This document shows, one piece after another, positions 1 to 64,000 of a DNA stretch of 64,000 nucleotides; positions within the stretch are counted from its first letter, which is position 1, and every line of letters begins with the position of its first letter. Under the pieces are notes generated by a model. It was given only the letters and a program-made list of their open reading frames with translations. It was not told the origin of the DNA and made no database searches. Source of the DNA: Aequorivita viscosa (lineage in GTDB: Bacteria; Bacteroidota; Bacteroidia; Flavobacteriales; Flavobacteriaceae). A program made the position numbers and the translations under genes. The stretch is from assembly GCF_900106795.1 (NCBI RefSeq), contig NZ_FNNS01000007.1:1-64000 (forward strand). Reading direction: 5' to 3'.

Positions 1-339
1 TGGCTATCGCTAATAATGAATCTGAGGACATCGAAAATCTTTATTTCAAAGTTCCCTCAATTTTAGTTACTCCACAACTTTTTGTGTTGAGCCGTGGTTT
101 CGAAATAAATTTTTTAAAAAGAAAAATCACAATTCCCTATTTTGCTAAACTGCGACTCAATTTACTTTGCTCATAGGATAATTCACATCCCAACCTTTAT
201 TTGGGTTGTATAAAAAATTTCTACCCCTACTTCAAATCGAGATTTCATTTCTTTCTATAGCACCATCAAACTAAAGCCATTATATATAGAATTCCCAAAA
301 CTATTTTTAATTTACTATGCGTGCATAATAAATTTTTTG
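1..339. other. window edge, no supported gene
   Basis: No gene can be supported here. A plus-strand frame is open from the window edge to about base 173, and a minus-strand ATG lies at 31-29 with an open frame running off the edge. Neither is long enough or distinctive enough to assign. The remainder is AT-rich upstream sequence of the MarR gene. Confidence 0.4.
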
Positions 340-347
340 TATCTTTG
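340..347 (+). promoter_or_regulatory. -7 promoter box of the MarR gene
   Basis: The sequence TATCTTTG matches the Bacteroidota primary-sigma -7 consensus TAnnTTTG. It lies 27 bases before the ATG at 375. An upstream GTG at 321 would place the promoter inside the coding region, so this box argues for the ATG at 375. Confidence 0.6.
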
Positions 348-374
348 GTATTATATTTTTTTTCAACACCCTCA

Positions 375-827
375 ATGCAAGAAAAAATAAAAGAGAAAAC
401 CATAGATTACATATTGCGTTCCACTTGGATGAATGTAACAAAAATGTACAATGAAGAAGCAGGAAAGAAAGGAAGTACAATGGCTACTGGATTCGCTCTT
501 ATTAGCATTGATCCAGAAATAGGAACGCCATCTACAGCCCTGGGGCCAAAAATGGGAATGGAGGCGACAAGCCTTTCAAGAACTTTGAAATCAATGGAGA
601 CAAAAGGTTTAATAGAACGTAAGCCTAATCCAGAAGATGGCCGAGGAGTGCTTATTCACTTAACACCTTTTGGAAAAGAAATGCGCGATTTCTCCAAAAA
701 AGTCGTGTTAGGTTTTGACGAAGCCGTTCAAAAAAACGTTTCTGCAGAAGAATTGCAGATTTTTCGGAAAGTAGCACATACAATCAACGAGTTGATTAAT
801 TCTAAGCAAATTTACGACTCAGAATAA
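375..827 (+). CDS. MarR family transcriptional regulator
   Basis: A 150-residue winged-helix regulator of the MarR type. The central part has the usual recognition helix and wing (SLSRTLKSMETKGLIERKPN followed by DGRG at about residues 74-100), and the C-terminal helix is suited to dimerisation. I chose the ATG at 375 because the alternative GTG at 321 overlaps the -7 box. It sits 54 bases upstream of fadN on the same strand and may be cotranscribed with the beta-oxidation genes. Control of those genes in response to an acyl-CoA ligand is an inference from position; no operator is evident. Confidence 0.85.
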   Translation: MQEKIKEKTIDYILRSTWMNVTKMYNEEAGKKGSTMATGFALISIDPEIGTPSTALGPKMGMEATSLSRTLKSMETKGLIERKPNPEDGRGVLIHLTPFGKEMRDFSKKVVLGFDEAVQKNVSAEELQIFRKVAHTINELINSKQIYDSE

Positions 828-847
828 AATTCAGAATTCATAATCCG

Positions 848-864
848 CCTGCTAGCCGGGCAGG
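848..864. repeat. short CCTGC/GCAGG inverted repeat
   Basis: CCTGC and GCAGG separated by seven bases form a small hairpin in the MarR-fadN gap. It is GC-rich in an AT-rich gap, which makes it stand out. It could be a small dispersed palindrome; no function is assigned. Confidence 0.4.
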
Positions 865-881
865 TTCAAAAATTAAAAAAT

Positions 882-3290
882 ATGTCAAAAAGAAGAATTA
901 ACAAAGTAGCGGTAATCGGTTCCGGAATTATGGGAAGCGGGATAGCCTGTCATTTCGCTAATATTGGCGTGGAAGTGCTATTGTTAGATATTGTTCCGCG
1001 CGAATTAAACGATGCCGAGAAAAAGAAAGGGCTTACCCTTGAAGATAAAGTGGTGAGGAATAGAATTGTAAACACAGATTTACAGAAAGCCATTAAAAGC
1101 AACCCTGCCCCACTCTATCATAAAGATTTTGCAAAACGTATTACTACGGGAAACTTAGAAGATGACATCTCTAAAGTAAACACTGCCGATTGGATTATTG
1201 AAGTAGTTGTAGAACGTCTTGACATTAAAAAACAAGTTTTTGAAAATCTTGACAAACACAGAAAACCAGGAACCCTAATTACTTCAAACACTTCAGGTAT
1301 TCCTATTAAGTTTATGAGCGAAGGACGTAGTGAAGATTTCCAAAAGCATTTCTGCGGCACCCACTTCTTTAACCCACCACGTTACTTAAAACTTTTTGAA
1401 ATCATTCCAGGGCCTAAAACTTCACCTGAAGTATTGGAATTCTTAAATGGTTACGGCGAAAAATTCCTTGGAAAAACAACTGTTGTTGCAAAAGACACCC
1501 CTGCTTTTATAGGAAACAGAATTGGAATCTTCGGAATTCAAAGTCTCTTTCACCAAGTAAAGGAAATGGGACTTACCGTTGAAGAAGTTGATAAATTAAC
1601 AGGCCCAGTAATTGGTCGTCCAAAATCGGCTACATTCAGAACTGTTGACGTTGTTGGTCTTGACACGCTAGTTCACGTTGCAAAAGGTATTCACGAAAAT
1701 GTTCCTGAAGACGAAGAACACGGAGTTTTCCAAATTCCAGGGTTTATCGACACCATGATGGAAAATAAATGGCTTGGAAGCAAAAGCGGCCAAGGATTCT
1801 ACAAAAAAGTAAAGAACGATGATGGTAGTAGTGAAATTCTTTCGTTAGACCTCGACACCTTAGAATATAAGAAAAGTAAAAAAGCATCTTTTGCTACTTT
1901 AGAAAAAACCAAATCGGTAGGGACTGTAACAGATCGTTTTCCAATTCTTATTGCCGGTGAAGACAACGCAGGCGAATTCTACAGAAAAAACTTCGGTGCA
2001 ATGTTCGCCTACGTTTCAAAAAGAATTCCTGAAATAACCGACGAGCTATACAAGATCGATGATGCAATGAAAGCTGGATTTGGTTGGGATAATGGTCCTT
2101 TCGAAATTTGGGATGCCGTTGGCGTTAAAAAAGGAATTGAATTAATTAAAGATTTAGGAAAAGAACCAGCAGCTTGGGTAAACGAAATGCTTGAAGCTGG
2201 GGTAGATTCTTTCTATACCGTAAAAGAAGGGAATACATATTACTACGATATCCCTCAGAAAAAACACCTAAAAGTTCCTGGGCAGGATTCATTTATTATT
2301 CTAGACAACATTCGTAAGACCTCAGAAGTTTTCAAAAATAGCGGGGTTGTAGTTGAAGACCTTGGCGATGGTATTTTAAATGTGGAATTCACTAGTAAAA
2401 TGAACGCTATAGGTGGCGATGTTTTAGCTGGTATTAATAAAGCAATAGATATTGCTGAAAAAGATTTCGACGGTTTAGTAATTGCCAATCAAGGAAAAAA
2501 CTTCTCAGTTGGAGCTAACATCGGAATGATTTTCATGATGGCCGTTGAGCAAGAATACGACGAATTAAATGCTGCAGTTAAGTATTTCCAAGATACAAGC
2601 ATGCGTCTTCGATACTCTTCTATTCCAGTAGTAGTTGCCCCTCACGGGATGACGTTAGGTGGTGGATGCGAATTCACACTACACGCAGACAGAGTAGTTG
2701 CAGCAGCCGAAAGTTACATTGGTTTGGTTGAATTTGGCGTTGGGGTTATTCCTGGCGGTGGAGGTTCTAAAGAAATGGCACTTAGAGCTAGCGATACTTT
2801 CAAAAAAGACGATGTTGAACTTAACCGTCTTCAAGATCATTTCTTGACTATCGGTATGGCGAAGGTATCTACTTCAGCTTACGAAGCATACGATACTGGA
2901 ATACTTCAGAAAGGAAAAGATATAGTAGTTGTAAACCAAAACAGACAGATTGCTGTAGCTAAAGCGACTGCGCGCTTTATGGCAGATCAAGGCTATACAA
3001 AACCAATTCAACGAACAGATATTAAGGTTTTAGGAAAACAAGCTTTAGGAATGTTCTTAGTTGGAACCGACCAAATGCAAGCCGGAAACTACATTAGCGA
3101 ACACGATAAAAAGATAGCGAACAAACTTGCTTATGTTATGGCAGGTGGCGATTTAAGTGAAGCGAGCTACGTAAGCGAACAATACTTATTAGATCTTGAA
3201 AGAGAAGCTTTTTTAAGTTTAACTGGTGAAAGAAAAACCTTAGAAAGACTTCAACATATGATTCAGAAAGGGAAACCTTTGAGAAATTAG
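882..3290 (+). CDS. fadN: 3-hydroxyacyl-CoA dehydrogenase / enoyl-CoA hydratase
   Basis: A bifunctional beta-oxidation enzyme of 802 residues: it hydrates 2-enoyl-CoA and oxidises the 3-hydroxyacyl-CoA with NAD. The N-terminal Rossmann fold has GSGIMGSG at residues 13-20, followed by the dehydrogenase motif HFFNPP near residue 160 and a helical dimerisation part. The C-terminal third is a crotonase domain with the oxyanion segments HGMTLGGGCE and GVIPGGGGS. The order dehydrogenase then hydratase, and the length, match Bacillus FadN rather than proteobacterial FadB, which has the reverse order. It is followed by fadA and fadE, the same order as the Bacillus fadNAE operon. Confidence 0.92.
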   Translation: MSKRRINKVAVIGSGIMGSGIACHFANIGVEVLLLDIVPRELNDAEKKKGLTLEDKVVRNRIVNTDLQKAIKSNPAPLYHKDFAKRITTGNLEDDISKVNTADWIIEVVVERLDIKKQVFENLDKHRKPGTLITSNTSGIPIKFMSEGRSEDFQKHFCGTHFFNPPRYLKLFEIIPGPKTSPEVLEFLNGYGEKFLGKTTVVAKDTPAFIGNRIGIFGIQSLFHQVKEMGLTVEEVDKLTGPVIGRPKSATFRTVDVVGLDTLVHVAKGIHENVPEDEEHGVFQIPGFIDTMMENKWLGSKSGQGFYKKVKNDDGSSEILSLDLDTLEYKKSKKASFATLEKTKSVGTVTDRFPILIAGEDNAGEFYRKNFGAMFAYVSKRIPEITDELYKIDDAMKAGFGWDNGPFEIWDAVGVKKGIELIKDLGKEPAAWVNEMLEAGVDSFYTVKEGNTYYYDIPQKKHLKVPGQDSFIILDNIRKTSEVFKNSGVVVEDLGDGILNVEFTSKMNAIGGDVLAGINKAIDIAEKDFDGLVIANQGKNFSVGANIGMIFMMAVEQEYDELNAAVKYFQDTSMRLRYSSIPVVVAPHGMTLGGGCEFTLHADRVVAAAESYIGLVEFGVGVIPGGGGSKEMALRASDTFKKDDVELNRLQDHFLTIGMAKVSTSAYEAYDTGILQKGKDIVVVNQNRQIAVAKATARFMADQGYTKPIQRTDIKVLGKQALGMFLVGTDQMQAGNYISEHDKKIANKLAYVMAGGDLSEASYVSEQYLLDLEREAFLSLTGERKTLERLQHMIQKGKPLRN

Positions 3291-3379
3291 AAAAAAGAAT
3301 AAAGAACAGAGATAAAAGAACAGAGAAGCTACAGATCTAATTTCTTTATTCTCTACTCTCTTCTCTAAAAAAACAAATT

Positions 3380-4576
3380 ATGAAACAAAGAACCGCATAT
3401 ATAGTAAAAGCATACAGAACCGCAGTGGGCAAAGCGCCTCGCGGAGTTTTCCGTTTTAAAAGACCGGATGAACTGGCCGCGGAAACCATTAAATATATAA
3501 TGAAAGAATTACCGCAACTCGACACAAAACGAATTGATGATGTAATTGTTGGTAACGCAATGCCAGAAGCCGAACAAGGCCTTAACGTAGGTAGATTGAT
3601 TTCAATAATGGGACTAGACACCGTTGATGTTCCAGGAATGACGGTAAACCGTTATTGTGCCTCTGGTTTAGAAACAATCGCTATTGCAACAGCAAAAATC
3701 CAAAGCGGAATGGCAGAATGTATTATCGCAGGTGGTGCCGAAAGCATGAGCTACATCCCGATGGGCGGTTACAAACCAGTACCAGATTATCAAGTTGCCA
3801 AAGACGGGAATGAAGATTACTATTGGAATATGGGACTAACTGCAGAAGCTGTTGCAAAAAAATACAACGTTTCCCGCGAAGACCAAGATGAATTCGCTTA
3901 CATAAGCCAGATCCGTGCTTTAAAGGCGCAAGATGAAGGCCGTTTTGACGAGCAAATTGTTCCTATTGATGTGGAACACACCTATGTTAATGATTCTGGA
4001 AAAAAAGTAACAGAAACATACACCGTTAAAAAAGACGAAGGCCCAAGAAAAGGCACTAATGTAGAAGCGTTATCAAAATTGCGTCCCGTATTTGCTAATG
4101 GCGGAAGCGTTACTGCAGGAAATTCGTCACAAATGAGCGATGGAGCTGCGTTCGCAGTAATAATGAGCGAAGAAATGGTAAAAGAATTAAATCTTGAGCC
4201 AATTGCCAGAATGGTGAGTTATACCGCAGTTGGTGTTGAACCCAGCATTATGGGTATTGGACCATTATATGCAATTCCAAAAGCACTGAAGCAAGCAGGA
4301 TTAAAGCAAGACCAGTTAGAGCTAATCGAATTAAACGAAGCTTTTGCTTCTCAATCATTAGCTGTTATTCGCGGACTCGATTTAGACAAAGAAATCGTGA
4401 ATCCAAACGGTGGCGCAATTGCCTTAGGTCACCCATTAGGTTGTACTGGCGCAAAACTTTCGGTTCAACTTTTTGATGAAATGCGCAAGCGTGATTTAAA
4501 AAACAAATACGGAATGGTAACTATGTGTGTAGGAACCGGACAAGGAGCTGCTGGGATTTTTGAGTTTTTGAAATAA
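3380..4576 (+). CDS. fadA: acetyl-CoA acyltransferase (3-ketoacyl-CoA thiolase)
   Basis: A 398-residue thiolase that cleaves 3-ketoacyl-CoA to acetyl-CoA and a shortened acyl-CoA, the last step of the cycle. The nucleophilic Cys93 lies in NRYCASGLE. The C-terminal GGAIALGHPLGCTGAK segment carries the catalytic His, and CVGTGQG carries the second active-site Cys. The length is normal for the family. It lies 89 bases after fadN, in a gap with a 9-bp inverted repeat (AGAATAAAG and CTTTATTCT), so it is probably in the same transcript. Confidence 0.95.
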   Translation: MKQRTAYIVKAYRTAVGKAPRGVFRFKRPDELAAETIKYIMKELPQLDTKRIDDVIVGNAMPEAEQGLNVGRLISIMGLDTVDVPGMTVNRYCASGLETIAIATAKIQSGMAECIIAGGAESMSYIPMGGYKPVPDYQVAKDGNEDYYWNMGLTAEAVAKKYNVSREDQDEFAYISQIRALKAQDEGRFDEQIVPIDVEHTYVNDSGKKVTETYTVKKDEGPRKGTNVEALSKLRPVFANGGSVTAGNSSQMSDGAAFAVIMSEEMVKELNLEPIARMVSYTAVGVEPSIMGIGPLYAIPKALKQAGLKQDQLELIELNEAFASQSLAVIRGLDLDKEIVNPNGGAIALGHPLGCTGAKLSVQLFDEMRKRDLKNKYGMVTMCVGTGQGAAGIFEFLK

Positions 4577-4588
4577 TCTCGTGAAGAA

Positions 4589-4831
4589 GACTTACGACAA
4601 ATTTGCTGGTGCAAATTGACTTACGACCTACGACTTAGACTTAAATTGTTAGCATATAAACCAAGTCGTATGTCGTAAGTCAAAACCGAAAGGTTTTAGT
4701 CGTAGGTCAAAAAAGCGAAAGCTTTTTTCAGTGCAAAACAAATAAAATAGCAATAAACATATAAACCAAGTCGAACGTCGTAAATCAAAACCGAAAGGTT
4801 TTAGTCGTAGGTCAAAAAAGCAAGAGCTTTT
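4589..4831. repeat. structured direct-repeat array between fadA and fadE
   Basis: Two 74-base copies (4653-4726 and 4758-4831) are 69/74 identical at a 105-base period. Each carries a perfect hairpin AAAACC-GAAA-GGTTTT (4682-4697 and 4787-4802). The first copy also has AAAAAAGC-GAAA-GCTTTTTT (4709-4728). Upstream, two GACTTACGAC decamers (4589-4598, 4618-4627) flank another hairpin, AATTTGC/GCAAATT. The decamer complements GTCGTAAGTC inside the first copy (a diverged form is in the second), so longer-range folding is possible. The array lies inside the presumed fad transcript. Confidence 0.75.
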
Positions 4832-4860
4832 ACGTCGTAGATCAATTCAATATTAAAATT

Positions 4861-6663
4861 ATGGAAGCAAAAAGTAAAGACCTTCTTCGCGGAGGCCAAT
4901 TTTTAGTAAAAGAAACAAAAGCCGAAGACGTCTTCACGCCAGAAGATTTTACGGAAGAACAAAAAATGATGCGCGATTCTGTGAAGGAATTTGTAGATCG
5001 CGAAATCTGGCCAATGAAAGAACGCTTTGAGCAGCACGATTACGCACTTACCGAAGAGGTTATGCGCAAAGCAGGTGAAATGGGACTTCTTGGAGTTGCC
5101 GTTCCTGAAGAATATGGGGGACTAGGAATGGGCTTCGTTACTACCATGTTAGTATGCGACTATATTTCAGGCGCCAGTGGTTCGGTAGCTACAGCATTTG
5201 GTGCTCATACAGGAATTGGAACAATGCCAATCACCCTTTATGGTACCGAAGAACAAAAGAAAAAATACGTACCAAAATTAGCAACAGGCGAATGGTTTGG
5301 TGCCTATGCTCTTACTGAACCAGGAGCAGGTAGTGATGCTAATAGCGGAAAAACAAAAGCTGTGCTTTCTGAAGATGGAAAAACATATGCTATTAGCGGA
5401 CAAAAAATGTGGATTTCTAATGCAGGCTTTTGCAATACTTTCATCGTTTTTGCACGAATTGAAGACGACAAAAATATTACTGGGTTTATCGTAGAAAACG
5501 ACTCATCTAATGGAATCTCTTTTGGTGAAGAAGAAAAGAAATTAGGTATTCACTCCTCCTCTACCCGTCAGGTTTTCTTTAGTGACACTAAAGTTCCTGT
5601 AGAAAACATGCTAGGCGAAAGAGGCGAAGGTTTCAAAATAGCGATGAATGCACTGAACGTAGGTCGTATTAAACTTGCTGCTGCAGGTCTTGATGGGCAA
5701 CGTAGAGTGATTTCAAAAGCTGTAGAATACGCCAATGAAAGAATACAATTTGATGTGCCAATTTCATCTTTTGGAGCTATTAAGCTTAAATTAGCTGAAA
5801 TGGCAACCAATGCCTATGTAGACGAAAGTGCTTCATATAGAGCAGCTAAAAATGTTGAAGATAGAATTGCACTTCGTATTGAAGCTGGTAATAGCCATCA
5901 AGAAGCAGAGTTAAAAGGCGTAGAAGAATATGCTATTGAATGCTCTATTTTAAAAGTAGCAGTTTCCGAAGATATTCAACATTGTACAGATGAAGGAATT
6001 CAGATTTACGGTGGAATGGGTTACAGTGCCGAAGCACCTATGGAATCTGCATGGAGAGATGCTCGAATTACTCGTATCTACGAAGGAACAAATGAAATTA
6101 ACAGAATGCTTTCAGTTGGAATGCTTGTTAAAAAAGCAATGAAAGGTCACGTAGACCTGTTGAATCCTGCACAAGAAGTAGCAAGTGAATTGATGGGAAT
6201 TCCATCTTTCGACACTCCAGATTACTCAGAATTACTGTCTGAAGAAAAGGCAATGATTGCGAAGCTAAAAAAAGCATTCTTAATGGTTGCAGGAAGCGCC
6301 GTTCAAAAATACGGAACTGAGCTTGAAGAGCACCAACAAACCCTATTGGCTGCTGCAGATATCTTAATTGAAATCTATATGGCTGAAAGTGCAATTTTAC
6401 GTACTGAAAAGAACGCCAAACGCTTTGGTGAGGATACTCAAAAAGAACAAATTGCAATGTCGCAATTATACCTTTACCATGCTGTAGATATTATTACTGT
6501 GAAGGCTAAAGAAGCAATCCTTTCCTTCTCTGAAGGTGATGAACAACGTGCCATGTTAATGGGACTGAGACGTTTTACCAAATATCAAAATATGCCAAAT
6601 ATTGGTCAACTGCGTAAAACTATTGCAGAAAAAGTAATTTCGGAAAATAAGTATCCGTTTTAA
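4861..6663 (+). CDS. fadE: acyl-CoA dehydrogenase
   Basis: A 600-residue FAD-dependent acyl-CoA dehydrogenase, the first oxidative step of beta-oxidation. It has the N-terminal helical, middle beta (YALTEPGAGSDA, WISNAG) and C-terminal helical domains of the family. The catalytic base is the Glu in RIYEGTNEI, near residue 408. About 180 residues follow the core, as in the long Bacillus FadE/YusJ type. The gene follows fadA across the repeat array. The electron acceptor would be ETF; no ETF gene is in the window. Confidence 0.93.
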   Translation: MEAKSKDLLRGGQFLVKETKAEDVFTPEDFTEEQKMMRDSVKEFVDREIWPMKERFEQHDYALTEEVMRKAGEMGLLGVAVPEEYGGLGMGFVTTMLVCDYISGASGSVATAFGAHTGIGTMPITLYGTEEQKKKYVPKLATGEWFGAYALTEPGAGSDANSGKTKAVLSEDGKTYAISGQKMWISNAGFCNTFIVFARIEDDKNITGFIVENDSSNGISFGEEEKKLGIHSSSTRQVFFSDTKVPVENMLGERGEGFKIAMNALNVGRIKLAAAGLDGQRRVISKAVEYANERIQFDVPISSFGAIKLKLAEMATNAYVDESASYRAAKNVEDRIALRIEAGNSHQEAELKGVEEYAIECSILKVAVSEDIQHCTDEGIQIYGGMGYSAEAPMESAWRDARITRIYEGTNEINRMLSVGMLVKKAMKGHVDLLNPAQEVASELMGIPSFDTPDYSELLSEEKAMIAKLKKAFLMVAGSAVQKYGTELEEHQQTLLAAADILIEIYMAESAILRTEKNAKRFGEDTQKEQIAMSQLYLYHAVDIITVKAKEAILSFSEGDEQRAMLMGLRRFTKYQNMPNIGQLRKTIAEKVISENKYPF

Positions 6664-6668
6664 TTTAT

Positions 6669-6699
6669 CCTGCAAGATTTCAAAAACCTTGTAGGTTTT
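6669..6699 (+). repeat. dispersed repeat, TGCAAG...TTGTAGGT, copy 1
   Basis: This has the form CCTGCAAG, then an A/T-rich middle, then ACCTTGTAGGT. Its second half can fold as AAAACCT/AGGTTTT. Copies lie at 10449-10475 on the same strand and at 48783-48809 on the opposite strand. All three are intergenic and just downstream of a gene or between two genes. Confidence 0.65.
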
Positions 6700-6721
6700 A
6701 ACTTAATTCATAAATATCAGG

Positions 6722-6783
6722 CCTCACAGGTTTCTTCATCCGCTGTAGCTTTAGCATAAGGAAGGAAACTTGTGAGGTTTTTT
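6722..6783 (+). terminator. intrinsic terminator after fadE
   Basis: CCTCACAGGTTTC at the left and GAAACTTGTGAGG at the right form a stem with one interruption and a long loop, followed by T7. It lies about 60 bases after the fadE stop and probably ends the fad operon. The rest of the gap to 6999 is AT-rich and holds nothing else I can assign. Confidence 0.6.
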
Positions 6784-6998
6784 AATGAGTTTTCCTTTCG
6801 AAATTAAATATTAATTACTACTATAGATTTCGTATTCACGAATTCTTCAAACACTTCAGCTTAGATACCCATCGCTTGGAATAATAATAGAAATAGCTTT
6901 TTATCTTCAAAATAATTGCTAATTTAACCCCTAGCGTATAGTCCCATAAACTTGAAGGAATACGCTTTACTTTCACAAGTTTCAAAGTGTATTTAAGT

Positions 6999-9467
6999 AT
7001 GAAAAAAATACTTCCTCCTCTCCTATTAATTTCTTGTTTGCTTTTGGCATTTTCTTATAGCGATCCGTATAGTTTAAAAAACTCCATCATTCATAAACTA
7101 ACAGATTACAGCACTATAAAATATCCTGAGAAAATATATATTCAAACAGACAAGCCTTACTATACTGCCGGTGAAAACATTTGGTTTAGCGCATACTTAC
7201 TAAATGGAGTAACGCACACAACAAGCTTAAAAAGTAGCGTGATTTATGTTGAACTCATAAACGAACGAGACAGTATAATTAAAGAACAAAAAATATTTAC
7301 AGAGTCAGTTAGTGCGAAAGGAGATTTTGCATTGCCGATGGATCTTCCAGATGGCAATTATCTTTTACGTGCTTATACTAATTATATGCGAAACCAATCT
7401 AGAGAGTTCTTTTTTAAGAAAGAAATCCCTATTCTATCGCTCTATGCAGGCGACAAAAAAGAGGATGCAGAAAATGATTCAATCGAAGACGAATTTCCAG
7501 ATTTAGGGTTTTATCCAGAAGGTGGTTATTTAGTAACTGGGCTCAACAACAGAGTAGCAGTGAAAATACAAAATGCAGATTTAAGAACGAATCCTATAGT
7601 AGGAACAATTGAAGACACCCAAGGCAATAGAATCACAGAATTTAATACAATGGAATTCGGTTTAGGGTCATTTCAGCTAACTCCAGAGCAGGGAAAAGAA
7701 TATCAAGCCGTTGTGAGCTCTGGCGATGAAAGCGTTGTTTATCCCTTGCCTATTCCGTTAGAAACAGGTTACGTTATGAATACATCAGTTTCAGAAACTG
7801 ATGTTTCAATTAATGTTCGCACCAATAAAAAAGAAGGATTAAAAAATGTCTTAATCCTAGGGCATCAACGTGGTTTAACCGTTTTTGATTTCATTCAAGA
7901 GAAAAGCACCAACTCAATGTCATTAAAAATTCCGAAAAGAGAATTAATCGACGGAGTTCTAAACATTGTTCTTTTCGATAATTCAGAAAAACCTGTTGCA
8001 GAACGATTGGTTTACATCCACAAAAAAGAAGCTATTTCCCCTTCAGTAAAACTCTTTCCATCAACTGTAGGAACACGAGAACGCGTAAACGTTGGGGTAG
8101 AAGTAAAAGATAAATGGGGAACAGTGGTGCCTAGTACCGTTTCTATTTCAGTAACAGATGCAACATTGGTGAAGCACAACCAAAACGCAGGGAATATAAA
8201 AACGTGGCTATTACTGAATTCAGATTTAAGAGGAACAATCAAATCGCCTAACTATTTTTTCTTACCAGAAGAAGTTTCGAAAAAGAATCAACTATTAGAT
8301 TTAACGATGATGACCCACGGATGGCGTAGATTTATTTGGCAAGAGTTTTTAGAAGAAGGAACAATCCAAAATTTTGAAGCAGAAGACGGCATTTATTTCA
8401 ACGGAAATACACGAAATTTAAAAGCTCCGTATAACAATAAAACAAGCGAAACCAAACTCACCTTCCGTACAGATGGTTTCTACCAAGAATCTCAACCAAC
8501 AGACAAAAACGGGTGTTTTTCGTACGGACCCTTTGTTTTTAACGACACCATCGATGTGTTCATTCAAGCTGGAGACAATATTTCTTCCCAAAATCCAGAC
8601 TTTAACAATACCAATATTATACTCACTCCTTCTATTGAGCGACCTGGTATTATACGAGACCGAATAATAACACCTTTTAAACAACAGATTACGTATGCCG
8701 AATCGTATCGACATAAAAGCCGCACAAATGTAATCTCCAACTATAAGTTCGATGAAAAAGGTGAAATGTTAGATGAAGTACTACTTTCGGCAAAGGTGAA
8801 AACCGAAGAAGAAAAAGTTGAGATGGAGAGAAACAAACGAACCCGATCGTTCCAACCTTCACATCGCATAATTGTAGGTGAATTTGGAAATCACGGAGCT
8901 AGTGATTTCATGGGATTAATATCAAATGTTCCAGGAATTAGAATCGGGAAAAAAGGAAATGCTGAAACTTCACAAGATTTTGAAATCAACCTTCGAGGCA
9001 TGAAACCCGCTTTCTTTTTGGATAATATAAAAGTTACTTTAGAAATAGCTAGAACTGTTTCACAAGCCGATATAGATTTTATCGACATCAGAAACACAGG
9101 ACATGCCTCGGCTGGATATGCTCTGGAAGCACAAGGAGTTATTGCCATTTACACAAAAAAAGGCTCTAGAAGAGGTGGAAACTCAATAAAAAATAGCAAA
9201 GCAGGTTCTATCAACTTTAAAAGCAATGGGTTTTATAGTGCGCGCGAATTTTTCTCACCCGACTATGCTTCGGAACAAAAAGGCCCGATCCGACAAGACC
9301 AACGAATTACCTTATATTGGAATCCAAAAATAATTGTCAATAAACACCGCAACGCTTCGGCATCCTTCTTTACAAGTGATGAAAAAGGAAGCTACTTTGT
9401 AGAAATGGAAGGAATAACCGAAACTGGAGTTCCAATTTATCAAACAACATTCTTAGAAGTTGAATAA
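6999..9467 (+). CDS. secreted macroglobulin-like protein with TonB-receptor plug domain
   Basis: An 822-residue exported protein of unassigned function. The N-terminus is a signal peptide (MKKILPPLLLISCLLLAFS); I take the ATG at 6999 rather than 6987 because it gives a clean signal. Residues about 45-135 resemble the MG2 domain of bacterial alpha-2-macroglobulins (YIQTDKPYYTAGENIWFSAY). Further beta-sandwich repeats follow. A plug-like segment around residues 620-720 has SDFMGLISNVPGIRI and GVIAIYTKKG. There is no beta-barrel after the plug. Similar Bacteroidota proteins are annotated as plug-domain or carboxypeptidase-regulatory proteins; a periplasmic or outer-membrane-associated role is inferred. 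Confidence 0.7.
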   Translation: MKKILPPLLLISCLLLAFSYSDPYSLKNSIIHKLTDYSTIKYPEKIYIQTDKPYYTAGENIWFSAYLLNGVTHTTSLKSSVIYVELINERDSIIKEQKIFTESVSAKGDFALPMDLPDGNYLLRAYTNYMRNQSREFFFKKEIPILSLYAGDKKEDAENDSIEDEFPDLGFYPEGGYLVTGLNNRVAVKIQNADLRTNPIVGTIEDTQGNRITEFNTMEFGLGSFQLTPEQGKEYQAVVSSGDESVVYPLPIPLETGYVMNTSVSETDVSINVRTNKKEGLKNVLILGHQRGLTVFDFIQEKSTNSMSLKIPKRELIDGVLNIVLFDNSEKPVAERLVYIHKKEAISPSVKLFPSTVGTRERVNVGVEVKDKWGTVVPSTVSISVTDATLVKHNQNAGNIKTWLLLNSDLRGTIKSPNYFFLPEEVSKKNQLLDLTMMTHGWRRFIWQEFLEEGTIQNFEAEDGIYFNGNTRNLKAPYNNKTSETKLTFRTDGFYQESQPTDKNGCFSYGPFVFNDTIDVFIQAGDNISSQNPDFNNTNIILTPSIERPGIIRDRIITPFKQQITYAESYRHKSRTNVISNYKFDEKGEMLDEVLLSAKVKTEEEKVEMERNKRTRSFQPSHRIIVGEFGNHGASDFMGLISNVPGIRIGKKGNAETSQDFEINLRGMKPAFFLDNIKVTLEIARTVSQADIDFIDIRNTGHASAGYALEAQGVIAIYTKKGSRRGGNSIKNSKAGSINFKSNGFYSAREFFSPDYASEQKGPIRQDQRITLYWNPKIIVNKHRNASASFFTSDEKGSYFVEMEGITETGVPIYQTTFLEVE

Positions 9468-9541
9468 TCCAAAATACTACGTTTTCAGAAAACTAATGAA
9501 GTTGTATTGTGCAGTATAGTTCCCTTTGGCTCAAAGTTTGC

Positions 9542-9549
9542 TATTTTTG
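9542..9549 (+). promoter_or_regulatory. -7 promoter box of the propeller gene
   Basis: TATTTTTG matches TAnnTTTG and lies 18 bases before the ATG at 9568. It rules out the TTG at 9526 as the start, because that codon is upstream of the box. Confidence 0.55.
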
Positions 9550-9567
9550 AGGCAAAACCCTTATTCA

Positions 9568-10434
9568 ATGAAAAACGTACTCGTCTTATTTTTTATGCTA
9601 TGCAATGGGCTTATTTTTGCTCAAAACAACACAGAAGTCTATGTTTTTGATGTCGCCCTTGCTTATGAAGGCCTTGAATTACTAAACGCTCGAAATGTTT
9701 CCAACAACAAAGGTTACGACAATCAACCCTCTTTTATTTCAAATGAAACCCTTGTTTTTGCGGGAAACAATAATGGTCAAACAGATATTTCGGAATACAG
9801 TTGCACTTCCCAAGTAAAAAAGTGGGCAAATAAAGAATCTGAAGGCAGCGAATACTCTCCCCAGAAATTTCCATCAAGTAATGATTTGGCGGCAGTTAGA
9901 CTAGATAAAGATGGCAAACAAAGACTCTACAAATACAATACAAAAACCGGTACTTCTTCCAAAATAATTGAAAATTTAGAAGTTGCCTATTTTGCTTTTT
10001 ACAATGATGAAAAAATCCTTGCTACCGTTCTTTCTGGTTCACAAATGGATTTGGTGATGATCGATTTAAAAACAAAATCGGCAGATACTTTATTTCAAAA
10101 TGCAGGTAGATCATTACAGAAAGTTCCAAACTCCAATTCCATGTCATACACCCTAATTAACGAAGACCATAATTTAGATTTATACGTTTTGGATATGGCT
10201 TCCAATGACAGCTTTTTTATCTGCGAATTACCTTTTAACACCCAAGATTACGTTTGGATGAACGATACACAAGTACTTACCGGAAAAGGAAGTAAACTAT
10301 ATATGTACGACACCCTAGGAATTCCCGAATGGAACAAAGTTGCTTCCTTAGATGAATACGGAGTCCGAAATATTACGCGTTTGGCAATCAGTCCAAATGG
10401 AAAAAAACTGGCCTTGGTTGCGGACGAACTCTAA
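9568..10434 (+). CDS. secreted TolB-like beta-propeller protein
   Basis: A 288-residue exported protein with signal peptide MKNVLVLFFMLCNGLIFAQ. The body has repeated propeller blades of the PD40/TolB kind: QPSFISNETLVFAG, SPQKFPSSNDLAAVRLDKDGKQ and a final ISPNGKKLALV. There is no catalytic motif. It probably binds a ligand or partner in the periplasm, but the function is unknown. It precedes an M28 and an M1 peptidase on the same strand, so a link to peptide use is possible. Confidence 0.65.
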   Translation: MKNVLVLFFMLCNGLIFAQNNTEVYVFDVALAYEGLELLNARNVSNNKGYDNQPSFISNETLVFAGNNNGQTDISEYSCTSQVKKWANKESEGSEYSPQKFPSSNDLAAVRLDKDGKQRLYKYNTKTGTSSKIIENLEVAYFAFYNDEKILATVLSGSQMDLVMIDLKTKSADTLFQNAGRSLQKVPNSNSMSYTLINEDHNLDLYVLDMASNDSFFICELPFNTQDYVWMNDTQVLTGKGSKLYMYDTLGIPEWNKVASLDEYGVRNITRLAISPNGKKLALVADEL

Positions 10435-10448
10435 AAAGAGAAATTGAT

Positions 10449-10475
10449 CTGCAAGGTTATTAAAACCCTGTAGGT
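10449..10475 (+). repeat. dispersed repeat, TGCAAG...TTGTAGGT, copy 2
   Basis: CTGCAAGGTT, an A/T middle, then CCCTGTAGGT. It is the second copy of the element at 6669-6699 and sits 15 bases after the propeller gene stop. Confidence 0.6.
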
Positions 10476-10516
10476 CTTAGTTAGTTTTTTGGTATTTTTA
10501 AGCAAAATTCCCCTCA

Positions 10517-11869
10517 ATGAAACAGTTGCCAATATTCCTATTCTCAATATTCAGTATTTTTTCATTTTCCCAAAACCCTCAAAAAATTGAGATTCCCGAT
10601 AGTAAGATTTACGAGATCATCAATTCCGTTTCTTCTGAAAGAATAGAAAAATACATCACCATTCTGTCAAATTTCGGAACGCGAAATACATTCAGCGATA
10701 CCATCAGCAACACTCGAGGCATTGGTGCCGCTCGAAGATGGATAAAAGCTGAGTTTGAAACCACCTCAAAAAACTGTGGAAATTGTTTGAATGTTTTTTA
10801 TCAAAAAGATTTGGTAAAGGCAGAAGGCAATCCACGTATTCCTAGGGACACTTGGATTGTGAATGTTGCTGCAGTTCAAAGGGGAAGCAAATACCCCAAT
10901 CGCTTCATTATTATGAGCGGAGACATTGACTCTCGAAACAGCGATGGCAATGATTTTACAAAAGATGCCCCAGGAGCCAATGACAACGCTAGCGGAATGG
11001 CAGGAACCCTTGAAGCTGCAAGGGTTTTATCAAAGTATAAATTTGAAAACAGCATTATCTATTTAGGATTAAGTGGCGAAGAGCAAGGTCTCTACGGAGG
11101 AAAAGGGTTTGCCGAATACGCCAAAAACAAGGGTTGGGAAATCATCGGCGTTTTCAACAATGATATGATTGGGAATATTAAAGGCGTAAACGGCGTAATC
11201 AGTAATCGTGATTTTAGAATTTTTTCCGAACCCGTCCCTCCTACTGAAACCGAAAAGGAAAGACAACTGAGGCGATTTTATGGTGGAGAAGTAGATGGCA
11301 TTTCCCGACAGCTCGCACGTTATGTATATAAAACCACAAGTAAATACATGCCTGAAATGAACCCAATGATGATCTATCGATTGGATCGTTTTGGCCGTGG
11401 TGGGCATCATCGTCCTTTTAATGATGTAGGTTGGGCTGGAATTCGCATCATGGAAGCGCACGAGAATTACAACCAGCAACACCAAGATATACGAACTGAA
11501 AACGGAATTGAATACGGAGATAAACTTGAATTCGTGAATTTCGATTACGCAGCAAAACTAACTGCCGTCAATGCTATAAACCTAGCAAGTCTGGCCTGGG
11601 CGCCACCCGAACCAAAAAACGTGTCGATTGGAGGAGTTGTAGAAGCTTCTGCAAAATTGAAATGGGAAAAGGTAAACGGTGCTATTGGCTATAAAATATA
11701 TTGGCGAGACACCACCTCCCCCACTTGGGATCACAGCCGCTATGTGGGAAATATTTCGGAATTTACCCTTGAAGGAATCGTAATCGACAACTCGTTCTTT
11801 GGAGTGGCTTCCGTTGGTGAAAATGGATTCGAGAGCGTTGTAGTTTTCCCTAATTCGGTATTTAGATAA
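10517..11869 (+). CDS. secreted M28 family metallopeptidase
   Basis: A 450-residue zinc aminopeptidase of family M28, exported (signal peptide MKQLPIFLFSIFSIFSFSQ). The metal and catalytic motifs are present: GANDNASG with Asp156, GEEQG with catalytic Glu188 and metal-binding Glu189, NNDMIGN with Asp, and a distal His in AHENYNQQHQD. The C-terminal 90 residues look like a fibronectin type III domain (AKLKWEKVNGAIGYKIYWR). It would release N-terminal residues from peptides outside the cytoplasm. It stands 11 bases before an M1 peptidase gene and is likely cotranscribed. A near-consensus -7 box, TATTTTTA, lies at 10493. Confidence 0.9.
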   Translation: MKQLPIFLFSIFSIFSFSQNPQKIEIPDSKIYEIINSVSSERIEKYITILSNFGTRNTFSDTISNTRGIGAARRWIKAEFETTSKNCGNCLNVFYQKDLVKAEGNPRIPRDTWIVNVAAVQRGSKYPNRFIIMSGDIDSRNSDGNDFTKDAPGANDNASGMAGTLEAARVLSKYKFENSIIYLGLSGEEQGLYGGKGFAEYAKNKGWEIIGVFNNDMIGNIKGVNGVISNRDFRIFSEPVPPTETEKERQLRRFYGGEVDGISRQLARYVYKTTSKYMPEMNPMMIYRLDRFGRGGHHRPFNDVGWAGIRIMEAHENYNQQHQDIRTENGIEYGDKLEFVNFDYAAKLTAVNAINLASLAWAPPEPKNVSIGGVVEASAKLKWEKVNGAIGYKIYWRDTTSPTWDHSRYVGNISEFTLEGIVIDNSFFGVASVGENGFESVVVFPNSVFR

Positions 11870-11879
11870 AATTATAACT

Positions 11880-13505
11880 ATGAAAGAAAAAGTCTGCATA
11901 CTCGTTCTATTGCTTCTTAACTTCTCTGTGTTTTCTCAAGAATTCACCCGAGCCGATACCCTTCGCGGCAGCATAACTCCAGAACGTGCTTGGTGGGATG
12001 TAACGCATTACGATTTAAAAGTAACCGTAAACCCTTCAGAAAAAACCATTGAAGGCAGCAATACAATTACGTATAAAGTCACCAAACCGCATAACATTAT
12101 GCAAATTGATCTTCAAGCACCTATGAGGATTGATAAAGCAATCCAAAACGGGCAAGATATTTCTTTTACTTCAGAAGGTAATGCGCACTTTCTAGAACTC
12201 CAACAACCACAAGAACTTGGAGAAGAACAAAATATAACGCTCTTCTTCTCTGGAAAGCCGAAGGTTGCAAGACGCCCACCATGGGATGGAGGTTTTACTT
12301 GGACTACAGACAACAACGGCAAGGATTTTATAGCCACTTCCAATCAAGGCATTGGCGCTAGCGTTTGGTGGCCATTAAAAGACCATCCCGCCGATGAACC
12401 AGACAACGGAGTAACCGTTTCCGTTACAACACCAAAAAACTTAATGAATGTAGGCAATGGAAGACTCCTGAAAGTGATTGAAAATGAAAACTCCAAAACG
12501 TGGGTGTGGAATGTGTTAAACCCAATAAACACGTATGGCGTAAACATGAATATCGGCGATTACATGCATTGGAAAGAAACTTTCAAAGGTGAAAAAGGCC
12601 CGCTGAATATTGACTATTACGTGTTACGGGAAAATGAAGCAAAAGGAAAAAAACAATTCAAGCAAGTGCCAATGATGATTGAGGCTTTTGAACATTGGTT
12701 TGGCCCCTACCCTTTTTATGAAGACGGTTTCAAAATCGTGGAAGCGCCCTATTTAGGTATGGAGCACCAAAGTAGTGTTACCTACGGCAATGGATTTAAA
12801 AATGGATATTTGGGGCGAGATCTTTCCGGTTCAGGTTGGGGAATGAAATTCGATTTTATCATTATACACGAAAGTGGTCATGAATGGTTTGCCAACAACA
12901 TCACGAATAAAGACGTTGCAGATATGTGGATTCATGAGGGATTTACCTGCTATTCGGAAAACCTATATGTAGATTATTACTTCGGAAAAAAAGCGTCTTC
13001 GGAATATGTAATCGGCCTTAGAAAAAACATTTTAAACGACAGGCCCATTATTGGCGATTATAACGTGAACAGCCGTGGTAGTAACGACATTTATTACAAA
13101 GGCGCCAATGTATTGCACACCGTTCGTCAGTTGATAGAAAACGATAAAAAATGGCGCAAGATCCTACGCGGACTCAACAAAACATTCTACCATCAAACTG
13201 TTACAACAAAACAGGTAGAAGAATATATTTCTAAAGAAAGTAAAATAGATCTCACCGAATTTTGGAATCAATATTTACGAACCACCGATATTCCAAAAGT
13301 TGAATATGAAGTAAATGGAAAGGAATTAAAATTTAGATATGTGAACATCGTCGAAAACTTTGACATGCCCGTAATAGCAATCATCAACGGAAAAGAAAAA
13401 TGGATTTACCCCACTGCAACGTGGAAAACCTTAGAAACACCCAAACCGATTGAAACATTTGAAATCAAAAAAGATTTTTATGTGGATTCTGAAAAACTAA
13501 TGTAA
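11880..13505 (+). CDS. secreted M1 family metallopeptidase
   Basis: A 541-residue gluzincin aminopeptidase of family M1, with signal peptide MKEKVCILVLLLLNFSVFSQ. The zinc site is complete: HESGH at residues 330-334 and Glu353, the HExxH-x18-E pattern. The exopeptidase loop is GMEHQS in place of the classic GAMEN. An N-terminal beta-sandwich domain precedes the catalytic domain. It is shorter than four-domain aminopeptidase N, as is common in this phylum. Together with the M28 enzyme just upstream it points to extracytoplasmic peptide degradation. Confidence 0.92.
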   Translation: MKEKVCILVLLLLNFSVFSQEFTRADTLRGSITPERAWWDVTHYDLKVTVNPSEKTIEGSNTITYKVTKPHNIMQIDLQAPMRIDKAIQNGQDISFTSEGNAHFLELQQPQELGEEQNITLFFSGKPKVARRPPWDGGFTWTTDNNGKDFIATSNQGIGASVWWPLKDHPADEPDNGVTVSVTTPKNLMNVGNGRLLKVIENENSKTWVWNVLNPINTYGVNMNIGDYMHWKETFKGEKGPLNIDYYVLRENEAKGKKQFKQVPMMIEAFEHWFGPYPFYEDGFKIVEAPYLGMEHQSSVTYGNGFKNGYLGRDLSGSGWGMKFDFIIIHESGHEWFANNITNKDVADMWIHEGFTCYSENLYVDYYFGKKASSEYVIGLRKNILNDRPIIGDYNVNSRGSNDIYYKGANVLHTVRQLIENDKKWRKILRGLNKTFYHQTVTTKQVEEYISKESKIDLTEFWNQYLRTTDIPKVEYEVNGKELKFRYVNIVENFDMPVIAIINGKEKWIYPTATWKTLETPKPIETFEIKKDFYVDSEKLM

Positions 13506-13627
13506 TAGAAGCTCGACTGCTTTAAATAATTTAGAAAACTCCACTCCTTTTAGCCGAAAAAGTTATCTATATTGGCTAGTAAAATTGAAACAACAAGAAT
13601 TCAAAGTTATAAGAATTTCAGAAACAG

Positions 13628-13635
13628 TAAATTTG
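13628..13635 (+). promoter_or_regulatory. -7 promoter box of the amidohydrolase gene
   Basis: TAAATTTG matches TAnnTTTG, 48 bases before the ATG at 13683. I see no convincing -33 partner. Confidence 0.4.
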
Positions 13636-13682
13636 CGTAAAGCGTATATAAACCAAGCCCCTAATTATCAAATACTTTAAAT

Positions 13683-16600
13683 ATGAAAATTTTTCCATTT
13701 CTACTATGTCTTTTTATCTCAGTTTCCTTTTATGGCCAAAAGAAAAACAAAAAAGACATAAAAAAAGAAGAGTCAAAATGGGAAGTTGCTAATCCTGGAA
13801 AAGATTTCAACTATAAAACACATTCATTTACAACAAACGAAGGTACTTGGATGAACCTAGATGTTAGCCCAGATGGCAAAACCATAGCTTTTGATATGCT
13901 TGGTGATATTTATACGATGCCTATTACTGGCGGCACCGCAACAGCAATCAGAACTGGAATCCCTTTTGAAATACAGCCGAGATTTAGTCCCGATGGCACT
14001 AAAATTTCATTTACAAGTGACGCAGGTGGAGGCGACAATATTTGGGTAATGAATGTTGATGGAAGTGATGCAAAACAAGTTACCAAAGAAAATTTTAGAC
14101 TCTTGAACAATGCTGTTTGGAGTGCAGATGGCAGTTATTTAATTGCAAGAAAGCATTTCACTTCTGGCAGAAGTTTGGGTGCTGGGGAAATGTGGCAATA
14201 TCATAAATCTGGAGGAACGGGAATTCAACTTACCAAAAAGAAAAACGATCAACAGGATGTAAACGAACCCTTTGTTTCGCCTGACGGAAAATACCTTTAT
14301 TATAGTGAAGATATGTATCCTGGCGGTTATTTTCAATACAACAAAGATCCAAACAGCCAGATATACGTTATAAAAAGATATGATTTTGAAACAGGAAAAA
14401 CTGAAACCATTACAGGCGGGCCAGGTGGTGCCGCAAGACCTACAGTTTCAAGAGACGGAAAAAAACTGGCTTTCGTAAAACGGGTTCGCACAAAAAGTGT
14501 GCTCTACATTCAGAACCTGGAAACTGGTGAAGAATGGCCAATTTACGACCAATTAGACAAAGACCAACAGGAGGCCTGGGCAATTTTTGGTGTTTATCCC
14601 AATTTTAATTGGATGCCAAATAACAACGAAATCATTTTTTGGAGTCGTGGAAAAATCAATAAAATTGATGTAAACTCTTTAGCGGTAACCAACATCCCTT
14701 TTACCGCAAATGTTAAAATTGATTTAGCCGAAACTGTTCATTTTAACAATAAAATAGAAACTGAAACTTTTACGCCAAAAATGATACGCCACACCGTTAC
14801 TTCGCCGGATGGAAAAAGTGTTGTTTTTAGCGCGTTGGGGCATTTGTATAGAAAAGAGCTGCCGAATGGCAAACCTCAGCGATTAACAAACAGCAACGAC
14901 TTTGAGTTCGAGCCCACTTTTTCTCCCAACGGTGCCGAAATAGTTTACGTTACTTGGAACGACACCCAAAAAGGCGCTATTTATAAAATTTCAGCGAATG
15001 GTGGAAATCCTATAAAATTGACTTCCAAAAAAGGAATTTATAGAACGCCATCTTTCTCTCCAAACGGAACGCAAATAACGTTTAGAAAAGAAAGTGGAAA
15101 TACAGATCAGGGATTTACATTTACCAAGAATGACGGTATTTATATTATGAATGCCAACGGTAGCAATGAAACTTTCGTAATTGACAAAGGCGAATACCCG
15201 ATGTTTAGCAAAGATGGCAAACGAATTTTCCTACAAACTGGAGGAACCTATTTTGGGGCTATTGAGAAGAAACTGATAAGCGTAAACCTTATTGGAAAAG
15301 ACGAAAAAACGCATCTTACTTCAAAATATGCGAATAGGTTAGTTCCAAGTCCAGACAACGAGTGGGTTGCTTTTACGAATCTTCACAAACTGTTTGTGGC
15401 TCCTTTGTTATTAAACGGCCAAACTATAAATTTAGATGACAAAACCAAGGCTTTGCCCGTTTCCCAGCTCGCCAAGGATGCCGGAATAAGTATCCATTGG
15501 TCTCCAAATAGCCAAGAAATAATGTGGACTTTAGGCGATGAATATTTCAGCAATGAGCTTAAAAACAGGTTTACATTTTTAACTGGTTCGCCAGAGAAAG
15601 TGCCAGAAGTAACTTTGGTTGGCACGAAAATAGACCTACAAGCAGCCGTAGACAAACCCAATGGACGAATTGCGTTTACCAATGCACGAATTATTACAAT
15701 GGAAGGTGATAACGTAATTGAAAACGGAACCATCGTTATTAACGGTAGCAAAATTGAAGCTATTGGAGAAGCTAATAAAGTTTCTGTTCCATCTGATGCT
15801 AAAGTTTATTCAGCAGCGGGAAAAACAATAATGCCTGGAATGGTTGATGCGCATGCGCACGTTGGTGCCTTCCGTTATGGATTGCCTTCGCAACAATACT
15901 GGCCTTTTATGGCGAATTTAGCGTTTGGTGTAACCACATCTCACGATCCTTCTGCTAATACTGAGACCGTTTTCACACTTTCCGAACTTCAAAAAAGTGG
16001 GCAGTTGGTAGGACCGAGATTGTTTTCCACCGGATTTATTTTATATGGTGCTGATGGCGATTTTAAAGCTGTTATCAACAATTTAGAAGATGCAAGAAGC
16101 AGCATTCGTCGCACAAAAGCCTTTGGCGCAAAAAGTGTGAAAAGCTACAATCAACCACGAAGAGATCAACGTCAGCAAGTACTACAAGCCGCCCGAGAGT
16201 TAGAAATAAATGTTGTACCAGAAGGAGGATCCACTTTTTATCACAACATAACCCAAGTTATTGATGGTCATACTGGCGTCGAACACAACATTCCTGTTGC
16301 ACCCGTTTACAAAGATATCCTTGAGGTTTGGGGCAAAAGTAATTCTGGATACACTCCCACGCTTATTGTAAATTACGGTGGAATGAACGGGGAAGTTTAT
16401 TTTTATGAAAGAGACAATGTATGGGAAAATGAAAAACTACTAACGTTTACGCCGCGTAGTGTTATAGATAGTCGTTCAAGACATAGAATAAAAGTTCCTG
16501 CGGAAGAATACGACAACGGTCATAAATTGGTTTCCCGAACCGTAAAGTCTCTACAGGACGCTGGTGTTAAAGTAAATATGGGTGCTCACGGCCAGTTACA

Positions 16601-16973
16601 GGGTTTGGGTGCACATTGGGAAACCTGGATGCTACAACAGGGTGGGATGAGCAATTTGGAAGCGCTAAAAGCCGCCACGATTAATTCTGCCGAATATATA
16701 GGTGCTGGGGAAGACATTGGTTCATTAAAAACTGGAAAGCTTGCCGATTTAATTGTGATGGATGAAAACCCGTTAGAAAATATTGAAAATACGCTCTCCA
16801 TAAAAATGGTAATGATAAATGGTCGGTTATACGATGCCGAAACGATGAATGAAATTGGCAACACCCCAAAAGAACGCCTTCCATTTTTCTGGGAAATGGA
16901 GAAGTACAATCAAGCCTTTCCATGGCATCAAGAAACACAAGGTTTTATGGATGGAGGTTGTAGTTGCCATTAA
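13683..16973 (+). CDS. secreted propeller-amidohydrolase fusion
   Basis: A 1096-residue exported protein (signal peptide MKIFPFLLCLFISVSFYGQ). Residues about 50-640 form a TolB-like propeller with repeated DGKTIAF, SPDGTKISFTS and SPNGTQITFR blades. Residues about 665-1080 are an amidohydrolase-superfamily TIM barrel. Its metal-binding HAH lies near residue 724 in VDAHAHVG, followed by GVTTSHDPS, a His in VEHNIP, and a C-terminal GKLADLIVMDENP. The substrate is unknown; related fusions are annotated as imidazolonepropionase- or prolidase-like. The C-terminus GGCSCH is Cys-rich and could bind metal, which is a guess. Confidence 0.85.
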   Translation: MKIFPFLLCLFISVSFYGQKKNKKDIKKEESKWEVANPGKDFNYKTHSFTTNEGTWMNLDVSPDGKTIAFDMLGDIYTMPITGGTATAIRTGIPFEIQPRFSPDGTKISFTSDAGGGDNIWVMNVDGSDAKQVTKENFRLLNNAVWSADGSYLIARKHFTSGRSLGAGEMWQYHKSGGTGIQLTKKKNDQQDVNEPFVSPDGKYLYYSEDMYPGGYFQYNKDPNSQIYVIKRYDFETGKTETITGGPGGAARPTVSRDGKKLAFVKRVRTKSVLYIQNLETGEEWPIYDQLDKDQQEAWAIFGVYPNFNWMPNNNEIIFWSRGKINKIDVNSLAVTNIPFTANVKIDLAETVHFNNKIETETFTPKMIRHTVTSPDGKSVVFSALGHLYRKELPNGKPQRLTNSNDFEFEPTFSPNGAEIVYVTWNDTQKGAIYKISANGGNPIKLTSKKGIYRTPSFSPNGTQITFRKESGNTDQGFTFTKNDGIYIMNANGSNETFVIDKGEYPMFSKDGKRIFLQTGGTYFGAIEKKLISVNLIGKDEKTHLTSKYANRLVPSPDNEWVAFTNLHKLFVAPLLLNGQTINLDDKTKALPVSQLAKDAGISIHWSPNSQEIMWTLGDEYFSNELKNRFTFLTGSPEKVPEVTLVGTKIDLQAAVDKPNGRIAFTNARIITMEGDNVIENGTIVINGSKIEAIGEANKVSVPSDAKVYSAAGKTIMPGMVDAHAHVGAFRYGLPSQQYWPFMANLAFGVTTSHDPSANTETVFTLSELQKSGQLVGPRLFSTGFILYGADGDFKAVINNLEDARSSIRRTKAFGAKSVKSYNQPRRDQRQQVLQAARELEINVVPEGGSTFYHNITQVIDGHTGVEHNIPVAPVYKDILEVWGKSNSGYTPTLIVNYGGMNGEVYFYERDNVWENEKLLTFTPRSVIDSRSRHRIKVPAEEYDNGHKLVSRTVKSLQDAGVKVNMGAHGQLQGLGAHWETWMLQQGGMSNLEALKAATINSAEYIGAGEDIGSLKTGKLADLIVMDENPLENIENTLSIKMVMINGRLYDAETMNEIGNTPKERLPFFWEMEKYNQAFPWHQETQGFMDGGCSCH

Positions 16974-16984
16974 TTTGAGGTAAA

Positions 16985-17293
16985 ATGTATAGAGCCCACT
17001 GGCAATTCTACAAAACCATTTTTCCGTTTGTCGCGGCATTTTCAATTATTGGGATTGCTTTTTTGGGGATGTATTGGGGATTTGTAATTTTCGCTACTTT
17101 CGGGTTGTTTATCGGTTTTTTGGGGTTTCAGTTCTTTTACAGTAATCAATACTATTTTTATTTTAACCTCGGACTCACCAAGTGGAAGCTACTTAGAGCC
17201 TCCTTTTTAATCAACCTTTTCATTGGGATTCCCGTCTTTTCATTGCTAATCATTTTTATAAGTTTCATAATTGGCGATATTCAAATTACATAA
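16985..17293 (+). CDS. small three-helix membrane protein upstream of ABC ATPase
   Basis: A 102-residue protein of unknown family with three predicted membrane segments: FPFVAAFSIIGIAFLGMYWG, FVIFATFGLFIGFLGFQFFY and LINLFIGIPVFSLLIIFISF. Its 3' end overlaps the start of the ABC ATPase gene by 23 bases. That overlap suggests coupled translation and a shared complex. It is far smaller than a normal ABC permease. Confidence 0.65.
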   Translation: MYRAHWQFYKTIFPFVAAFSIIGIAFLGMYWGFVIFATFGLFIGFLGFQFFYSNQYYFYFNLGLTKWKLLRASFLINLFIGIPVFSLLIIFISFIIGDIQIT

Positions 17294-17942
17294 CGCTTCC
17301 ATTAGCTTTGGCGACAAAGAAGTGCTAACGGAAGTCTCATTTTCGTTGGAAACTGAAGAAATATTGGGAATATTTGGAAGGAACGGCTCTGGAAAGTCCT
17401 CTTTGCTGAAAATGATATTTGGAACACTTCAGAAAGGTTCGATCAGTAATTCAATAAACGACATATTTTTTAACCCTTCCGAAAACATTTCGAAAAAACA
17501 AATTGCCTACCTGCCTCAAGATTCCTATTTACCGAAAAACATAAAGGTTCGCGATCTCATTCCGATTTATTCTTCTGAAGAGCAAAAACAAGATAAGGTG
17601 TTTTACGACCCATACATTGCGAGCTATACATCAAAAAAAGTTGGTGAGCTCTCACTCGGGCAAGTCCGCTATCTTGAAGTGATACTCTTGGCAAACCTAG
17701 ACCATCCTTTTTTAATGTTGGACGAACCTTTTTCAATGATCGAACCGATTTATAAAACGCAGATAAAAAAGACCTTAACGGAATTAAAAACAAGGAAAGG
17801 AATTATCATCACCGACCACTATTATAAAGATGTTTTTGAAATAAGCACCCAAAATTTGTTGCTAAAAGACGGAAAAAACTACCCAATCACTTCCGAAAAT
17901 GAACTACGGAAACATGGATATTTAAGCAAAAAATCTATTTAA
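17271..17942 (+). CDS. ABC transporter ATP-binding protein
   Basis: A 223-residue ABC ATPase. It has Walker A GRNGSGKSS, Q-loop region AYLPQDSYLP, signature LSLGQ, Walker B FLMLDEP and the switch His in ITDHYY. No ATG lies before Walker A, so the start must be the TTG at 17271 or another non-ATG codon, inside the upstream membrane-protein gene. No conventional permease follows, so the 102-residue membrane protein upstream is the only visible partner. Substrate unknown. Confidence 0.85.
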   Translation: MAIFKLHNASISFGDKEVLTEVSFSLETEEILGIFGRNGSGKSSLLKMIFGTLQKGSISNSINDIFFNPSENISKKQIAYLPQDSYLPKNIKVRDLIPIYSSEEQKQDKVFYDPYIASYTSKKVGELSLGQVRYLEVILLANLDHPFLMLDEPFSMIEPIYKTQIKKTLTELKTRKGIIITDHYYKDVFEISTQNLLLKDGKNYPITSENELRKHGYLSKKSI

Positions 17943-18037
17943 GAATCAGAGAGTTTGAATTAAATATTAATTCGACTTACACACTGAATAAAACAATCTT
18001 TAAAGCAAATTTCAAAACTTGTCGCGCGAAGGTTTAT

Positions 18038-18045
18038 TATCTTTG
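18038..18045 (+). promoter_or_regulatory. -7 promoter box of the lipoate ligase gene
   Basis: TATCTTTG matches TAnnTTTG exactly, 16 bases before the ATG at 18062. A TTG at 18019-18021 is a possible -33 element. Confidence 0.6.
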
Positions 18046-18061
18046 TTGAAAACAGTGTTAT

Positions 18062-19069
18062 ATGATTTTTCTAGAGAACGAAGGCATCACCAACCCAAAG
18101 CTAAACCTTGCTTTAGAGGAATATGCCCTGCGAAATTTCAGCGCAGATTCGGATTACTTATTATTCTACATCAACGAACCTTCCATTATAATTGGCCGCA
18201 ACCAGAATACGTTGGAAGAAGTTAATCAAAACTATGTGGAAGAAAACAACATCCACGTTGTGCGCAGAGTTTCGGGCGGAGGCGCTGTATATCACGACTT
18301 CGGGAATTTAAACTTTAGCTTTATTACCAATCACGATGTAAAGAGTTTGAATAATTTCAAAAAATTTACCGCTCCTGTTATTAAGGTTTTAAAAAGCTTG
18401 GGGCTGGATGCTGAGTTAAAAGGTAGAAACGACATTGAAGTCGATGAAAAGAAAATCTCTGGAACAGCACAGTTTTCTACTGGAAAACGAATGGTTAGCC
18501 ACGGCACACTCTTATTAGATACTGACTTGGGTGAAGTTGTAAACGCCCTAAACGTTAAAATGAGTAAGATTCAGTCCAAAGGCCATAAATCTGTTAGAAG
18601 TCGAGTTGCGAACATTTCAGAATATCTAAAAACTCCCTTGAAGATTGAAGAATTCCGAAGTCTTTTATTAGAAGGACTTTATGACGAAAGCGAGCCTTTT
18701 GAAACCTATCATCTAACGCCTGAAGAGTGGAAAGCTGTTCATCAATTAAAAGAAGAAAAATACGACACTTGGGAATGGAATTACGGGCGTTCTCCTAAAT
18801 TCAACATTCAACGCACCCGAAGATTTCCTATTGGAGAAATAGATCTCCGAATTTTTGTCGAAAAAGGAACTATTAAAGACTTTAAAATATTTGGAGATTT
18901 CTTCGGAAAAGAACCTGTTGAAACCCTCGAAAAAATAGTAGAAGGAACCCGTTACGAAAAATCCGATATCACTAATTTATTGAAAGACATTTCCCTGAAT
19001 GAGTATTTCGGCGATATTTCAAAAGACGATTTTATTGAGTTGATTTATGGTGAAGATGAAATAGAATAA
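18062..19069 (+). CDS. lplA: lipoate-protein ligase
   Basis: A 335-residue lipoate ligase that activates lipoate with ATP and attaches it to the E2 and H proteins of 2-oxoacid dehydrogenases and glycine cleavage. It has the lipoate-binding RRVSGGGAVYHD loop (about residues 72-83), NLNFSF, and the catalytic-lysine motif KISGTAQ (about residues 136-142). A C-terminal accessory domain is present, so it can probably do both steps alone. It is monocistronic by its own promoter. Confidence 0.92.
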   Translation: MIFLENEGITNPKLNLALEEYALRNFSADSDYLLFYINEPSIIIGRNQNTLEEVNQNYVEENNIHVVRRVSGGGAVYHDFGNLNFSFITNHDVKSLNNFKKFTAPVIKVLKSLGLDAELKGRNDIEVDEKKISGTAQFSTGKRMVSHGTLLLDTDLGEVVNALNVKMSKIQSKGHKSVRSRVANISEYLKTPLKIEEFRSLLLEGLYDESEPFETYHLTPEEWKAVHQLKEEKYDTWEWNYGRSPKFNIQRTRRFPIGEIDLRIFVEKGTIKDFKIFGDFFGKEPVETLEKIVEGTRYEKSDITNLLKDISLNEYFGDISKDDFIELIYGEDEIE

Positions 19070-19085
19070 TACGTCTCTAACTACC

Positions 19086-19226
19086 GTGAAAACTGAATAC
19101 AAAATAACGATTATGATTATCGCTGCGGCTATAACGATTTACGGATTTATATCGGGAAAGTTTCTATTTCTACTTTTTTGTCTTCCATTGGGTTTTCTTT
19201 TTAAAAATAAAAACAAGGAAAGTTGA
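19086..19226 (+). CDS. 46-residue membrane peptide
   Basis: A short frame with a GTG start encodes a peptide with two hydrophobic stretches (ITIMIIAAAITIYGFISG and FLFLLFCLPLGFLF) and a basic tail KNKNKES. It begins 17 bases after lplA, in the same orientation. The clean alternation of charged ends and hydrophobic core suggests a real small membrane protein. I do not recognise a function. Confidence 0.5.
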   Translation: MKTEYKITIMIIAAAITIYGFISGKFLFLLFCLPLGFLFKNKNKES

Positions 19227-19562
19227 AATTAATAAATTCTTTATTGTGTATCCGCTTTTTGCCATACAAGTAAAAAAGTCTGCGAGTATCTGCGAGATCA
19301 GCGGGAACCAAAAATCTGAGAATGCGAAAGATATCACACAGATTACGGTGATTAACGCAGAATAAAAAAAGCATTTACTATTTGAGACTACATATAAAAG
19401 TTGTTATAATGTCACAATTTACAGCATTATGATATGTTGCGGACAATCAAACTCTTTACTTCAAACTTAATTATTGGAACATTTTCATAACTTCAATTTA
19501 ACGCCATTCTTCAACAATAATTGATTGGTGTTATATCTTTAAAAGAAATAGATGTTTTAAAC
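19227..19562. other. intergenic stretch with inverted repeat
   Basis: No gene. At 19279-19305, TCTGCGAGTATCTGCGAGAT and its continuation face an imperfect inverted partner at 19334-19361 (CACACAGATTACGGTG and ATTAACGCAGA). The TCTGCG...GATC type of sequence looks like a dispersed intergenic element. The rest is AT-rich without clear signals. Confidence 0.45.
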
Positions 19563-19595
19563 AAAAGAGGAATCTTAAATTGGATCCCTCTTTTT
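19563..19595. terminator. bidirectional terminator
   Basis: AAAAGAGGAATC pairs with GATCCCTCTTTT with one mismatch, and there is a T run on each strand. It lies between the rightward lplA side and the leftward peptidylprolyl isomerase gene and could stop both. Confidence 0.55.
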
Positions 19596-19668
19596 AGTTA
19601 AAAATTAAATTAAGTGGTTCAATATTCAGTTGAATACACCAATAATTTACAGAACTCCCTCGTTAAAC

Positions 19669-20601
19669 CTACTTAACCGCCATCAACTCTACATCAAAAA
19701 TCAAAGTTGCATTTGGAGGGATTACCCCACCTGCGCCACGTTCACCATAACCAAGATGTGAAGGAATAACAAAGCGAGCTTTATCGCCAACCTGCAATAA
19801 TTGTATGCCTTCATCCCATCCTTCTATAACTTGACCACGACCTAAAGGAAATTCGATTGGCTGTTTTCTTTTGTACGAAGAATCAAACACATCTCCATTA
19901 GTAAGAGAACCTTTGTAATGAACTGAAACAGTTTTTCCTTTTTCCGCTTTTGCACCGCTCCCTTTATTGATTATTTTATATAGAAGTCCGCTATCTGTAC
20001 GATCAAAACCATCAGATATTTTCCTTAGCTCTTCTTCAGCTTGTTTTTTCATTTTAGCGATGCGCTGTTCACGTTCACCTGTAAAACTTCTGAAAGCTTC
20101 TACAGCATTCCACTTTTCAGCCTCCTCACCTACTCGGATAATTTCAACCTTTTGCATTGTATTTCCTTCTGCGATAGAATCAACCACTTCCTGCCCTTCT
20201 ATTACATTTCCAAATACAGTATGCTTGTCATCCAACCAAGGTGTTGCAACGTGTGTAATAAAAAACTGACTTCCATTAGTAGCAGGACCTGCATTTGCCA
20301 TAGAAAGCACGCCTGGGGCATCATGGCGAAGGTCTGAATGAAATTCATCTTCAAAATTGTAACCTGGCCCGCCAGATCCTGTTCCGTTTGGATCACCTCC
20401 TTGCACCATAAAATCGGCGATTACACGGTGAAATTTTAAACCGTCATAATAAGGAGTCCCTTGCGGTTTTGCTTTGTTTTCCAAGTTCCCTTCAGCTAGG
20501 GCTACAAAATTTCCAACCGTCCCTGGGGTTTTATCATAGGTAAGTTTTATTAAGACCTCTCCTTTCTCAGTTGTAATTTTTGCGTAAATTCCGTCTTGCA
20601 T
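19669..20601 (-). CDS. cyclophilin-FKBP dual peptidylprolyl isomerase
   Basis: A 310-residue protein joining two unrelated prolyl isomerase folds. Residues about 1-150 are a cyclophilin ([32 protein letters not shown]). Residues about 165-200 form a charged, probably helical linker. Residues about 205-310 are an FKBP domain ([38 protein letters not shown]). The start is the ATG at 20601; the upstream TTG at 20628 lies in the promoter. There is no signal peptide, so it should act in the cytoplasm as a folding helper. Cyclophilin-first fusions are known as dual-family immunophilins. Confidence 0.9.
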
Positions 20602-20625
20602 TGCTTTTGTTTTAAAATTTGAGTG

Positions 20626-20633
20626 CAAAGTTA
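20626..20633 (-). promoter_or_regulatory. -7 promoter box of the isomerase gene
   Basis: On the minus strand this reads TAACTTTG, a TAnnTTTG match, 24 bases before the ATG at 20601. Confidence 0.55.
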
Positions 20634-20863
20634 CTTAATTAAGGATTTGGAATCGAAAATTCAGAATTGAAAAAATGTAACAAAATATAAACCAATTCGT
20701 CATACTAACGACAAGCAACAGCGTTAATGGTTATTGGGTTGATATGGTATTTCGTTGAAACTCTTTAAAAACTAAACAACTGCTAGAAACTAAAACCTTA
20801 TACATTAAAATAAGTTTTAATTAAATTGCCTTGTTTAAACCTTTAACCAATTAAAAAACTACT

Positions 20864-21760
20864 GTGTCGCATATTCTAACCATTTCAAACCTCACAAAAA
20901 AATACGGGTCGCTTACAGCTGTAGACAACCTTTCGTTTACTATTGAAAAAGGAAACGTCTATGGAATTTTAGGACCAAACGGCAGTGGGAAAAGTACCAC
21001 TTTGGGAATTGTGCTGAATGTGGTAAACAAAACCGAAGGTCATTTTCACTGGTTCGACGGCAACACCTCAACGCACGATGCTTTAAAGAAAGTAGGAGCT
21101 ATTATAGAGCACCCAAACTTCTATCCGTATATGACTGCCGTGCAAAACCTGCAGTTAGTCTGTAAAATTAAACAAGTAACTGAAGAAAGAATTTCAGAAA
21201 AACTAGAACTCGTAGGTTTATTAGATAGGAAAGACAGTAAGTTCAGCTCCTTTTCACTTGGCATGAAACAGCGTTTGGCAATTGCTTCTGCCCTATTGAA
21301 CAATCCTGAAATTTTAATTTTAGATGAACCTACTAACGGACTCGATCCGCAGGGAATTCATCAAATTCGGGAGATTATTAAAAAAATTGCTTCACAGGGA
21401 ACTACCATATTACTAGCTTCACATCTATTAGATGAAGTTGAAAAAGTGTGTAGCCACGTAGTTATTCTCCGAAAAGGCGTGAGTCTTTATTCAGGCTTAG
21501 TGGATGGAATGAACGCCAGTCACGGGTTTTTAACAATGCAGAGTAACGATATGGAGGCACTTAAACAAGCGCTTGAACAAAACCCTGCTTTCGGCTCCTT
21601 TAAACGACAAGGAGAATATTTGATTGCGTATTTAAAGCAACCCATGGATCCGTCGGAAGTGAATGAATTTCTTTTTCAAAAAGGAATCGTCCTTTCGCAT
21701 TTTGTAAAACGCAAAGAAAGTCTAGAAGAACAATTTCTTGAACTCACAAAACAAAAATAA
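20864..21760 (+). CDS. ABC transporter ATP-binding protein (ABC-2 type)
   Basis: A 298-residue ABC ATPase with Walker A GPNGSGKST, signature FSLGMKQR, Walker B LILDEP and switch His in LASHLLDE. About 80 residues follow the ATPase core, as in drug- or antibiotic-type ABC-2 exporters. The start is GTG, the only plausible start codon before the conserved ISNLTKKYG beginning. Its permease gene follows four bases later. Confidence 0.9.
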   Translation: MSHILTISNLTKKYGSLTAVDNLSFTIEKGNVYGILGPNGSGKSTTLGIVLNVVNKTEGHFHWFDGNTSTHDALKKVGAIIEHPNFYPYMTAVQNLQLVCKIKQVTEERISEKLELVGLLDRKDSKFSSFSLGMKQRLAIASALLNNPEILILDEPTNGLDPQGIHQIREIIKKIASQGTTILLASHLLDEVEKVCSHVVILRKGVSLYSGLVDGMNASHGFLTMQSNDMEALKQALEQNPAFGSFKRQGEYLIAYLKQPMDPSEVNEFLFQKGIVLSHFVKRKESLEEQFLELTKQK

Positions 21761-21764
21761 ACAG

Positions 21765-22601
21765 ATGTTGCGATTATTAAATATAGAACTCCACAAGCTT
21801 CGATATAATCGTGCTGCAAAGGTCATTTCCATAATTTACTTTGTGCTCATTACTTTTATTGCGCTTATTTCTTCAATTGAATTTAACTTTGGTGATTTCC
21901 ATTTTCGGGTAGCTGACCAGGGAATTTTCAATTTTCCATATATCTGGCACTTTAACACCTATATTGCCGCCATTTTGAAGTTATTTTTGGCCATTGTAAT
22001 CGTTTCAATGGTCAGTAACGAATACAGCTACAGAACCCTCAAACAAAACCTTATTGACGGTTTGAGTAAAAAGGAATTTATTCTATCCAAATTTTTCACT
22101 GTGTTGCTCTTTGCAGCAGTTTCAACAATTTTTATCTTTTTTGTTTCTCTGATTTTGGGATTATTGTTTTCTGATTATAAAGAAATAGGGATAATCTTCA
22201 GTGGACTACAATATATAGGTGCCTATTTTTTAAAGTTAGTCGCTTTCTTTTCATTCTGTTTATTCTTAGGTATTTTGGTAAAACGATCTGCTTTTGCGCT
22301 CGGGTTTCTGATTATTTGGCAAATAGTTGAATGGTTGGCCTATGGTTTAATGAAATGGCAAATTTTTAAGGATAGTGAGATTGCTGATCACGTATCAAGG
22401 ATATTTCCACTTAACGCAATGGCGAATCTTATTAAAGAACCTTTCAGCAGATTGGGTGCTATTCAATCTGCAGCAACTCAATTGGGTGAGAATTTTTCGA
22501 AAACATACGAAGTCGGTTTTCTAAATATGTTGATAGTGTTAATATGGACAGGACTTTTCATGTATTGGTCGTATGCGATTCTCAAAAGGAGAGATCTTTA
22601 A
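21765..22601 (+). CDS. ABC-2 type transporter permease
   Basis: A 278-residue membrane protein with about six hydrophobic segments, beginning MLRLLNIELHKLRYNRAAK, the amphipathic start common in ABC-2 permeases. The ATG at 21765 was chosen over the in-frame TTG at 21738, which would overlap the ATPase gene. It would form a two-gene exporter with the preceding ATPase. Substrate unknown. Confidence 0.85.
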   Translation: MLRLLNIELHKLRYNRAAKVISIIYFVLITFIALISSIEFNFGDFHFRVADQGIFNFPYIWHFNTYIAAILKLFLAIVIVSMVSNEYSYRTLKQNLIDGLSKKEFILSKFFTVLLFAAVSTIFIFFVSLILGLLFSDYKEIGIIFSGLQYIGAYFLKLVAFFSFCLFLGILVKRSAFALGFLIIWQIVEWLAYGLMKWQIFKDSEIADHVSRIFPLNAMANLIKEPFSRLGAIQSAATQLGENFSKTYEVGFLNMLIVLIWTGLFMYWSYAILKRRDL

Positions 22602-23040
22602 ACAGAAAAGCTCTTACTCGAAAAATCACTTAATTACTTCGACTGAACGTAAGATAAATTTATGTAGTTTAGGACATAAAGCCATCACTCCGAAGAATCC
22701 GAGTTTACAAACTTTAGCTAACGTTAATTAATCTCATTCGATTTGTGCGATTAAGAATTGTAAAGGTATTCGGCTAAAGCAAGGTTCGCTTTAATTTCCT
22801 TAACCCCGGGCTAAAAAACCTTGGTTATTCAACCTTGCATTGTAAAACCCCGTGTTCAGCTCGGGGAAACAAGTAGATTGGCATTGCCTATAGCTAAATT
22901 TCTTCCTGAATACTCACGATGCCAACACATTTTGAATTGCTCTCATTAAAAGAGGCAATTGTAACCATTTGGCCAAAAAAAGCCGAAAATCCTACTTTTA
23001 CAATTGATTTTGTCTATATTTATCAGACAATCAAATCGCT
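22602..23040. other. intergenic stretch with GC-rich inverted repeat
   Basis: No gene is supported. CCCCGGGCT (22804-22812) and AGCTCGGGG (22858-22866) form an 8-of-9 inverted repeat with a 45-base spacer that itself holds AACCTTGG and AACCTTGC. This looks like a dispersed intergenic palindrome. A near-consensus -7 box, TATATTTA, at 23015-23022 probably serves the next gene. Confidence 0.45.
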
Positions 23041-25467
23041 ATGTTTTCTTTAAAGCGCCTTCTTTACATTATCATTCTCTTTATTTATAATGTTGCCTTG
23101 TCGCAAGACATTTCATTATACCAGCAATTTAACGGACATTATGATTACATCGACTTTGGAAACACTCTAAATATTGCAGAAAACGGTTCTAATAGCGATT
23201 GCACTATTTTAACTACCAGCGGAGCGTACTTTAATTTGGAACCACAGCAGGAAATTGTCGCTGCTTATTTGTATTGGGCAGGATCGGGACCTGGAGATTT
23301 TGAAATTTCGTTTAATCAAGTTCCACTTTCGGCAGAACGCACATTTAATCTTCTATATACCCAAGGTGATACTGAATATAGTTTTTTCTCGGGTTTTGCA
23401 GACGTCACAGATGAAATGCGAAGTATTGGAAACGGTTATTATGCTGTTTCAGAATTAGACCTTACAACTGTTATCCCAGATTATTGCGCTTCAGGTCTTA
23501 ATTTTGGTGGTTGGGCAGTTACCGTTATTTATGAAGATCCTTCACTCCCATTGAATCAAGTGAATGTTTTTGACGGTTTGGAAAGTGTAAATCGAAACAA
23601 TGTAACTTTAGAAATAACAATAGATAACCTATTGGTGCTAGAAACAGAAGGCGCTAAAATTGGTTTTCTAGCTTGGGAAGGCGATAGAGAAATTTCGGTT
23701 AATGAATCGCTCAGGATAAACGGGAATATTTTAAGCAACCCACCTCTAAATCCAACCGATAATGCTTTTAATGGTACCAATAGCTTTACGGGTAGCGATA
23801 CACTTCACAATATGGATATCGACTTTTATTCGATTTCAAATTACGTAAATACAGGTGATACATCGGCTAATATTCAGCTTACTAGCGGGCAGGATTTTGT
23901 AATGATAAATAATATAATTACAGTGCTGAATACCGAATTACCCGATGCTACCATTTCCGTAGATACCATTCTTGGAGCAATGGAATGTGGTAATCGGGAG
24001 CTCTCCATAGACTATACGGTTTATAATATTAATAGCACTGCCATTTTACCTTCGGGTACGCCAATTGTCTTTTATGCAGATGAAACCCGAATCGCACAAA
24101 CCGCTACAATCGCAGATATTCCGATTAATGGAGAAGAAACCGGATCGATTGTTTTCACAGTTCCGAATAGTGTTGGTGAAGATTTTATACTGAAAGCTGT
24201 TGTGGATGATACTGGAAACGGAACAGGAATCGTTTCTGAATCTAATGAAAACAATAACGAAGATGAAATCCCAATCATTTTATTTTTGAATCCAGTAATT
24301 GCCGGAATTCAAGACTTGGAAACTTGTGATGTAATTGGCATTGAATATTTCGACCTTACAGAAGCTACTTCAGAAATTGACCCCATATATGAGCTTAGCT
24401 TTCACCTTACACAAGACGATGCGGAAAACAACCTCAACCCTATTCCCAATCCAGAAAACTTTCAGAATACCGAAAATCCACAAACTATTTTTATACGCGT
24501 AGCAAATCCTTATTGCTTTCTGACCGAGAGTTTTACCGTTACCGTAAATACGTGTCCGCTACCTGATGCTACAATAGATTTTCCAGAAATTACAGCGTGT
24601 AGGGACCGTGCATTATTATTGCCTTTTACAGTTTATAATTTAGAGGCTACTGGTCCATTACCTGCTAATACTTCCATAGCTTTCTATGCAGATGACGTTC
24701 CTCTTGGACGTTCCTTTACAAGAAATAGCATTCCAATTGGCGGTAGTGAAAGCAATGAGGTAGAACTCCTACTCCCAAACGATTTACTAGATACTTTTGT
24801 ACTTACTGCGGTAGTGGACGACGACCTTAACGGCAATGGAACAGTGGAAGAATTACGAGAAGACAACAACAGTTTTTCTGGAAGTATTTCGTTTGAAAGC
24901 ATCCCTCCCATTCCCAATTTGCCCAATCTTTTAAAATGCGACGAAGGTTTTAATACCGCCACTTTCGACCTCAGCGTACAAGATGATTTAATCAGAAATG
25001 GGCTCGACGGAACGGTTCAATATTTTACAACTTTAGAAGATGCAATTACAAATTCAAATGCTATCGGCACTCCCATAGCGTATCAAAACGGTGCCAACCT
25101 TCAAATTATTTATGTGCGACTCGAAAACGAAATCTGTTTTGCAACCACTTCTTTTCTTATTCAAACAGAGAAATGTGCACCATTTATTCCACAAGGATTT
25201 TCGCCCAATGGAGATGGAATTAACGATGTGTTCGAAATCAGCAACCTATTGAATATTTACGAAAACTTTGAATTAGAAATCTATTCACGCAACGGAAATT
25301 TAATCCACTCTGGCCGTAACCAAGATGGATTCTGGGATGGTATTGCGACAAAAGGACTTATTTTTAAGGGTAATTTGGTTCCGGTGGGCACATACTATTA
25401 CGTTTTATTTCTTAACGACCCAAAATACCCAGAACCATTTATTAGTTGGATATATATCAATTATTAA
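23041..25467 (+). CDS. type IX secreted protein with gliding-motility C-terminal domain
   Basis: An 808-residue exported protein. The signal peptide is MFSLKRLLYIIILFIYNVALSQ. Residues about 30-300 form a beta-rich domain with YLYWAGSG and FADVTDEM. Two CARDB-like repeats follow (each starting PDATI and ending VVDD-x-NGNG). The last 90 residues are a type B type IX sorting domain (FIPQGFSPNGDGINDVF ... LEIYSRNG ... GFWDG ... VPVGTYYYVL). It should be exported across the outer membrane by the type IX system. An adhesin-like role is inferred from the repeats. Confidence 0.85.
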   Translation: MFSLKRLLYIIILFIYNVALSQDISLYQQFNGHYDYIDFGNTLNIAENGSNSDCTILTTSGAYFNLEPQQEIVAAYLYWAGSGPGDFEISFNQVPLSAERTFNLLYTQGDTEYSFFSGFADVTDEMRSIGNGYYAVSELDLTTVIPDYCASGLNFGGWAVTVIYEDPSLPLNQVNVFDGLESVNRNNVTLEITIDNLLVLETEGAKIGFLAWEGDREISVNESLRINGNILSNPPLNPTDNAFNGTNSFTGSDTLHNMDIDFYSISNYVNTGDTSANIQLTSGQDFVMINNIITVLNTELPDATISVDTILGAMECGNRELSIDYTVYNINSTAILPSGTPIVFYADETRIAQTATIADIPINGEETGSIVFTVPNSVGEDFILKAVVDDTGNGTGIVSESNENNNEDEIPIILFLNPVIAGIQDLETCDVIGIEYFDLTEATSEIDPIYELSFHLTQDDAENNLNPIPNPENFQNTENPQTIFIRVANPYCFLTESFTVTVNTCPLPDATIDFPEITACRDRALLLPFTVYNLEATGPLPANTSIAFYADDVPLGRSFTRNSIPIGGSESNEVELLLPNDLLDTFVLTAVVDDDLNGNGTVEELREDNNSFSGSISFESIPPIPNLPNLLKCDEGFNTATFDLSVQDDLIRNGLDGTVQYFTTLEDAITNSNAIGTPIAYQNGANLQIIYVRLENEICFATTSFLIQTEKCAPFIPQGFSPNGDGINDVFEISNLLNIYENFELEIYSRNGNLIHSGRNQDGFWDGIATKGLIFKGNLVPVGTYYYVLFLNDPKYPEPFISWIYINY

Positions 25468-25554
25468 GACTTAATTTCTAATTACCACAGACACATTCCG
25501 TAGCTTTACATTTATTTCTTAGTACTAACTAGCATCATTTTTCTTTTCATAATT

Positions 25555-26226
25555 ATGAACAAAAAGAAACTGATTTACGGGCTTATATCTCTGTTTGTAG
25601 CAGTGTTCTTATTACTAGTTATTTCCAATTACTCCATTGCTCGAATAGCCAAAAACAAAACATATTTCAACACTTCCGAAATAAAGAAAAACAAGGTGGG
25701 CCTGCTGCTCGGCACGGCAAAATATTACAAATCTGGCGGCATTAATCTTTATTTTAAATATCGTATTGATGCTGCGGTCGAACTTTATAAAAGTGGCAAA
25801 ATAGAGTATATTTTAGTTAGTGGCGACAACAGTTCTGTTTATTACAACGAGCCAATGACATTTAAAAAAGAACTAATTAAAAGAGGTGTTCCTGCCGAAG
25901 TGATTTATTTAGATTATGCGGGATTTAGAACATTAGATTCGGTAATTCGATCAAAAGAAATTTTTGAACAAACAGAAATCACTATTATTTCACAACAATT
26001 TCAAAATGAACGTGCCATTTATATTGCCGAAAGTAAAGGAATAAATGCCATCGGTTTTAACGCCAAGGATATGGAAGGCACCCATGGTTTAAAAGTAAAA
26101 TTCAGAGAATATTTTGCCCGAACAAAAGCTTTTATAGATATCGCTTTCAATGTGCAACCCAGGTTTTATGGAGAGAAAGTCCCTATCGGAATTAATCAAG
26201 TTCAAGATTGCGCCGAAAGTAACTAG
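25555..26226 (+). CDS. SanA/YdcF-family membrane protein
   Basis: A 223-residue protein with one N-terminal membrane anchor (LIYGLISLFVAVFLLLVISNYS) and a DUF218-type domain. GLLLGTAKYYKSG, ILVSGDNSSVYYNEP, GVPAEVIYLDYAGFRTLDSV and FQNERAIYIAESKGINAIGF match the SanA/ElyC/YdcF family. Members affect envelope integrity and vancomycin exclusion in Escherichia coli. The active chemistry is not settled. Confidence 0.85.
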   Translation: MNKKKLIYGLISLFVAVFLLLVISNYSIARIAKNKTYFNTSEIKKNKVGLLLGTAKYYKSGGINLYFKYRIDAAVELYKSGKIEYILVSGDNSSVYYNEPMTFKKELIKRGVPAEVIYLDYAGFRTLDSVIRSKEIFEQTEITIISQQFQNERAIYIAESKGINAIGFNAKDMEGTHGLKVKFREYFARTKAFIDIAFNVQPRFYGEKVPIGINQVQDCAESN

Positions 26227-26399
26227 TTCTATTTGGTTGAGCTGTCTTTTATGTCTTTATTCCTGCAAATAGTCTTTTAAATGCTAAGTTTGGCTGGTTC
26301 GGAAAACAAAGGCTTTGTTTATAGTTGGAAGACGACTATGGGTTTGCGTACTTATGAAATATAAACGACCTAGCTTTAATAGCAGGGGTATTATATCTA

Positions 26400-26410
26400 T
26401 GTTGGCAACA
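26400..26410. repeat. TGTTGGCAACA palindrome
   Basis: A short inverted repeat upstream of the HD-domain gene. A related but imperfect TGTTGCCA lies just after the same gene at 27027-27034. Flanking of a single gene by such sites suggests an accessory insertion; no recombination site is proven. Confidence 0.35.
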
Positions 26411-26432
26411 ATATAAAAAAATCGTAATCTAA

Positions 26433-27023
26433 ATGAAAAACGAGAATTTATTAAAGCAAATTGATTTTATACAAGAAATTGATAAAATAAAATATATTCA
26501 AAGACGGACAAAATTATTTAATAGCGACAGACGCGAAAATGATGCAGAACATAGTTGGCATTTGGCGATGATGGCAATTGTTTTAATCGAACATTCGGAT
26601 TGTGAAATTGACTTATTGAAGGTCATAAAAATGGTCTTAATTCACGACATAGTTGAAATTGATGCTGGCGATACTTTTTTGTACGACCAAAATAAAAATC
26701 ACGATAACACCGCAGAAGAAATGAAATGTGCGGAACGGATTTTTGGGATGTTACCAAAAAGTCAAGCAGAGGAATTTATCCAAATTTGGACTGAATTTGA
26801 AGACGGTAATTCTAACGAAGCGAAATTCGCAAAATCAATGGACAGACTTGAACCTTTATTACAGAATACTTCAAACGATGGAGGGACGTGGAAAGAATTT
26901 GGAGTGAAATATCAAACTGTTTATGACAAGAAAAAAGTAATTGAAAACGGCTCGAAAGAGTTATGGAATTATGCCGAAAAACTAATTGATGAAAGTGTTG
27001 CGAAAGGCATATTAGCGAAATAA
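26433..27023 (+). CDS. HD-domain phosphohydrolase (HDDC2/YfbR-like)
   Basis: A 196-residue HD-superfamily protein, most like 5'-deoxynucleotidases of the YfbR/HDDC2 type. Metal ligands are visible: His in AEHSWHLA (about residues 38-45), His-Asp in LIHDIVEIDAGD (about residues 70-81) and Asp in KSMDRLEPLLQN. It would remove phosphate from nucleoside monophosphates. It lies in a small accessory patch with an outer-membrane barrel gene 66 bases downstream. Flanking palindromes and AT-rich sequence hint at acquisition. Confidence 0.8.
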   Translation: MKNENLLKQIDFIQEIDKIKYIQRRTKLFNSDRRENDAEHSWHLAMMAIVLIEHSDCEIDLLKVIKMVLIHDIVEIDAGDTFLYDQNKNHDNTAEEMKCAERIFGMLPKSQAEEFIQIWTEFEDGNSNEAKFAKSMDRLEPLLQNTSNDGGTWKEFGVKYQTVYDKKKVIENGSKELWNYAEKLIDESVAKGILAK

Positions 27024-27089
27024 TACTGTTGCCAAAAATGTATAAAACAAATTTGAGCAAATACAAATAAATTAAATAATGAGAGTTTT

Positions 27090-27704
27090 ATGAAAAGAAT
27101 GAATATAATTCTAGCCTTATCTTTTCTGTTTAGTATCAATCTTGTCCACGGGCAAGATAACCCTGAAAAGTCAAAATTTGAAGTCATTGCCTTCGGAGGT
27201 CTCGGTTTTACAAAAGTAAAAACTGATATTCAAGCTCGATATGATTTAAATGTAAATACTGGAGAAATTTTATTCAATTATAAAATTTGGGGAAAATATG
27301 GTATTGCTTCGGGAATTGGATATTCACAATTAAGCGGTAGCGGATTTAATAAAACGGGCCCTTTTTATGCAGAAAGGGAATTATTGAAAATTCCATTTTT
27401 GTTTACCTTAAATCAAGATATATCTGAAAGACTATTTTTAATCGGAAATATCGGACCTTACGCCCAAACCATAACTAAAGACCGATTGGAATATATTGGT
27501 TTTGGAGAAAGTGATGTTTATGAAGGCTGGAATTTTGGAGTTCAGCTTGGTGTTGGTTTTGGCTTTAAAATTGACCAAAAAGTAGGAATTGGTATAAACT
27601 ACAATGGACAATCAGATTTGTCAAAACTTGATACAAATGCAGGAAAATCATTTGCTGATAAACAAAGACATAAAAATTTAAATTCCATAGGATTATTTTT
27701 TTAA
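27090..27704 (+). CDS. outer-membrane beta-barrel protein
   Basis: A 204-residue exported protein, signal peptide MKRMNIILALSFLFSINLVHG. The body alternates short amphipathic strands (YGIASGIGYSQLSGSG, LFLIGNIGPYAQT, GVQLGVGFGFKIDQKVGIG) and ends NSIGLFF, with a terminal Phe. This fits an eight-stranded outer-membrane barrel of the PorT/OMP_b-brl type. Function unknown. Confidence 0.7.
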   Translation: MKRMNIILALSFLFSINLVHGQDNPEKSKFEVIAFGGLGFTKVKTDIQARYDLNVNTGEILFNYKIWGKYGIASGIGYSQLSGSGFNKTGPFYAERELLKIPFLFTLNQDISERLFLIGNIGPYAQTITKDRLEYIGFGESDVYEGWNFGVQLGVGFGFKIDQKVGIGINYNGQSDLSKLDTNAGKSFADKQRHKNLNSIGLFF

Positions 27705-27729
27705 TATAACTTATAGTATAACCATAGTC

Positions 27730-27866
27730 AATTGAGTTAACGGCTCCGCCCGTAAATAGGAGCTTAACGCACCTCTCACAACATCGTAACTTTTGGCTCC
27801 TCTCAGGTTAAACCCAGCGGGTCTTCCCGATAAAAAATAAGAACAGGCTATATAAGGCGGTTCGCA
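27730..27866 (-). mobile_element. possible group II intron 3'-end remnant
   Basis: Read on the minus strand, this contains GAACCGCCTTATATAGCC, GGGAAGACCCG, CCTGAGAGGAGCC and TGTTGTGAGAGGTGCG. That order of short motifs resembles the sequence downstream of group II intron reverse transcriptases in Bacteroidota, near intron domains V-VI. No reverse transcriptase frame is present. It is GC-richer than its surroundings. The call rests on recalled motifs and needs a covariance search. Confidence 0.35.
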
Positions 27867-27900
27867 AACCACTTTCTTAATCGCTCTTTACACCAATTGA

Positions 27901-28168
27901 AACTATTTGGAATTTAATGTACAATGGAATAACGAAATTATAAAGCCTTTTTTTAATAAGGATTTACATATTCCAACTATTCCAAACATCAGCAATCAAA
28001 TGAAAAGGGAAGGTCCAAAATTAATTTTAGAAAACCTTGACGAAACCTATTTTGGTGCAATTTATAGCATTGGAACAAGAGAAACATGACTACCAATACG
28101 TGCGATTTGGAAAGAAAACTAACGCTTTATGGATTTCAAAAAAACTTTTTGAAATAATAGCAAATTAA
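27901..28168 (+). pseudogene. frameshifted C-terminal gene remnant
   Basis: Two reading frames join to make one protein end. Frame one encodes NVQWNNEIIKPFFNK through FGAIYSIGTRE. At about 28081-28085 a one-base shift moves to a second frame encoding HDYQYVRFGKKTNALWISKK and LFEIIAN before a stop at 28168. A stop lies directly upstream, so the 5' part is missing. The family is not recognised. The decayed state and the intron-like sequence next to it suggest a broken accessory gene. Confidence 0.45.
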
Positions 28169-28440
28169 AAAACACGAATCAAATAACTTCGTAATATCAA
28201 GCCACTAGCCCTTTGGCAATTAGTTACAACGCTGTCTTGCATAAAATCCATTATTATCGGGTTGTCCTTTTGGAGTTTAATATATTTTGAAATAGTTTAA
28301 TTTCATAAAATATATCTGCCTAATCCAAAAATCCGTATCTTGAAAAACCGCAACAAAGCCTTAAACATCCTCGCTATATACTACTACAAAGAGTAACTAT
28401 CGCAGTGTTTAAATAGTACGCGATATTTTAAACACAAAAA
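28169..28440. other. intergenic stretch before the MutS-like gene
   Basis: AT-rich, no open frame with coding character. TATCTTGA near 28337 is an imperfect -7 box. Nothing else assigned. Confidence 0.4.
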
Positions 28441-28443
28441 TTG

Positions 28444-30300
28444 ATGAAAGTTTATAGCGATAATATAAAAACGTTTGATGCCAAATTACTCAAGCTAAGT
28501 AAAGCATTAAAACGGCTCTCGTTTCTCAGGTTAGCTATTTTCATCGCTGCAATTGTCATTCTAATTTACCTAGTAAGCATTAAGCTGTTTACTCCTCTTT
28601 TCATTATTCTGCCCGTTTTAATGATAGCATTTGGCGTTGTAATCACACATTATAACAAAATAGCTTATCAGCGAAAACACACTTCATTTCTGAAAAAAAT
28701 AAATGAATCCGAAATCCAAAGAACGCACTGCAATTTGGAGGAATTTGATTCCGGAGATCGATTTATCGATAAAAACCACCCCTACACCTCTGATTTAGAC
28801 ATTTTTGAAGAACACTCTATTTTTCAATTGGTTAACAGAACAACCACCGAATCAGGAATGATTCTCTTATCAAAATGGCTCTCTGAACCTGCTTCGAATA
28901 ATGAAATACAAGACAGACAACAAGCCATAAAAGCACTTACTGAAAAATTAGAATGGCGGCAAGATTTACAGGCGCTGGGAATGCACTTTGAAAATAAAAA
29001 AAGTGATTACTATAAATTGCTAGAATGGGTAGAAGCGCCAGTTGTTTTGCTCAAAAACAGACTAAAATACAAAGTAGTTTCAATAATCCTTCCAGTTCTT
29101 TTTTTGAGTAGCGCTTACTTCTTCTACGCTAACTTGGATTCAATAAATCTGTTGATTTATTTATCTTTTATGATCACTATTCTGATTATCAATTTTATAA
29201 TTTTAAAAAAGATAAAAAACCTAGCGGAAGGTATCGCTGAAACTTCAAGTAAAAATCTTTCAACCTTAAAAGGATATCAAGCCCTTATCAAAAAGATTGA
29301 AAACGAAAGTTTCAAGTCAAAAAAGCTTAATGATTTACAATCTCAATTAAGCGATGGCAAACATTCGGCACACGATGAAATTAAAAGACTGAGCAGCTTA
29401 CTTGAATTCTCTCAACAACGCCCCATTAAAAAGATGCCAATAGGCGGAAATCCATACTACCCAATATTAAATAGTTTTTTGCTACTCGATATTCACATGA
29501 TAATTGGAACAGAAGAATGGAAGATAAAAAACAAGGCATTCTTAAAACAATGGGCAGAAGTAGTTAGTGAATTTGAAGTAATCAATAGTCTCGCAGGATT
29601 TTGTTATTCAAATCCAACTTTTACATTTCCAGAAATCACAGACAAAAACAACTATGTCCATTTTGAGGCGTTTGGGCATCCTTTAATTAATGGTGATAAA
29701 CGAGTTTGCAATGATTTTCATTCCGAAGAACACGGGGATGTTGTAATGATAACCGGTTCTAATATGGCGGGGAAAAGTACTTTTTTAAGAGCTGTGGGAG
29801 TAAACATCGTTCTTGCATTGGCGGGAGCTCCTTGTTGTGCAAAAAACGGACAGGTTTCTAAACTTCAACTGTTTTCAAGTATGCGAACAGAAGATAATTT
29901 GAAGAAAGGAATCTCTTCTTTTTATGCTGAATTGAGTAGAATAGAAAAAATGCTGAAACTGATAGAAAGCAATGACAATGTCTATTTCCTGTTGGATGAA
30001 ATGTTCAAAGGCACCAACTCTGAAGACAGACATAGAGGCGGTTTTTCGTTTATAAATCAAATAAGCAAGGAGAAAACTTCAGGAATTATTGCAACCCACG
30101 ACATTGAACTTGCAAAACTGGCTGGGAGCAAAAAACTGGTCACCAATTATAGTTTTAATAGTGAAATTAAAGACGATATAATGACTTTCAGCTATACGCT
30201 TGATCCAAGTATCTGTAATGATTTTAATGCTAGCGAACTTATGAAGCAAAGTGGAATACAAATTATTGCTACTGTTTCAGATAGTGAAATTGACACATAA
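28444..30300 (+). CDS. membrane-anchored MutS-like ATPase
   Basis: A 618-residue MutS-family protein without the mismatch-recognition domain. Two hydrophobic segments lie at about residues 30-75 and two more at about 210-255, so it should be membrane bound. The C-terminal ATPase has Walker A GSNMAGKS (near 440), Walker B YFLLDEMFKGTNS and IATHDIELAKL. The core between carries the lever/clamp-like helices. The ATG at 28444 is preferred over the adjacent TTG. Such proteins are widespread in Bacteroidota; their role is unknown and mismatch repair is unlikely. Confidence 0.85.
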   Translation: MKVYSDNIKTFDAKLLKLSKALKRLSFLRLAIFIAAIVILIYLVSIKLFTPLFIILPVLMIAFGVVITHYNKIAYQRKHTSFLKKINESEIQRTHCNLEEFDSGDRFIDKNHPYTSDLDIFEEHSIFQLVNRTTTESGMILLSKWLSEPASNNEIQDRQQAIKALTEKLEWRQDLQALGMHFENKKSDYYKLLEWVEAPVVLLKNRLKYKVVSIILPVLFLSSAYFFYANLDSINLLIYLSFMITILIINFIILKKIKNLAEGIAETSSKNLSTLKGYQALIKKIENESFKSKKLNDLQSQLSDGKHSAHDEIKRLSSLLEFSQQRPIKKMPIGGNPYYPILNSFLLLDIHMIIGTEEWKIKNKAFLKQWAEVVSEFEVINSLAGFCYSNPTFTFPEITDKNNYVHFEAFGHPLINGDKRVCNDFHSEEHGDVVMITGSNMAGKSTFLRAVGVNIVLALAGAPCCAKNGQVSKLQLFSSMRTEDNLKKGISSFYAELSRIEKMLKLIESNDNVYFLLDEMFKGTNSEDRHRGGFSFINQISKEKTSGIIATHDIELAKLAGSKKLVTNYSFNSEIKDDIMTFSYTLDPSICNDFNASELMKQSGIQIIATVSDSEIDT

Positions 30301-30427
30301 TCCACAAGAAATTTATTCCGTAAATTTTTCTGAAATTGCAAAAATAAACTTGAGGTTAAAAAAATTAAAAGCACAGTCTATAATAATAATTACACACATA
30401 CGTTTTAATAAAACCTAAACAAAACTT

Positions 30428-30886
30428 ATGAAAACTAAACTCTTCTCACTATTAATTGCAGGAATGCTAATATTGGTTTCTTGTCAAAAAAATGATGATT
30501 CTAACAATAATGACAATACTCCAACTGCCGATGAGGTAACTGAAATTGCCAAAAATGGAAATTGGCGAATATCATCATTCATCGACTCTGGTGTTGATGA
30601 AACATCAGATTTTACAGGATACGCATTTACTTTTAATACAGATGGTTCTGTAATTGCTGTAAAAGGCGACAATACAGTTGCCGGCACCTGGTCAGTAACA
30701 AGTGGCAGTAGCAGTAGCTCGAGCAATGATCATTTCAATATCTTTTTCCCAGTACCAGAAAGTAATGATTTTGAAGATTTAAACGATGATTGGGATATTA
30801 CTACCGCAAATTCAACTACTATATCACTGATAGATATAAGTGGTGGAAATGGCGGAACCGACGTATTGATTTTTAAACGAAATTAA
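30428..30886 (+). CDS. lipocalin-like lipoprotein
   Basis: A 152-residue lipoprotein. The signal ends in the lipobox LVSC with Cys at residue 19, followed by an Asn/Asp-rich linker. The domain (NGNWRISSFIDSG, YAFTFNTDGSVIAV, GTWSVTSG) resembles the lipocalin-like family common in flavobacteria. Function unknown. A terminator follows. Confidence 0.7.
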   Translation: MKTKLFSLLIAGMLILVSCQKNDDSNNNDNTPTADEVTEIAKNGNWRISSFIDSGVDETSDFTGYAFTFNTDGSVIAVKGDNTVAGTWSVTSGSSSSSSNDHFNIFFPVPESNDFEDLNDDWDITTANSTTISLIDISGGNGGTDVLIFKRN

Positions 30887-30908
30887 ATATTTTAAAAACT
30901 TGGTTTAT

Positions 30909-30940
30909 AGGCTTTCTAATAAAACAGAAAGCCTTTTTTT
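30909..30940 (+). terminator. intrinsic terminator
   Basis: AGGCTTTCT and AGAAAGCCT form a perfect nine-base stem with an eight-base loop, followed by T7. It closes the lipoprotein transcript. Confidence 0.85.
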
Positions 30941-31087
30941 ATTGAAAATGCAACTAATATTCAAAATACAGATAACAGTTTTAGCTTTATAACAGCTCAT
31001 CATAAAATAACAACAATTCGGCAATTTAAACTTCTGAAAACAACATTATAATCTGAATTTTAAATCGTTAAACTCAGCTAAAAACAG

Positions 31088-31736
31088 ATGGAAGAAACGA
31101 TAAAGATTTTGATTTACATTCACGCATTCTTTGGCGGAATAGGATTAATCACAGGAATTGGAAGCGTAATAGCAAAAAAAGGGAAGTAAGCCTCACAAGA
31201 GAATGGGAAAACTGTTCTCTATTGCAATGATAAGCAGCTCGCTGATCTCGATTCCCATTTCTTGGATGCCAAATCACGAAAATCTGTTTTTATTCTTAAT
31301 CGGATTATTTACTATATATCTAGTTTTAGCAGGAAATAGAGCCTTAACTTTTAAATCTAAAGTAAAAGCCGATTGGAGAGACAAAATAATTTCTGGCAGC
31401 ATGCTTATCTTTTCTGCTGCAATGATTTTAATTGGGTTTTACGGGATACTAAAAGGCTCATATTTTAATATTTTATTTCTATTTTTTGGAGGTTTCGGAT
31501 TATTTCTTACCCTTCAGGATTTTCAATTTTATAATAATTCTGCAAAACCAAAGAATGCTTGGGTAATCGCTCACATAGGAAAAATGATTGGTGCATTAAT
31601 CGCATCAATCACAGCTTTTATTATTGCAGGTATTGGAATTGGCAGCTTACTTGCTTGGACGCTTCCCACCGTTATCGGAACTCTATATATAATTTATTGG
31701 ATAAGAAAAATGAAAAATGTTTCACGACTGTCTTGA
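31088..31736 (+). pseudogene. frameshifted multi-pass membrane protein gene (DUF2306-like)
   Basis: The first frame (ATG at 31088) encodes MEETIKILIYIHAFFGGIG through SVIAKKG and stops at 31189. The second frame continues as GSKPHKRMGKLFSIAMISSS and runs to 31736 with four or five membrane segments and the motif WMPNHENLFLFLIG. Joined, they give about 215 residues of one conserved protein. The shift is one base within the run A7G3 near 31170-31182, so it could be a real mutation, a phase-variable tract or a sequencing error. Starting at 31203 would lose the first membrane helix. Confidence 0.6.
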
Positions 31737-31818
31737 TTCTCGTTTGTTAAATTTTAAAATTTAAGATACTCTAACGCAACCATTTAAGGCTTTTGGTATC
31801 CTTGAAAAAACATTAATC

Positions 31819-32244
31819 ATGAAAAAAATAGTCCTTTTTTTAATTGTTGGAATCCTCTACGCATGTAACAGCGATGACGCTTCCACTCCCAATGAAGAAT
31901 TAGCAGGAAGTTGGAAACTAGTCGAGATGAGTACTAGCCTGCCTAACACCACAACCACAGGCGCGGAAATGGAATGGCAAGAAAACTACATATTAAATTC
32001 TGATGGATCGTTTACAAAAACAAGAGATGCAAATGGAGCTATAGCCGAAGCGTCTGGAACCTACACTTTAAACGATTCATTAAGTAATACAATTTTAGAA
32101 CTAAATTATAGTATGCAAAGTGATATAGTAGGATCTTGTTTTTCAAATTCAAGAGAAAAAATGATACTTCAATCTATCTCAGTATTTTCAAGTACTTGGA
32201 ATTATTGCGATGGTCCAGGTTTAAAGTATGAAAAAGTAAACTAA
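31819..32244 (+). CDS. lipocalin-like lipoprotein
   Basis: A 141-residue lipoprotein with lipobox LYAC (Cys at residue 16). The mature part has the lipocalin-like pattern ELAGSWKLVEM and SDGSFTKTRDANG, and ends with a paired Cys (GSCFSN, NYCDGPG) that may form a disulphide. Function unknown. It resembles the lipoprotein at 30428 in build but not closely in sequence. Confidence 0.7.
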   Translation: MKKIVLFLIVGILYACNSDDASTPNEELAGSWKLVEMSTSLPNTTTTGAEMEWQENYILNSDGSFTKTRDANGAIAEASGTYTLNDSLSNTILELNYSMQSDIVGSCFSNSREKMILQSISVFSSTWNYCDGPGLKYEKVN

Positions 32245-32467
32245 ACGCATTTTAAAACCTTCTTATTAAACGCTTTTACTTTCTTCTAAGGAATGTCTTT
32301 ACTATTTCTTAGACTAGAAAATAATCCAAATACTCATTTTCGCAAGCGAATCGTTTGTGCTCACCTTCCTTTCTCAATTTATAATCACAAAAAAACAAGG
32401 ATTCACTGCTCATCATAAAAAACAATACGTGTATTTGTGGCACACAAACCTTCTCACTATTTTTCAG

Positions 32468-32475
32468 TACTTTTG
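32468..32475 (+). promoter_or_regulatory. -7 promoter box of uvrB
   Basis: TACTTTTG matches TAnnTTTG, 20 bases before the uvrB ATG at 32496. No LexA-type palindrome is evident around it. Confidence 0.6.
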
Positions 32476-32495
32476 CAACGCATTGAAAAGAAAAT

Positions 32496-34493
32496 ATGAA
32501 ATTCAAAATAGCCTCTGAATTCCAACCAACAGGAGACCAACCGCAGGCTATAGAAGCCTTAGTTGCAGGTCTCGATTCTGGAGAAAAATATCAAACACTT
32601 TTAGGCGTTACCGGTTCGGGAAAAACCTTTACCGTTGCTAACGTTGTGGAACGTGTGCAAAAACCTACTTTGGTCTTGGCGCACAATAAAACGTTGGCAG
32701 CGCAACTTTATTCAGAGTTTAAGAACCTATTTCCAGAAAATGCGGTAGAATATTTTGTTTCGTACTACGATTATTATCAACCAGAAGCATTTATTCCCAG
32801 CAGCGGCACGTATATAGAAAAAGATTTATCGATAAATGAAGAAATCGAGAAAATGCGTCTTAGCACTACCTCTTCCCTACTTTCAGGCAGGCGAGATGTA
32901 CTCGTAGTTTCTTCTGTTTCTTGTATCTACGGTATTGGAAACCCAATTGAATTTCAAAAAAACGTAATTAGTTTAGAGACAGGACAGATAATTTCACGTA
33001 CCAAGCTACTTCACAGGTTAGTTCAAAGTCTGTATTCGCGTACTGAAGCCGAATTTAAACATGGTAATTTTCGCATAAAAGGTGATACTGTGGATGTATT
33101 TCCTGGATATTCTGATGATCCTTTCCGTATACATTTCTTTGGAGATGAAATTGAAGAAATCGAAGTTTTTGATCCTTTGAACAATTCGATAATCGCCAAA
33201 TACGACCGTCTAAATATTTACCCAGCAAATATGTTTGTAACTTCTCCTGACGTACTTCAGGGTGCAATAAGGGAAATACAAGATGACTTGGTTGCTCAGG
33301 TTGAATATTTTAAGGAAATAGGAAAATATTTAGAAGCAAAACGCCTGGACGAACGAACCAATTTTGACCTTGAAATGATTCGCGAACTCGGGTATTGCAG
33401 TGGTATTGAAAACTACTCGCGTTATTTAGACCGAAGATTACCGGGTACGCGCCCCTTCTGTTTATTAGACTATTTTCCAGACGATTATTTAATGGTTGTT
33501 GACGAAAGCCACGTAACTGTTTCACAAGTTGGCGCAATGTACGGTGGCGATAGGTCTCGAAAAGAGAACCTCGTTGAATACGGATTCCGTTTACCAGCAG
33601 CTATGGATAACCGCCCGTTAAAGATGGATGAATTTGAAGCTTTGCAGAATCAAGTGCTGTATGTTAGTGCGACACCAGCCGATTACGAATTGGAAAAAAG
33701 CGGTGGCGTTTATGTAGAACAAATTATTCGTCCGACAGGTTTGCTAGACCCAATTATCGAAGTTCGGCCAAGTTTAAATCAGATTGACGATTTGTTAGAA
33801 GAAATTCAATTGCGTATTGAAAAAGACGAACGTGTACTAGTAACCACTTTAACAAAAAGAATGGCCGAAGAACTCACAAAATACATGAGTCGGGTGCAAA
33901 TTCGCTGCCGATATATTCATAGTGATGTAGATACCTTAGAAAGGGTTGAAATTATGCAAGATTTACGTCTAGGATTATTTGATGTGCTTGTAGGTGTAAA
34001 CCTTTTACGCGAAGGACTTGATTTACCTGAGGTTTCGCTAGTTGCCATTCTCGATGCCGATAAAGAAGGGTTTTTAAGAAGTCAACGCTCCCTTACCCAA
34101 ACAGTGGGTCGAGCAGCACGAAACTTAAACGGAAAAGCAATAATGTATGCTGATAAAATAACAAATAGCATGCAAGCCACAATCGATGCAACCGAATATC
34201 GTCGTGAAAAACAGATTGCTTATAATAAGAAACACGGAATTACACCAACGGCAATTAAAAAATCATTTCATAATTCCCTGGCCAAGTCTAAACAAGAAGC
34301 CTATTCATTTGAACAAGCCGAGTCGTTAGCTGCAGAATCGGAGGTTGCCTATTTAACAAAACCACAAATCGAACAAAAAATTCGTGATACTCGAAAAGCT
34401 ATGGAAAAAGCTGCTAAAGATTTAGACTTTATGACGGCTGCCAAACTTCGAGATAAAATAAAATCTTTTCAAAAACAAATGGAAGAGATTTAG
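32496..34493 (+). CDS. uvrB: excinuclease ABC subunit UvrB
   Basis: The 665-residue damage-verification helicase of nucleotide excision repair; it receives damaged DNA from UvrA and recruits UvrC. Walker A GVTGSGKT (about residues 39-46), the beta-hairpin YYDYYQPEAFIP, helicase motifs VDESHVTV and QTVGRAARN, and a C-terminal UVR domain (KAMEKAAKDLDFMTAAKLRD) are all present. The length is standard. It has its own promoter. Confidence 0.97.
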   Translation: MKFKIASEFQPTGDQPQAIEALVAGLDSGEKYQTLLGVTGSGKTFTVANVVERVQKPTLVLAHNKTLAAQLYSEFKNLFPENAVEYFVSYYDYYQPEAFIPSSGTYIEKDLSINEEIEKMRLSTTSSLLSGRRDVLVVSSVSCIYGIGNPIEFQKNVISLETGQIISRTKLLHRLVQSLYSRTEAEFKHGNFRIKGDTVDVFPGYSDDPFRIHFFGDEIEEIEVFDPLNNSIIAKYDRLNIYPANMFVTSPDVLQGAIREIQDDLVAQVEYFKEIGKYLEAKRLDERTNFDLEMIRELGYCSGIENYSRYLDRRLPGTRPFCLLDYFPDDYLMVVDESHVTVSQVGAMYGGDRSRKENLVEYGFRLPAAMDNRPLKMDEFEALQNQVLYVSATPADYELEKSGGVYVEQIIRPTGLLDPIIEVRPSLNQIDDLLEEIQLRIEKDERVLVTTLTKRMAEELTKYMSRVQIRCRYIHSDVDTLERVEIMQDLRLGLFDVLVGVNLLREGLDLPEVSLVAILDADKEGFLRSQRSLTQTVGRAARNLNGKAIMYADKITNSMQATIDATEYRREKQIAYNKKHGITPTAIKKSFHNSLAKSKQEAYSFEQAESLAAESEVAYLTKPQIEQKIRDTRKAMEKAAKDLDFMTAAKLRDKIKSFQKQMEEI

Positions 34494-34548
34494 CAGTTAA
34501 AACTATTTTATTTAAAACTGCGAATTCAATAAATCTTAATTTATAGGA

Positions 34549-35214
34549 ATGTCAAATTTTACAAAGTTATTAACGTGCTTCACAATACTAATTTTGTACT
34601 TTAACATTTCTATGGTATCAGCTCAAAACATTAATTTAGACAATAAAATTATTCCTGAAGACATAAAAAAAGAAGCACTTGTAGCACTTTCTTTTTTCCC
34701 CGAATTATGGGATACTTCTATCGAATTTAAATTTAAGGACGACATAAAAAAGTCCACAATGCAGGCACAACCTCATTTTGGAAGTTTATTCAGACATAAA
34801 GAATTTAGGAAGTACATTATTTTTATTAGCCGTAAAATTAAAATTGAAGATGAAAACTTCACGATAAAAGATATTCCCTCTGATGTCTTGATAGGTTGGA
34901 TTGGTCACGAATTAGGTCATGTAATGGACTATCAACATCGCTCGAATGTTGGCTTGATGATACTTGGAGCAAAATACCTCTTCTCATCATCAAGTATCAA
35001 AAAAATTGAACGTACAGCCGATACCTTCGCGATTGCACACGGAATGGGGGATTATATTTTAAAAACCAAGAACTTCATTTTAGATAACGCCAACCTTTCT
35101 GAAAAATATAAAAGTCGAATTCGGAGACTTTACATTTCACCAGAAGAAGTTATGGAACTCATTAACGAAAACAAGGTAGAAGAAGAGATAGACGTTGTGG
35201 ACAGTAATAGTTGA
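34549..35214 (+). CDS. exported zinc metallopeptidase-like protein
   Basis: A 221-residue protein with signal peptide (LLTCFTILILYFNISMVSAQ). A zincin motif HELGH lies at residues 120-124, and a probable third ligand lies in ERTADTFAIAHG about 35 residues on. This matches small M48-like or unclassified zincins of Bacteroidota. The substrate is unknown. It stands 55 bases after uvrB and converges on the GH3 gene, whose stop is the next base. Confidence 0.65.
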   Translation: MSNFTKLLTCFTILILYFNISMVSAQNINLDNKIIPEDIKKEALVALSFFPELWDTSIEFKFKDDIKKSTMQAQPHFGSLFRHKEFRKYIIFISRKIKIEDENFTIKDIPSDVLIGWIGHELGHVMDYQHRSNVGLMILGAKYLFSSSSIKKIERTADTFAIAHGMGDYILKTKNFILDNANLSEKYKSRIRRLYISPEEVMELINENKVEEEIDVVDSNS

Positions 35215-36744
35215 TTACTTACCATTAAACTCTTTTACAAAAGCTTCCCAATCGGCAAACTTCTCCTCGTCCATAACTTTTTCCATTTTTACTTGCCCGC
35301 CTTTCTTTTTGTTTTTTCCACTCCACTCGTGAAAAACAGTTGGATCTACCACACTTACTTTAACCCCTTTTAAAGCTTTTGAACGTGCTACGGCGTAATT
35401 TTTATTAGCATCTTTTAAAGCTTCATCGAGGGCTTTGGCTAATTCTTCATTATTAACTTCTGTTTCTGTTCCCAAATACCAATGATGATGAAACGCATCG
35501 TCTATTTTAACTGCAGCAAGGGTAAATTCGGGAATCTCTATATCAAATTTCTCCTCCATTTCGCGAAGTGCCACTTCCATTTTATTAACAGAAAGTTGCG
35601 ACCCTACAACATTCAAAAAGAATTTAGTGCGACCCGTAATTTTGATTTCTGCTTTTTCAACATCGGTAAAAGCAACAGTATCGCCAATTAAATACCGCCA
35701 TGCACCAGAAACCGTGCTAATAATTAGAACATAATCAACATCCTTTTCAACTTCCGCCAAAGAAAGCGAGGGTGCGTCTTGCGAAAGTGAGCCATCTTCG
35801 TTTATATATTCTGGCTTAAAAGGAACAAACTCGAAATAAATTCCGTTGTCGGTTACCAATTTCATCGAAGTAGTGTCGGGTCTATTTTGAAACGCCAAAA
35901 ATCCTTCTGAAGCCAGATACGTATCAATAATAGTAATAGGATGCGCTAGTAACTGATTAAAGCTCTTTTCATAAGGTTGAAACGCGACTCCACCAGAGGT
36001 ATACACTTGTAGGTTTGGCCATATATCGTGAATGGTGTTAGCGTCGTGATATTCTATTACTTTTTTCAGCATTAACTCCATCCAAGACGGAATACCACTT
36101 AACGCCCCAATATCCCACTCTCGGGCACGCTTAGCAATGGTTTCAACTTTTTCATCCCAGTCTTCCATAAGTGCAATTTCTTCGCCTGGTTTATAAAAGC
36201 CTCGAAACCAAAAAGGAATGTTGCTGGCACTAATTCCGCTAATTTCACCTTCTAAAAACTGATTTTGCGCTTCCAAATTGGTGCTACTTCCTAACATCAT
36301 AATTTCCTTTTCAAAAAAATCGGAAGGGACATCAAAGTTAGCCAATGCTCCCACTTGCTTTATTCCGGTAGTACGTATCGCCTCAACCATATCATCGGTT
36401 ACAGGAATACGCTTTGAGGTTTTTCCTGTTGTACCGCTACTTCTCGCAAAATATGTAGGATTTCCAGGCCAGCTAATGTCTTCAAGCCCTTCTTGGGTTT
36501 TGTTCCACCACTCTGCTTCCATTTGGTGATAATCAAAATAAGGCACCTTTTGTTTAAATTCCTTTTCAATATCGTCTGCTTCAAGAATTTTAGAAAATCC
36601 GTAATACTTACCAAATGCAGTGTCCTTTGCCTTTTCTAATAAGTTAGTTAAAACTTCATTTTGCGATTCGATTGGTGATTTTTCTGAAACCAACGCACCT
36701 CTAAGATCGATTGCTGTTTTGATGATTGAGCCGAGTATTGCCAT
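35215..36744 (-). CDS. GH3 family acyl-adenylate/amide synthetase
   Basis: A 509-residue member of the GH3 family, named from plant auxin-amino acid synthetases. These adenylate a carboxylate and transfer it to an amine. The ATP-binding motif YFARSSGTTGKTSK lies near residue 98. VYTSGGVAFQPYEKSF and GRTKFFLNVVGSQLS follow, with a C-terminal GQVKMEKV. Bacterial members are common in this phylum, but the substrate is not known, so an auxin role should not be assumed. Confidence 0.85.
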   Translation of the reverse strand: MAILGSIIKTAIDLRGALVSEKSPIESQNEVLTNLLEKAKDTAFGKYYGFSKILEADDIEKEFKQKVPYFDYHQMEAEWWNKTQEGLEDISWPGNPTYFARSSGTTGKTSKRIPVTDDMVEAIRTTGIKQVGALANFDVPSDFFEKEIMMLGSSTNLEAQNQFLEGEISGISASNIPFWFRGFYKPGEEIALMEDWDEKVETIAKRAREWDIGALSGIPSWMELMLKKVIEYHDANTIHDIWPNLQVYTSGGVAFQPYEKSFNQLLAHPITIIDTYLASEGFLAFQNRPDTTSMKLVTDNGIYFEFVPFKPEYINEDGSLSQDAPSLSLAEVEKDVDYVLIISTVSGAWRYLIGDTVAFTDVEKAEIKITGRTKFFLNVVGSQLSVNKMEVALREMEEKFDIEIPEFTLAAVKIDDAFHHHWYLGTETEVNNEELAKALDEALKDANKNYAVARSKALKGVKVSVVDPTVFHEWSGKNKKKGGQVKMEKVMDEEKFADWEAFVKEFNGK

Positions 36745-36839
36745 TGTTAAATTAGTTTTTGATGAATTTACGGCTTTTGAAAAATATGATAGAATTATTT
36801 AATTGAAATTTAACCTTTTTCTTATGGCACGCATAACTG

Positions 36840-36847
36840 TATCTTTG
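36840..36847 (+). promoter_or_regulatory. -7 promoter box of rluF
   Basis: TATCTTTG matches TAnnTTTG, 13 bases before the rluF ATG at 36861, leaving a very short leader. Confidence 0.6.
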
Positions 36848-36860
36848 CAAAAAAATAAAA

Positions 36861-37676
36861 ATGAACCATCCTGAATCTACACGTTTAAATAAAGCTATTG
36901 GCGCAACTGGCTATTGCTCAAGAAGAGAGGCAGACACATTGATTGAAAAAGGACGCGTTACTATTAACGGGAAAAAAGCAGCACTTGGAGACCGCGTTAT
37001 GCCAAATGATGAAATACGTGTGGATGGCAAATTGCTAACCGAAAACGACAACCTTGTTTACATTATGCTAAACAAACCCGTGGGTATAACGTGTACTACA
37101 GACACACGTTTTGACGATAATGTGGTAGATTTTGTAAAACACCCTGAACGTATTTTTCCTGTTGGAAGGTTAGATAAACCGAGCGATGGACTATTATTGC
37201 TTACCAACGATGGCGATATTGTAAATAAAATCCTACGCGCTGGAAATAAACACGAAAAGGAATATATAGTAAAGGTAGACCGCCCCGTAACAGACGAATT
37301 TGTAAAACGAATGGGTTCAGGAATTCCAATTTTAGATACTGTAACCAAGCGTTGTGAAGTAGAGCGGTTGAGCAGGTTTGAATTTAGAATAATCCTAGTG
37401 CAAGGACTGAACAGACAAATTAGACGTATGTGTGAATATTTAGGCTATGAAGTAGTAGCCTTACAGCGAATTAGAATAATGAATTTAACATTAGGCAACC
37501 TTCCCATTGGTGAATGGAGAGACCTAACTGAAGAAGAATTAAAAACCTTAAAGGATTCTGTTAAAGACAGTGACGGACTTCCAAAGACGTTGCATAAAGA
37601 AGCAACCCCTAGAGCCATTATCCCTAAAAAACACGGAGCGCAAAGCACTGGAGGAAAGAGAAGAAGAAGAGATTAA
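36861..37676 (+). CDS. rluF: 23S rRNA pseudouridine synthase RluF
   Basis: A 271-residue pseudouridine synthase of the RsuA/RluB-E-F group; RluF modifies U2604 of 23S rRNA. An N-terminal S4 domain ([19 protein letters not shown]) is followed by the catalytic [16 protein letters not shown] with Asp near residue 106, and [17 protein letters not shown]. The basic C-terminal tail GGKRRRRD is typical. RluF is preferred over RluB by the [14 protein letters not shown] segment. Confidence 0.88.
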
Positions 37677-37686
37677 CTAAGGCCAT

Positions 37687-37720
37687 GAAAAAACCGCGTG
37701 CCGATTGAGTAGCCCGCGGT
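37687..37720 (-). terminator. terminator of the hsp20 gene
   Basis: On the minus strand ACCGCG and CGCGGT form a six-base GC stem with a 16-base loop, followed by a T run. It lies about 30 bases beyond the hsp20 stop. Confidence 0.6.
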
Positions 37721-37752
37721 CATTTCAACTAACTAACCAAATTAAATTTCAA

Positions 37753-38187
37753 TTATGAAATCTCAACCATTTTCTTCAATACTTTCTTTTCTTCCATTTT
37801 GGGAAGGGTTACATTAAGTACCCCATTCTCGTATTTTGCCTGAATGTTATCTGTTTCAATAGTATCAGGTAATCTGAAAGAACGTTTAAAACTTTCGTAA
37901 TTAAATTCTCTTTTTCTAAAATGAGAATCTGTATTTTCTTCTGTTTCCGTTTGAGTCGCCTTTTCCGCAGATATTTTTAACATATCTTCCTCAACTTCAA
38001 TTTTGAAATCTTCCTTCCCCAATCCAGGGGCTGCAATTTCGAGCGCAAAATTAGAAGAATTTTCGATGATATTTACTGCTGGAATGCTAAATGTTTCATA
38101 ATTATTATGAGCATCTAATCTATTCTCCAAAAAGAAATTATCAAAGAGTGCCGGCAACCAAAGGTTATTCTTATTAACTGTTTTCAT
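37753..38187 (-). CDS. small heat-shock protein, Hsp20/alpha-crystallin
   Basis: A 144-residue ATP-independent holdase. The alpha-crystallin domain runs from about residue 40 to 140 with PGLGKEDFKIEVEED and YENGVLNVTLPK, including the conserved A/G-x-L-N-V-T-LPK end. The C-terminal tail is short and lacks an obvious I-x-I anchor, ending KKMVEIS. Heat or stress induction is expected for the family; no CIRCE-like site is visible upstream. Confidence 0.92.
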   Translation of the reverse strand: MKTVNKNNLWLPALFDNFFLENRLDAHNNYETFSIPAVNIIENSSNFALEIAAPGLGKEDFKIEVEEDMLKISAEKATQTETEENTDSHFRKREFNYESFKRSFRLPDTIETDNIQAKYENGVLNVTLPKMEEKKVLKKMVEIS

Positions 38188-38389
38188 ATCTAAATATTGT
38201 TTGTGTTTATAACTATTTTCGATTGTAATTAATCAAAAAAGGTTCCATTCGATATTTACTGACTATTTGTCTTAATTTACGGATTAATTACTGTCGTTTT
38301 GTCTAAAACTGTTTTAATACACCATTTAACTTGTTTTTTTATTAAAAGCGAGAATCATTAATTACTTTTAAAACACGTTAAACATACTT

Positions 38390-39664
38390 ATGAAAACATT
38401 CTTTGTCAGGATTTTTGATTTCTTTAATACAATACAAAGCAAAATAGCTTTCTATCCAACTCTTTTTGCTTTTTCAGGCTTTCTATTCGCCTTGTTAATG
38501 ATGTATCTTGAACAGCAAGGCATATCAAGAAAGGTAATGGACTTACTACCACAATTGATGGTAGAAGACGGAGATACCGCCCTAACCGTTTTGAGCGCTT
38601 GCCTTGGCGGCTTAATCTCGCTAATGGTATTTAGCTTTTCGATGGTAATGCTGCTTTTAAGTCAGGCTTCAAGTAATTACTCCCCTCGCCTACTTCCTGG
38701 CCTAATTAGCGATAAACGACATCAACTTATCCTTGGGGTTTACCTTGCTTCAATTCTTTATATTATTTTCACTTTATTTTCCATTGAACCAAGTGAAAAG
38801 AAATACACGTTACCCGGAGTTTCCGTGCTTTTAGGGATTTTATTTACGATTACCTGTCTGGTCGCGTTCATTTACTTTATCCACAACATATCTCAAAGTA
38901 TTCAAATAAATAATATTCTTGATACTATATTTTCCGACTCTAGAAAGCGTTTAAAACATTTAATCGATTCTAAAAAAGAAGTTCCTTTATCGTTTCCAGA
39001 TACAGAAAACTGGCATAAATACAAGGTGGGTCACAGCGGTTATATTCAGAATATTGCCATAAATAACATTCTAGATATCTGTGAAAGAGAGCATACAAAA
39101 ATATACATTACTATTCCGAAAGGTTTGTTCGCTTTATCGAATGCCGTTTTTCTGAAATCGGAAAAGAAACTCGACAAGGAAGTAGTAGAACAAGTGATAT
39201 CGAATATCAGTTTTTCGAAAGGTGAATTGGTTGAAGACAATTACATTCTAGCTTTTAAACAAATTACCGAAATTGCAGTGAAAGCTATGTCGCCAGGAAT
39301 TAATGACCCCGGTACTGCAATTAATGCAATAGATTACCTAACAGAACTTTTTGCCTTGCGCATGCTTAAAGGTGATCAAACGATTATAACCCAGAACAAT
39401 AAAATTCTATTACGAATTGCAACCGTGCGCTTTAACGAATTAACCTATAACGTAATGTCATCGTTGCGCACCTATTGCAAACACGACCCTATAATGGTTC
39501 AAAAAATATTATGGATGTTGAATTATTTAAGAAATCAGCCTGCTGTAGAAGAAAGTTATCACGCATCAATAAACGAGGAGATACAAACAATGATTAATGA
39601 GACGCGAAAATCTTTAGAATGCGAGAGAGATATATTGGCTATATCTAAAATATTAAAAGCTTAA
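38390..39664 (+). CDS. DUF2254 family membrane protein
   Basis: A 424-residue predicted inner-membrane protein. Four hydrophobic segments lie in the first 180 residues (LFAFSGFLFALLMMY, LGGLISLMVFSFSMVMLLLS, LILGVYLASILYIIF, LLGILFTITCLVAFIYFI), followed by a soluble domain with AVKAMSPGINDPGTAINAID. This matches DUF2254. The function is unknown. Its stop codon overlaps the stop of the convergent TerB-like gene by four bases. Confidence 0.85.
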   Translation: MKTFFVRIFDFFNTIQSKIAFYPTLFAFSGFLFALLMMYLEQQGISRKVMDLLPQLMVEDGDTALTVLSACLGGLISLMVFSFSMVMLLLSQASSNYSPRLLPGLISDKRHQLILGVYLASILYIIFTLFSIEPSEKKYTLPGVSVLLGILFTITCLVAFIYFIHNISQSIQINNILDTIFSDSRKRLKHLIDSKKEVPLSFPDTENWHKYKVGHSGYIQNIAINNILDICEREHTKIYITIPKGLFALSNAVFLKSEKKLDKEVVEQVISNISFSKGELVEDNYILAFKQITEIAVKAMSPGINDPGTAINAIDYLTELFALRMLKGDQTIITQNNKILLRIATVRFNELTYNVMSSLRTYCKHDPIMVQKILWMLNYLRNQPAVEESYHASINEEIQTMINETRKSLECERDILAISKILKA

Positions 39665-40056
39665 TTATAATAAATTTTAAAAATATTAAGCAACTCTTCT
39701 GCCGGAACAGCGCTGTTTTTATATTCATTCATAATGTTTATAATTTGATCGGCAACGACGGGTCGAATTCCCATTTTAAGACCAAAGTTTTTTAATGCGC
39801 CAATCTCGGCTTCGTGAGTTTCTTGATCGACTTGCATTACTAAGGCCAACCTGTAAAAATGTGTAATTCGATCTACTTCGCTATATAAGGCTTGAGTTGG
39901 CTGGGGATGCTCAAAAATTTCAGAAACTTCATTTTCAGGAATGCCCAAACGCTTTGCCAATTTAAGAATCAGTTGCATTTCGGAACGCTTAATCTTACCA
40001 TCGGCTTTGACCATGGTAATTAGATCGCTCAATAAAGATTTCGGATTCTTTTCCAT
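39661..40056 (-). CDS. TerB-like protein
   Basis: A 131-residue helical protein of the TerB/tellurite-resistance fold: DLITMVKADGKIKRSEMQLI and a paired acidic helix segment MQVDQETHEAEIGALKNFG. TerB domains bind metal and serve in stress-linked membrane complexes. Here it stands alone, without other ter genes, so tellurite resistance should not be inferred. It lies downstream of sucC with a terminator between. Confidence 0.75.
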   Translation of the reverse strand: MEKNPKSLLSDLITMVKADGKIKRSEMQLILKLAKRLGIPENEVSEIFEHPQPTQALYSEVDRITHFYRLALVMQVDQETHEAEIGALKNFGLKMGIRPVVADQIINIMNEYKNSAVPAEELLNIFKIYYN

Positions 40057-40069
40057 AAAATGATTTCAT

Positions 40070-40101
40070 AAAAAAGCCCTTGCAAATTGCGAAGGGCTTT
40101 T
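40070..40101 (-). terminator. terminator of sucC
   Basis: AAAGCCCTT and AAGGGCTTT form a nine-base stem with a ten-base loop; the minus strand then has T6. It lies about 20 bases past the sucC stop. Confidence 0.8.
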
Positions 40102-40119
40102 ATAAAAGTTATAAAAATT

Positions 40120-41310
40120 TTAAGCGAGTACCGCTTTAACTTTATCGGCCGCCTCTTGAAATTCAATAGCGCTCTGAACATCTAGTCCACTGCTATCAAT
40201 AAGTTCTTTTGCGATGTCTGCGTTTGTACCTTGTAAACGAACAATAATTGGCACGTTAATGGTTCCCATATTTTTGTACGCATCTACAATTCCCTGCGCT
40301 ACACGGTCGCAACGAACAATTCCTCCAAAAATATTCACTAAAATAGCTTTTACGTTTGGATCTTTAAGAATTAGATGAAAAGCAGCTTCTACTCTTTCAG
40401 CATCTGCAGTTCCACCAACATCTAGGAAGTTTGCTGGCTCACCACCTGCTTGTTTAATAAGATCCATTGTAGCCATTGCAAGTCCGGCACCATTCACCAT
40501 ACACCCTACGTTTCCGTCCAAATCTACATAGTTCAAGCCTTTTTCCCCAGCTTCAACCTCTATTGGGTTTTCTTCACGTTTATCACGCATTGCAACGTAG
40601 TCTTTATGACGGTATAACGCGTTATCATCGATACTTACTTTAGCATCAACGGCGATTATTCTATCATCACTTGTTTTTAACACTGGGTTGATTTCAAACA
40701 ATGAAGAGTCTGACTCGCTATACGCTTTGTAAAGTGCTGAAACGAATTTCGTCATCTCCTTAAAAGCTTTTCCACTAAGGCCAAGATTAAAAGCGATTCT
40801 TCTGGCTTGAAAACCAAGTAAGCCAACAGCAGGGTCAATTTCTTCCGTAAAAATTAAATGTGGAGTTTCTTCTGCTACTGTTTCAATATCCATTCCTCCT
40901 TCAGTAGAGTACATAATCATGTTGCGCCCGGTAGAACGGTTAAGCAATACACCCATATAGTATTCCTCTGGCTCGCTATCGCCAGGATAGTAAACATCTT
41001 CAGCAACTAAAACTTGGTGAACTTTTTTTCCTTCAGCACTTGTCTGAGGAGTAACAAGGTTCATTCCAATGATTTTACCTGAAATATCTTCAACTTCTTG
41101 CAGGTTTTTAGCAAGTTTTACACCGCCACCTTTTCCACGGCCTCCCGCATGAACTTGTGCTTTAATTACGTGCCACCCTGTTCCGGTGTCTTCTGTAAGT
41201 TTTTTAGCTGCCTCAACAGCTTCTTGTGGTGTGGTTGCGACAATTCCGCGCTGTATTTCAACACCAAAACTGTTCAATATTTCCTTTCCCTGATATTCGT
41301 GTAAATTCAT
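40120..41310 (-). CDS. sucC: succinyl-CoA ligase, ADP-forming, beta subunit
   Basis: A 396-residue beta subunit of succinyl-CoA synthetase, the substrate-level phosphorylation step of the TCA cycle. The ATP-grasp start MNLHEYQGKEIL, the phosphate-binding HAGGRGKGGGVKL and the ligase domain GAGLAMATMDLIKQAGGEPANFLDVGG, NIFGGIVRCD are all intact. The alpha subunit gene (sucD) is not adjacent, as is usual in flavobacteria. Confidence 0.97.
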   Translation of the reverse strand: MNLHEYQGKEILNSFGVEIQRGIVATTPQEAVEAAKKLTEDTGTGWHVIKAQVHAGGRGKGGGVKLAKNLQEVEDISGKIIGMNLVTPQTSAEGKKVHQVLVAEDVYYPGDSEPEEYYMGVLLNRSTGRNMIMYSTEGGMDIETVAEETPHLIFTEEIDPAVGLLGFQARRIAFNLGLSGKAFKEMTKFVSALYKAYSESDSSLFEINPVLKTSDDRIIAVDAKVSIDDNALYRHKDYVAMRDKREENPIEVEAGEKGLNYVDLDGNVGCMVNGAGLAMATMDLIKQAGGEPANFLDVGGTADAERVEAAFHLILKDPNVKAILVNIFGGIVRCDRVAQGIVDAYKNMGTINVPIIVRLQGTNADIAKELIDSSGLDVQSAIEFQEAADKVKAVLA

Positions 41311-41362
41311 AGTAACTGTTTTGAATTCTGCCCTTCTTAAAAGCAGATTTGATTATGGAATG

Positions 41363-41370
41363 CAAAAATA
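41363..41370 (-). promoter_or_regulatory. -7 promoter box of sucC
   Basis: The minus strand reads TATTTTTG, a TAnnTTTG match, 52 bases before the sucC ATG. Confidence 0.5.
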
Positions 41371-41647
41371 ACAAATGTTGTAAGAATCCGCTACTGTTTT
41401 TAAAGTAATGTATTCAATCTCTATTCAATATTCTTTGAATTTGGTTATTTACAATATAGCGTGAAAGTTGAACTGAGTGTATTTACTAGTCTACAAATTG
41501 TTTCAGCTATTTAAATCGAGTAATTCAAAACACTTTGAGCACCTATTCTTCGTACCGACAAAAAAATTGAGAATGTTTTAATTATACGACTTATGACTTT
41601 TATTATAAAATAAATGACAAAACTCCGATAGTTGTCATTAATAACAC

Positions 41648-41655
41648 TATATTTG
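41648..41655 (+). promoter_or_regulatory. -7 promoter box of the cold-shock gene
   Basis: TATATTTG matches TAnnTTTG, 30 bases before the ATG at 41686. The leader is short, unlike the long cold-responsive cspA leader of Escherichia coli. Confidence 0.6.
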
Positions 41656-41685
41656 CAACTTATATAAATTTTTTAATTAATTACA

Positions 41686-41877
41686 ATGAACAAAGGAACA
41701 GTAAAATTCTTCAACGATACCAAAGGATTTGGTTTTATTACTGAAGAAGGAACCAACAAAGAACATTTTGTACACGTTTCAGGCCTAATCGACGAAGTTC
41801 GCGAAGGGGATGAAGTAGAATTTGATCTTCAAGAAGGCAAAAAAGGATTAAACGCGGTTAATGTAAAAGTACTTTAA
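41686..41877 (+). CDS. cold-shock protein
   Basis: A 63-residue single OB-fold RNA chaperone. It has the RNP1 motif KGFGFI at residues 13-18 and an RNP2-like segment EHFVHVSGL at about 26-34. The length is slightly shorter than the usual 65-70. It binds single-stranded RNA and DNA and keeps mRNA unfolded. It is monocistronic, with its own promoter and terminator; constitutive or cold-induced expression cannot be told from sequence. Confidence 0.95.
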   Translation: MNKGTVKFFNDTKGFGFITEEGTNKEHFVHVSGLIDEVREGDEVEFDLQEGKKGLNAVNVKVL

Positions 41878-41900
41878 TATACGCATCACTTTTTATGACA

Positions 41901-41929
41901 AAGCCTCTCATTTTGGGAGGCTTTTTTTA
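41901..41929 (+). terminator. terminator of the cold-shock gene
   Basis: AAGCCTC and GAGGCTT form a seven-base stem with an intervening TCATTTTGG loop, followed by T7. Confidence 0.85.
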
Positions 41930-41952
41930 TGCACAAATATTTTCGGTTAAAC

Positions 41953-41990
41953 AAAAATCGCTTCTAACATAAAGCAGAAGCGATTTTTTT
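41953..41990. terminator. bidirectional terminator
   Basis: AAAAATCGCTTCT and AGAAGCGATTTTT form a perfect 13-base stem with a 10-base loop and T runs on both strands. It ends the leftward nitronate monooxygenase transcript and backs up the cold-shock terminator. Confidence 0.85.
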
Positions 41991-42011
41991 AGTTTTTATA
42001 ATATGGACTAC

Positions 42012-42953
42012 TTATAACTTCGAAACATTTCTTTTAGCATTTTCGAACTCTTTCACCATATCTTTCAAAATTTGAGCAGCAGGTTTAATATCGTGAATTA
42101 AGCCCGCTATTTGACCAATTTCCAATTCGCCATCGACTAAATCCCCTTCGAACATTCCTCGCTTAGCACGAGCGCGACCCAAGTGTTTTATTAAATCTTC
42201 TTTGGTTGGATTTGTTTTGTAAAGCTCTAATACACTTTCGTAAAATGGATTTTTCAACAATCGAACTGGCGTTAATTCTTTTAAAGTTAGCTTGGTATCT
42301 CCTTCTTTCGCAGCAACCACTTCTTCCTTGAAAGCCTTGTGAGCAGAACTTTCTTCGGAAGCGACAAAACGACTTCCTACTTGCACTCCATCTGCTCCTA
42401 AAACCATTGCGGCCAGCATTCCTTCACCTGTAGCAATTCCGCCTGCAGCAATCAATGGAATATCTAACTGCTCCTTTACCATCGGAATTAAAGTGAAAGT
42501 TGTAGTTTCTTCTCTTCCGTTATGGCCACCAGCCTCAAATCCTTCTGCAACAACTGCATCAACTCCAGCTTCTTGTGCTTTTAACGCGAATTTTACACTG
42601 CTCACAACATGAACTACAACTATTCCGCGTTCTTTAAGTTTAGAGGTATAAGTTTTTGGATTTCCAGCCGAAGTGAAAACAATTTTAACTCCTTCCGCAA
42701 TAATTATATCTATAATTTCTTCAAGATTGGGGTATAACATCGGGACGTTTACTCCGAAAGGTTTGTCGGTTGCCTTTTGACACTTCTGAATGTGTTCCCG
42801 AAGCACTTCAGGATACATAGAGCCTGCGCCAAGAATCCCTAAACCACCTTCATTTGACACAGCACTTGCCAATCGCCACCCGCTATTCCATATCATTCCA
42901 GCTTGAATGATTGGGTATTTTATTCCGAAAAGTTTCGTAATTCTATTTTCCAC
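42012..42953 (-). CDS. nitronate monooxygenase family protein
   Basis: A 313-residue FMN-dependent TIM-barrel protein of the nitronate monooxygenase/FabK superfamily. It shows YPIIQAGM, GGLGILGAGSM, EGFEAGGHNG, PLIAAGGIATGEG and DGVQVGSRFVAS, which cover the FMN phosphate site. True substrate is uncertain: nitroalkane oxidation or an enoyl-ACP reductase-like role are both possible. The start is GTG and shares one base with the upstream subtilase stop (TAGTG), so translation is probably coupled. Confidence 0.85.
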   Translation of the reverse strand: MENRITKLFGIKYPIIQAGMIWNSGWRLASAVSNEGGLGILGAGSMYPEVLREHIQKCQKATDKPFGVNVPMLYPNLEEIIDIIIAEGVKIVFTSAGNPKTYTSKLKERGIVVVHVVSSVKFALKAQEAGVDAVVAEGFEAGGHNGREETTTFTLIPMVKEQLDIPLIAAGGIATGEGMLAAMVLGADGVQVGSRFVASEESSAHKAFKEEVVAAKEGDTKLTLKELTPVRLLKNPFYESVLELYKTNPTKEDLIKHLGRARAKRGMFEGDLVDGELEIGQIAGLIHDIKPAAQILKDMVKEFENAKRNVSKL

Positions 42954-44581
42954 TATTCTTTTATTATTTTAAAGCTTGTTGTTTTGTTGTTCGAGGTAAT
43001 AGAAGCAATATACATTCCTGAAGGCAGTTGAGAGACGTCTAAACTATTTTTCAGCTGACTGATTATAGCTTGCATTACACGTTCTCCTAACACATTATAC
43101 AATGAAAATTCGGCTTGACTTACACTTTTAGGAAAAGAAACGTGTATCTCTGAGCTTACCGGATTTGGATAAAGCGCAAACAATGTTTCCTGCAAATGCT
43201 GATCTGTACTCATTTGCAATAACGCGTTTAAAGCAATCCCAAAATCGGGGATTCCATATCCCATATTGTAAGACGGATTGTTGTAAAGATCTGCTGATTC
43301 GCGTATCGCTTGCATCACAACATCATTTTTCAAATTCGGAACAGCTTGCCATAATGAAGCAACCGCACCCGCTATAATTGGCGAACTAAATGAAGTACCG
43401 TTTGAATAATCTACTTGCCCATATTGGTTTACTATTGCCGCACTTCGTCCCTGTGCCATTACATCGGGCTTTATTACACCCGCATAATTTGGACCATAGG
43501 AACTAAAATCAACATAATCTCCAGCTGAATCGACTGCGCCAATAGTAAATGAACCAGGAGCATCGGCAGGACTACCGATGTATCCGAAACCATTTCCGTC
43601 ATTTCCGGCAGAGGTCACGTTAATCATTCCTTTATCGAATGCAGCATTCGAGCCACGTGCGCCAATTGTTGTGAATCCGTCTAAATCTTCGTATAAATGA
43701 TTGTATGCTGGGTTATCAAAATCTTGATATCCAAGCGAGGTATTAGTTACATATACCCCGAGACTATCTGATCGTTCCAAGGCTTCAACCCAGTATGCTT
43801 CTTCCACTGGGCTTTCGCCATAACCATCTTCAGTGACAAAAAGGTAATAAGATGCTTTCGGTGCAGTACCAACAAAAGCAAGATCGGGGTTCGGGTTTTC
43901 TAATATTGCAGCTGCATCACTTAAAGTAGCAGCTCCATGACTTCCAGAACCATTTGGATTTTCAATACGTTCAACAAAGTCATAATAGCCCAATAACCTA
44001 CCTTCGTTTCTTATATGCGCGTAAGCAGGATTACTTAATACGTTTGGATAGCCATTGTCCATGAACGCAACCACAATTCCATCACCATCATAACCACTTT
44101 GATGCAATTGATCTACACCAATCATATCTGTTTGGTTATAAGCAGAACCATAATTATAATCGACTCTTCGCTCATTTTCAATTTCAAATTTATCACGAGG
44201 TGCGATTCTAGGAAAAGTTCGATTTAAACTTTTATCCATAAACTCAACTTCGGTTACGAAAGAAAAATTTGATAGATTGTCAATAGCTGCATAAGGACCA
44301 CGGACATAAACAGCGTTTAACCATTTCGATTTTGCTAAAACCGTAATGCCAGCTATACTGTTTATCTGCGCTTTATAAGCCTCATTTAACGGAACGTCAC
44401 GTTCGTCTATTTCAATCCCTTGTGCCGACTTTCGATCAAGCGCTTCTTGAGATAAAATGGTGATTGGATTTGCTATAGATGCCGCCACGTTTTCCTTGTC
44501 TGCAAAAAACACTAGCGCTTCTTCTTGTGAAAAAACAAACGATGAACTAATAAGTAAAAAAAATAAGAATGTTTTTTTCAT
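42953..44581 (-). CDS. subtilisin-like serine peptidase with type IX sorting tail
   Basis: A 542-residue secreted peptidase of family S8. The signal peptide is MKKTFLFFLLISSSFVFS. The triad is visible: Asp175 in AFMDNGYP, His215 in GSHGAATL, and Ser397 in GTSFSSP. The last 75 residues are a type A type IX sorting domain (LYPNPVSSEIHVSF ... GMYIASI). An N-terminal propeptide of about 130 residues is expected. It sits nine bases after mnmA and is followed by nitronate monooxygenase. Confidence 0.93.
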   Translation of the reverse strand: MKKTFLFFLLISSSFVFSQEEALVFFADKENVAASIANPITILSQEALDRKSAQGIEIDERDVPLNEAYKAQINSIAGITVLAKSKWLNAVYVRGPYAAIDNLSNFSFVTEVEFMDKSLNRTFPRIAPRDKFEIENERRVDYNYGSAYNQTDMIGVDQLHQSGYDGDGIVVAFMDNGYPNVLSNPAYAHIRNEGRLLGYYDFVERIENPNGSGSHGAATLSDAAAILENPNPDLAFVGTAPKASYYLFVTEDGYGESPVEEAYWVEALERSDSLGVYVTNTSLGYQDFDNPAYNHLYEDLDGFTTIGARGSNAAFDKGMINVTSAGNDGNGFGYIGSPADAPGSFTIGAVDSAGDYVDFSSYGPNYAGVIKPDVMAQGRSAAIVNQYGQVDYSNGTSFSSPIIAGAVASLWQAVPNLKNDVVMQAIRESADLYNNPSYNMGYGIPDFGIALNALLQMSTDQHLQETLFALYPNPVSSEIHVSFPKSVSQAEFSLYNVLGERVMQAIISQLKNSLDVSQLPSGMYIASITSNNKTTSFKIIKE

Positions 44582-44590
44582 AAGTAAGAT

Positions 44591-45793
44591 TTAGGAAATT
44601 ACGCCACTTCCAACCAATTCCTCGTCTAGATACCAAGCAGCAAATTGGCCTTCAGTAATTGCAGATTGTGGATTGTCAAATATAACGTAAAGGCCGGAAA
44701 ATCTGCGGTACAAAGTTGCTTTTTCCAATGGCTGTCTATATCGAATTCGGGCCATCACCTCCATTGTATCGTTTTCGGCGAGCTCTAAATCTTCACGAAC
44801 CCAATGTATTTCTTCAGTTTTTATAAAAAGCCCTCGCCTGTATAACCCAGGGTGACTTTTCCCTTGACCTGTGTAAATAATATTTTCATCCACATCTGTA
44901 TCGATTACAAATAATGGCTCTTTAGTGCCTCCAACAGCTAAACCTTTTCGTTGGCCTTTGGTAAAATAATGAGCTCCGTGATGTGTCCCAACCTCTTTTC
45001 CATCCGATTTTGAGTACACATATTTTGCCGAAAGAAACTCAAGCTGTTCCGCTTCAGAATTGAATGAAGGCGTTTCCAAATTGTAGTGCGGATGGTCGGA
45101 TGGAATTTCAATAATCACTCCGTCTTTAGGGGCCAGTTTTTGCTGCAGAAACTCAGGAAGCCTTACTTTTCCTATAAAACATAATCCTTGCGAATCGCGT
45201 TTTTCGGCTGTAACCAAGTCTTGTTCCAGTGCTATTTTTCGCACTTCAGGTTTTAGTAACTCACCTACTGGGAATAAGGTTTTTGAAAGCTGCTCTTGAG
45301 AAAGCTGGCAGAGGAAGTATGATTGATCTTTATTCGAATCTTTTCCAGCTAAAAGTTGGTAAACCTTCTTATCCTGTCCATTTTTGTTTATTATAGAAGT
45401 TGATTTGCGGCAATAATGGCCTGTTGCCACAAAATCTGCACCAAGACTTAAGGCAATTTTCATAAAAACATCAAACTTTATTTCCCGATTGCAAAGTACA
45501 TCCGGATTTGGAGTGCGTCCCATTTGATATTCACGAAACATATAGTCGACTATGCGCTCTTTGTATTCTTCGCTTAAATCGACAGTCTGAAATGGAATTC
45601 CGAGTTTTTCGGCTACCAACATTGCATCGTTACTATCTTCCAACCAAGGGCACTCGTTAGAAATGGTAACTGTATCGTCGTGCCAATTCTTCATAAAAAG
45701 CCCAATAACATCATAGCCTTGCTCCTTTAAAAGATAGGCTGCTACGCTGGAATCTACACCACCGCTAAGTCCGACAACTACTCGTTTTTTCAT
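44591..45793 (-). CDS. mnmA: tRNA 2-thiouridine(34) synthase MnmA
   Basis: A 400-residue enzyme that thiolates U34 of tRNA-Lys, -Glu and -Gln. The PP-loop [12 protein letters not shown] (about residues 7-18), the catalytic Cys in CNREIKF, and the second Cys in GLCFIG are present. The start is the ATG at 45793; the TTG or other codon at 45835 lies upstream of the promoter. It begins an operon with the subtilase and nitronate monooxygenase genes, an unexpected mixture of functions. Confidence 0.96.
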
Positions 45794-45810
45794 AATAAAT
45801 ATAGAATGTG

Positions 45811-45818
45811 CAAAGATA
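45811..45818 (-). promoter_or_regulatory. -7 promoter box of mnmA
   Basis: The minus strand reads TATCTTTG, an exact TAnnTTTG match, 17 bases before the ATG at 45793. Confidence 0.6.
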
Positions 45819-45954
45819 AGGCTTGTAAACGCCACAATGCAAGGTTCAGGAATACTTTGGCATTACTCCAGTGAATAGAAACCTAACTGATTCTCCTAAA
45901 TTTAAATTTTAGGTAAATGAGATAAACTGGAAAAGAAAAATCTATTTGAAAATA

Positions 45955-46647
45955 CTATTCTCTATTCTTTTTTGGAAAGGTTTCTTCAACAGTTACCTTT
46001 CCGTTTTTATAGTACTTCCAAAGTCCGTGCTTTTTATTGTCCTTGTAAGCCCCCTCAATAATCAGGTTTCCATGACCATCGTAATAAGTAGCTGGACCGT
46101 GAAGGTTACCATCTTTATACTGAAACTTCTTGATTGCTACTCCCTTTGTAGAATAATAAATATTGGCTCCATCTTTAAGTCCGTTATTATAATTGACCTC
46201 CTCCGTGATTTTCCCGTTCGAATAGTAGATAGTCTGTTTTCCGTGAAGTTTTCCGTTTGAATAGGTTTCACGAATCATTGGGATTTTGGAGTTTTTATGA
46301 TATGTAATCCATTCGCCGATGCGGTCTTTCCCCTTCATTTGGCCCTCACTAACGACATTACCCTTTTTGGTAAAAAACTTAACCTCAGCTATATCATCGT
46401 TTCGATTAAATTTCTTGATGGCTTCGGGCTGATTTTTACAATCTTCACAGTAAAATTTAAACTCGCCGATTTCCTTCCCGTGATGAAATTTTCCTTCGTA
46501 TCGCAATTGCTCTGTGCCTTCGTAATACTTCTTCCAAGTACCGTGCGGCTTACCATTATCGTCTAGCTGATTAACTTGATTCTGTGAAAAAACATCAACG
46601 GGAAACAAAGTAATTCCTAAGAAAAAAACAAAAGCAATTAGTTTCAT
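45955..46647 (-). CDS. YwqK-like MORN-repeat exported protein
   Basis: A 230-residue protein with a signal peptide (MKLIAFVFFLGITLFPVDVFS) and about eight MORN_2-type repeats such as NGKPHGTWKKYYEG, NGKLHGKQTIYYSNG and NKKHGLWKYYKNG. The family is often labelled YwqK antitoxin, but this copy is exported, so an antitoxin role is doubtful. A pair of Cys (FYCEDCKN) could form a disulphide. It follows yidC on the same strand. Confidence 0.75.
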   Translation of the reverse strand: MKLIAFVFFLGITLFPVDVFSQNQVNQLDDNGKPHGTWKKYYEGTEQLRYEGKFHHGKEIGEFKFYCEDCKNQPEAIKKFNRNDDIAEVKFFTKKGNVVSEGQMKGKDRIGEWITYHKNSKIPMIRETYSNGKLHGKQTIYYSNGKITEEVNYNNGLKDGANIYYSTKGVAIKKFQYKDGNLHGPATYYDGHGNLIIEGAYKDNKKHGLWKYYKNGKVTVEETFPKKNRE

Positions 46648-46810
46648 CGAGTATATTGTTTACTTGCACTATTAACGCTGAAATTGACAATCTATTTTCA
46701 CCAAAAGGCGTACAGGAAATTTTGAAAACATAGTCTGATCAACATTCAGGACCTTAATATATGATTTCCTGACAATTTCACAAATGACTTAAGTTAAGCT
46801 AATTCAAAAA

Positions 46811-48697
46811 TTATTTTTTACCTGCTCTTTTCTGCTCTTCAGCCTGCTCCATCATTTCGGCCATTTTTCTTTGAAACTTGTTCTGTTTTCTAGGTTGTGC
46901 TTTCTTTACTTGAATTTTTGCGTGAATCTTTTCTTCATCTATAATGAAGTTTTTAATCACGAGCATAATACCAATGGTAATTAAGTTAGAAACAAAATAA
47001 TACAACGAAAGTCCACTTGCATAGTTATTGAAGAACACCAACATAAACAACGGTGACAGATACATTATAAATTTCATGTTTGGCATTCCCGGCTGTTGTT
47101 GCTGTTGCATGGTTTGTGCTGTTGTCATCATCATATAAATGAAAATAGCGATAGAAGCCAAAATCGGGAACAAACTTACGTGGTCGCCATAAAATGGAAT
47201 ATGGAATGGTAATTCTAAAATCGTATCATAACTAGAAAGATCGTCCGCCCATAAGAAACTTTTCTGACGTAAATCAAAAGCCGATGGGAAAAACGTAAAG
47301 AGTGCGTAAAAGACAGGAATTTGAAGCAGTGCCGGCAAGCATCCTTTAAGCGGACTCGCACCAGCAGAGTTTTGCAACTTCATAGTTTCCTGCTGAATTT
47401 TGATTTTGTTGTCTTTGTACTTCTCCTTAATAGCGTCCATTTCAGGTTTGAGAACCTTCATTTTAGCTTGTGCCAAATACTGTTTGTATTGGACTGGTGA
47501 AAGCAAGAGTTTTATTAAAATGGTAAGTACAATAATTGCAATTCCAGCAGGTAAAAAGTCTGATAGGAAAGCAAAAAGTGGAATGATAAGATATTTGTTT
47601 ATCATTCCAAAGATACCCCATCCTAGCGGCATAGCCTCATCAAGATTACGACCATACTTTTTAAATATTTGGTAATCGGAAGGACCGTAATACATATTCA
47701 TATTGTACGATAAAGCTCCGTTTTTAGGCTCTAAGAGCATTCTTGCATCGTACCGTTTGGTGTAAACAGTATCAATTTCTTCGTCGTGAACAAGGTCTTC
47801 AGATTTAAGAACAACTTCCTTGAAAGGAGTATCTGTAAGTAGCATTGAACTAAAGAAATGCTGACGGAAGTTCATCCAAGTAACATCTTTCTCTACTTCT
47901 TGGTCATCTCCAGATGGTGAAAGTTTAGAGTGTTTCCCGTTTTCGTATTCATAGGTTAAACGCGTATATCGGTTTTCGTATGAAATACTTTTTGCGTGAC
48001 GATATCCTTTTAATTGCCAATCTAAATACATTGGTTGCGATGTATTTAAAACCCCGTCTAATCCTTGGCTATTGATGCTAAAATCCATCATATACTCACC
48101 TGGATGTAGCGTATATCGGTATTCGATAAAAGCATTTTCTGAAGTTTTAAGCCTCATTGTAAGCACATTATCTTCACCATTTTTACTCAGCGTTGGTTGA
48201 AAGTATAATTCTTCTGTATTTAAAATTCTATTTTCTGCTGTAAACTGAAGGTTTAATGAAGCATTTCCGTCTTTAATCAGATAAACCGGAACAGAATCGT
48301 ATTTAGTGATATTCTTTAAGCGAGCTTCAGTGATATACCCTCCTTTATTACTAACTTTTAAGAAAAGGACATCGTTTTCAAAAACAGTAACATCATCTTT
48401 TGCTGAAGGTAGCGTTCCTGAATAAGCAAAAGATCCTAATCTATTCTTAAGTTGATCCAGCGCGAGTGAATCTCCTGATTTTAATGAAGCAACAGAATCG
48501 GATATTCCCTGTGCTAAAGTGGTATCATTATTTGTAACCTGTGCAGCTTCTGTATTCGCTTTTGCAGCAGCTTCAGTTCTTGCTTTTTCCTGAAGTTCTT
48601 CCTCGGTAGGTTGGTTGGCATAAAGCATCCATACTAAGATACCACCAATCAATAAAAAACCTAAAAGTGAGTTAATGTCGAAATTTTTCTTTTCCAT
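46811..48697 (-). CDS. yidC: membrane protein insertase YidC
   Basis: A 628-residue YidC/Oxa1 insertase. The start has one membrane helix (LLGFLLIGGILVWMLYA), followed by a large periplasmic beta domain to about residue 350. Five core helices follow, including KGCLPALLQIPVFYALFTFFPSA and PNMKFIMYLSPLFMLVFFNNYASGLSLYYFVSNL. A Lys/Arg/Gln-rich cytoplasmic tail ends the protein. It inserts inner-membrane proteins with or without SecYEG. It lies 210 bases after pyrG, the usual flavobacterial arrangement. Confidence 0.96.
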   Translation of the reverse strand: MEKKNFDINSLLGFLLIGGILVWMLYANQPTEEELQEKARTEAAAKANTEAAQVTNNDTTLAQGISDSVASLKSGDSLALDQLKNRLGSFAYSGTLPSAKDDVTVFENDVLFLKVSNKGGYITEARLKNITKYDSVPVYLIKDGNASLNLQFTAENRILNTEELYFQPTLSKNGEDNVLTMRLKTSENAFIEYRYTLHPGEYMMDFSINSQGLDGVLNTSQPMYLDWQLKGYRHAKSISYENRYTRLTYEYENGKHSKLSPSGDDQEVEKDVTWMNFRQHFFSSMLLTDTPFKEVVLKSEDLVHDEEIDTVYTKRYDARMLLEPKNGALSYNMNMYYGPSDYQIFKKYGRNLDEAMPLGWGIFGMINKYLIIPLFAFLSDFLPAGIAIIVLTILIKLLLSPVQYKQYLAQAKMKVLKPEMDAIKEKYKDNKIKIQQETMKLQNSAGASPLKGCLPALLQIPVFYALFTFFPSAFDLRQKSFLWADDLSSYDTILELPFHIPFYGDHVSLFPILASIAIFIYMMMTTAQTMQQQQQPGMPNMKFIMYLSPLFMLVFFNNYASGLSLYYFVSNLITIGIMLVIKNFIIDEEKIHAKIQVKKAQPRKQNKFQRKMAEMMEQAEEQKRAGKK

Positions 48698-48782
48698 ATT
48701 CAGTCGCCGAATTTATGTGCGATTGTTTTTAATAACTCCGAAAGTAGTTTCGGAAGCTTGATTTAAAATATTTATTTATTAC

Positions 48783-48809
48783 ACCTACAAGCTATTTAAA
48801 ACCTTGCAG
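48783..48809 (-). repeat. dispersed repeat, TGCAAG...TTGTAGGT, copy 3
   Basis: On the minus strand CTGCAAGGTTTTAAATAG then CTTGTAGGT, a close match to the copies at 6669 and 10449. It lies between pyrG and yidC. Confidence 0.65.
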
Positions 48810-48907
48810 AATATTTTGAGACCTTTTAGAACACCCTTATGACTTTGCAAAAAGACTTGGAACTAATTGCAAGAATCCCGCCTTTTTATTACTTACGCCA
48901 AATTGTC

Positions 48908-50548
<1,641 letters not shown>

Positions 50549-50559
50549 CTATACGGGGT

Positions 50560-50567
50560 GCAAAGGT
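50560..50567 (-). promoter_or_regulatory. -7 promoter box of pyrG
   Basis: The minus strand reads TACCTTTG, a TAnnTTTG match, about 32 bases before the ATG. A C-rich stretch (ACCCC) directly downstream falls near the predicted transcript start; initiation-site slippage at C runs regulates pyrG in Firmicutes, but here that is only a thought. Confidence 0.55.
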
Positions 50568-50612
50568 ACATTTTATTGTGGAAGGGAAAGGATGAAAATT
50601 TAAAAATAAGAC

Positions 50613-50711
50613 CCCGAAACAAAAAATTAAGTTTCGGGCGTTATGAAATCCTTTTATAGCTCACTAACAGAACCTTATACTTTGTAATATCGCTATCAAA
50701 TTTAGCGATAT
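50613..50711. repeat. two perfect hairpins between pyrG and DUF2207 gene
   Basis: CCCGAAAC/GTTTCGGG (50613-50620 with 50631-50638) and ATATCGCTA/TAGCGATAT (50687-50695 with 50703-50711). Neither has a good T run, though the first is followed by a T-rich stretch on the minus strand. They may help end the LemA-DUF2207 transcript. Confidence 0.5.
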
Positions 50712-50796
50712 AGCTCTAAATTTATTTTTTTGAAAAGATAAGATTATCCACTAAAAAATTCTGAGGCAAAAACAATAATATTTCTACTTGAGAACA

Positions 50797-52482
50797 CTAC
50801 CAACTTCCGCCGCCACCGCCGCCAAATCCACCTCCGGAGGATCCGCCACCCGAAGAGCTGCTCGAAGGCGAACTAACCATTACAGACTGAGCCGACGTCA
50901 TGGCTCCTGAAAATGAATTTGCGAAATTGTGCATTGTAAACGCACCCGTAGAGGAAGTGTACCAACTAGGTGGTTGCAAGTTGAGCGATTCAAACTTCTT
51001 TGCCCATTGGTCGAATAAACCAAAAGCAACGGCATAAGCCATGGTTGTTTCAAAATAATTAGGACTATCTTGTAGTAGCATCTTCAACTTATTTTGTTCA
51101 GCGACTTTTATAAATTGTTTAAAACCTTTTAAATCTGAAAGCACTCGGTTCCCGATAGCGTTTTTCTTAACCAAATAAGTGGTCATAATCATCAAGAAAA
51201 TAGTTACTGGAACCACAGCAATAGCCGCTATCAATCCCCAAGTAAATAGAAACACAAAAAACAACAAAACGTTCCCGAGTAAAAAGCCTATAGTCACATA
51301 ATTCTTAACCTTTCGCGCTTTTGGGTCGTAATAAACCTGTGCCTTGTCCTTTAGTTTTTCTTTGGCACTACTCATGGTTGTATAGAATGAATCCTTTAGG
51401 CTACTGATAAGCACCTCGACTCCCGGAACATCTTCAGTTCCAAAAAGCCCTCTAAAAATCTGCTCTTCATAATCTGGGGAATCTGCAGGTAGCGTTTTAA
51501 GCATAGTTAGTTTGGTATCATCTTTTCCAAACCATCCGTTTTTAGGAATTTGCTCCATTTTAATAATTCCCCTTGAACCCCAACAAGGAATTAACGCTAT
51601 TAAATCTGGAGTATCTGCTCGGTCATCAATTAAAAAACCAGCCATGGCAGGATCTATCCCACTTGGTGGAAAATAACTGATTGTTGCTACCACATCATCG
51701 TCCTTACCATACTTATCCCAAATTCTATAAAATACAATCAAAATTGTTGCGAGAATAAGCGTCCAACCATAATTTGTCCAAAATGGCCAAAATGGTTTAA
51801 TTTCCTTTATAGCACCCTGCGGAAGATTTAATAAAACTGTAACGCTATCTCCTTTATACGAAGTGAAACCGTCAAGGCTACCCACTGTAAAAACGCCATT
51901 ACCGTAACTTATTTGAAACTCATCACTTTCTTCCGATTCACCAACAGCTCCTGAATAAACGAAAAAATCATCGTCACTTACACTCACCTTTTCGGGTACA
52001 TGAATTGTAAAGTTTAATTGTTTAAAAACGGTATTCCAGTCGGCAGGTTTTACATTCCAATAAAACAGAACCTGATCTTTTTCAAAAAGAAAAGCACCAT
52101 ACACCCTATATCTTATTTCATAATGCTGAGGGCCAATAAGCGTAATATCCTTATCCCCTATTTTAATTTCCAAATAATCACTGAGTTTTTGAATAAAGTC
52201 TGGGTCGGCTTCAAAATTATAGTTCGGAACTTCGACATTTCTTATTTTAATACGTCGATTCTCCTCAATTCCGTCTTCGTTTATTAAATCGTAGGAAGTC
52301 TGAATATTTCTATAAATTCCATGTTTATAATCAGTAAAAGTAAGGTCGTATTTCTCTACGACATCAAAATAACCATCGGCATTTATAAAGATATCAACCT
52401 GGGCGCTATCCACTTCGAAATCTTGGGTAAATCCTTTCAGAATACCCAACAACATTAATAGAAGAAGAATCAGGTTTTTCAT
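50797..52482 (-). CDS. DUF2207 membrane protein
   Basis: A 561-residue exported/inner-membrane protein. It has a signal peptide, an N-terminal beta domain (DUF2207, residues about 20-230), a membrane helix (GWTLILATILIVFYRIW), two more helices near residues 395-440, and an extreme Ser/Gly C-terminus of about 20 residues ending in Trp. It pairs with the LemA gene 24 bases upstream, a combination seen widely in bacteria. The function is unknown. Confidence 0.85.
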   Translation of the reverse strand: MKNLILLLLMLLGILKGFTQDFEVDSAQVDIFINADGYFDVVEKYDLTFTDYKHGIYRNIQTSYDLINEDGIEENRRIKIRNVEVPNYNFEADPDFIQKLSDYLEIKIGDKDITLIGPQHYEIRYRVYGAFLFEKDQVLFYWNVKPADWNTVFKQLNFTIHVPEKVSVSDDDFFVYSGAVGESEESDEFQISYGNGVFTVGSLDGFTSYKGDSVTVLLNLPQGAIKEIKPFWPFWTNYGWTLILATILIVFYRIWDKYGKDDDVVATISYFPPSGIDPAMAGFLIDDRADTPDLIALIPCWGSRGIIKMEQIPKNGWFGKDDTKLTMLKTLPADSPDYEEQIFRGLFGTEDVPGVEVLISSLKDSFYTTMSSAKEKLKDKAQVYYDPKARKVKNYVTIGFLLGNVLLFFVFLFTWGLIAAIAVVPVTIFLMIMTTYLVKKNAIGNRVLSDLKGFKQFIKVAEQNKLKMLLQDSPNYFETTMAYAVAFGLFDQWAKKFESLNLQPPSWYTSSTGAFTMHNFANSFSGAMTSAQSVMVSSPSSSSSGGGSSGGGFGGGGGGSW

Positions 52483-52506
52483 TTCAAATAATTCAATCGA
52501 AATTTG

Positions 52507-53064
52507 TTAATCAAAACTCACCTTTACATTTTCACGACTCGCCTCATCGGTTTCAAAAAAGTCGAAATGCTGATATTTAAACATACTAGCGAACACAACA
52601 CCTGGAAAGCTTTCGCCATAGGTATTATTTTCGCGAACGGTTCCGTTGTAATAGCGCCGACTACGCTCTAGGTTAATTTCAATTTCATTAAGCTTTTGTT
52701 GAAGATCCAAAAAGTTGGAATTAGCCTTTAAATCTGGATAAGCTTCACTCAATGCAAAAATACTGCGTAGCGTTTGTTGCAATTGGTTTTCGGCTTTTAT
52801 TTGCGCATTAATATCATCGCTAGGAACAGCCATTGCAGCATTTCGAGCATTAATAACACTTTCCAAAGTAGTTTTTTCGTGAGCGGCATACCCTTTTACG
52901 GTTTCCACAAGATTTGGAATCAGGTCGTATCTGCGTTTCAGCGCAACGTCAATATTACTCCAGGCATCCTTTACGAGATTTCGATTTTTAGCAAAACGGT
53001 TGAAAATGTTTACAAGAAAAAAGCCCAATGCTAAAACAATTGCGAGGAAAATCAGTAAATACAT
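52507..53064 (-). CDS. LemA family protein
   Basis: A 185-residue protein with one N-terminal membrane helix (YLLIFLAIVLALGFFLVNIF) and the LemA three-helix bundle: NLVKDAWSNIDVALKRRYDLIPNL and EINLERSRRYYNG. It probably exposes the bundle outside the cytoplasm. It is the first gene of a two-gene operon with DUF2207. Confidence 0.92.
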   Translation of the reverse strand: MYLLIFLAIVLALGFFLVNIFNRFAKNRNLVKDAWSNIDVALKRRYDLIPNLVETVKGYAAHEKTTLESVINARNAAMAVPSDDINAQIKAENQLQQTLRSIFALSEAYPDLKANSNFLDLQQKLNEIEINLERSRRYYNGTVRENNTYGESFPGVVFASMFKYQHFDFFETDEASRENVKVSFD

Positions 53065-53426
53065 AGCTTCAAAAATTAAGGGTTAGTAGTTTTTGGATTA
53101 TATAAAATTACCCAATAAATAACGAACTAAGGTAGTGATTTTTATTGTTTTTGAATTGATGTTTTTGAAGATGAATTAGAAGTACTTTATACTATAAAAA
53201 GACGTTAAGAAAAAACGGGGTTTAAAATAATATTTTCAATTATCGACTTAAAATTATAAAGCAAATTGAAGTATAAAGTGCATTGATAATTAACAGAAAA
53301 ACGTGGAAACACACTATCAAATTATCGGAATCTGAGTTTTTAAGCTTGTAAAAAAGCATTGAAAACACAGAATATCAACCAAAAATAGAACTAAAAAACT
53401 TTGAGTATTAAAAAAATGAAGAATAG
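53065..53426. other. AT-rich gap
   Basis: A 362-base, very AT-rich stretch with no open frame of coding character and no clear hairpin or terminator. It must hold the LemA promoter, but no exact TAnnTTTG is seen close to that start. Confidence 0.4.
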
Positions 53427-54812
53427 CTACACCCTTTTCTTTAAAAGATAGAGTATGCGTTTTGTGCCTTTTACTACTTCCTTTTTCTCGAGGGTGAAGT
53501 ACTGCAAATAGCCGTTCTCAAATTCCGTTTCATTGTAGAAATCGAAGTGATTGATAAACTCCCGCTTCCGAAGTAATAATGAACCCACCCAAGAATCCTC
53601 ACGGGTAGGGAACTCTATGATGAGCGTTTCGGAAAATGAAGCGAAAAACTCAGCCGATTTATCAAAAGGAACATTGCCTGAAAGTGTAATGTGGTGAATC
53701 AACGCCAAAGCCATAGTAACGTCTGGTTGATAATTTACCAATCTTTCGATTAAAGAATTCCGCTCCGTGTTGTTAAAACCAACTCCAGGTGCGGGTTGCA
53801 GCACATCACAAACAAAGGGCAACATATTTGTTTCCTTGTTTTTCTGAAGTTGTTTGTAGTTGTGATCCACGGCATTGCTGTCAATATCGGTAACAATAAT
53901 CTCCGGTACGCTGTCAATCACAGTGCGAGCAAATGTGCCGTCGTTACCACCAACATCAATTAATTTCTGCGGTTTCAGAGGTTTAATCCACTCTTTAACC
54001 AGCTTTTTTTTAGCTTCAAAAGCAGCTTCGTCATAATTGGTTTTGGTGTAGTAATCACCCCATTCGCTAACTTCCTTTAGTTTTAACTCTTTTATGAAAT
54101 CGAAAAGACTCTCCAAAATATTTTCTTGTGATTTTTTCGAAAGTGAAGCAATTTTGGTTTCGACCTTGTAATCCTCACCATGCTTACTTTCCATCTTTGC
54201 AAGCAAGTGTATGTTTGGATAGAGTACCGAACTTAATTTGGTACGTGTAGGAAGTAATGATGAAATAAGTTTTACAGGAATTCCATCTATATGCGTCTGC
54301 ATCATCTTAAAAACTTCGGTGCCGTGATATTTCGCTAAAGCTAATGGCCCTAAAAAGTGGGTGACAAACTGTTTGTATGCACGCCAAGGGGTGCCTTCTT
54401 CGTAAAAATCGAAAGACAGTGTGTCGATAAATACAGGTTTTCCTTTGTGAAATGTAATATTGTAGGCAGAAGCATCTTTCAATATAAACCCTTTAGAAAG
54501 GGCATATTTCTGAATTTTTAAAGTGTGTAAAGCAGCATGTTTATATTGTTCAAAACTCCATTCGTACGGGTTTGTGATAAACGGAATTGGTTCTGGAGTA
54601 ATTACAATTTGCTCAGCCGAAACAGAAGTCTCCTCGTGCGGAATTAGAAGTGCGTTGGATATTAAATTTTTGAAAAAACCAGACTCCTTTAATTTTTTGT
54701 ATTGTGGAAAATAAATAGGGTTAATAGCCCTACGAAGCACATCACCATCGTGAAACACATACCCAGAAGGATCTCGAAATGAAGCTTGGTGTGTATTAGT
54801 TTTTTCTATCAT
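53427..54812 (-). CDS. SAM-dependent methyltransferase (NoeA-like)
   Basis: A 461-residue protein with a class I methyltransferase core in the second half: LIDVGGNDGTFARTVI (SAM loop), EIIVTDIDSNAV and VTMALALIHHITLSGNVPF. The first half has SFRDPSGYVFHDGDVLRRAI and a kinase-like LKDASAYNITFHKGKPVFID. The build matches nodulation NoeA-like methyltransferases. Starts at 54842, 54833 and 54812 are possible; I prefer 54812, which limits overlap with the upstream small gene to 17 bases. Substrate unknown; surface glycans are a guess. Confidence 0.75.
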   Translation of the reverse strand: MIEKTNTHQASFRDPSGYVFHDGDVLRRAINPIYFPQYKKLKESGFFKNLISNALLIPHEETSVSAEQIVITPEPIPFITNPYEWSFEQYKHAALHTLKIQKYALSKGFILKDASAYNITFHKGKPVFIDTLSFDFYEEGTPWRAYKQFVTHFLGPLALAKYHGTEVFKMMQTHIDGIPVKLISSLLPTRTKLSSVLYPNIHLLAKMESKHGEDYKVETKIASLSKKSQENILESLFDFIKELKLKEVSEWGDYYTKTNYDEAAFEAKKKLVKEWIKPLKPQKLIDVGGNDGTFARTVIDSVPEIIVTDIDSNAVDHNYKQLQKNKETNMLPFVCDVLQPAPGVGFNNTERNSLIERLVNYQPDVTMALALIHHITLSGNVPFDKSAEFFASFSETLIIEFPTREDSWVGSLLLRKREFINHFDFYNETEFENGYLQYFTLEKKEVVKGTKRILYLLKKRV

Positions 54813-54999
54813 CTTTTTCGGTGTCTTGCTCATCAAAATCAATTGAATCGTAAGTATCTTCCTCTTCTTTTACCAATCCGAAAAAAGATTTCACCTTATA
54901 CATCACCCCTTTTGAAAAAAGCAATATTCCAGCCGCAGCTGCCACTATTGCTTGAACCAACATTGCTCCTAATCCTGGATCGAAATAAAGAAAATTCAT
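54796..54999 (-). CDS. small DPG-motif membrane protein
   Basis: A 67-residue protein starting MNFLYFDPGLGAMLVQAIVA, one hydrophobic helix to about residue 28, a basic stretch, then an acidic tail rich in Asp and Glu. The start resembles short membrane proteins with a DPG-x-G motif that occur beside surface polysaccharide genes. Its 3' end overlaps the methyltransferase gene, implying joint expression. Confidence 0.65.
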   Translation of the reverse strand: MNFLYFDPGLGAMLVQAIVAAAAGILLFSKGVMYKVKSFFGLVKEEEDTYDSIDFDEQDTEKDDRKN

Positions 55000-55161
55000 A
55001 TCTATTATTTTAATACGCGTTTACCTATCGGCGGTGGCAAATTAACTAAAAAACGTCGAGTTTAAAGGACAGAATGATGAAAATGTTTTAAATGACAAAG
55101 GATGTAAGACTAAGAAAATACTTCCTAGTCCTACGTCTTAAGTCAAAAAGCCTTATGTCAA

Positions 55162-56955
55162 TTATAACTTGTTTCGCTTACGGTCAACTTCTTTTAAATA
55201 TATTTTACGAATGCGTAAATGGTTTGGTGTAACCTCAACATATTCGTCCTTTTGGATATACTCTAATGCTTCTTCCAAAGAAAATTTAATAGCAGGGATA
55301 ATTTTAGCTTTATCATCTGCGCCCGAAGAACGTACGTTAGAAAGCTTCTTGGTCTTAGTGATATTTACAGTCATATCATCTTGTCGCGAGTTTTCTCCAA
55401 TTACTTGACCTTCGTAAATATCTTCGTTTGGATGCACGAAGAAACGTCCACGATCCTGCAGTTTATCAATAGAGTAAGGAATTGCTGTTCCCGTTTCCAT
55501 AGAAACTAAAGATCCGTTTTGTCTTTCTGGAATTCCACCTTTTAATGGTTGATACTCAAGAAAACGGTGTGTCATAATAGCTTCCCCTGCAGTAGCAGTA
55601 AGCAATTGATTACGCAAACCAATTATACCACGCGATGGGATTATAAATTTACAAACCATACGGTCTCCTTTACCTTCCATGCTTATCATTTCGCCTTTAC
55701 GAATGGTAACCATATTAATGGCAGTTCCACTAACGGTTTCAGGCAGATCGATAGTCATTTCTTCAACTGGCTCACATTTTACACCATCAACTTCCTTGAT
55801 AATTACCTGTGGTTGACCAATTTGAAGCTCGTAACCTTCACGGCGCATAGTTTCAATTAAAACAGAAAGGTGCAAAACGCCACGGCCAAAAACCATAAAC
55901 TTATCAGCACTATCTGTTGGATGCATGCGCAAGGCAAGATTTTTCTCTAATTCCTTTTCAAGCCTTTCCTTAATATGTCGCGATGTAACAAATTTTCCAT
56001 CTTTACCGAAGAAAGGAGAATCGTTAATCGTGAAAAGCATACTCATTGTAGGCTCATCAATAGAAATAGTTTGTAGCGCTTCTGGGTTTTCAAGATCGGC
56101 AATGGTATCGCCAATTTCAAAGCCTTCAAGTCCTACTAATGCACAAATATCACCCGGTTGAACTTCCGTAACTTTTTTACGGCCCATTCCTTCAAAGGTG
56201 TGAATTTCTTTTATTTTAGTTTTTACAATAGTCCCATCTCTTTTAACAAGGGCTACTTGCAAGCCTTCCTTCAGGACTCCTCTTTGCAAACGACCAATAG
56301 CGATTCTTCCTGTAAAAGATGAAAAGTCTAATGAGGTAATTAGCATTTGTAATGATCCTTCTTCAACTTTAAAAGACGGAATATGTTCTAAAACCATATC
56401 TAATAATGGTTCAATACTATCGGTTGGTTTTCTCCAATCGGTGCTCATCCAGTTCTGTTTTGCAGAACCATAAACCGCTGGGAAATCGAGTTGCCATTCT
56501 TCGGCACCCAATTCAAACATTAAATCAAAAATAGATTCGTGTACCTCATCTGGAGTACAGTTTTCCTTATCGACTTTATTAACAACTACACAAGGTTTTA
56601 AACCTAGATCTATTGCTTTTTGAAGCACGAAACGCGTTTGTGGCATTGGCCCTTCAAAGGCATCAACCAATAGCAAAACGCCATCGGCCATGTTTAATAC
56701 CCGTTCAACTTCACCACCAAAATCGGCGTGACCAGGAGTATCGATAATGTTAATTTTTGTTCCTTTATATTGTACAGAAACATTCTTGGAAGTAATAGTA
56801 ATTCCGCGCTCTCGTTCTAGATCGTTATTATCTAAGATAAGTTCACCAGACTGTTCGTTTTCACGAAAAAGACTACAGTGGTGCATAATTTTATCTACCA
56901 AGGTGGTTTTACCGTGGTCGACGTGGGCAATAATTGCGATATTTTTGATTTTCAT
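55162..56955 (-). CDS. typA: translational GTPase TypA/BipA
   Basis: A 597-residue ribosome-associated GTPase important for ribosome assembly and growth under stress or cold. G1 is [11 protein letters not shown]3 [15 protein letters not shown]4 NKVDKE. EF-G-like domains II, III and V follow, with the BipA-specific C-terminal region ending in [14 protein letters not shown]. The start is the ATG at 56955; an upstream in-frame start at 57024 lies ahead of the promoter. The leader is an unusual hairpin that contains a strong Shine-Dalgarno site. Confidence 0.96.
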
Positions 56956-56960
56956 AAATT

Positions 56961-56979
56961 CCCTCCTTTTTTTGGAGGG
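56961..56979 (-). promoter_or_regulatory. typA leader hairpin hiding a Shine-Dalgarno site
   Basis: On the minus strand CCCTCC, A7 and GGAGGG form a perfect six-base GC stem. GGAGGG ends five bases before the typA ATG and is a near-perfect Shine-Dalgarno sequence. The -7 box is only three bases upstream of the left arm, so the transcript probably starts in or next to CCCTCC and the leader is essentially this hairpin. Confidence 0.7.
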
Positions 56980-56981
56980 TG

Positions 56982-56989
56982 CAAAAGTA
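56982..56989 (-). promoter_or_regulatory. -7 promoter box of typA
   Basis: The minus strand reads TACTTTTG, a TAnnTTTG match, 26 bases before the ATG at 56955. Confidence 0.6.
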
Positions 56990-57132
56990 GTGTTTCTAAG
57001 TGGATTAGAAACAAAAGTCGTCATTTTTATTTTGAATAAAATTTGAAATTTTTTATACGTTACTATCTAGAAAAACTGGAAGTTAAAATAGAATGGTAAA
57101 ATAACTATCTTTACGCTGCCTAAAAATAAATT

Positions 57133-57951
57133 ATGAAACTTGAATTAATTCCGAAAATAAAACACACGAACTCTAACAACTTTTTCCTTTTAGCAGGACC
57201 ATGCGCTATTGAAGGCGAAGAAATGGCGATGCAGATAGCCGAAAAGATTGTAAAAATCACTGATAAGCTTGAAATACCTTTTGTTTTTAAAGGAAGTTTC
57301 AAAAAAGCAAATCGAAGTAGAATCGATAGCTTTACAGGGATTGGAGACGAAAAAGCATTGAAAATCCTCCGAAAGGTCTCTGAGTCCTTTGACGTTCCCA
57401 CTGTTACTGATATTCATGAAGTAAACGACGCATTATTAGCCGCCGAATATGTAGATGTGCTACAAATACCAGCTTTCTTGGTTCGCCAAACCGATTTAGT
57501 AGTTGCCGCCGCCAAAACAGGAAAAGTGGTAAACTTGAAAAAAGGACAGTTCATGAGTCCAGAAAGCATGAAACACGCAGTAACCAAAGTAACCGATTGC
57601 AACAACGAACAAGTGTTGGTAACAGATCGCGGTACTATGTTTGGATATCAAGACATGATTGTAGATTTTAGGGGTATTCCAACCATGAAACAATATGCAC
57701 CTGTTGTATTAGACGTAACCCACAGTCTGCAACAGCCTAACCAAAGCGCTGGTGTAACGGGAGGAAGACCCGAAATGATTTCAACTATTGCAAGAGCTGG
57801 AATAGCCACTGGTGCCGATGGCATTTTTATTGAAACTCACTTCGACCCTGCAAATGCCAAAAGTGACGGCGCAAACATGCTTAATTTAAATTTACTTGAA
57901 AAGTTATTGACAGACCTTGTGGCTATTCGACAAACAATTAATGGTCTATAA
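57133..57951 (+). CDS. kdsA: 3-deoxy-8-phosphooctulonate synthase
   Basis: A 272-residue enzyme condensing phosphoenolpyruvate and arabinose 5-phosphate into KDO 8-phosphate for lipopolysaccharide core synthesis. It shows FLLAGPCAIEGEE, KGSFKKANRSR, PAFLVRQTDLV, NLKKGQFMSPE and DVTHSLQQPN. Near-consensus promoter TATCTTTA lies at 57106. Its end abuts the terminator of the first small RNA unit on the other strand, and that stem may also stop kdsA. Confidence 0.96.
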   Translation: MKLELIPKIKHTNSNNFFLLAGPCAIEGEEMAMQIAEKIVKITDKLEIPFVFKGSFKKANRSRIDSFTGIGDEKALKILRKVSESFDVPTVTDIHEVNDALLAAEYVDVLQIPAFLVRQTDLVVAAAKTGKVVNLKKGQFMSPESMKHAVTKVTDCNNEQVLVTDRGTMFGYQDMIVDFRGIPTMKQYAPVVLDVTHSLQQPNQSAGVTGGRPEMISTIARAGIATGADGIFIETHFDPANAKSDGANMLNLNLLEKLLTDLVAIRQTINGL

Positions 57952-58070
57952 AAAAATCCTGCTCATTCTTTGAAGAAGCAGGATTTCTTGGCTAACTAAA
58001 ACTCTTAAAAGTGAATGAATTTAGAGGATTATAATAAATTTATTTTTTTATTAGAACCTCAAATTATGAG
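57950..58070 (-). ncRNA. predicted small RNA, unit 1
   Basis: A transcript of about 120 nt is predicted, starting 6-8 bases after the -7 box at 58076-58083. The 5' part contains ATTTGAGGTTCTAATAA. The end is a terminator with AAATCCTGCT/AGCAGGATTT stem and T7 on the minus strand (57950-57986). No open reading frame of note lies inside. It is the longest and most divergent of the four units. Confidence 0.5.
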
Positions 58071-58075
58071 TAACT

Positions 58076-58144
58076 CAAAGATGCATCTAAAAGCCTATAC
58101 AAATCAAGAGGAAAAACCCTGATTTCCTTCAGGATTTCTCCTGT
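58076..58144 (-). promoter_or_regulatory. promoter and conserved upstream element, unit 1
   Basis: Minus strand: an element with ACAGGAGAAATCCT and CAGGGTTTTTCCTCTTGA (58144-58104), then 20 bases to CATCTTTG (58083-58076). TTGA serves as -33 and CATCTTTG as -7. The element's two halves are partly inverted copies (AGG-A/T-CCT), as expected for a dimeric regulator site. Confidence 0.55.
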
Positions 58145-58183
58145 TTATTATTGTAAATCAACACACTACATATCATATTTTAA

Positions 58184-58260
58184 ACAAAAGGGCTGCTTAA
58201 AATTTTAAGCAGCCCTTTCGTAAATAATACTTGATTATTAACCCCCCAGTCAATCTTCAG
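58184..58260 (-). ncRNA. predicted small RNA, unit 2
   Basis: A transcript of about 75 nt. The 5' part contains TTGACTGGGGGGTTAATAAT. The terminator is a 32-base perfect palindrome (58187-58218) with arms AAAGGGCTGCTTAAAA and TTTTAAGCAGCCCTTT, followed by TGTTT. No reading frame is seen. Confidence 0.55.
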
Positions 58261-58265
58261 TAACA

Positions 58266-58333
58266 CAAAGATGCAGTATACAAACACACCAATCAAGGGG
58301 AAAAAACCTATTTATTTAAGGGATTTTTCCTGT
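58266..58333 (-). promoter_or_regulatory. promoter and conserved upstream element, unit 2
   Basis: Minus strand: ACAGGAAAAATCCC and ATAGGTTTTTTCCCCTTGA (58333-58293), then 19 bases to CATCTTTG (58273-58266). Same layout as the other three units. Confidence 0.55.
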
Positions 58334-58434
58334 TATTCGCAAACATAAAAGGAGAAATGAACCAAAGTATTATAAGATTCTGATTAGGTGAAATTAATAG
58401 GCTTAAAATTAACTACAAACAATCGATATTTTAA

Positions 58435-58448
58435 TAGGTAATTACCTA
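58435..58448. repeat. TAGGTAATTACCTA palindrome
   Basis: A perfect 14-base palindrome between units 2 and 3. It could be a regulator site; no partner gene is clear. Confidence 0.3.
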
Positions 58449-58517
58449 ATGAAGTTTTTATATTTTGAATTATTTAGTGCCCGTTTCTAAACGCTCGGTA
58501 TTTTAGGTCGTATAGAA

Positions 58518-58588
58518 TAAAAAAGCTGCGCCAGAACGGCACAGCTTTTTCAAAAATAAAACAAATAAAAACCCCCAATTAATTTGCT
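58518..58588 (-). ncRNA. predicted small RNA, unit 3
   Basis: A transcript of about 70 nt whose 5' part contains AATTAATTGGGGGTTTTTA. The terminator (58519-58550) pairs AAAAAGCTGTGCC with GGCGCAGCTTTTT with one mismatch, and the minus strand continues in T6. No reading frame is seen. Confidence 0.55.
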
Positions 58589-58593
58589 TGGTG

Positions 58594-58662
58594 TAAAGAT
58601 GCCAAAAACAACAGATGCCCGTCAAGAGGAAAAAACCTATTTCACCACAGGGTTTTCCCTAT
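58594..58662 (-). promoter_or_regulatory. promoter and conserved upstream element, unit 3
   Basis: Minus strand: ATAGGGAAAACCCT and ATAGGTTTTTTCCTCTTGA (58662-58622), then 20 bases to CATCTTTA (58601-58594). AGGGAAAACCCT is a perfect arm pair around AAAA/TTTT. Confidence 0.55.
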
Positions 58663-58792
58663 TTTTATAGCAATGCATTAAGTTTAGATTACTTTTCATT
58701 CTATTATGCTAAGTCTTTACAAATCCTACTGCCAATTATTTAACCTTTGAAGAAAAGCATTCAAATAGACAACTTCGGTTATTAAAATTTCT

Positions 58793-58870
58793 AAACGAAG
58801 AAGGCCGCCCATATGTTAGGCAACCTTTTCGCAAAAAACTCTCTCTTATTAACCCCTCAGTTAATTAAAG
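58793..58870 (-). ncRNA. predicted small RNA, unit 4
   Basis: A transcript of about 75 nt. The 5' part contains TTAACTGAGGGGTTAATAAG, close to unit 2. The closing hairpin (58801-58827) pairs AAGGTTGCC with GGCGGCCTT using two G-U pairs, but its T run is weak. It is the first unit met when reading the minus strand. Confidence 0.5.
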
Positions 58871-58875
58871 CGATA

Positions 58876-58942
58876 CAAATATCTCGCTAATTAAAGCTTT
58901 AAACAAGAGGGTTTTCCCTATTTTATAAAGGGTTTTCCCTGT
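58876..58942 (-). promoter_or_regulatory. promoter and conserved upstream element, unit 4
   Basis: Minus strand: ACAGGGAAAACCCT and ATAGGGAAAACCCTCTTG (58942-58904), then about 20 bases to GATATTTG (58883-58876). Here both halves are the AGGGAAAACCCT form. Confidence 0.5.
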
Positions 58943-59057
58943 TTGCTAAATATTCTTAAATCCAAATAAAACTTTTTAGCAATAATACTCGTTCGTGCTT
59001 TTTGAATCTTTAATATTTATCCTAATTTGCATCTTTATAAGATTTCCGTTCCTCAAT

Positions 59058-61028
59058 ATGTTTGTAAAGAAATTTAATCTACTTGCCTTACTATTACTTT
59101 GCTCCTTTGCCTATTCTCAGTCCATGCGGATTGATGCGTTTGGAAAACCTAGCCAGCATGAATTGAAACTTAAAAGGTATGACCCAGAACCAGACGCTAG
59201 CGGAGTAATACTTTATGAAGCAGGAAACTATTATGCCGTTTCGATTGTTAGGCGAAATGCAGTAAGACTGGTGAAGGAAATACACAGAAAAATTAAAGTT
59301 TTGGATGCCAATAAATTTGATCTTACAACGATAGAAATCCCCTATTACGAGGGAACTTTTTACGGTGAAGAAATCTTGGACTACAAAGCTGTTACGCATA
59401 ACGGTTCCTTGAAAAGTTACGTTCCCGACGATGCTTTCTACAAAACCAACCAATCAAAAACAGGAAAAGCGTTAAAATTTACGTTCCCAAATATACAGGA
59501 CGGAAGTGTTTTGGAATATAGATACACTATTGTAAGCCCTTATTTTTACGACTTGAATGGTTGGGAATTTCAGCACGAACTTCCTACAATTTATAGTCTA
59601 TTTCAAACTAGTCTACCTAGAAACTTCAGATATAACCAGATTTTATATGGTGATAAAAAATTAGACCTTCAAACCTCTACGATTAAACCAAAGGGCTTTT
59701 TAATTCCTTCAAACAATGCGCACGTAGATACTGAAGTGAGTAGTTTCGCAATGAAAGACATTCCTTCTTTCACAGAAGAAGATTATATGCTATCCAGAAA
59801 AAATTATATTTCACGGATTGTGTACGAACCCTTAGCATTTAAAGCTTTTCACGGATTTGACCAAGTTTACACCCGCTCTTGGAAAGATGTTGATAGGCGG
59901 TTTGAAAAACGAAGTGATTTTGGTGAACAGCTAAGTATGAAAAATTATTTTAGAAGAAAGTTGCCAAAAAACATTCTTAACATTGAAAACGACTTAGAAC
60001 GTGCCAAGGCCGTATACAGTTTTATTCAAAGTAACTACACTTGGAATAGGCGATATTTCAATTACGGTTTAGACGTTAAAGACGCTTTTAAAGATAAAAT
60101 AGGTAGTGTATCAGCGATTAACCTCTCTTTGGTCAATGCACTTGAGGCAGCAAAACTAAACGCGAAATCCGTGATTCTTTCAACTAGAAACAACGGGTTG
60201 CCTACAGAGCTATATCCAGTTCTTTCAAATTTCAATTATGTTATTGCCGTTCTAATACTAAACAATGATAAGATTCTTCTAGATGCCACCGACAAGCAAG
60301 CTCCATTCGGAATAATCCCGTTTCGAGCTTTAAACGTAAAAGCACGCGTACTGGACTTCAAAAAAGGAAGTTACTGGATGCCAATAGAACCTTTTAAGCA
60401 AAACATTCATTATTCAAATACTCAAGTAACCGCCAATGCTAACGGAATTTTTTCAGGAAAAGTTAGGCAGGCCAATTATGGTTACATAGGTCTCGGAAAA
60501 CGAAATATTATAGAAGAAGAAACACTTTCAGAATATATAAAGCATCAAGAAAAACACAAAAAAGGAATCGAAGTTGAAGACTACCAAGTAGAGGATATTA
60601 AGCAAATTGAAAAGCCATTAAAAGAGAATTACAACATTACCATAACACCCGAGGTGGTAGGTGACAAAGTGATTCTTTATCCTTTTTTCAACAAGCCCTA
60701 TATTTCGGAAAACCCCTTTAAAATGAAGGAAAGAAGCTACCCAATGGATTTCGGGTTTCCGTTTACAAACACCTATTTAGTTTCCATTGACCTAGCAGAT
60801 GCATACGAAATAGAACAAATACCGAATAGCCGAAGCATTAAGCTCCAAGGCGAAGACGGAGAATGCTCGGTGTATTATGCAATCGAAGACAATAAAATCA
60901 ACATCCGTTTTAACCTAAAACTTAACGCTTACAACTACCCAGCAGACGCTTACGAATCTTTAAAAGAATTTTTTGGCACAATGGTTAGCATGCTAAAAGA
61001 AGAAACAATCGTTTTAAAAAGAATATAA
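59058..61028 (+). CDS. exported DUF3857/transglutaminase-like protein 1
   Basis: A 656-residue exported protein, signal peptide MFVKKFNLLALLLLCSFAYS. I use the ATG at 59058; the GTG at 58995 is likely upstream of the promoter. Residues about 50-230 are DUF3857 (PYYEGTFYGEEI, SVLEYRYTIVSPYF). A transglutaminase-like fold follows (about 310-460). The usual Cys position reads GSVSAINLSL and the His position FNYVI, while the Asp in LLDATDK remains, so catalysis is unlikely. The next gene is a paralogue. A GCATCTTTA box at 59029-59037 resembles the small-RNA promoters. Confidence 0.8.
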   Translation: MFVKKFNLLALLLLCSFAYSQSMRIDAFGKPSQHELKLKRYDPEPDASGVILYEAGNYYAVSIVRRNAVRLVKEIHRKIKVLDANKFDLTTIEIPYYEGTFYGEEILDYKAVTHNGSLKSYVPDDAFYKTNQSKTGKALKFTFPNIQDGSVLEYRYTIVSPYFYDLNGWEFQHELPTIYSLFQTSLPRNFRYNQILYGDKKLDLQTSTIKPKGFLIPSNNAHVDTEVSSFAMKDIPSFTEEDYMLSRKNYISRIVYEPLAFKAFHGFDQVYTRSWKDVDRRFEKRSDFGEQLSMKNYFRRKLPKNILNIENDLERAKAVYSFIQSNYTWNRRYFNYGLDVKDAFKDKIGSVSAINLSLVNALEAAKLNAKSVILSTRNNGLPTELYPVLSNFNYVIAVLILNNDKILLDATDKQAPFGIIPFRALNVKARVLDFKKGSYWMPIEPFKQNIHYSNTQVTANANGIFSGKVRQANYGYIGLGKRNIIEEETLSEYIKHQEKHKKGIEVEDYQVEDIKQIEKPLKENYNITITPEVVGDKVILYPFFNKPYISENPFKMKERSYPMDFGFPFTNTYLVSIDLADAYEIEQIPNSRSIKLQGEDGECSVYYAIEDNKINIRFNLKLNAYNYPADAYESLKEFFGTMVSMLKEETIVLKRI

Positions 61029-61029
61029 T

Positions 61030-62997
61030 ATGCATATCAAAATCTTTCTCATAATTGCTTTCATTTTCTTATTTCAAAATATGAACGCTCAAGAAACGTA
61101 TATTCACACATTTGGAGAACCGCTTCAGGAAGAATATGCACTCAATAAGTACACCCCAGATCTTGAAGCTAGTGGAGTTGTTCTTTATGAAAGAGGAAAT
61201 TATACAATAGATGCAGTTGGAGATTATATTAGAATTATTAAGCATGTTCATGTAAAAATGAAAGTGTTCAACGCCAAAGACTTTAAACACGCTACCATTA
61301 AAATCCCTTATTATCTTGGAGACAAGTTGCAGGAAAACGTAACAAACATTAAAGCCATTACTCACAACGGAAAAACCAAAGAGTTTGTATCCCAAAATGC
61401 GGTTTTTGACGCAGAAGAAAGTCAATATTGGTCCCAGAAAAAATTTGCATTTCCGAATGTTCGGGATGGGAGTATTTTAGAATATTCGTATCAAATAGAA
61501 AGTCCATATTTCGCAATGTTTGGCGGCTGGGAATTTATGAACCCTCTCCCAACTATATATTCTGAACTTCACACAGAAATCCCGGGAAACTTCAACTATA
61601 ACCGCACACTTTATGGCAATCGGGAACTTGATGTAAATAAAGCCGAAATCAAAAAAGATTGCTTTCACCTTCCTGGCTTTCGAGTGCCTGGCGACTGTGA
61701 ATCGGCTACTTATGTAATGAAGAACGTACCCGCTTTTACTGAAGAAAAATATATGCTCGCACCAAGTAATTATATGCCTGCCTTAAAATATGAATTGGTC
61801 GAAATCATCGACTTAAACGAAAGCAGGGACACCTATGCCAAGACCTGGAAAGATGTAGACCGAAGGTTTAAAAACGACAAAGATCTTGGACGTCAACTCA
61901 AGTACTCCGAGTTTTTTAAAGGAAAATTACCTCAAGACATTCTTACCATTTCTGATGACATAGAACGCGCAACTGCCGTTTATCACTTTATTCAGAAAAA
62001 CATGAATTGGAACAAAAAAGTTAGAATATTTAGTGATATTCGGGTAAAAGAAGCCTTTGAAGAAGGAGTTGGTAATAGTTCAGAAATAAATTTAGCACTC
62101 ATCAATTCCCTTGAAGCCGCCGGCCTAGACGCAAAAATAATGATGATAGCAACTCGCGATGTAGCGCTGCCATCAAAACAATACCCTATTTTAACCGATT
62201 TTAATTATGCCATCGTGTTCTTACAAATAAATAATCAAAAATTTATCTTAGACGCTACCGACAAATACACCCCGTTTGGAGTATTGCCAATGCGCGATCT
62301 AAATGTGGAAGGTCGGGTTTTAGATTTCAAAAAAGGAAGTTATTGGGAACCGATCACTCCAATTGCTAAAAACTTACACTATGTAAATATGCAACTGACA
62401 GCCGATAGTCAAGGAATTTTTAAAGGTAAAATAAATGAAGTCTCTACGGGTTATATTTCCGTAGGCAAACGAAAAGAGAATAATGATTATAGTAAGGAAG
62501 AAAACACCAAAAGAAAGCAACAGAAAAACGAAGGATTAAATATCTCAGACTTAACAATTGAAAATGCTAAAGACCTGGAACTTCCGTATAAAGAAAGTTA
62601 TAACATTTCACTACACGAACAAGTAGTTGCCGACCAACTTTTTGTTTATCCGTTTTTAATGCAAACTTATTTTACTGAAAACCCATTCTTAAAAGAAAGT
62701 CGTAAATATCCGATTGACTTTGGATTTCCTGTAATTAATAATTACCTAATTTCGATAGATGTAAAAGACCAGTACGAAATTTTAAGTGCACCCGAAAACA
62801 AACTGATGCGATTACCGAATAACGATGGAGAACTTTCTGTTGTTTATGACGTATCAGGAACTAAAATAAACATTAGACTTAGCCTAAAACTCAATAATCA
62901 CAGCTTCCCCACAGGTGCCTACCAATCGTTACGTGAGTTTTTTACTGAATTAATCAAAATACAATCCGAAGAACCCATTACCCTAAAGAAGATTTAA
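61030..62997 (+). CDS. exported DUF3857/transglutaminase-like protein 2
   Basis: A 655-residue paralogue of the preceding gene, starting two bases after its stop. The signal peptide is MHIKIFLIIAFIFLFQNMNAQ. It has the same order of segments: DUF3857 (PYYLGDKLQENVT, DGSILEYSYQIESPYF), transglutaminase-like fold and C-terminal beta domain (YPIDFGFPVINNYLISID). The catalytic Cys and His are again replaced (GNSSEINLAL, FNYAIV). The tight spacing indicates tandem duplication and joint expression. Confidence 0.8.
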   Translation: MHIKIFLIIAFIFLFQNMNAQETYIHTFGEPLQEEYALNKYTPDLEASGVVLYERGNYTIDAVGDYIRIIKHVHVKMKVFNAKDFKHATIKIPYYLGDKLQENVTNIKAITHNGKTKEFVSQNAVFDAEESQYWSQKKFAFPNVRDGSILEYSYQIESPYFAMFGGWEFMNPLPTIYSELHTEIPGNFNYNRTLYGNRELDVNKAEIKKDCFHLPGFRVPGDCESATYVMKNVPAFTEEKYMLAPSNYMPALKYELVEIIDLNESRDTYAKTWKDVDRRFKNDKDLGRQLKYSEFFKGKLPQDILTISDDIERATAVYHFIQKNMNWNKKVRIFSDIRVKEAFEEGVGNSSEINLALINSLEAAGLDAKIMMIATRDVALPSKQYPILTDFNYAIVFLQINNQKFILDATDKYTPFGVLPMRDLNVEGRVLDFKKGSYWEPITPIAKNLHYVNMQLTADSQGIFKGKINEVSTGYISVGKRKENNDYSKEENTKRKQQKNEGLNISDLTIENAKDLELPYKESYNISLHEQVVADQLFVYPFLMQTYFTENPFLKESRKYPIDFGFPVINNYLISIDVKDQYEILSAPENKLMRLPNNDGELSVVYDVSGTKINIRLSLKLNNHSFPTGAYQSLREFFTELIKIQSEEPITLKKI

Positions 62998-63076
62998 AAC
63001 TAAAAAGGAATTTGGTTATTACCTGAAGCCTATAAGCTATTTCCAGTTAACAACCACTGAATACAGAAAACTGATT

Positions 63077-63706
63077 CTATCCTTTGAACTTTAATGGCAA
63101 ATGAACCACACTTTTGGTTTCATAAAAATCTTCTTCAAAATATTCATTTAACGGATATATAACCGCATTGCGATAAATTTTCAATTCTTCAGTTAAATCG
63201 CCTCCCTTTAAATAGAGAATTCCGTTTTTCTTTTCGTGAAGACTCTTTTTAGCCACTTTTCCATTCACCCAATGTACAAAAGTCTCCATTTGAGCAACGG
63301 CGCGACTAACGATAAAATCGTATTTTCCTGAAACGTTTTCAACCCGATCATTAGTAGCTTTTACGTTTTTTAGCTGTAAACCTTCAACAACCTCCGCCAC
63401 TACTTTAATTTTCTTCCCAATACTGTCTACCAAATGAAACTGCACTTCTGGATAAAGAATAGCAAGAGGGATTCCTGGAAAACCACCACCCGTACCAACG
63501 TCCAATATTTTGGAGCCTGGAAGGAAAGACTGAATCTTTGCTATGCCTAAGGAATGCAGGACATGCCGAAGATACAGCTCATCGATATCCTTTCGAGATA
63601 CTACATTTATTTTAATGTTCCAATCTTCATATAACTTTTGTAACAGCTCAAATTGCGCCTTCTGTTCAGCAGTTAATTCGGGGAAATATTTTAATATCAG
63701 TTCCAT
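63077..63706 (-). CDS. rsmG: 16S rRNA (guanine527-N7)-methyltransferase
   Basis: A 209-residue SAM-dependent methyltransferase acting on G527 of 16S rRNA; loss gives low-level streptomycin resistance. SAM motif ILDVGTGGGFPGIPLAI and VSRAVAQMETFVHW are typical. The start is the ATG at 63706; the in-frame codon at 63745 lies ahead of a near-consensus -7 box (TACTTTCG on the minus strand, 63730-63723). Confidence 0.95.
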   Translation of the reverse strand: MELILKYFPELTAEQKAQFELLQKLYEDWNIKINVVSRKDIDELYLRHVLHSLGIAKIQSFLPGSKILDVGTGGGFPGIPLAILYPEVQFHLVDSIGKKIKVVAEVVEGLQLKNVKATNDRVENVSGKYDFIVSRAVAQMETFVHWVNGKVAKKSLHEKKNGILYLKGGDLTEELKIYRNAVIYPLNEYFEEDFYETKSVVHLPLKFKG

Positions 63707-63733
63707 AATATAATTTAAGAGACGAAAGTATGG

Positions 63734-63741
63734 TATCTTTG
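63734..63741 (+). promoter_or_regulatory. -7 promoter box, probably for the desaturase gene
   Basis: TATCTTTG matches TAnnTTTG on the plus strand. It lies about 90 bases before the desaturase start and overlaps the divergent rsmG promoter region. The leader contains a ten-codon frame (63793-63825, MTATESNLRQ). Confidence 0.5.
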
Positions 63742-63831
63742 TCAAAATTATAGATTTGGATTCTAAGATTTCACCAAAAGTTGATTAATTTTATGACCGC
63801 TACAGAATCAAACCTAAGACAATAAATTATT

Positions 63832-64000
63832 TTGACATATACCAAATTAAACTTCTCCAGAACGGACAGCGCAAAGTTCTTTAGAACACTCAACAAGCGC
63901 GTTAACGAGTACTTTAAAGAAAACAATTTATCCAAAACTGGAAATTGGAAGCTTCACCTTAAAACCATCGTGATGTTTTCATTATACCTTACCCCCTATT
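63832..64000 (+). CDS. fatty acid desaturase, 5' end only
   Basis: The first 56 codons of a rightward gene cut by the window edge. The protein starts (M)TYTKLNFSRTDSAKFF and continues RTLNKRVNEYFKENNLSKTG and NWKLHLKTIVMFSLYLTPY. This is the N-terminus typical of flavobacterial membrane fatty acid desaturases, just before the first membrane helix; the His boxes lie beyond the window. The start appears to be TTG at 63832, since a stop at 63823 lies upstream in frame and no ATG is available. Confidence 0.65.
   Translation, partial: MTYTKLNFSRTDSAKFFRTLNKRVNEYFKENNLSKTGNWKLHLKTIVMFSLYLTPY

Follow-up and report, generated by a model that had tools for sequence, protein, structure and literature searches.

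The window analysed here, a 64,000-nucleotide stretch of Aequorivita viscosa DNA, carries on its minus strand, from 58945 down to 57950, an array of four units, each built of a promoter, a predicted small RNA (sRNA) and a terminator. The array is flanked by the convergent gene kdsA (57133-57951, a DAHP_synth_1 match) and by an outward-facing open reading frame at 58995. In each unit, tandem dyads and TTGA or TTGT are followed after about 19 bases by a box resembling TAnnTTTG, then by a G-rich core and finally by a hairpin of terminator type. An earlier note, made from the letters of this DNA, had described four minus-strand units spaced about 190, 330 and 280 bases apart; all four are present, with measured start-to-start distances of 187, 329 and 282. 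Its dyad element ending in TTGA is found in three units (A, B and C), whereas the fourth, D, has TTGT, and the run of up to six Gs that it reported is that of unit B (GGGGGG), followed by GGGGG in C, GAGGGG in D and only GAGG in A.

In unit D, the tandem dyads (AGGGAAAACCCT-N9-AGGGAAAACCCT, then CTTGT) lie at 58903..58945, the -7 box GATATTTG at 58876..58883 with a predicted start near 58871, the predicted 5' hairpin AUUAACU-GAGG-GGUUAAU at 58848..58865 and the terminator hairpin at 58801..58827. Unit C has its dyads, ending in CTTGA as in the two units beyond it, at 58622..58666, its -7 box CATCTTTA at 58594..58601 (predicted start near 58589), a GGGGG at 58572..58576 that sits in a wide predicted loop, the canonical hairpin having been lost, and a terminator hairpin at 58520..58550. 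The corresponding features of unit B are dyads at 58293..58337, a -7 box CATCTTTG at 58266..58273, a predicted start near 58261, a predicted 5' hairpin AUUGACU-GGGG-GGUUAAU at 58237..58254 and a terminator hairpin at 58176..58229. Unit A, a degenerate copy, has dyads at 58104..58148, the same -7 box CATCTTTG at 58076..58083, a predicted start near 58071, a GAGG at 58057..58060 that folds into a longer hairpin and a terminator hairpin at 57951..57989, which abuts the stop codon of kdsA. The starts were placed five bases past the -7 box and the box and start positions were counted by hand, following the box position in PMC9723704, which gives TAnnTTTG at -12 to -5 as the Bacteroidota sigma-A promoter consensus. 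Judged by eye, the boxes of A, B and D meet five of its six specified bases and that of C four.

We gathered promoter and hairpin into a covariance model, R1, trained on 61 units, the four of the window among them; of the 65 units collected, we left out a near-duplicate and three whose leaders were long. R1 matches the window at 58835-58938 (D), 58553-58658 (C), 58224-58329 (B) and 58037-58140 (A), with E-values of 4.6e-12 to 6.8e-10, and it found no fifth match in the whole 3.54-Mb genome at E<=0.001 with stricter filters or at E<=1e-4. The genome-wide copy count, which the earlier note had put forward as a test for an inert repeat, came by R1 to these four, all with promoter and terminator, and by this measure the element does not recur in its own genome as such a repeat would. 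A combined pattern of dyads, TTG and -7 box has three matches in the window (D, C and B), against a mean of 0.13 and a maximum of one in 60 dinucleotide shuffles. Dyad pairs alone, under a loose pattern, are not rare (13, against a shuffled mean of 7.9 and maximum of 17), and the count of sigma-70 promoters (7 against 4.4) is uninformative. The array also stands near kdsA in the five relatives that were read at length (G001, G004, G018, G021 and G015).

The predicted RNA and its family

We infer that each unit is transcribed, the usual predicted product being an RNA of about 69 nt (median) that comprises a 5' hairpin, AUUAAUU-GGGG-AGUUAAU, and a terminator. The predicted RNAs of the array have fold z-scores of -5.4 (D), -3.4 (C), -7.0 (B) and -3.8 (A). 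Units B and D keep the 5' hairpin in these folds; because all that is left of it in C is a wide loop, and the GAGG of A is buried in a longer stem, these two units may be decaying or specialised. In A, B and C, hairpins of terminator type show up both as inverted repeats (I4, I1 and I7, respectively) and in folds, and a consensus terminator scan reports that of D alone among the four, along with three further hits inside dyads. Across the collection, a terminated RNA is predicted for 63 of 66 units, the other three having been dropped from folding when no terminator was detected; the GGGG loop is mostly unpaired and the median stem probability is 0.98. The earlier note had proposed a G-rich 5' seed. 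The 5' core is indeed G-rich, but in the folds the G-run forms a hairpin loop and not an open seed.

Conservation of the hairpin was assessed on 61 aligned copies. Of the 610 pair cells in a 10-pair stem, 80.8% hold standard pairs, a share that falls to 53.4% at most once the strands are slid; 33 cells have changed on both sides, and changes in the outer stem keep pairing. None of 500 shuffles did better on cells paired, on both-side cells or on covariation, while two other measures were unremarkable: 215 of 500 shuffles reached the observed number of pairs with a both-side change, and 28 of 500 that of further pair types. RNAalifold predicted no consensus structure for the aligned units, because the stem is A/U-rich. 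The invariance of the core is partly a matter of selection, since R1 and the alignments were seeded in part with patterns that demand a G-run, and core composition anchored on exact copies of GGGGAGTT was excluded as evidence, being circular as regards the 3' strand.

A DNA search gave matches in 21 of 39 relatives, and a scan of named records returned 30 stretches, 16 of them titled Aequorivita and the rest Ulvibacter, Planktosalinus, Cochleicola, Marixanthomonas and other Flavobacteriaceae. R1 matched 26 of the 28 genus genomes at E<=1e-4, including all 25 that are at least 90% complete; the searches without a match were those of G003 (89% complete) and G007 (69% complete). G014 and G023, which had seemed from the DNA search to lack the sRNA, both match R1. 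Among 397 family genomes, 44 matched at E<=1e-3, 21 of these at E<=2e-8 in 11 genera. The core was recognised by eye in eight more weak-match genomes (G050, G280, G235, G270, G422, G193, G373 and G126), which raise the genus total to 16; in all of these but G126 a dyad promoter stands far upstream of it, and the predicted RNA is longer. Several of the remaining weak matches proved to be promoters with dyads that belong to protein genes and not to sRNAs.

The Rfam comparison that the earlier note had called for, Flavo-1 included, was run, and the array matches no family at gathering score: Rfam 15 in E-value mode gave two matches for window positions 50000-64000, the better at E 0.79 and far under the gathering scores, and on the loci of six relatives tmRNA alone matched. 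With no matching Rfam family and no CsrA found in the genomes searched (see below), the array is apparently a new sRNA family, Rfp18 having been compared by description.

Paired dyads and a candidate regulator

The dyads, AGGGAAAACCCT set 21-23 bp apart (about 22), recur upstream of a two-component operon whose response regulator is of the NarL/LuxR type. The operon encodes a protein of about 116 aa, a membrane protein, the HisKA_3 kinase and a REC-GerE response regulator, and its copy in the A. viscosa genome carries the dyad pair (L065). The earlier note had proposed to look for a regulator gene near copies of the element; a candidate with the same dyads upstream lies on another contig. We read 21 of 22 operons, that of G013 running off its contig, and by script found the dyad pair in 17 of 21 orthologous operons, though imperfectly in L071; the two paralogous operons gave no such pair. 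The four orthologous operons without a script-detected pair are L066, L067, L075 and L080. Neither the 116-aa protein nor the adjoining membrane protein has a Pfam family, and an AlphaFold model of the former was unusable (mean pLDDT 45.6). In relatives, dyads also stand before some protein genes. A Pfam scan of seven other proteins at dyad promoters gave no match above cut-off for six and a T9SS sorting tail for the seventh (L214).

Regulator and sRNA keep company. With a cut-off of E<=2e-88, chosen after the scores were seen, a high-scoring regulator homologue occurs in 20 of 21 strong-sRNA genomes and in only 24 of the 376 others. The four genomes in which we saw no regulator (G014, G023, G126 and G395) all have damaged sRNA dyads. 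G014 and G023, in which no orthologue was found, have perfect cores and proximal dyads and have lost the distal dyad in four of four units. Genus genomes that have the regulator retain both dyads intact in 32 of their 35 units. G126 has no regulator match and both its dyads are gone; as the genome is only 82% complete, its regulator may merely be unassembled. In G395 (97% complete, again with no regulator match), the unit falls outside the dyad-scoring pattern, and its proximal dyad was judged degenerate by eye. The operator tolerates change, since only 14 of 23 units in regulator-bearing other genera have two perfect dyads.

By counting, the proximal dyad is centred near -42, a usual position for an activator, and the distal near -64. 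This NarL/LuxR-type response regulator is the likely candidate for driving the sRNA promoters, and the co-regulated family under one dimeric regulator that the earlier note had envisaged gains support, at the level of sequence, from the shared dyads, the co-occurrence and the coupled decay.

A complementary box in the leaders of DNA-processing genes

The sRNA core GGGGAGUU is complementary to a CUCCC box in the comM leader, 17–31 nt ahead of the start codon. Target prediction with the G-rich core, another proposal of the earlier note, points to a conserved complementary box of this kind in the leaders of comM and dprA. The scan, for AACTCCCC up to 25 nt before an ATG in three genomes (G004, G011 and G001), gave 59 matches, several of them inside the sRNA genes themselves, against 31 for a reversed-pattern control, and comM, recognised by its ChlI domain, was one leader that recurred in all three.

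Across genomes, the last 60 nt ahead of the comM start hold CTCCC in 43 of the 50 counted as sRNA-positive and in one of 31 sRNA-negative genomes, those without an R1 match. The positive set is all 28 genus genomes and 22 genomes of 15 other genera; it includes G003 and G007, which have no R1 match, and G435, with a weak variant. Without G003 and G007 the count is 41 of 48, without the three discovery genomes 40 of 47, and outside the genus 18 of 22. By genus, it is 13 of 16 against one of 31. Fisher's test, with phylogeny ignored, gives 2e-14 by genome and 5e-8 by genus, and the genome counts are not independent because the genomes are related. The longer AACTCCC is found in 28 of 50 comM leaders against none of 31, and mirror motifs are not enriched (GGGAG, 0/50 vs 1/31; CCCTC, 5 vs 1; GAGGG, 2 vs 1). 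The median energy of the sRNA/comM duplex is -15.5 kcal/mol against -6.7, a value that none of 100 shuffled seeds reaches. Within the genus many comM leaders are alike; outside it the rest of the leader diverges. Of the 18 leaders in other genera that have the box, 14 were compared, and their 12-nt flanks show identities of only 0.41 and 0.37. In A. viscosa itself, the predicted duplex with comM is best for unit B (-22.1 kcal/mol), followed by D (-15.8), C (-14.0) and A (-7.0).

The comM box is missing from G014, G023 and G126, in which no regulator was found, and also from G434, G299, G079 and G235, the last three of which have the regulator; G395 keeps the box despite having no regulator match. 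Because G014 and G023 keep the seed without the comM box, other targets must exist. G110 is the one sRNA-negative genome with the box, and it encodes both the regulator and the 116-aa protein. Many Aequorivita leaders read as having a 5' hairpin with UCCCC in its loop, which suggested a kissing-loop model for comM; as a general mechanism this was dropped, since the leaders of other genera, judged by eye, have the box but not that hairpin.

The leader of dprA (PF02481) has CTCCCC 25-26 nt before the start in all three genomes counted (G011, G001 and G016). The motif is rare in sampled leaders (two of 200 in G001 and three of 193 in G016), dprA being one in each. A PolB-type exonuclease has CTCCCC in its leader in G001 and G011, and a gene that reads as saccharopine-dehydrogenase-like has the box directly before its start in the same two genomes. 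The recA leader lacks the box in both genomes seen (again G001 and G011), as expected for a housekeeping gene, though recA also serves transformation. Single-genome hits to AACTCCCC before starts, identified by reading, comprise a thioesterase, a thioredoxin-like protein, an M28 peptidase, a GIY-YIG protein and an acetyltransferase, the last without the box in G001. According to PMC8459023, insertions in a YifB-type ATPase gene of Riemerella lowered transformation and insertions in dprA abolished it, and PMC11612176 describes ComM as what Gram-negative bacteria canonically have in place of RadA.

A possible switch for DNA uptake

With a probability of roughly 0.6, we read these comparisons as a two-component system that drives a multicopy base-pairing sRNA, which in turn controls genes of natural transformation. 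The HisKA_3 kinase and its NarL/LuxR-type partner would act through the paired AGG-A/T-CCT dyads near -42 and -64, to which the regulator probably binds, and the bound regulator would activate every sRNA copy along with its own operon. Each typical RNA of about 69 nt would present a GGGG loop on an A/U-rich stem, joined by a short linker to an intrinsic terminator. The loop would nucleate pairing and the weak stem open, so that GGGGAGUU could pair in the cell with CUCCC(C) in the 5' leaders of genes for DNA processing, above all comM and probably also dprA, and change their translation or stability. From the position of the box, our guess is repression. Physiologically, the system would serve to control natural transformation, and a competence phenotype is what we infer.

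Other explanations deserve a hearing. The dyads might be bound by a different factor, a repressor for example, with the two-component operon just another target. Regulator–dyad contact is a prediction from sequence, dyads precede other protein genes too, and the operon has a palindrome of its own upstream in three genomes, resembling TGTAAG-N6/7-CTTAC; set against damaged dyads where the regulator is missing and a proximal dyad at a spacing that suits an activator, these points leave the proposal unlikely, though by no means negligible. We consider it somewhat less probable still that the CUCCC box of comM and dprA is a promoter or start-site element in DNA and that the sRNAs act on other mRNAs. 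By reading, the box does follow a -7-like box at a distance of a few bases in many leaders, close to the likely start, and G014 and G023 retain sRNAs where comM has none; yet it is the exact complement of the sRNA core, its presence tracks that of the sRNA across genera and it is rare in other sampled leaders.

The GGGG(A) loops might instead be decoys that titrate an RNA-binding protein in the manner of Gac/Rsm, the array serving to multiply binding sites. A NarL-type regulator, several copies and a G-rich loop recall BarA-UvrY/CsrB as presented in PMC7652899, and the divergent copies L135, L136, L137 and L190 keep runs of the GGGGA or GGGAG type. A Csr/Rsm-type decoy is nonetheless disfavoured because CsrA was not found: it exceeded the family cut-off in none of the 59 genomes searched, A. 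viscosa included (G038 had one sub-threshold match), by a search that as a control found it in three of 14 named genomes. The conserved complement before comM, moreover, fits pairing and not titration, for a protein site would recur as GGGGA and not as CUCCC, and we hold the decoy explanation to be improbable. That the array is an inert mobile repeat, a set of chance palindromes or a row of short peptide genes is scarcely credible. The tandem copies are alike in sequence, but only four were found in the genome, each with promoter and terminator; all five relatives that were read have the array close to kdsA as well, outer stem changes preserve pairing, and no conserved short reading frame was noticed in the aligned units (by reading, unscored).

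The base-pairing sRNA that we favour has several partial likenesses. RocR of Legionella pneumophila is, according to PMC7973641 and PMC9674577, a multi-target sRNA that addresses a shared leader box of DNA-uptake genes in natural competence, and it represses together with a ProQ-type chaperone, RocC. The present array differs in being multicopy, with a 5' GGGG hairpin and dyad-controlled promoters, and the analogy is one of predicted function drawn from sequence. With Gac/Rsm and BarA-UvrY/CsrB-CsrC, as presented in PMC7652899, it would share a two-component response regulator that activates redundant sRNAs with G-rich loops; here, in contrast, no CsrA was found in the genomes searched, the operator is different and the sRNA complements an mRNA box. 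Within the phylum, FopS of Bacteroides is a multicopy sRNA family with a shared seed and terminator whose 5' seed is single-stranded and represses SusC-type transporters (PMC11697453). The 5' part of our RNAs folds as a hairpin in most of the 63 predicted RNAs and has no Rfam match, a contrast made by description. Rfp18 of Flavobacterium psychrophilum, similarly a conserved flavobacterial sRNA with strong structure, is predicted to pair with protease mRNAs through a third stem-loop according to PMC9723704, and this contrast too is by description. Among the matches listed in open-licence full texts, there was no description of a system like the one proposed here.

To our knowledge, the control of DNA uptake in Bacteroidota, and the sRNAs involved in it, are poorly known. 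According to PMC8383284, its determinants in Riemerella are still unknown. More tentatively than for the main reading, and with slightly less than even confidence, we would venture that a signal-sensing two-component system fires tandem GGGG-loop sRNAs that co-regulate comM, dprA and the exonuclease through a CUCCC leader box, making the array a convergent counterpart of RocR and possibly one of the first competence regulators known in Bacteroidota. The array supplies a defined sRNA family with an exact seed, along with a candidate for its regulator and, in comM and dprA, two candidate target genes whose leaders are identified. If the reading is true, it would be a new kind of gene-uptake switch in Flavobacteriaceae, one that acts after transcription.

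Surroundings of the sRNA array

Unit A, the member of the four-unit minus-strand sRNA array that lies beside convergent kdsA, has a predicted terminator (window 57951-57989) that directly adjoins the kdsA stop codon and may stop transcription from both directions. Two similar-looking large ORFs of 677 and 655 aa sit side by side on the plus strand (window 58995-62997); a Pfam scan of the first (677 aa) returned zero matches at 0.001.

Variant RNAs in relatives

Longer predicted sRNA variants occur at seven loci of relatives (L139, L140, L141, L177, L178, L179, and L181), where the G-rich GGGGAGUU core is unchanged but lies some tens of bases farther from the promoter. At L135, L136, L137, and L190, predicted RNAs of divergent sequence, with GGGGA/GGGAG-type runs, are driven by dyads, the paired AGG-A/T-CCT elements of the putative operator. 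These RNAs are oriented away from the two-component operon, whose regulator gene is ~2 kb off.

The two-component operon

Upstream of this operon in L071, L073, and L075, close to the dyads, is a TGTAAG-N6/7-CTTAC-like palindrome, which is similar to the GacA/UvrY box. The operon's 116-aa protein has no Pfam match. Across the Flavobacteriaceae genomes searched for regulator and 116-aa protein, relatives of the latter are often encoded ~2 kb upstream of genes for paralogous NarL-type regulators; the protein may generally accompany systems of this type.

Dyads before protein genes

In several related species (L213, L215, L216, L219-L221, L225, L226, and L228), dyads plus TTGAC precede a repeated gene pair, one member coding for a protein of ~162 aa and the other for an HTH-looking protein of ~115-120 aa. 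Among the pair members scanned, Pfam gave no match above cut-off. This dyad-preceded pair is a predicted second, protein-coding part of the regulon.
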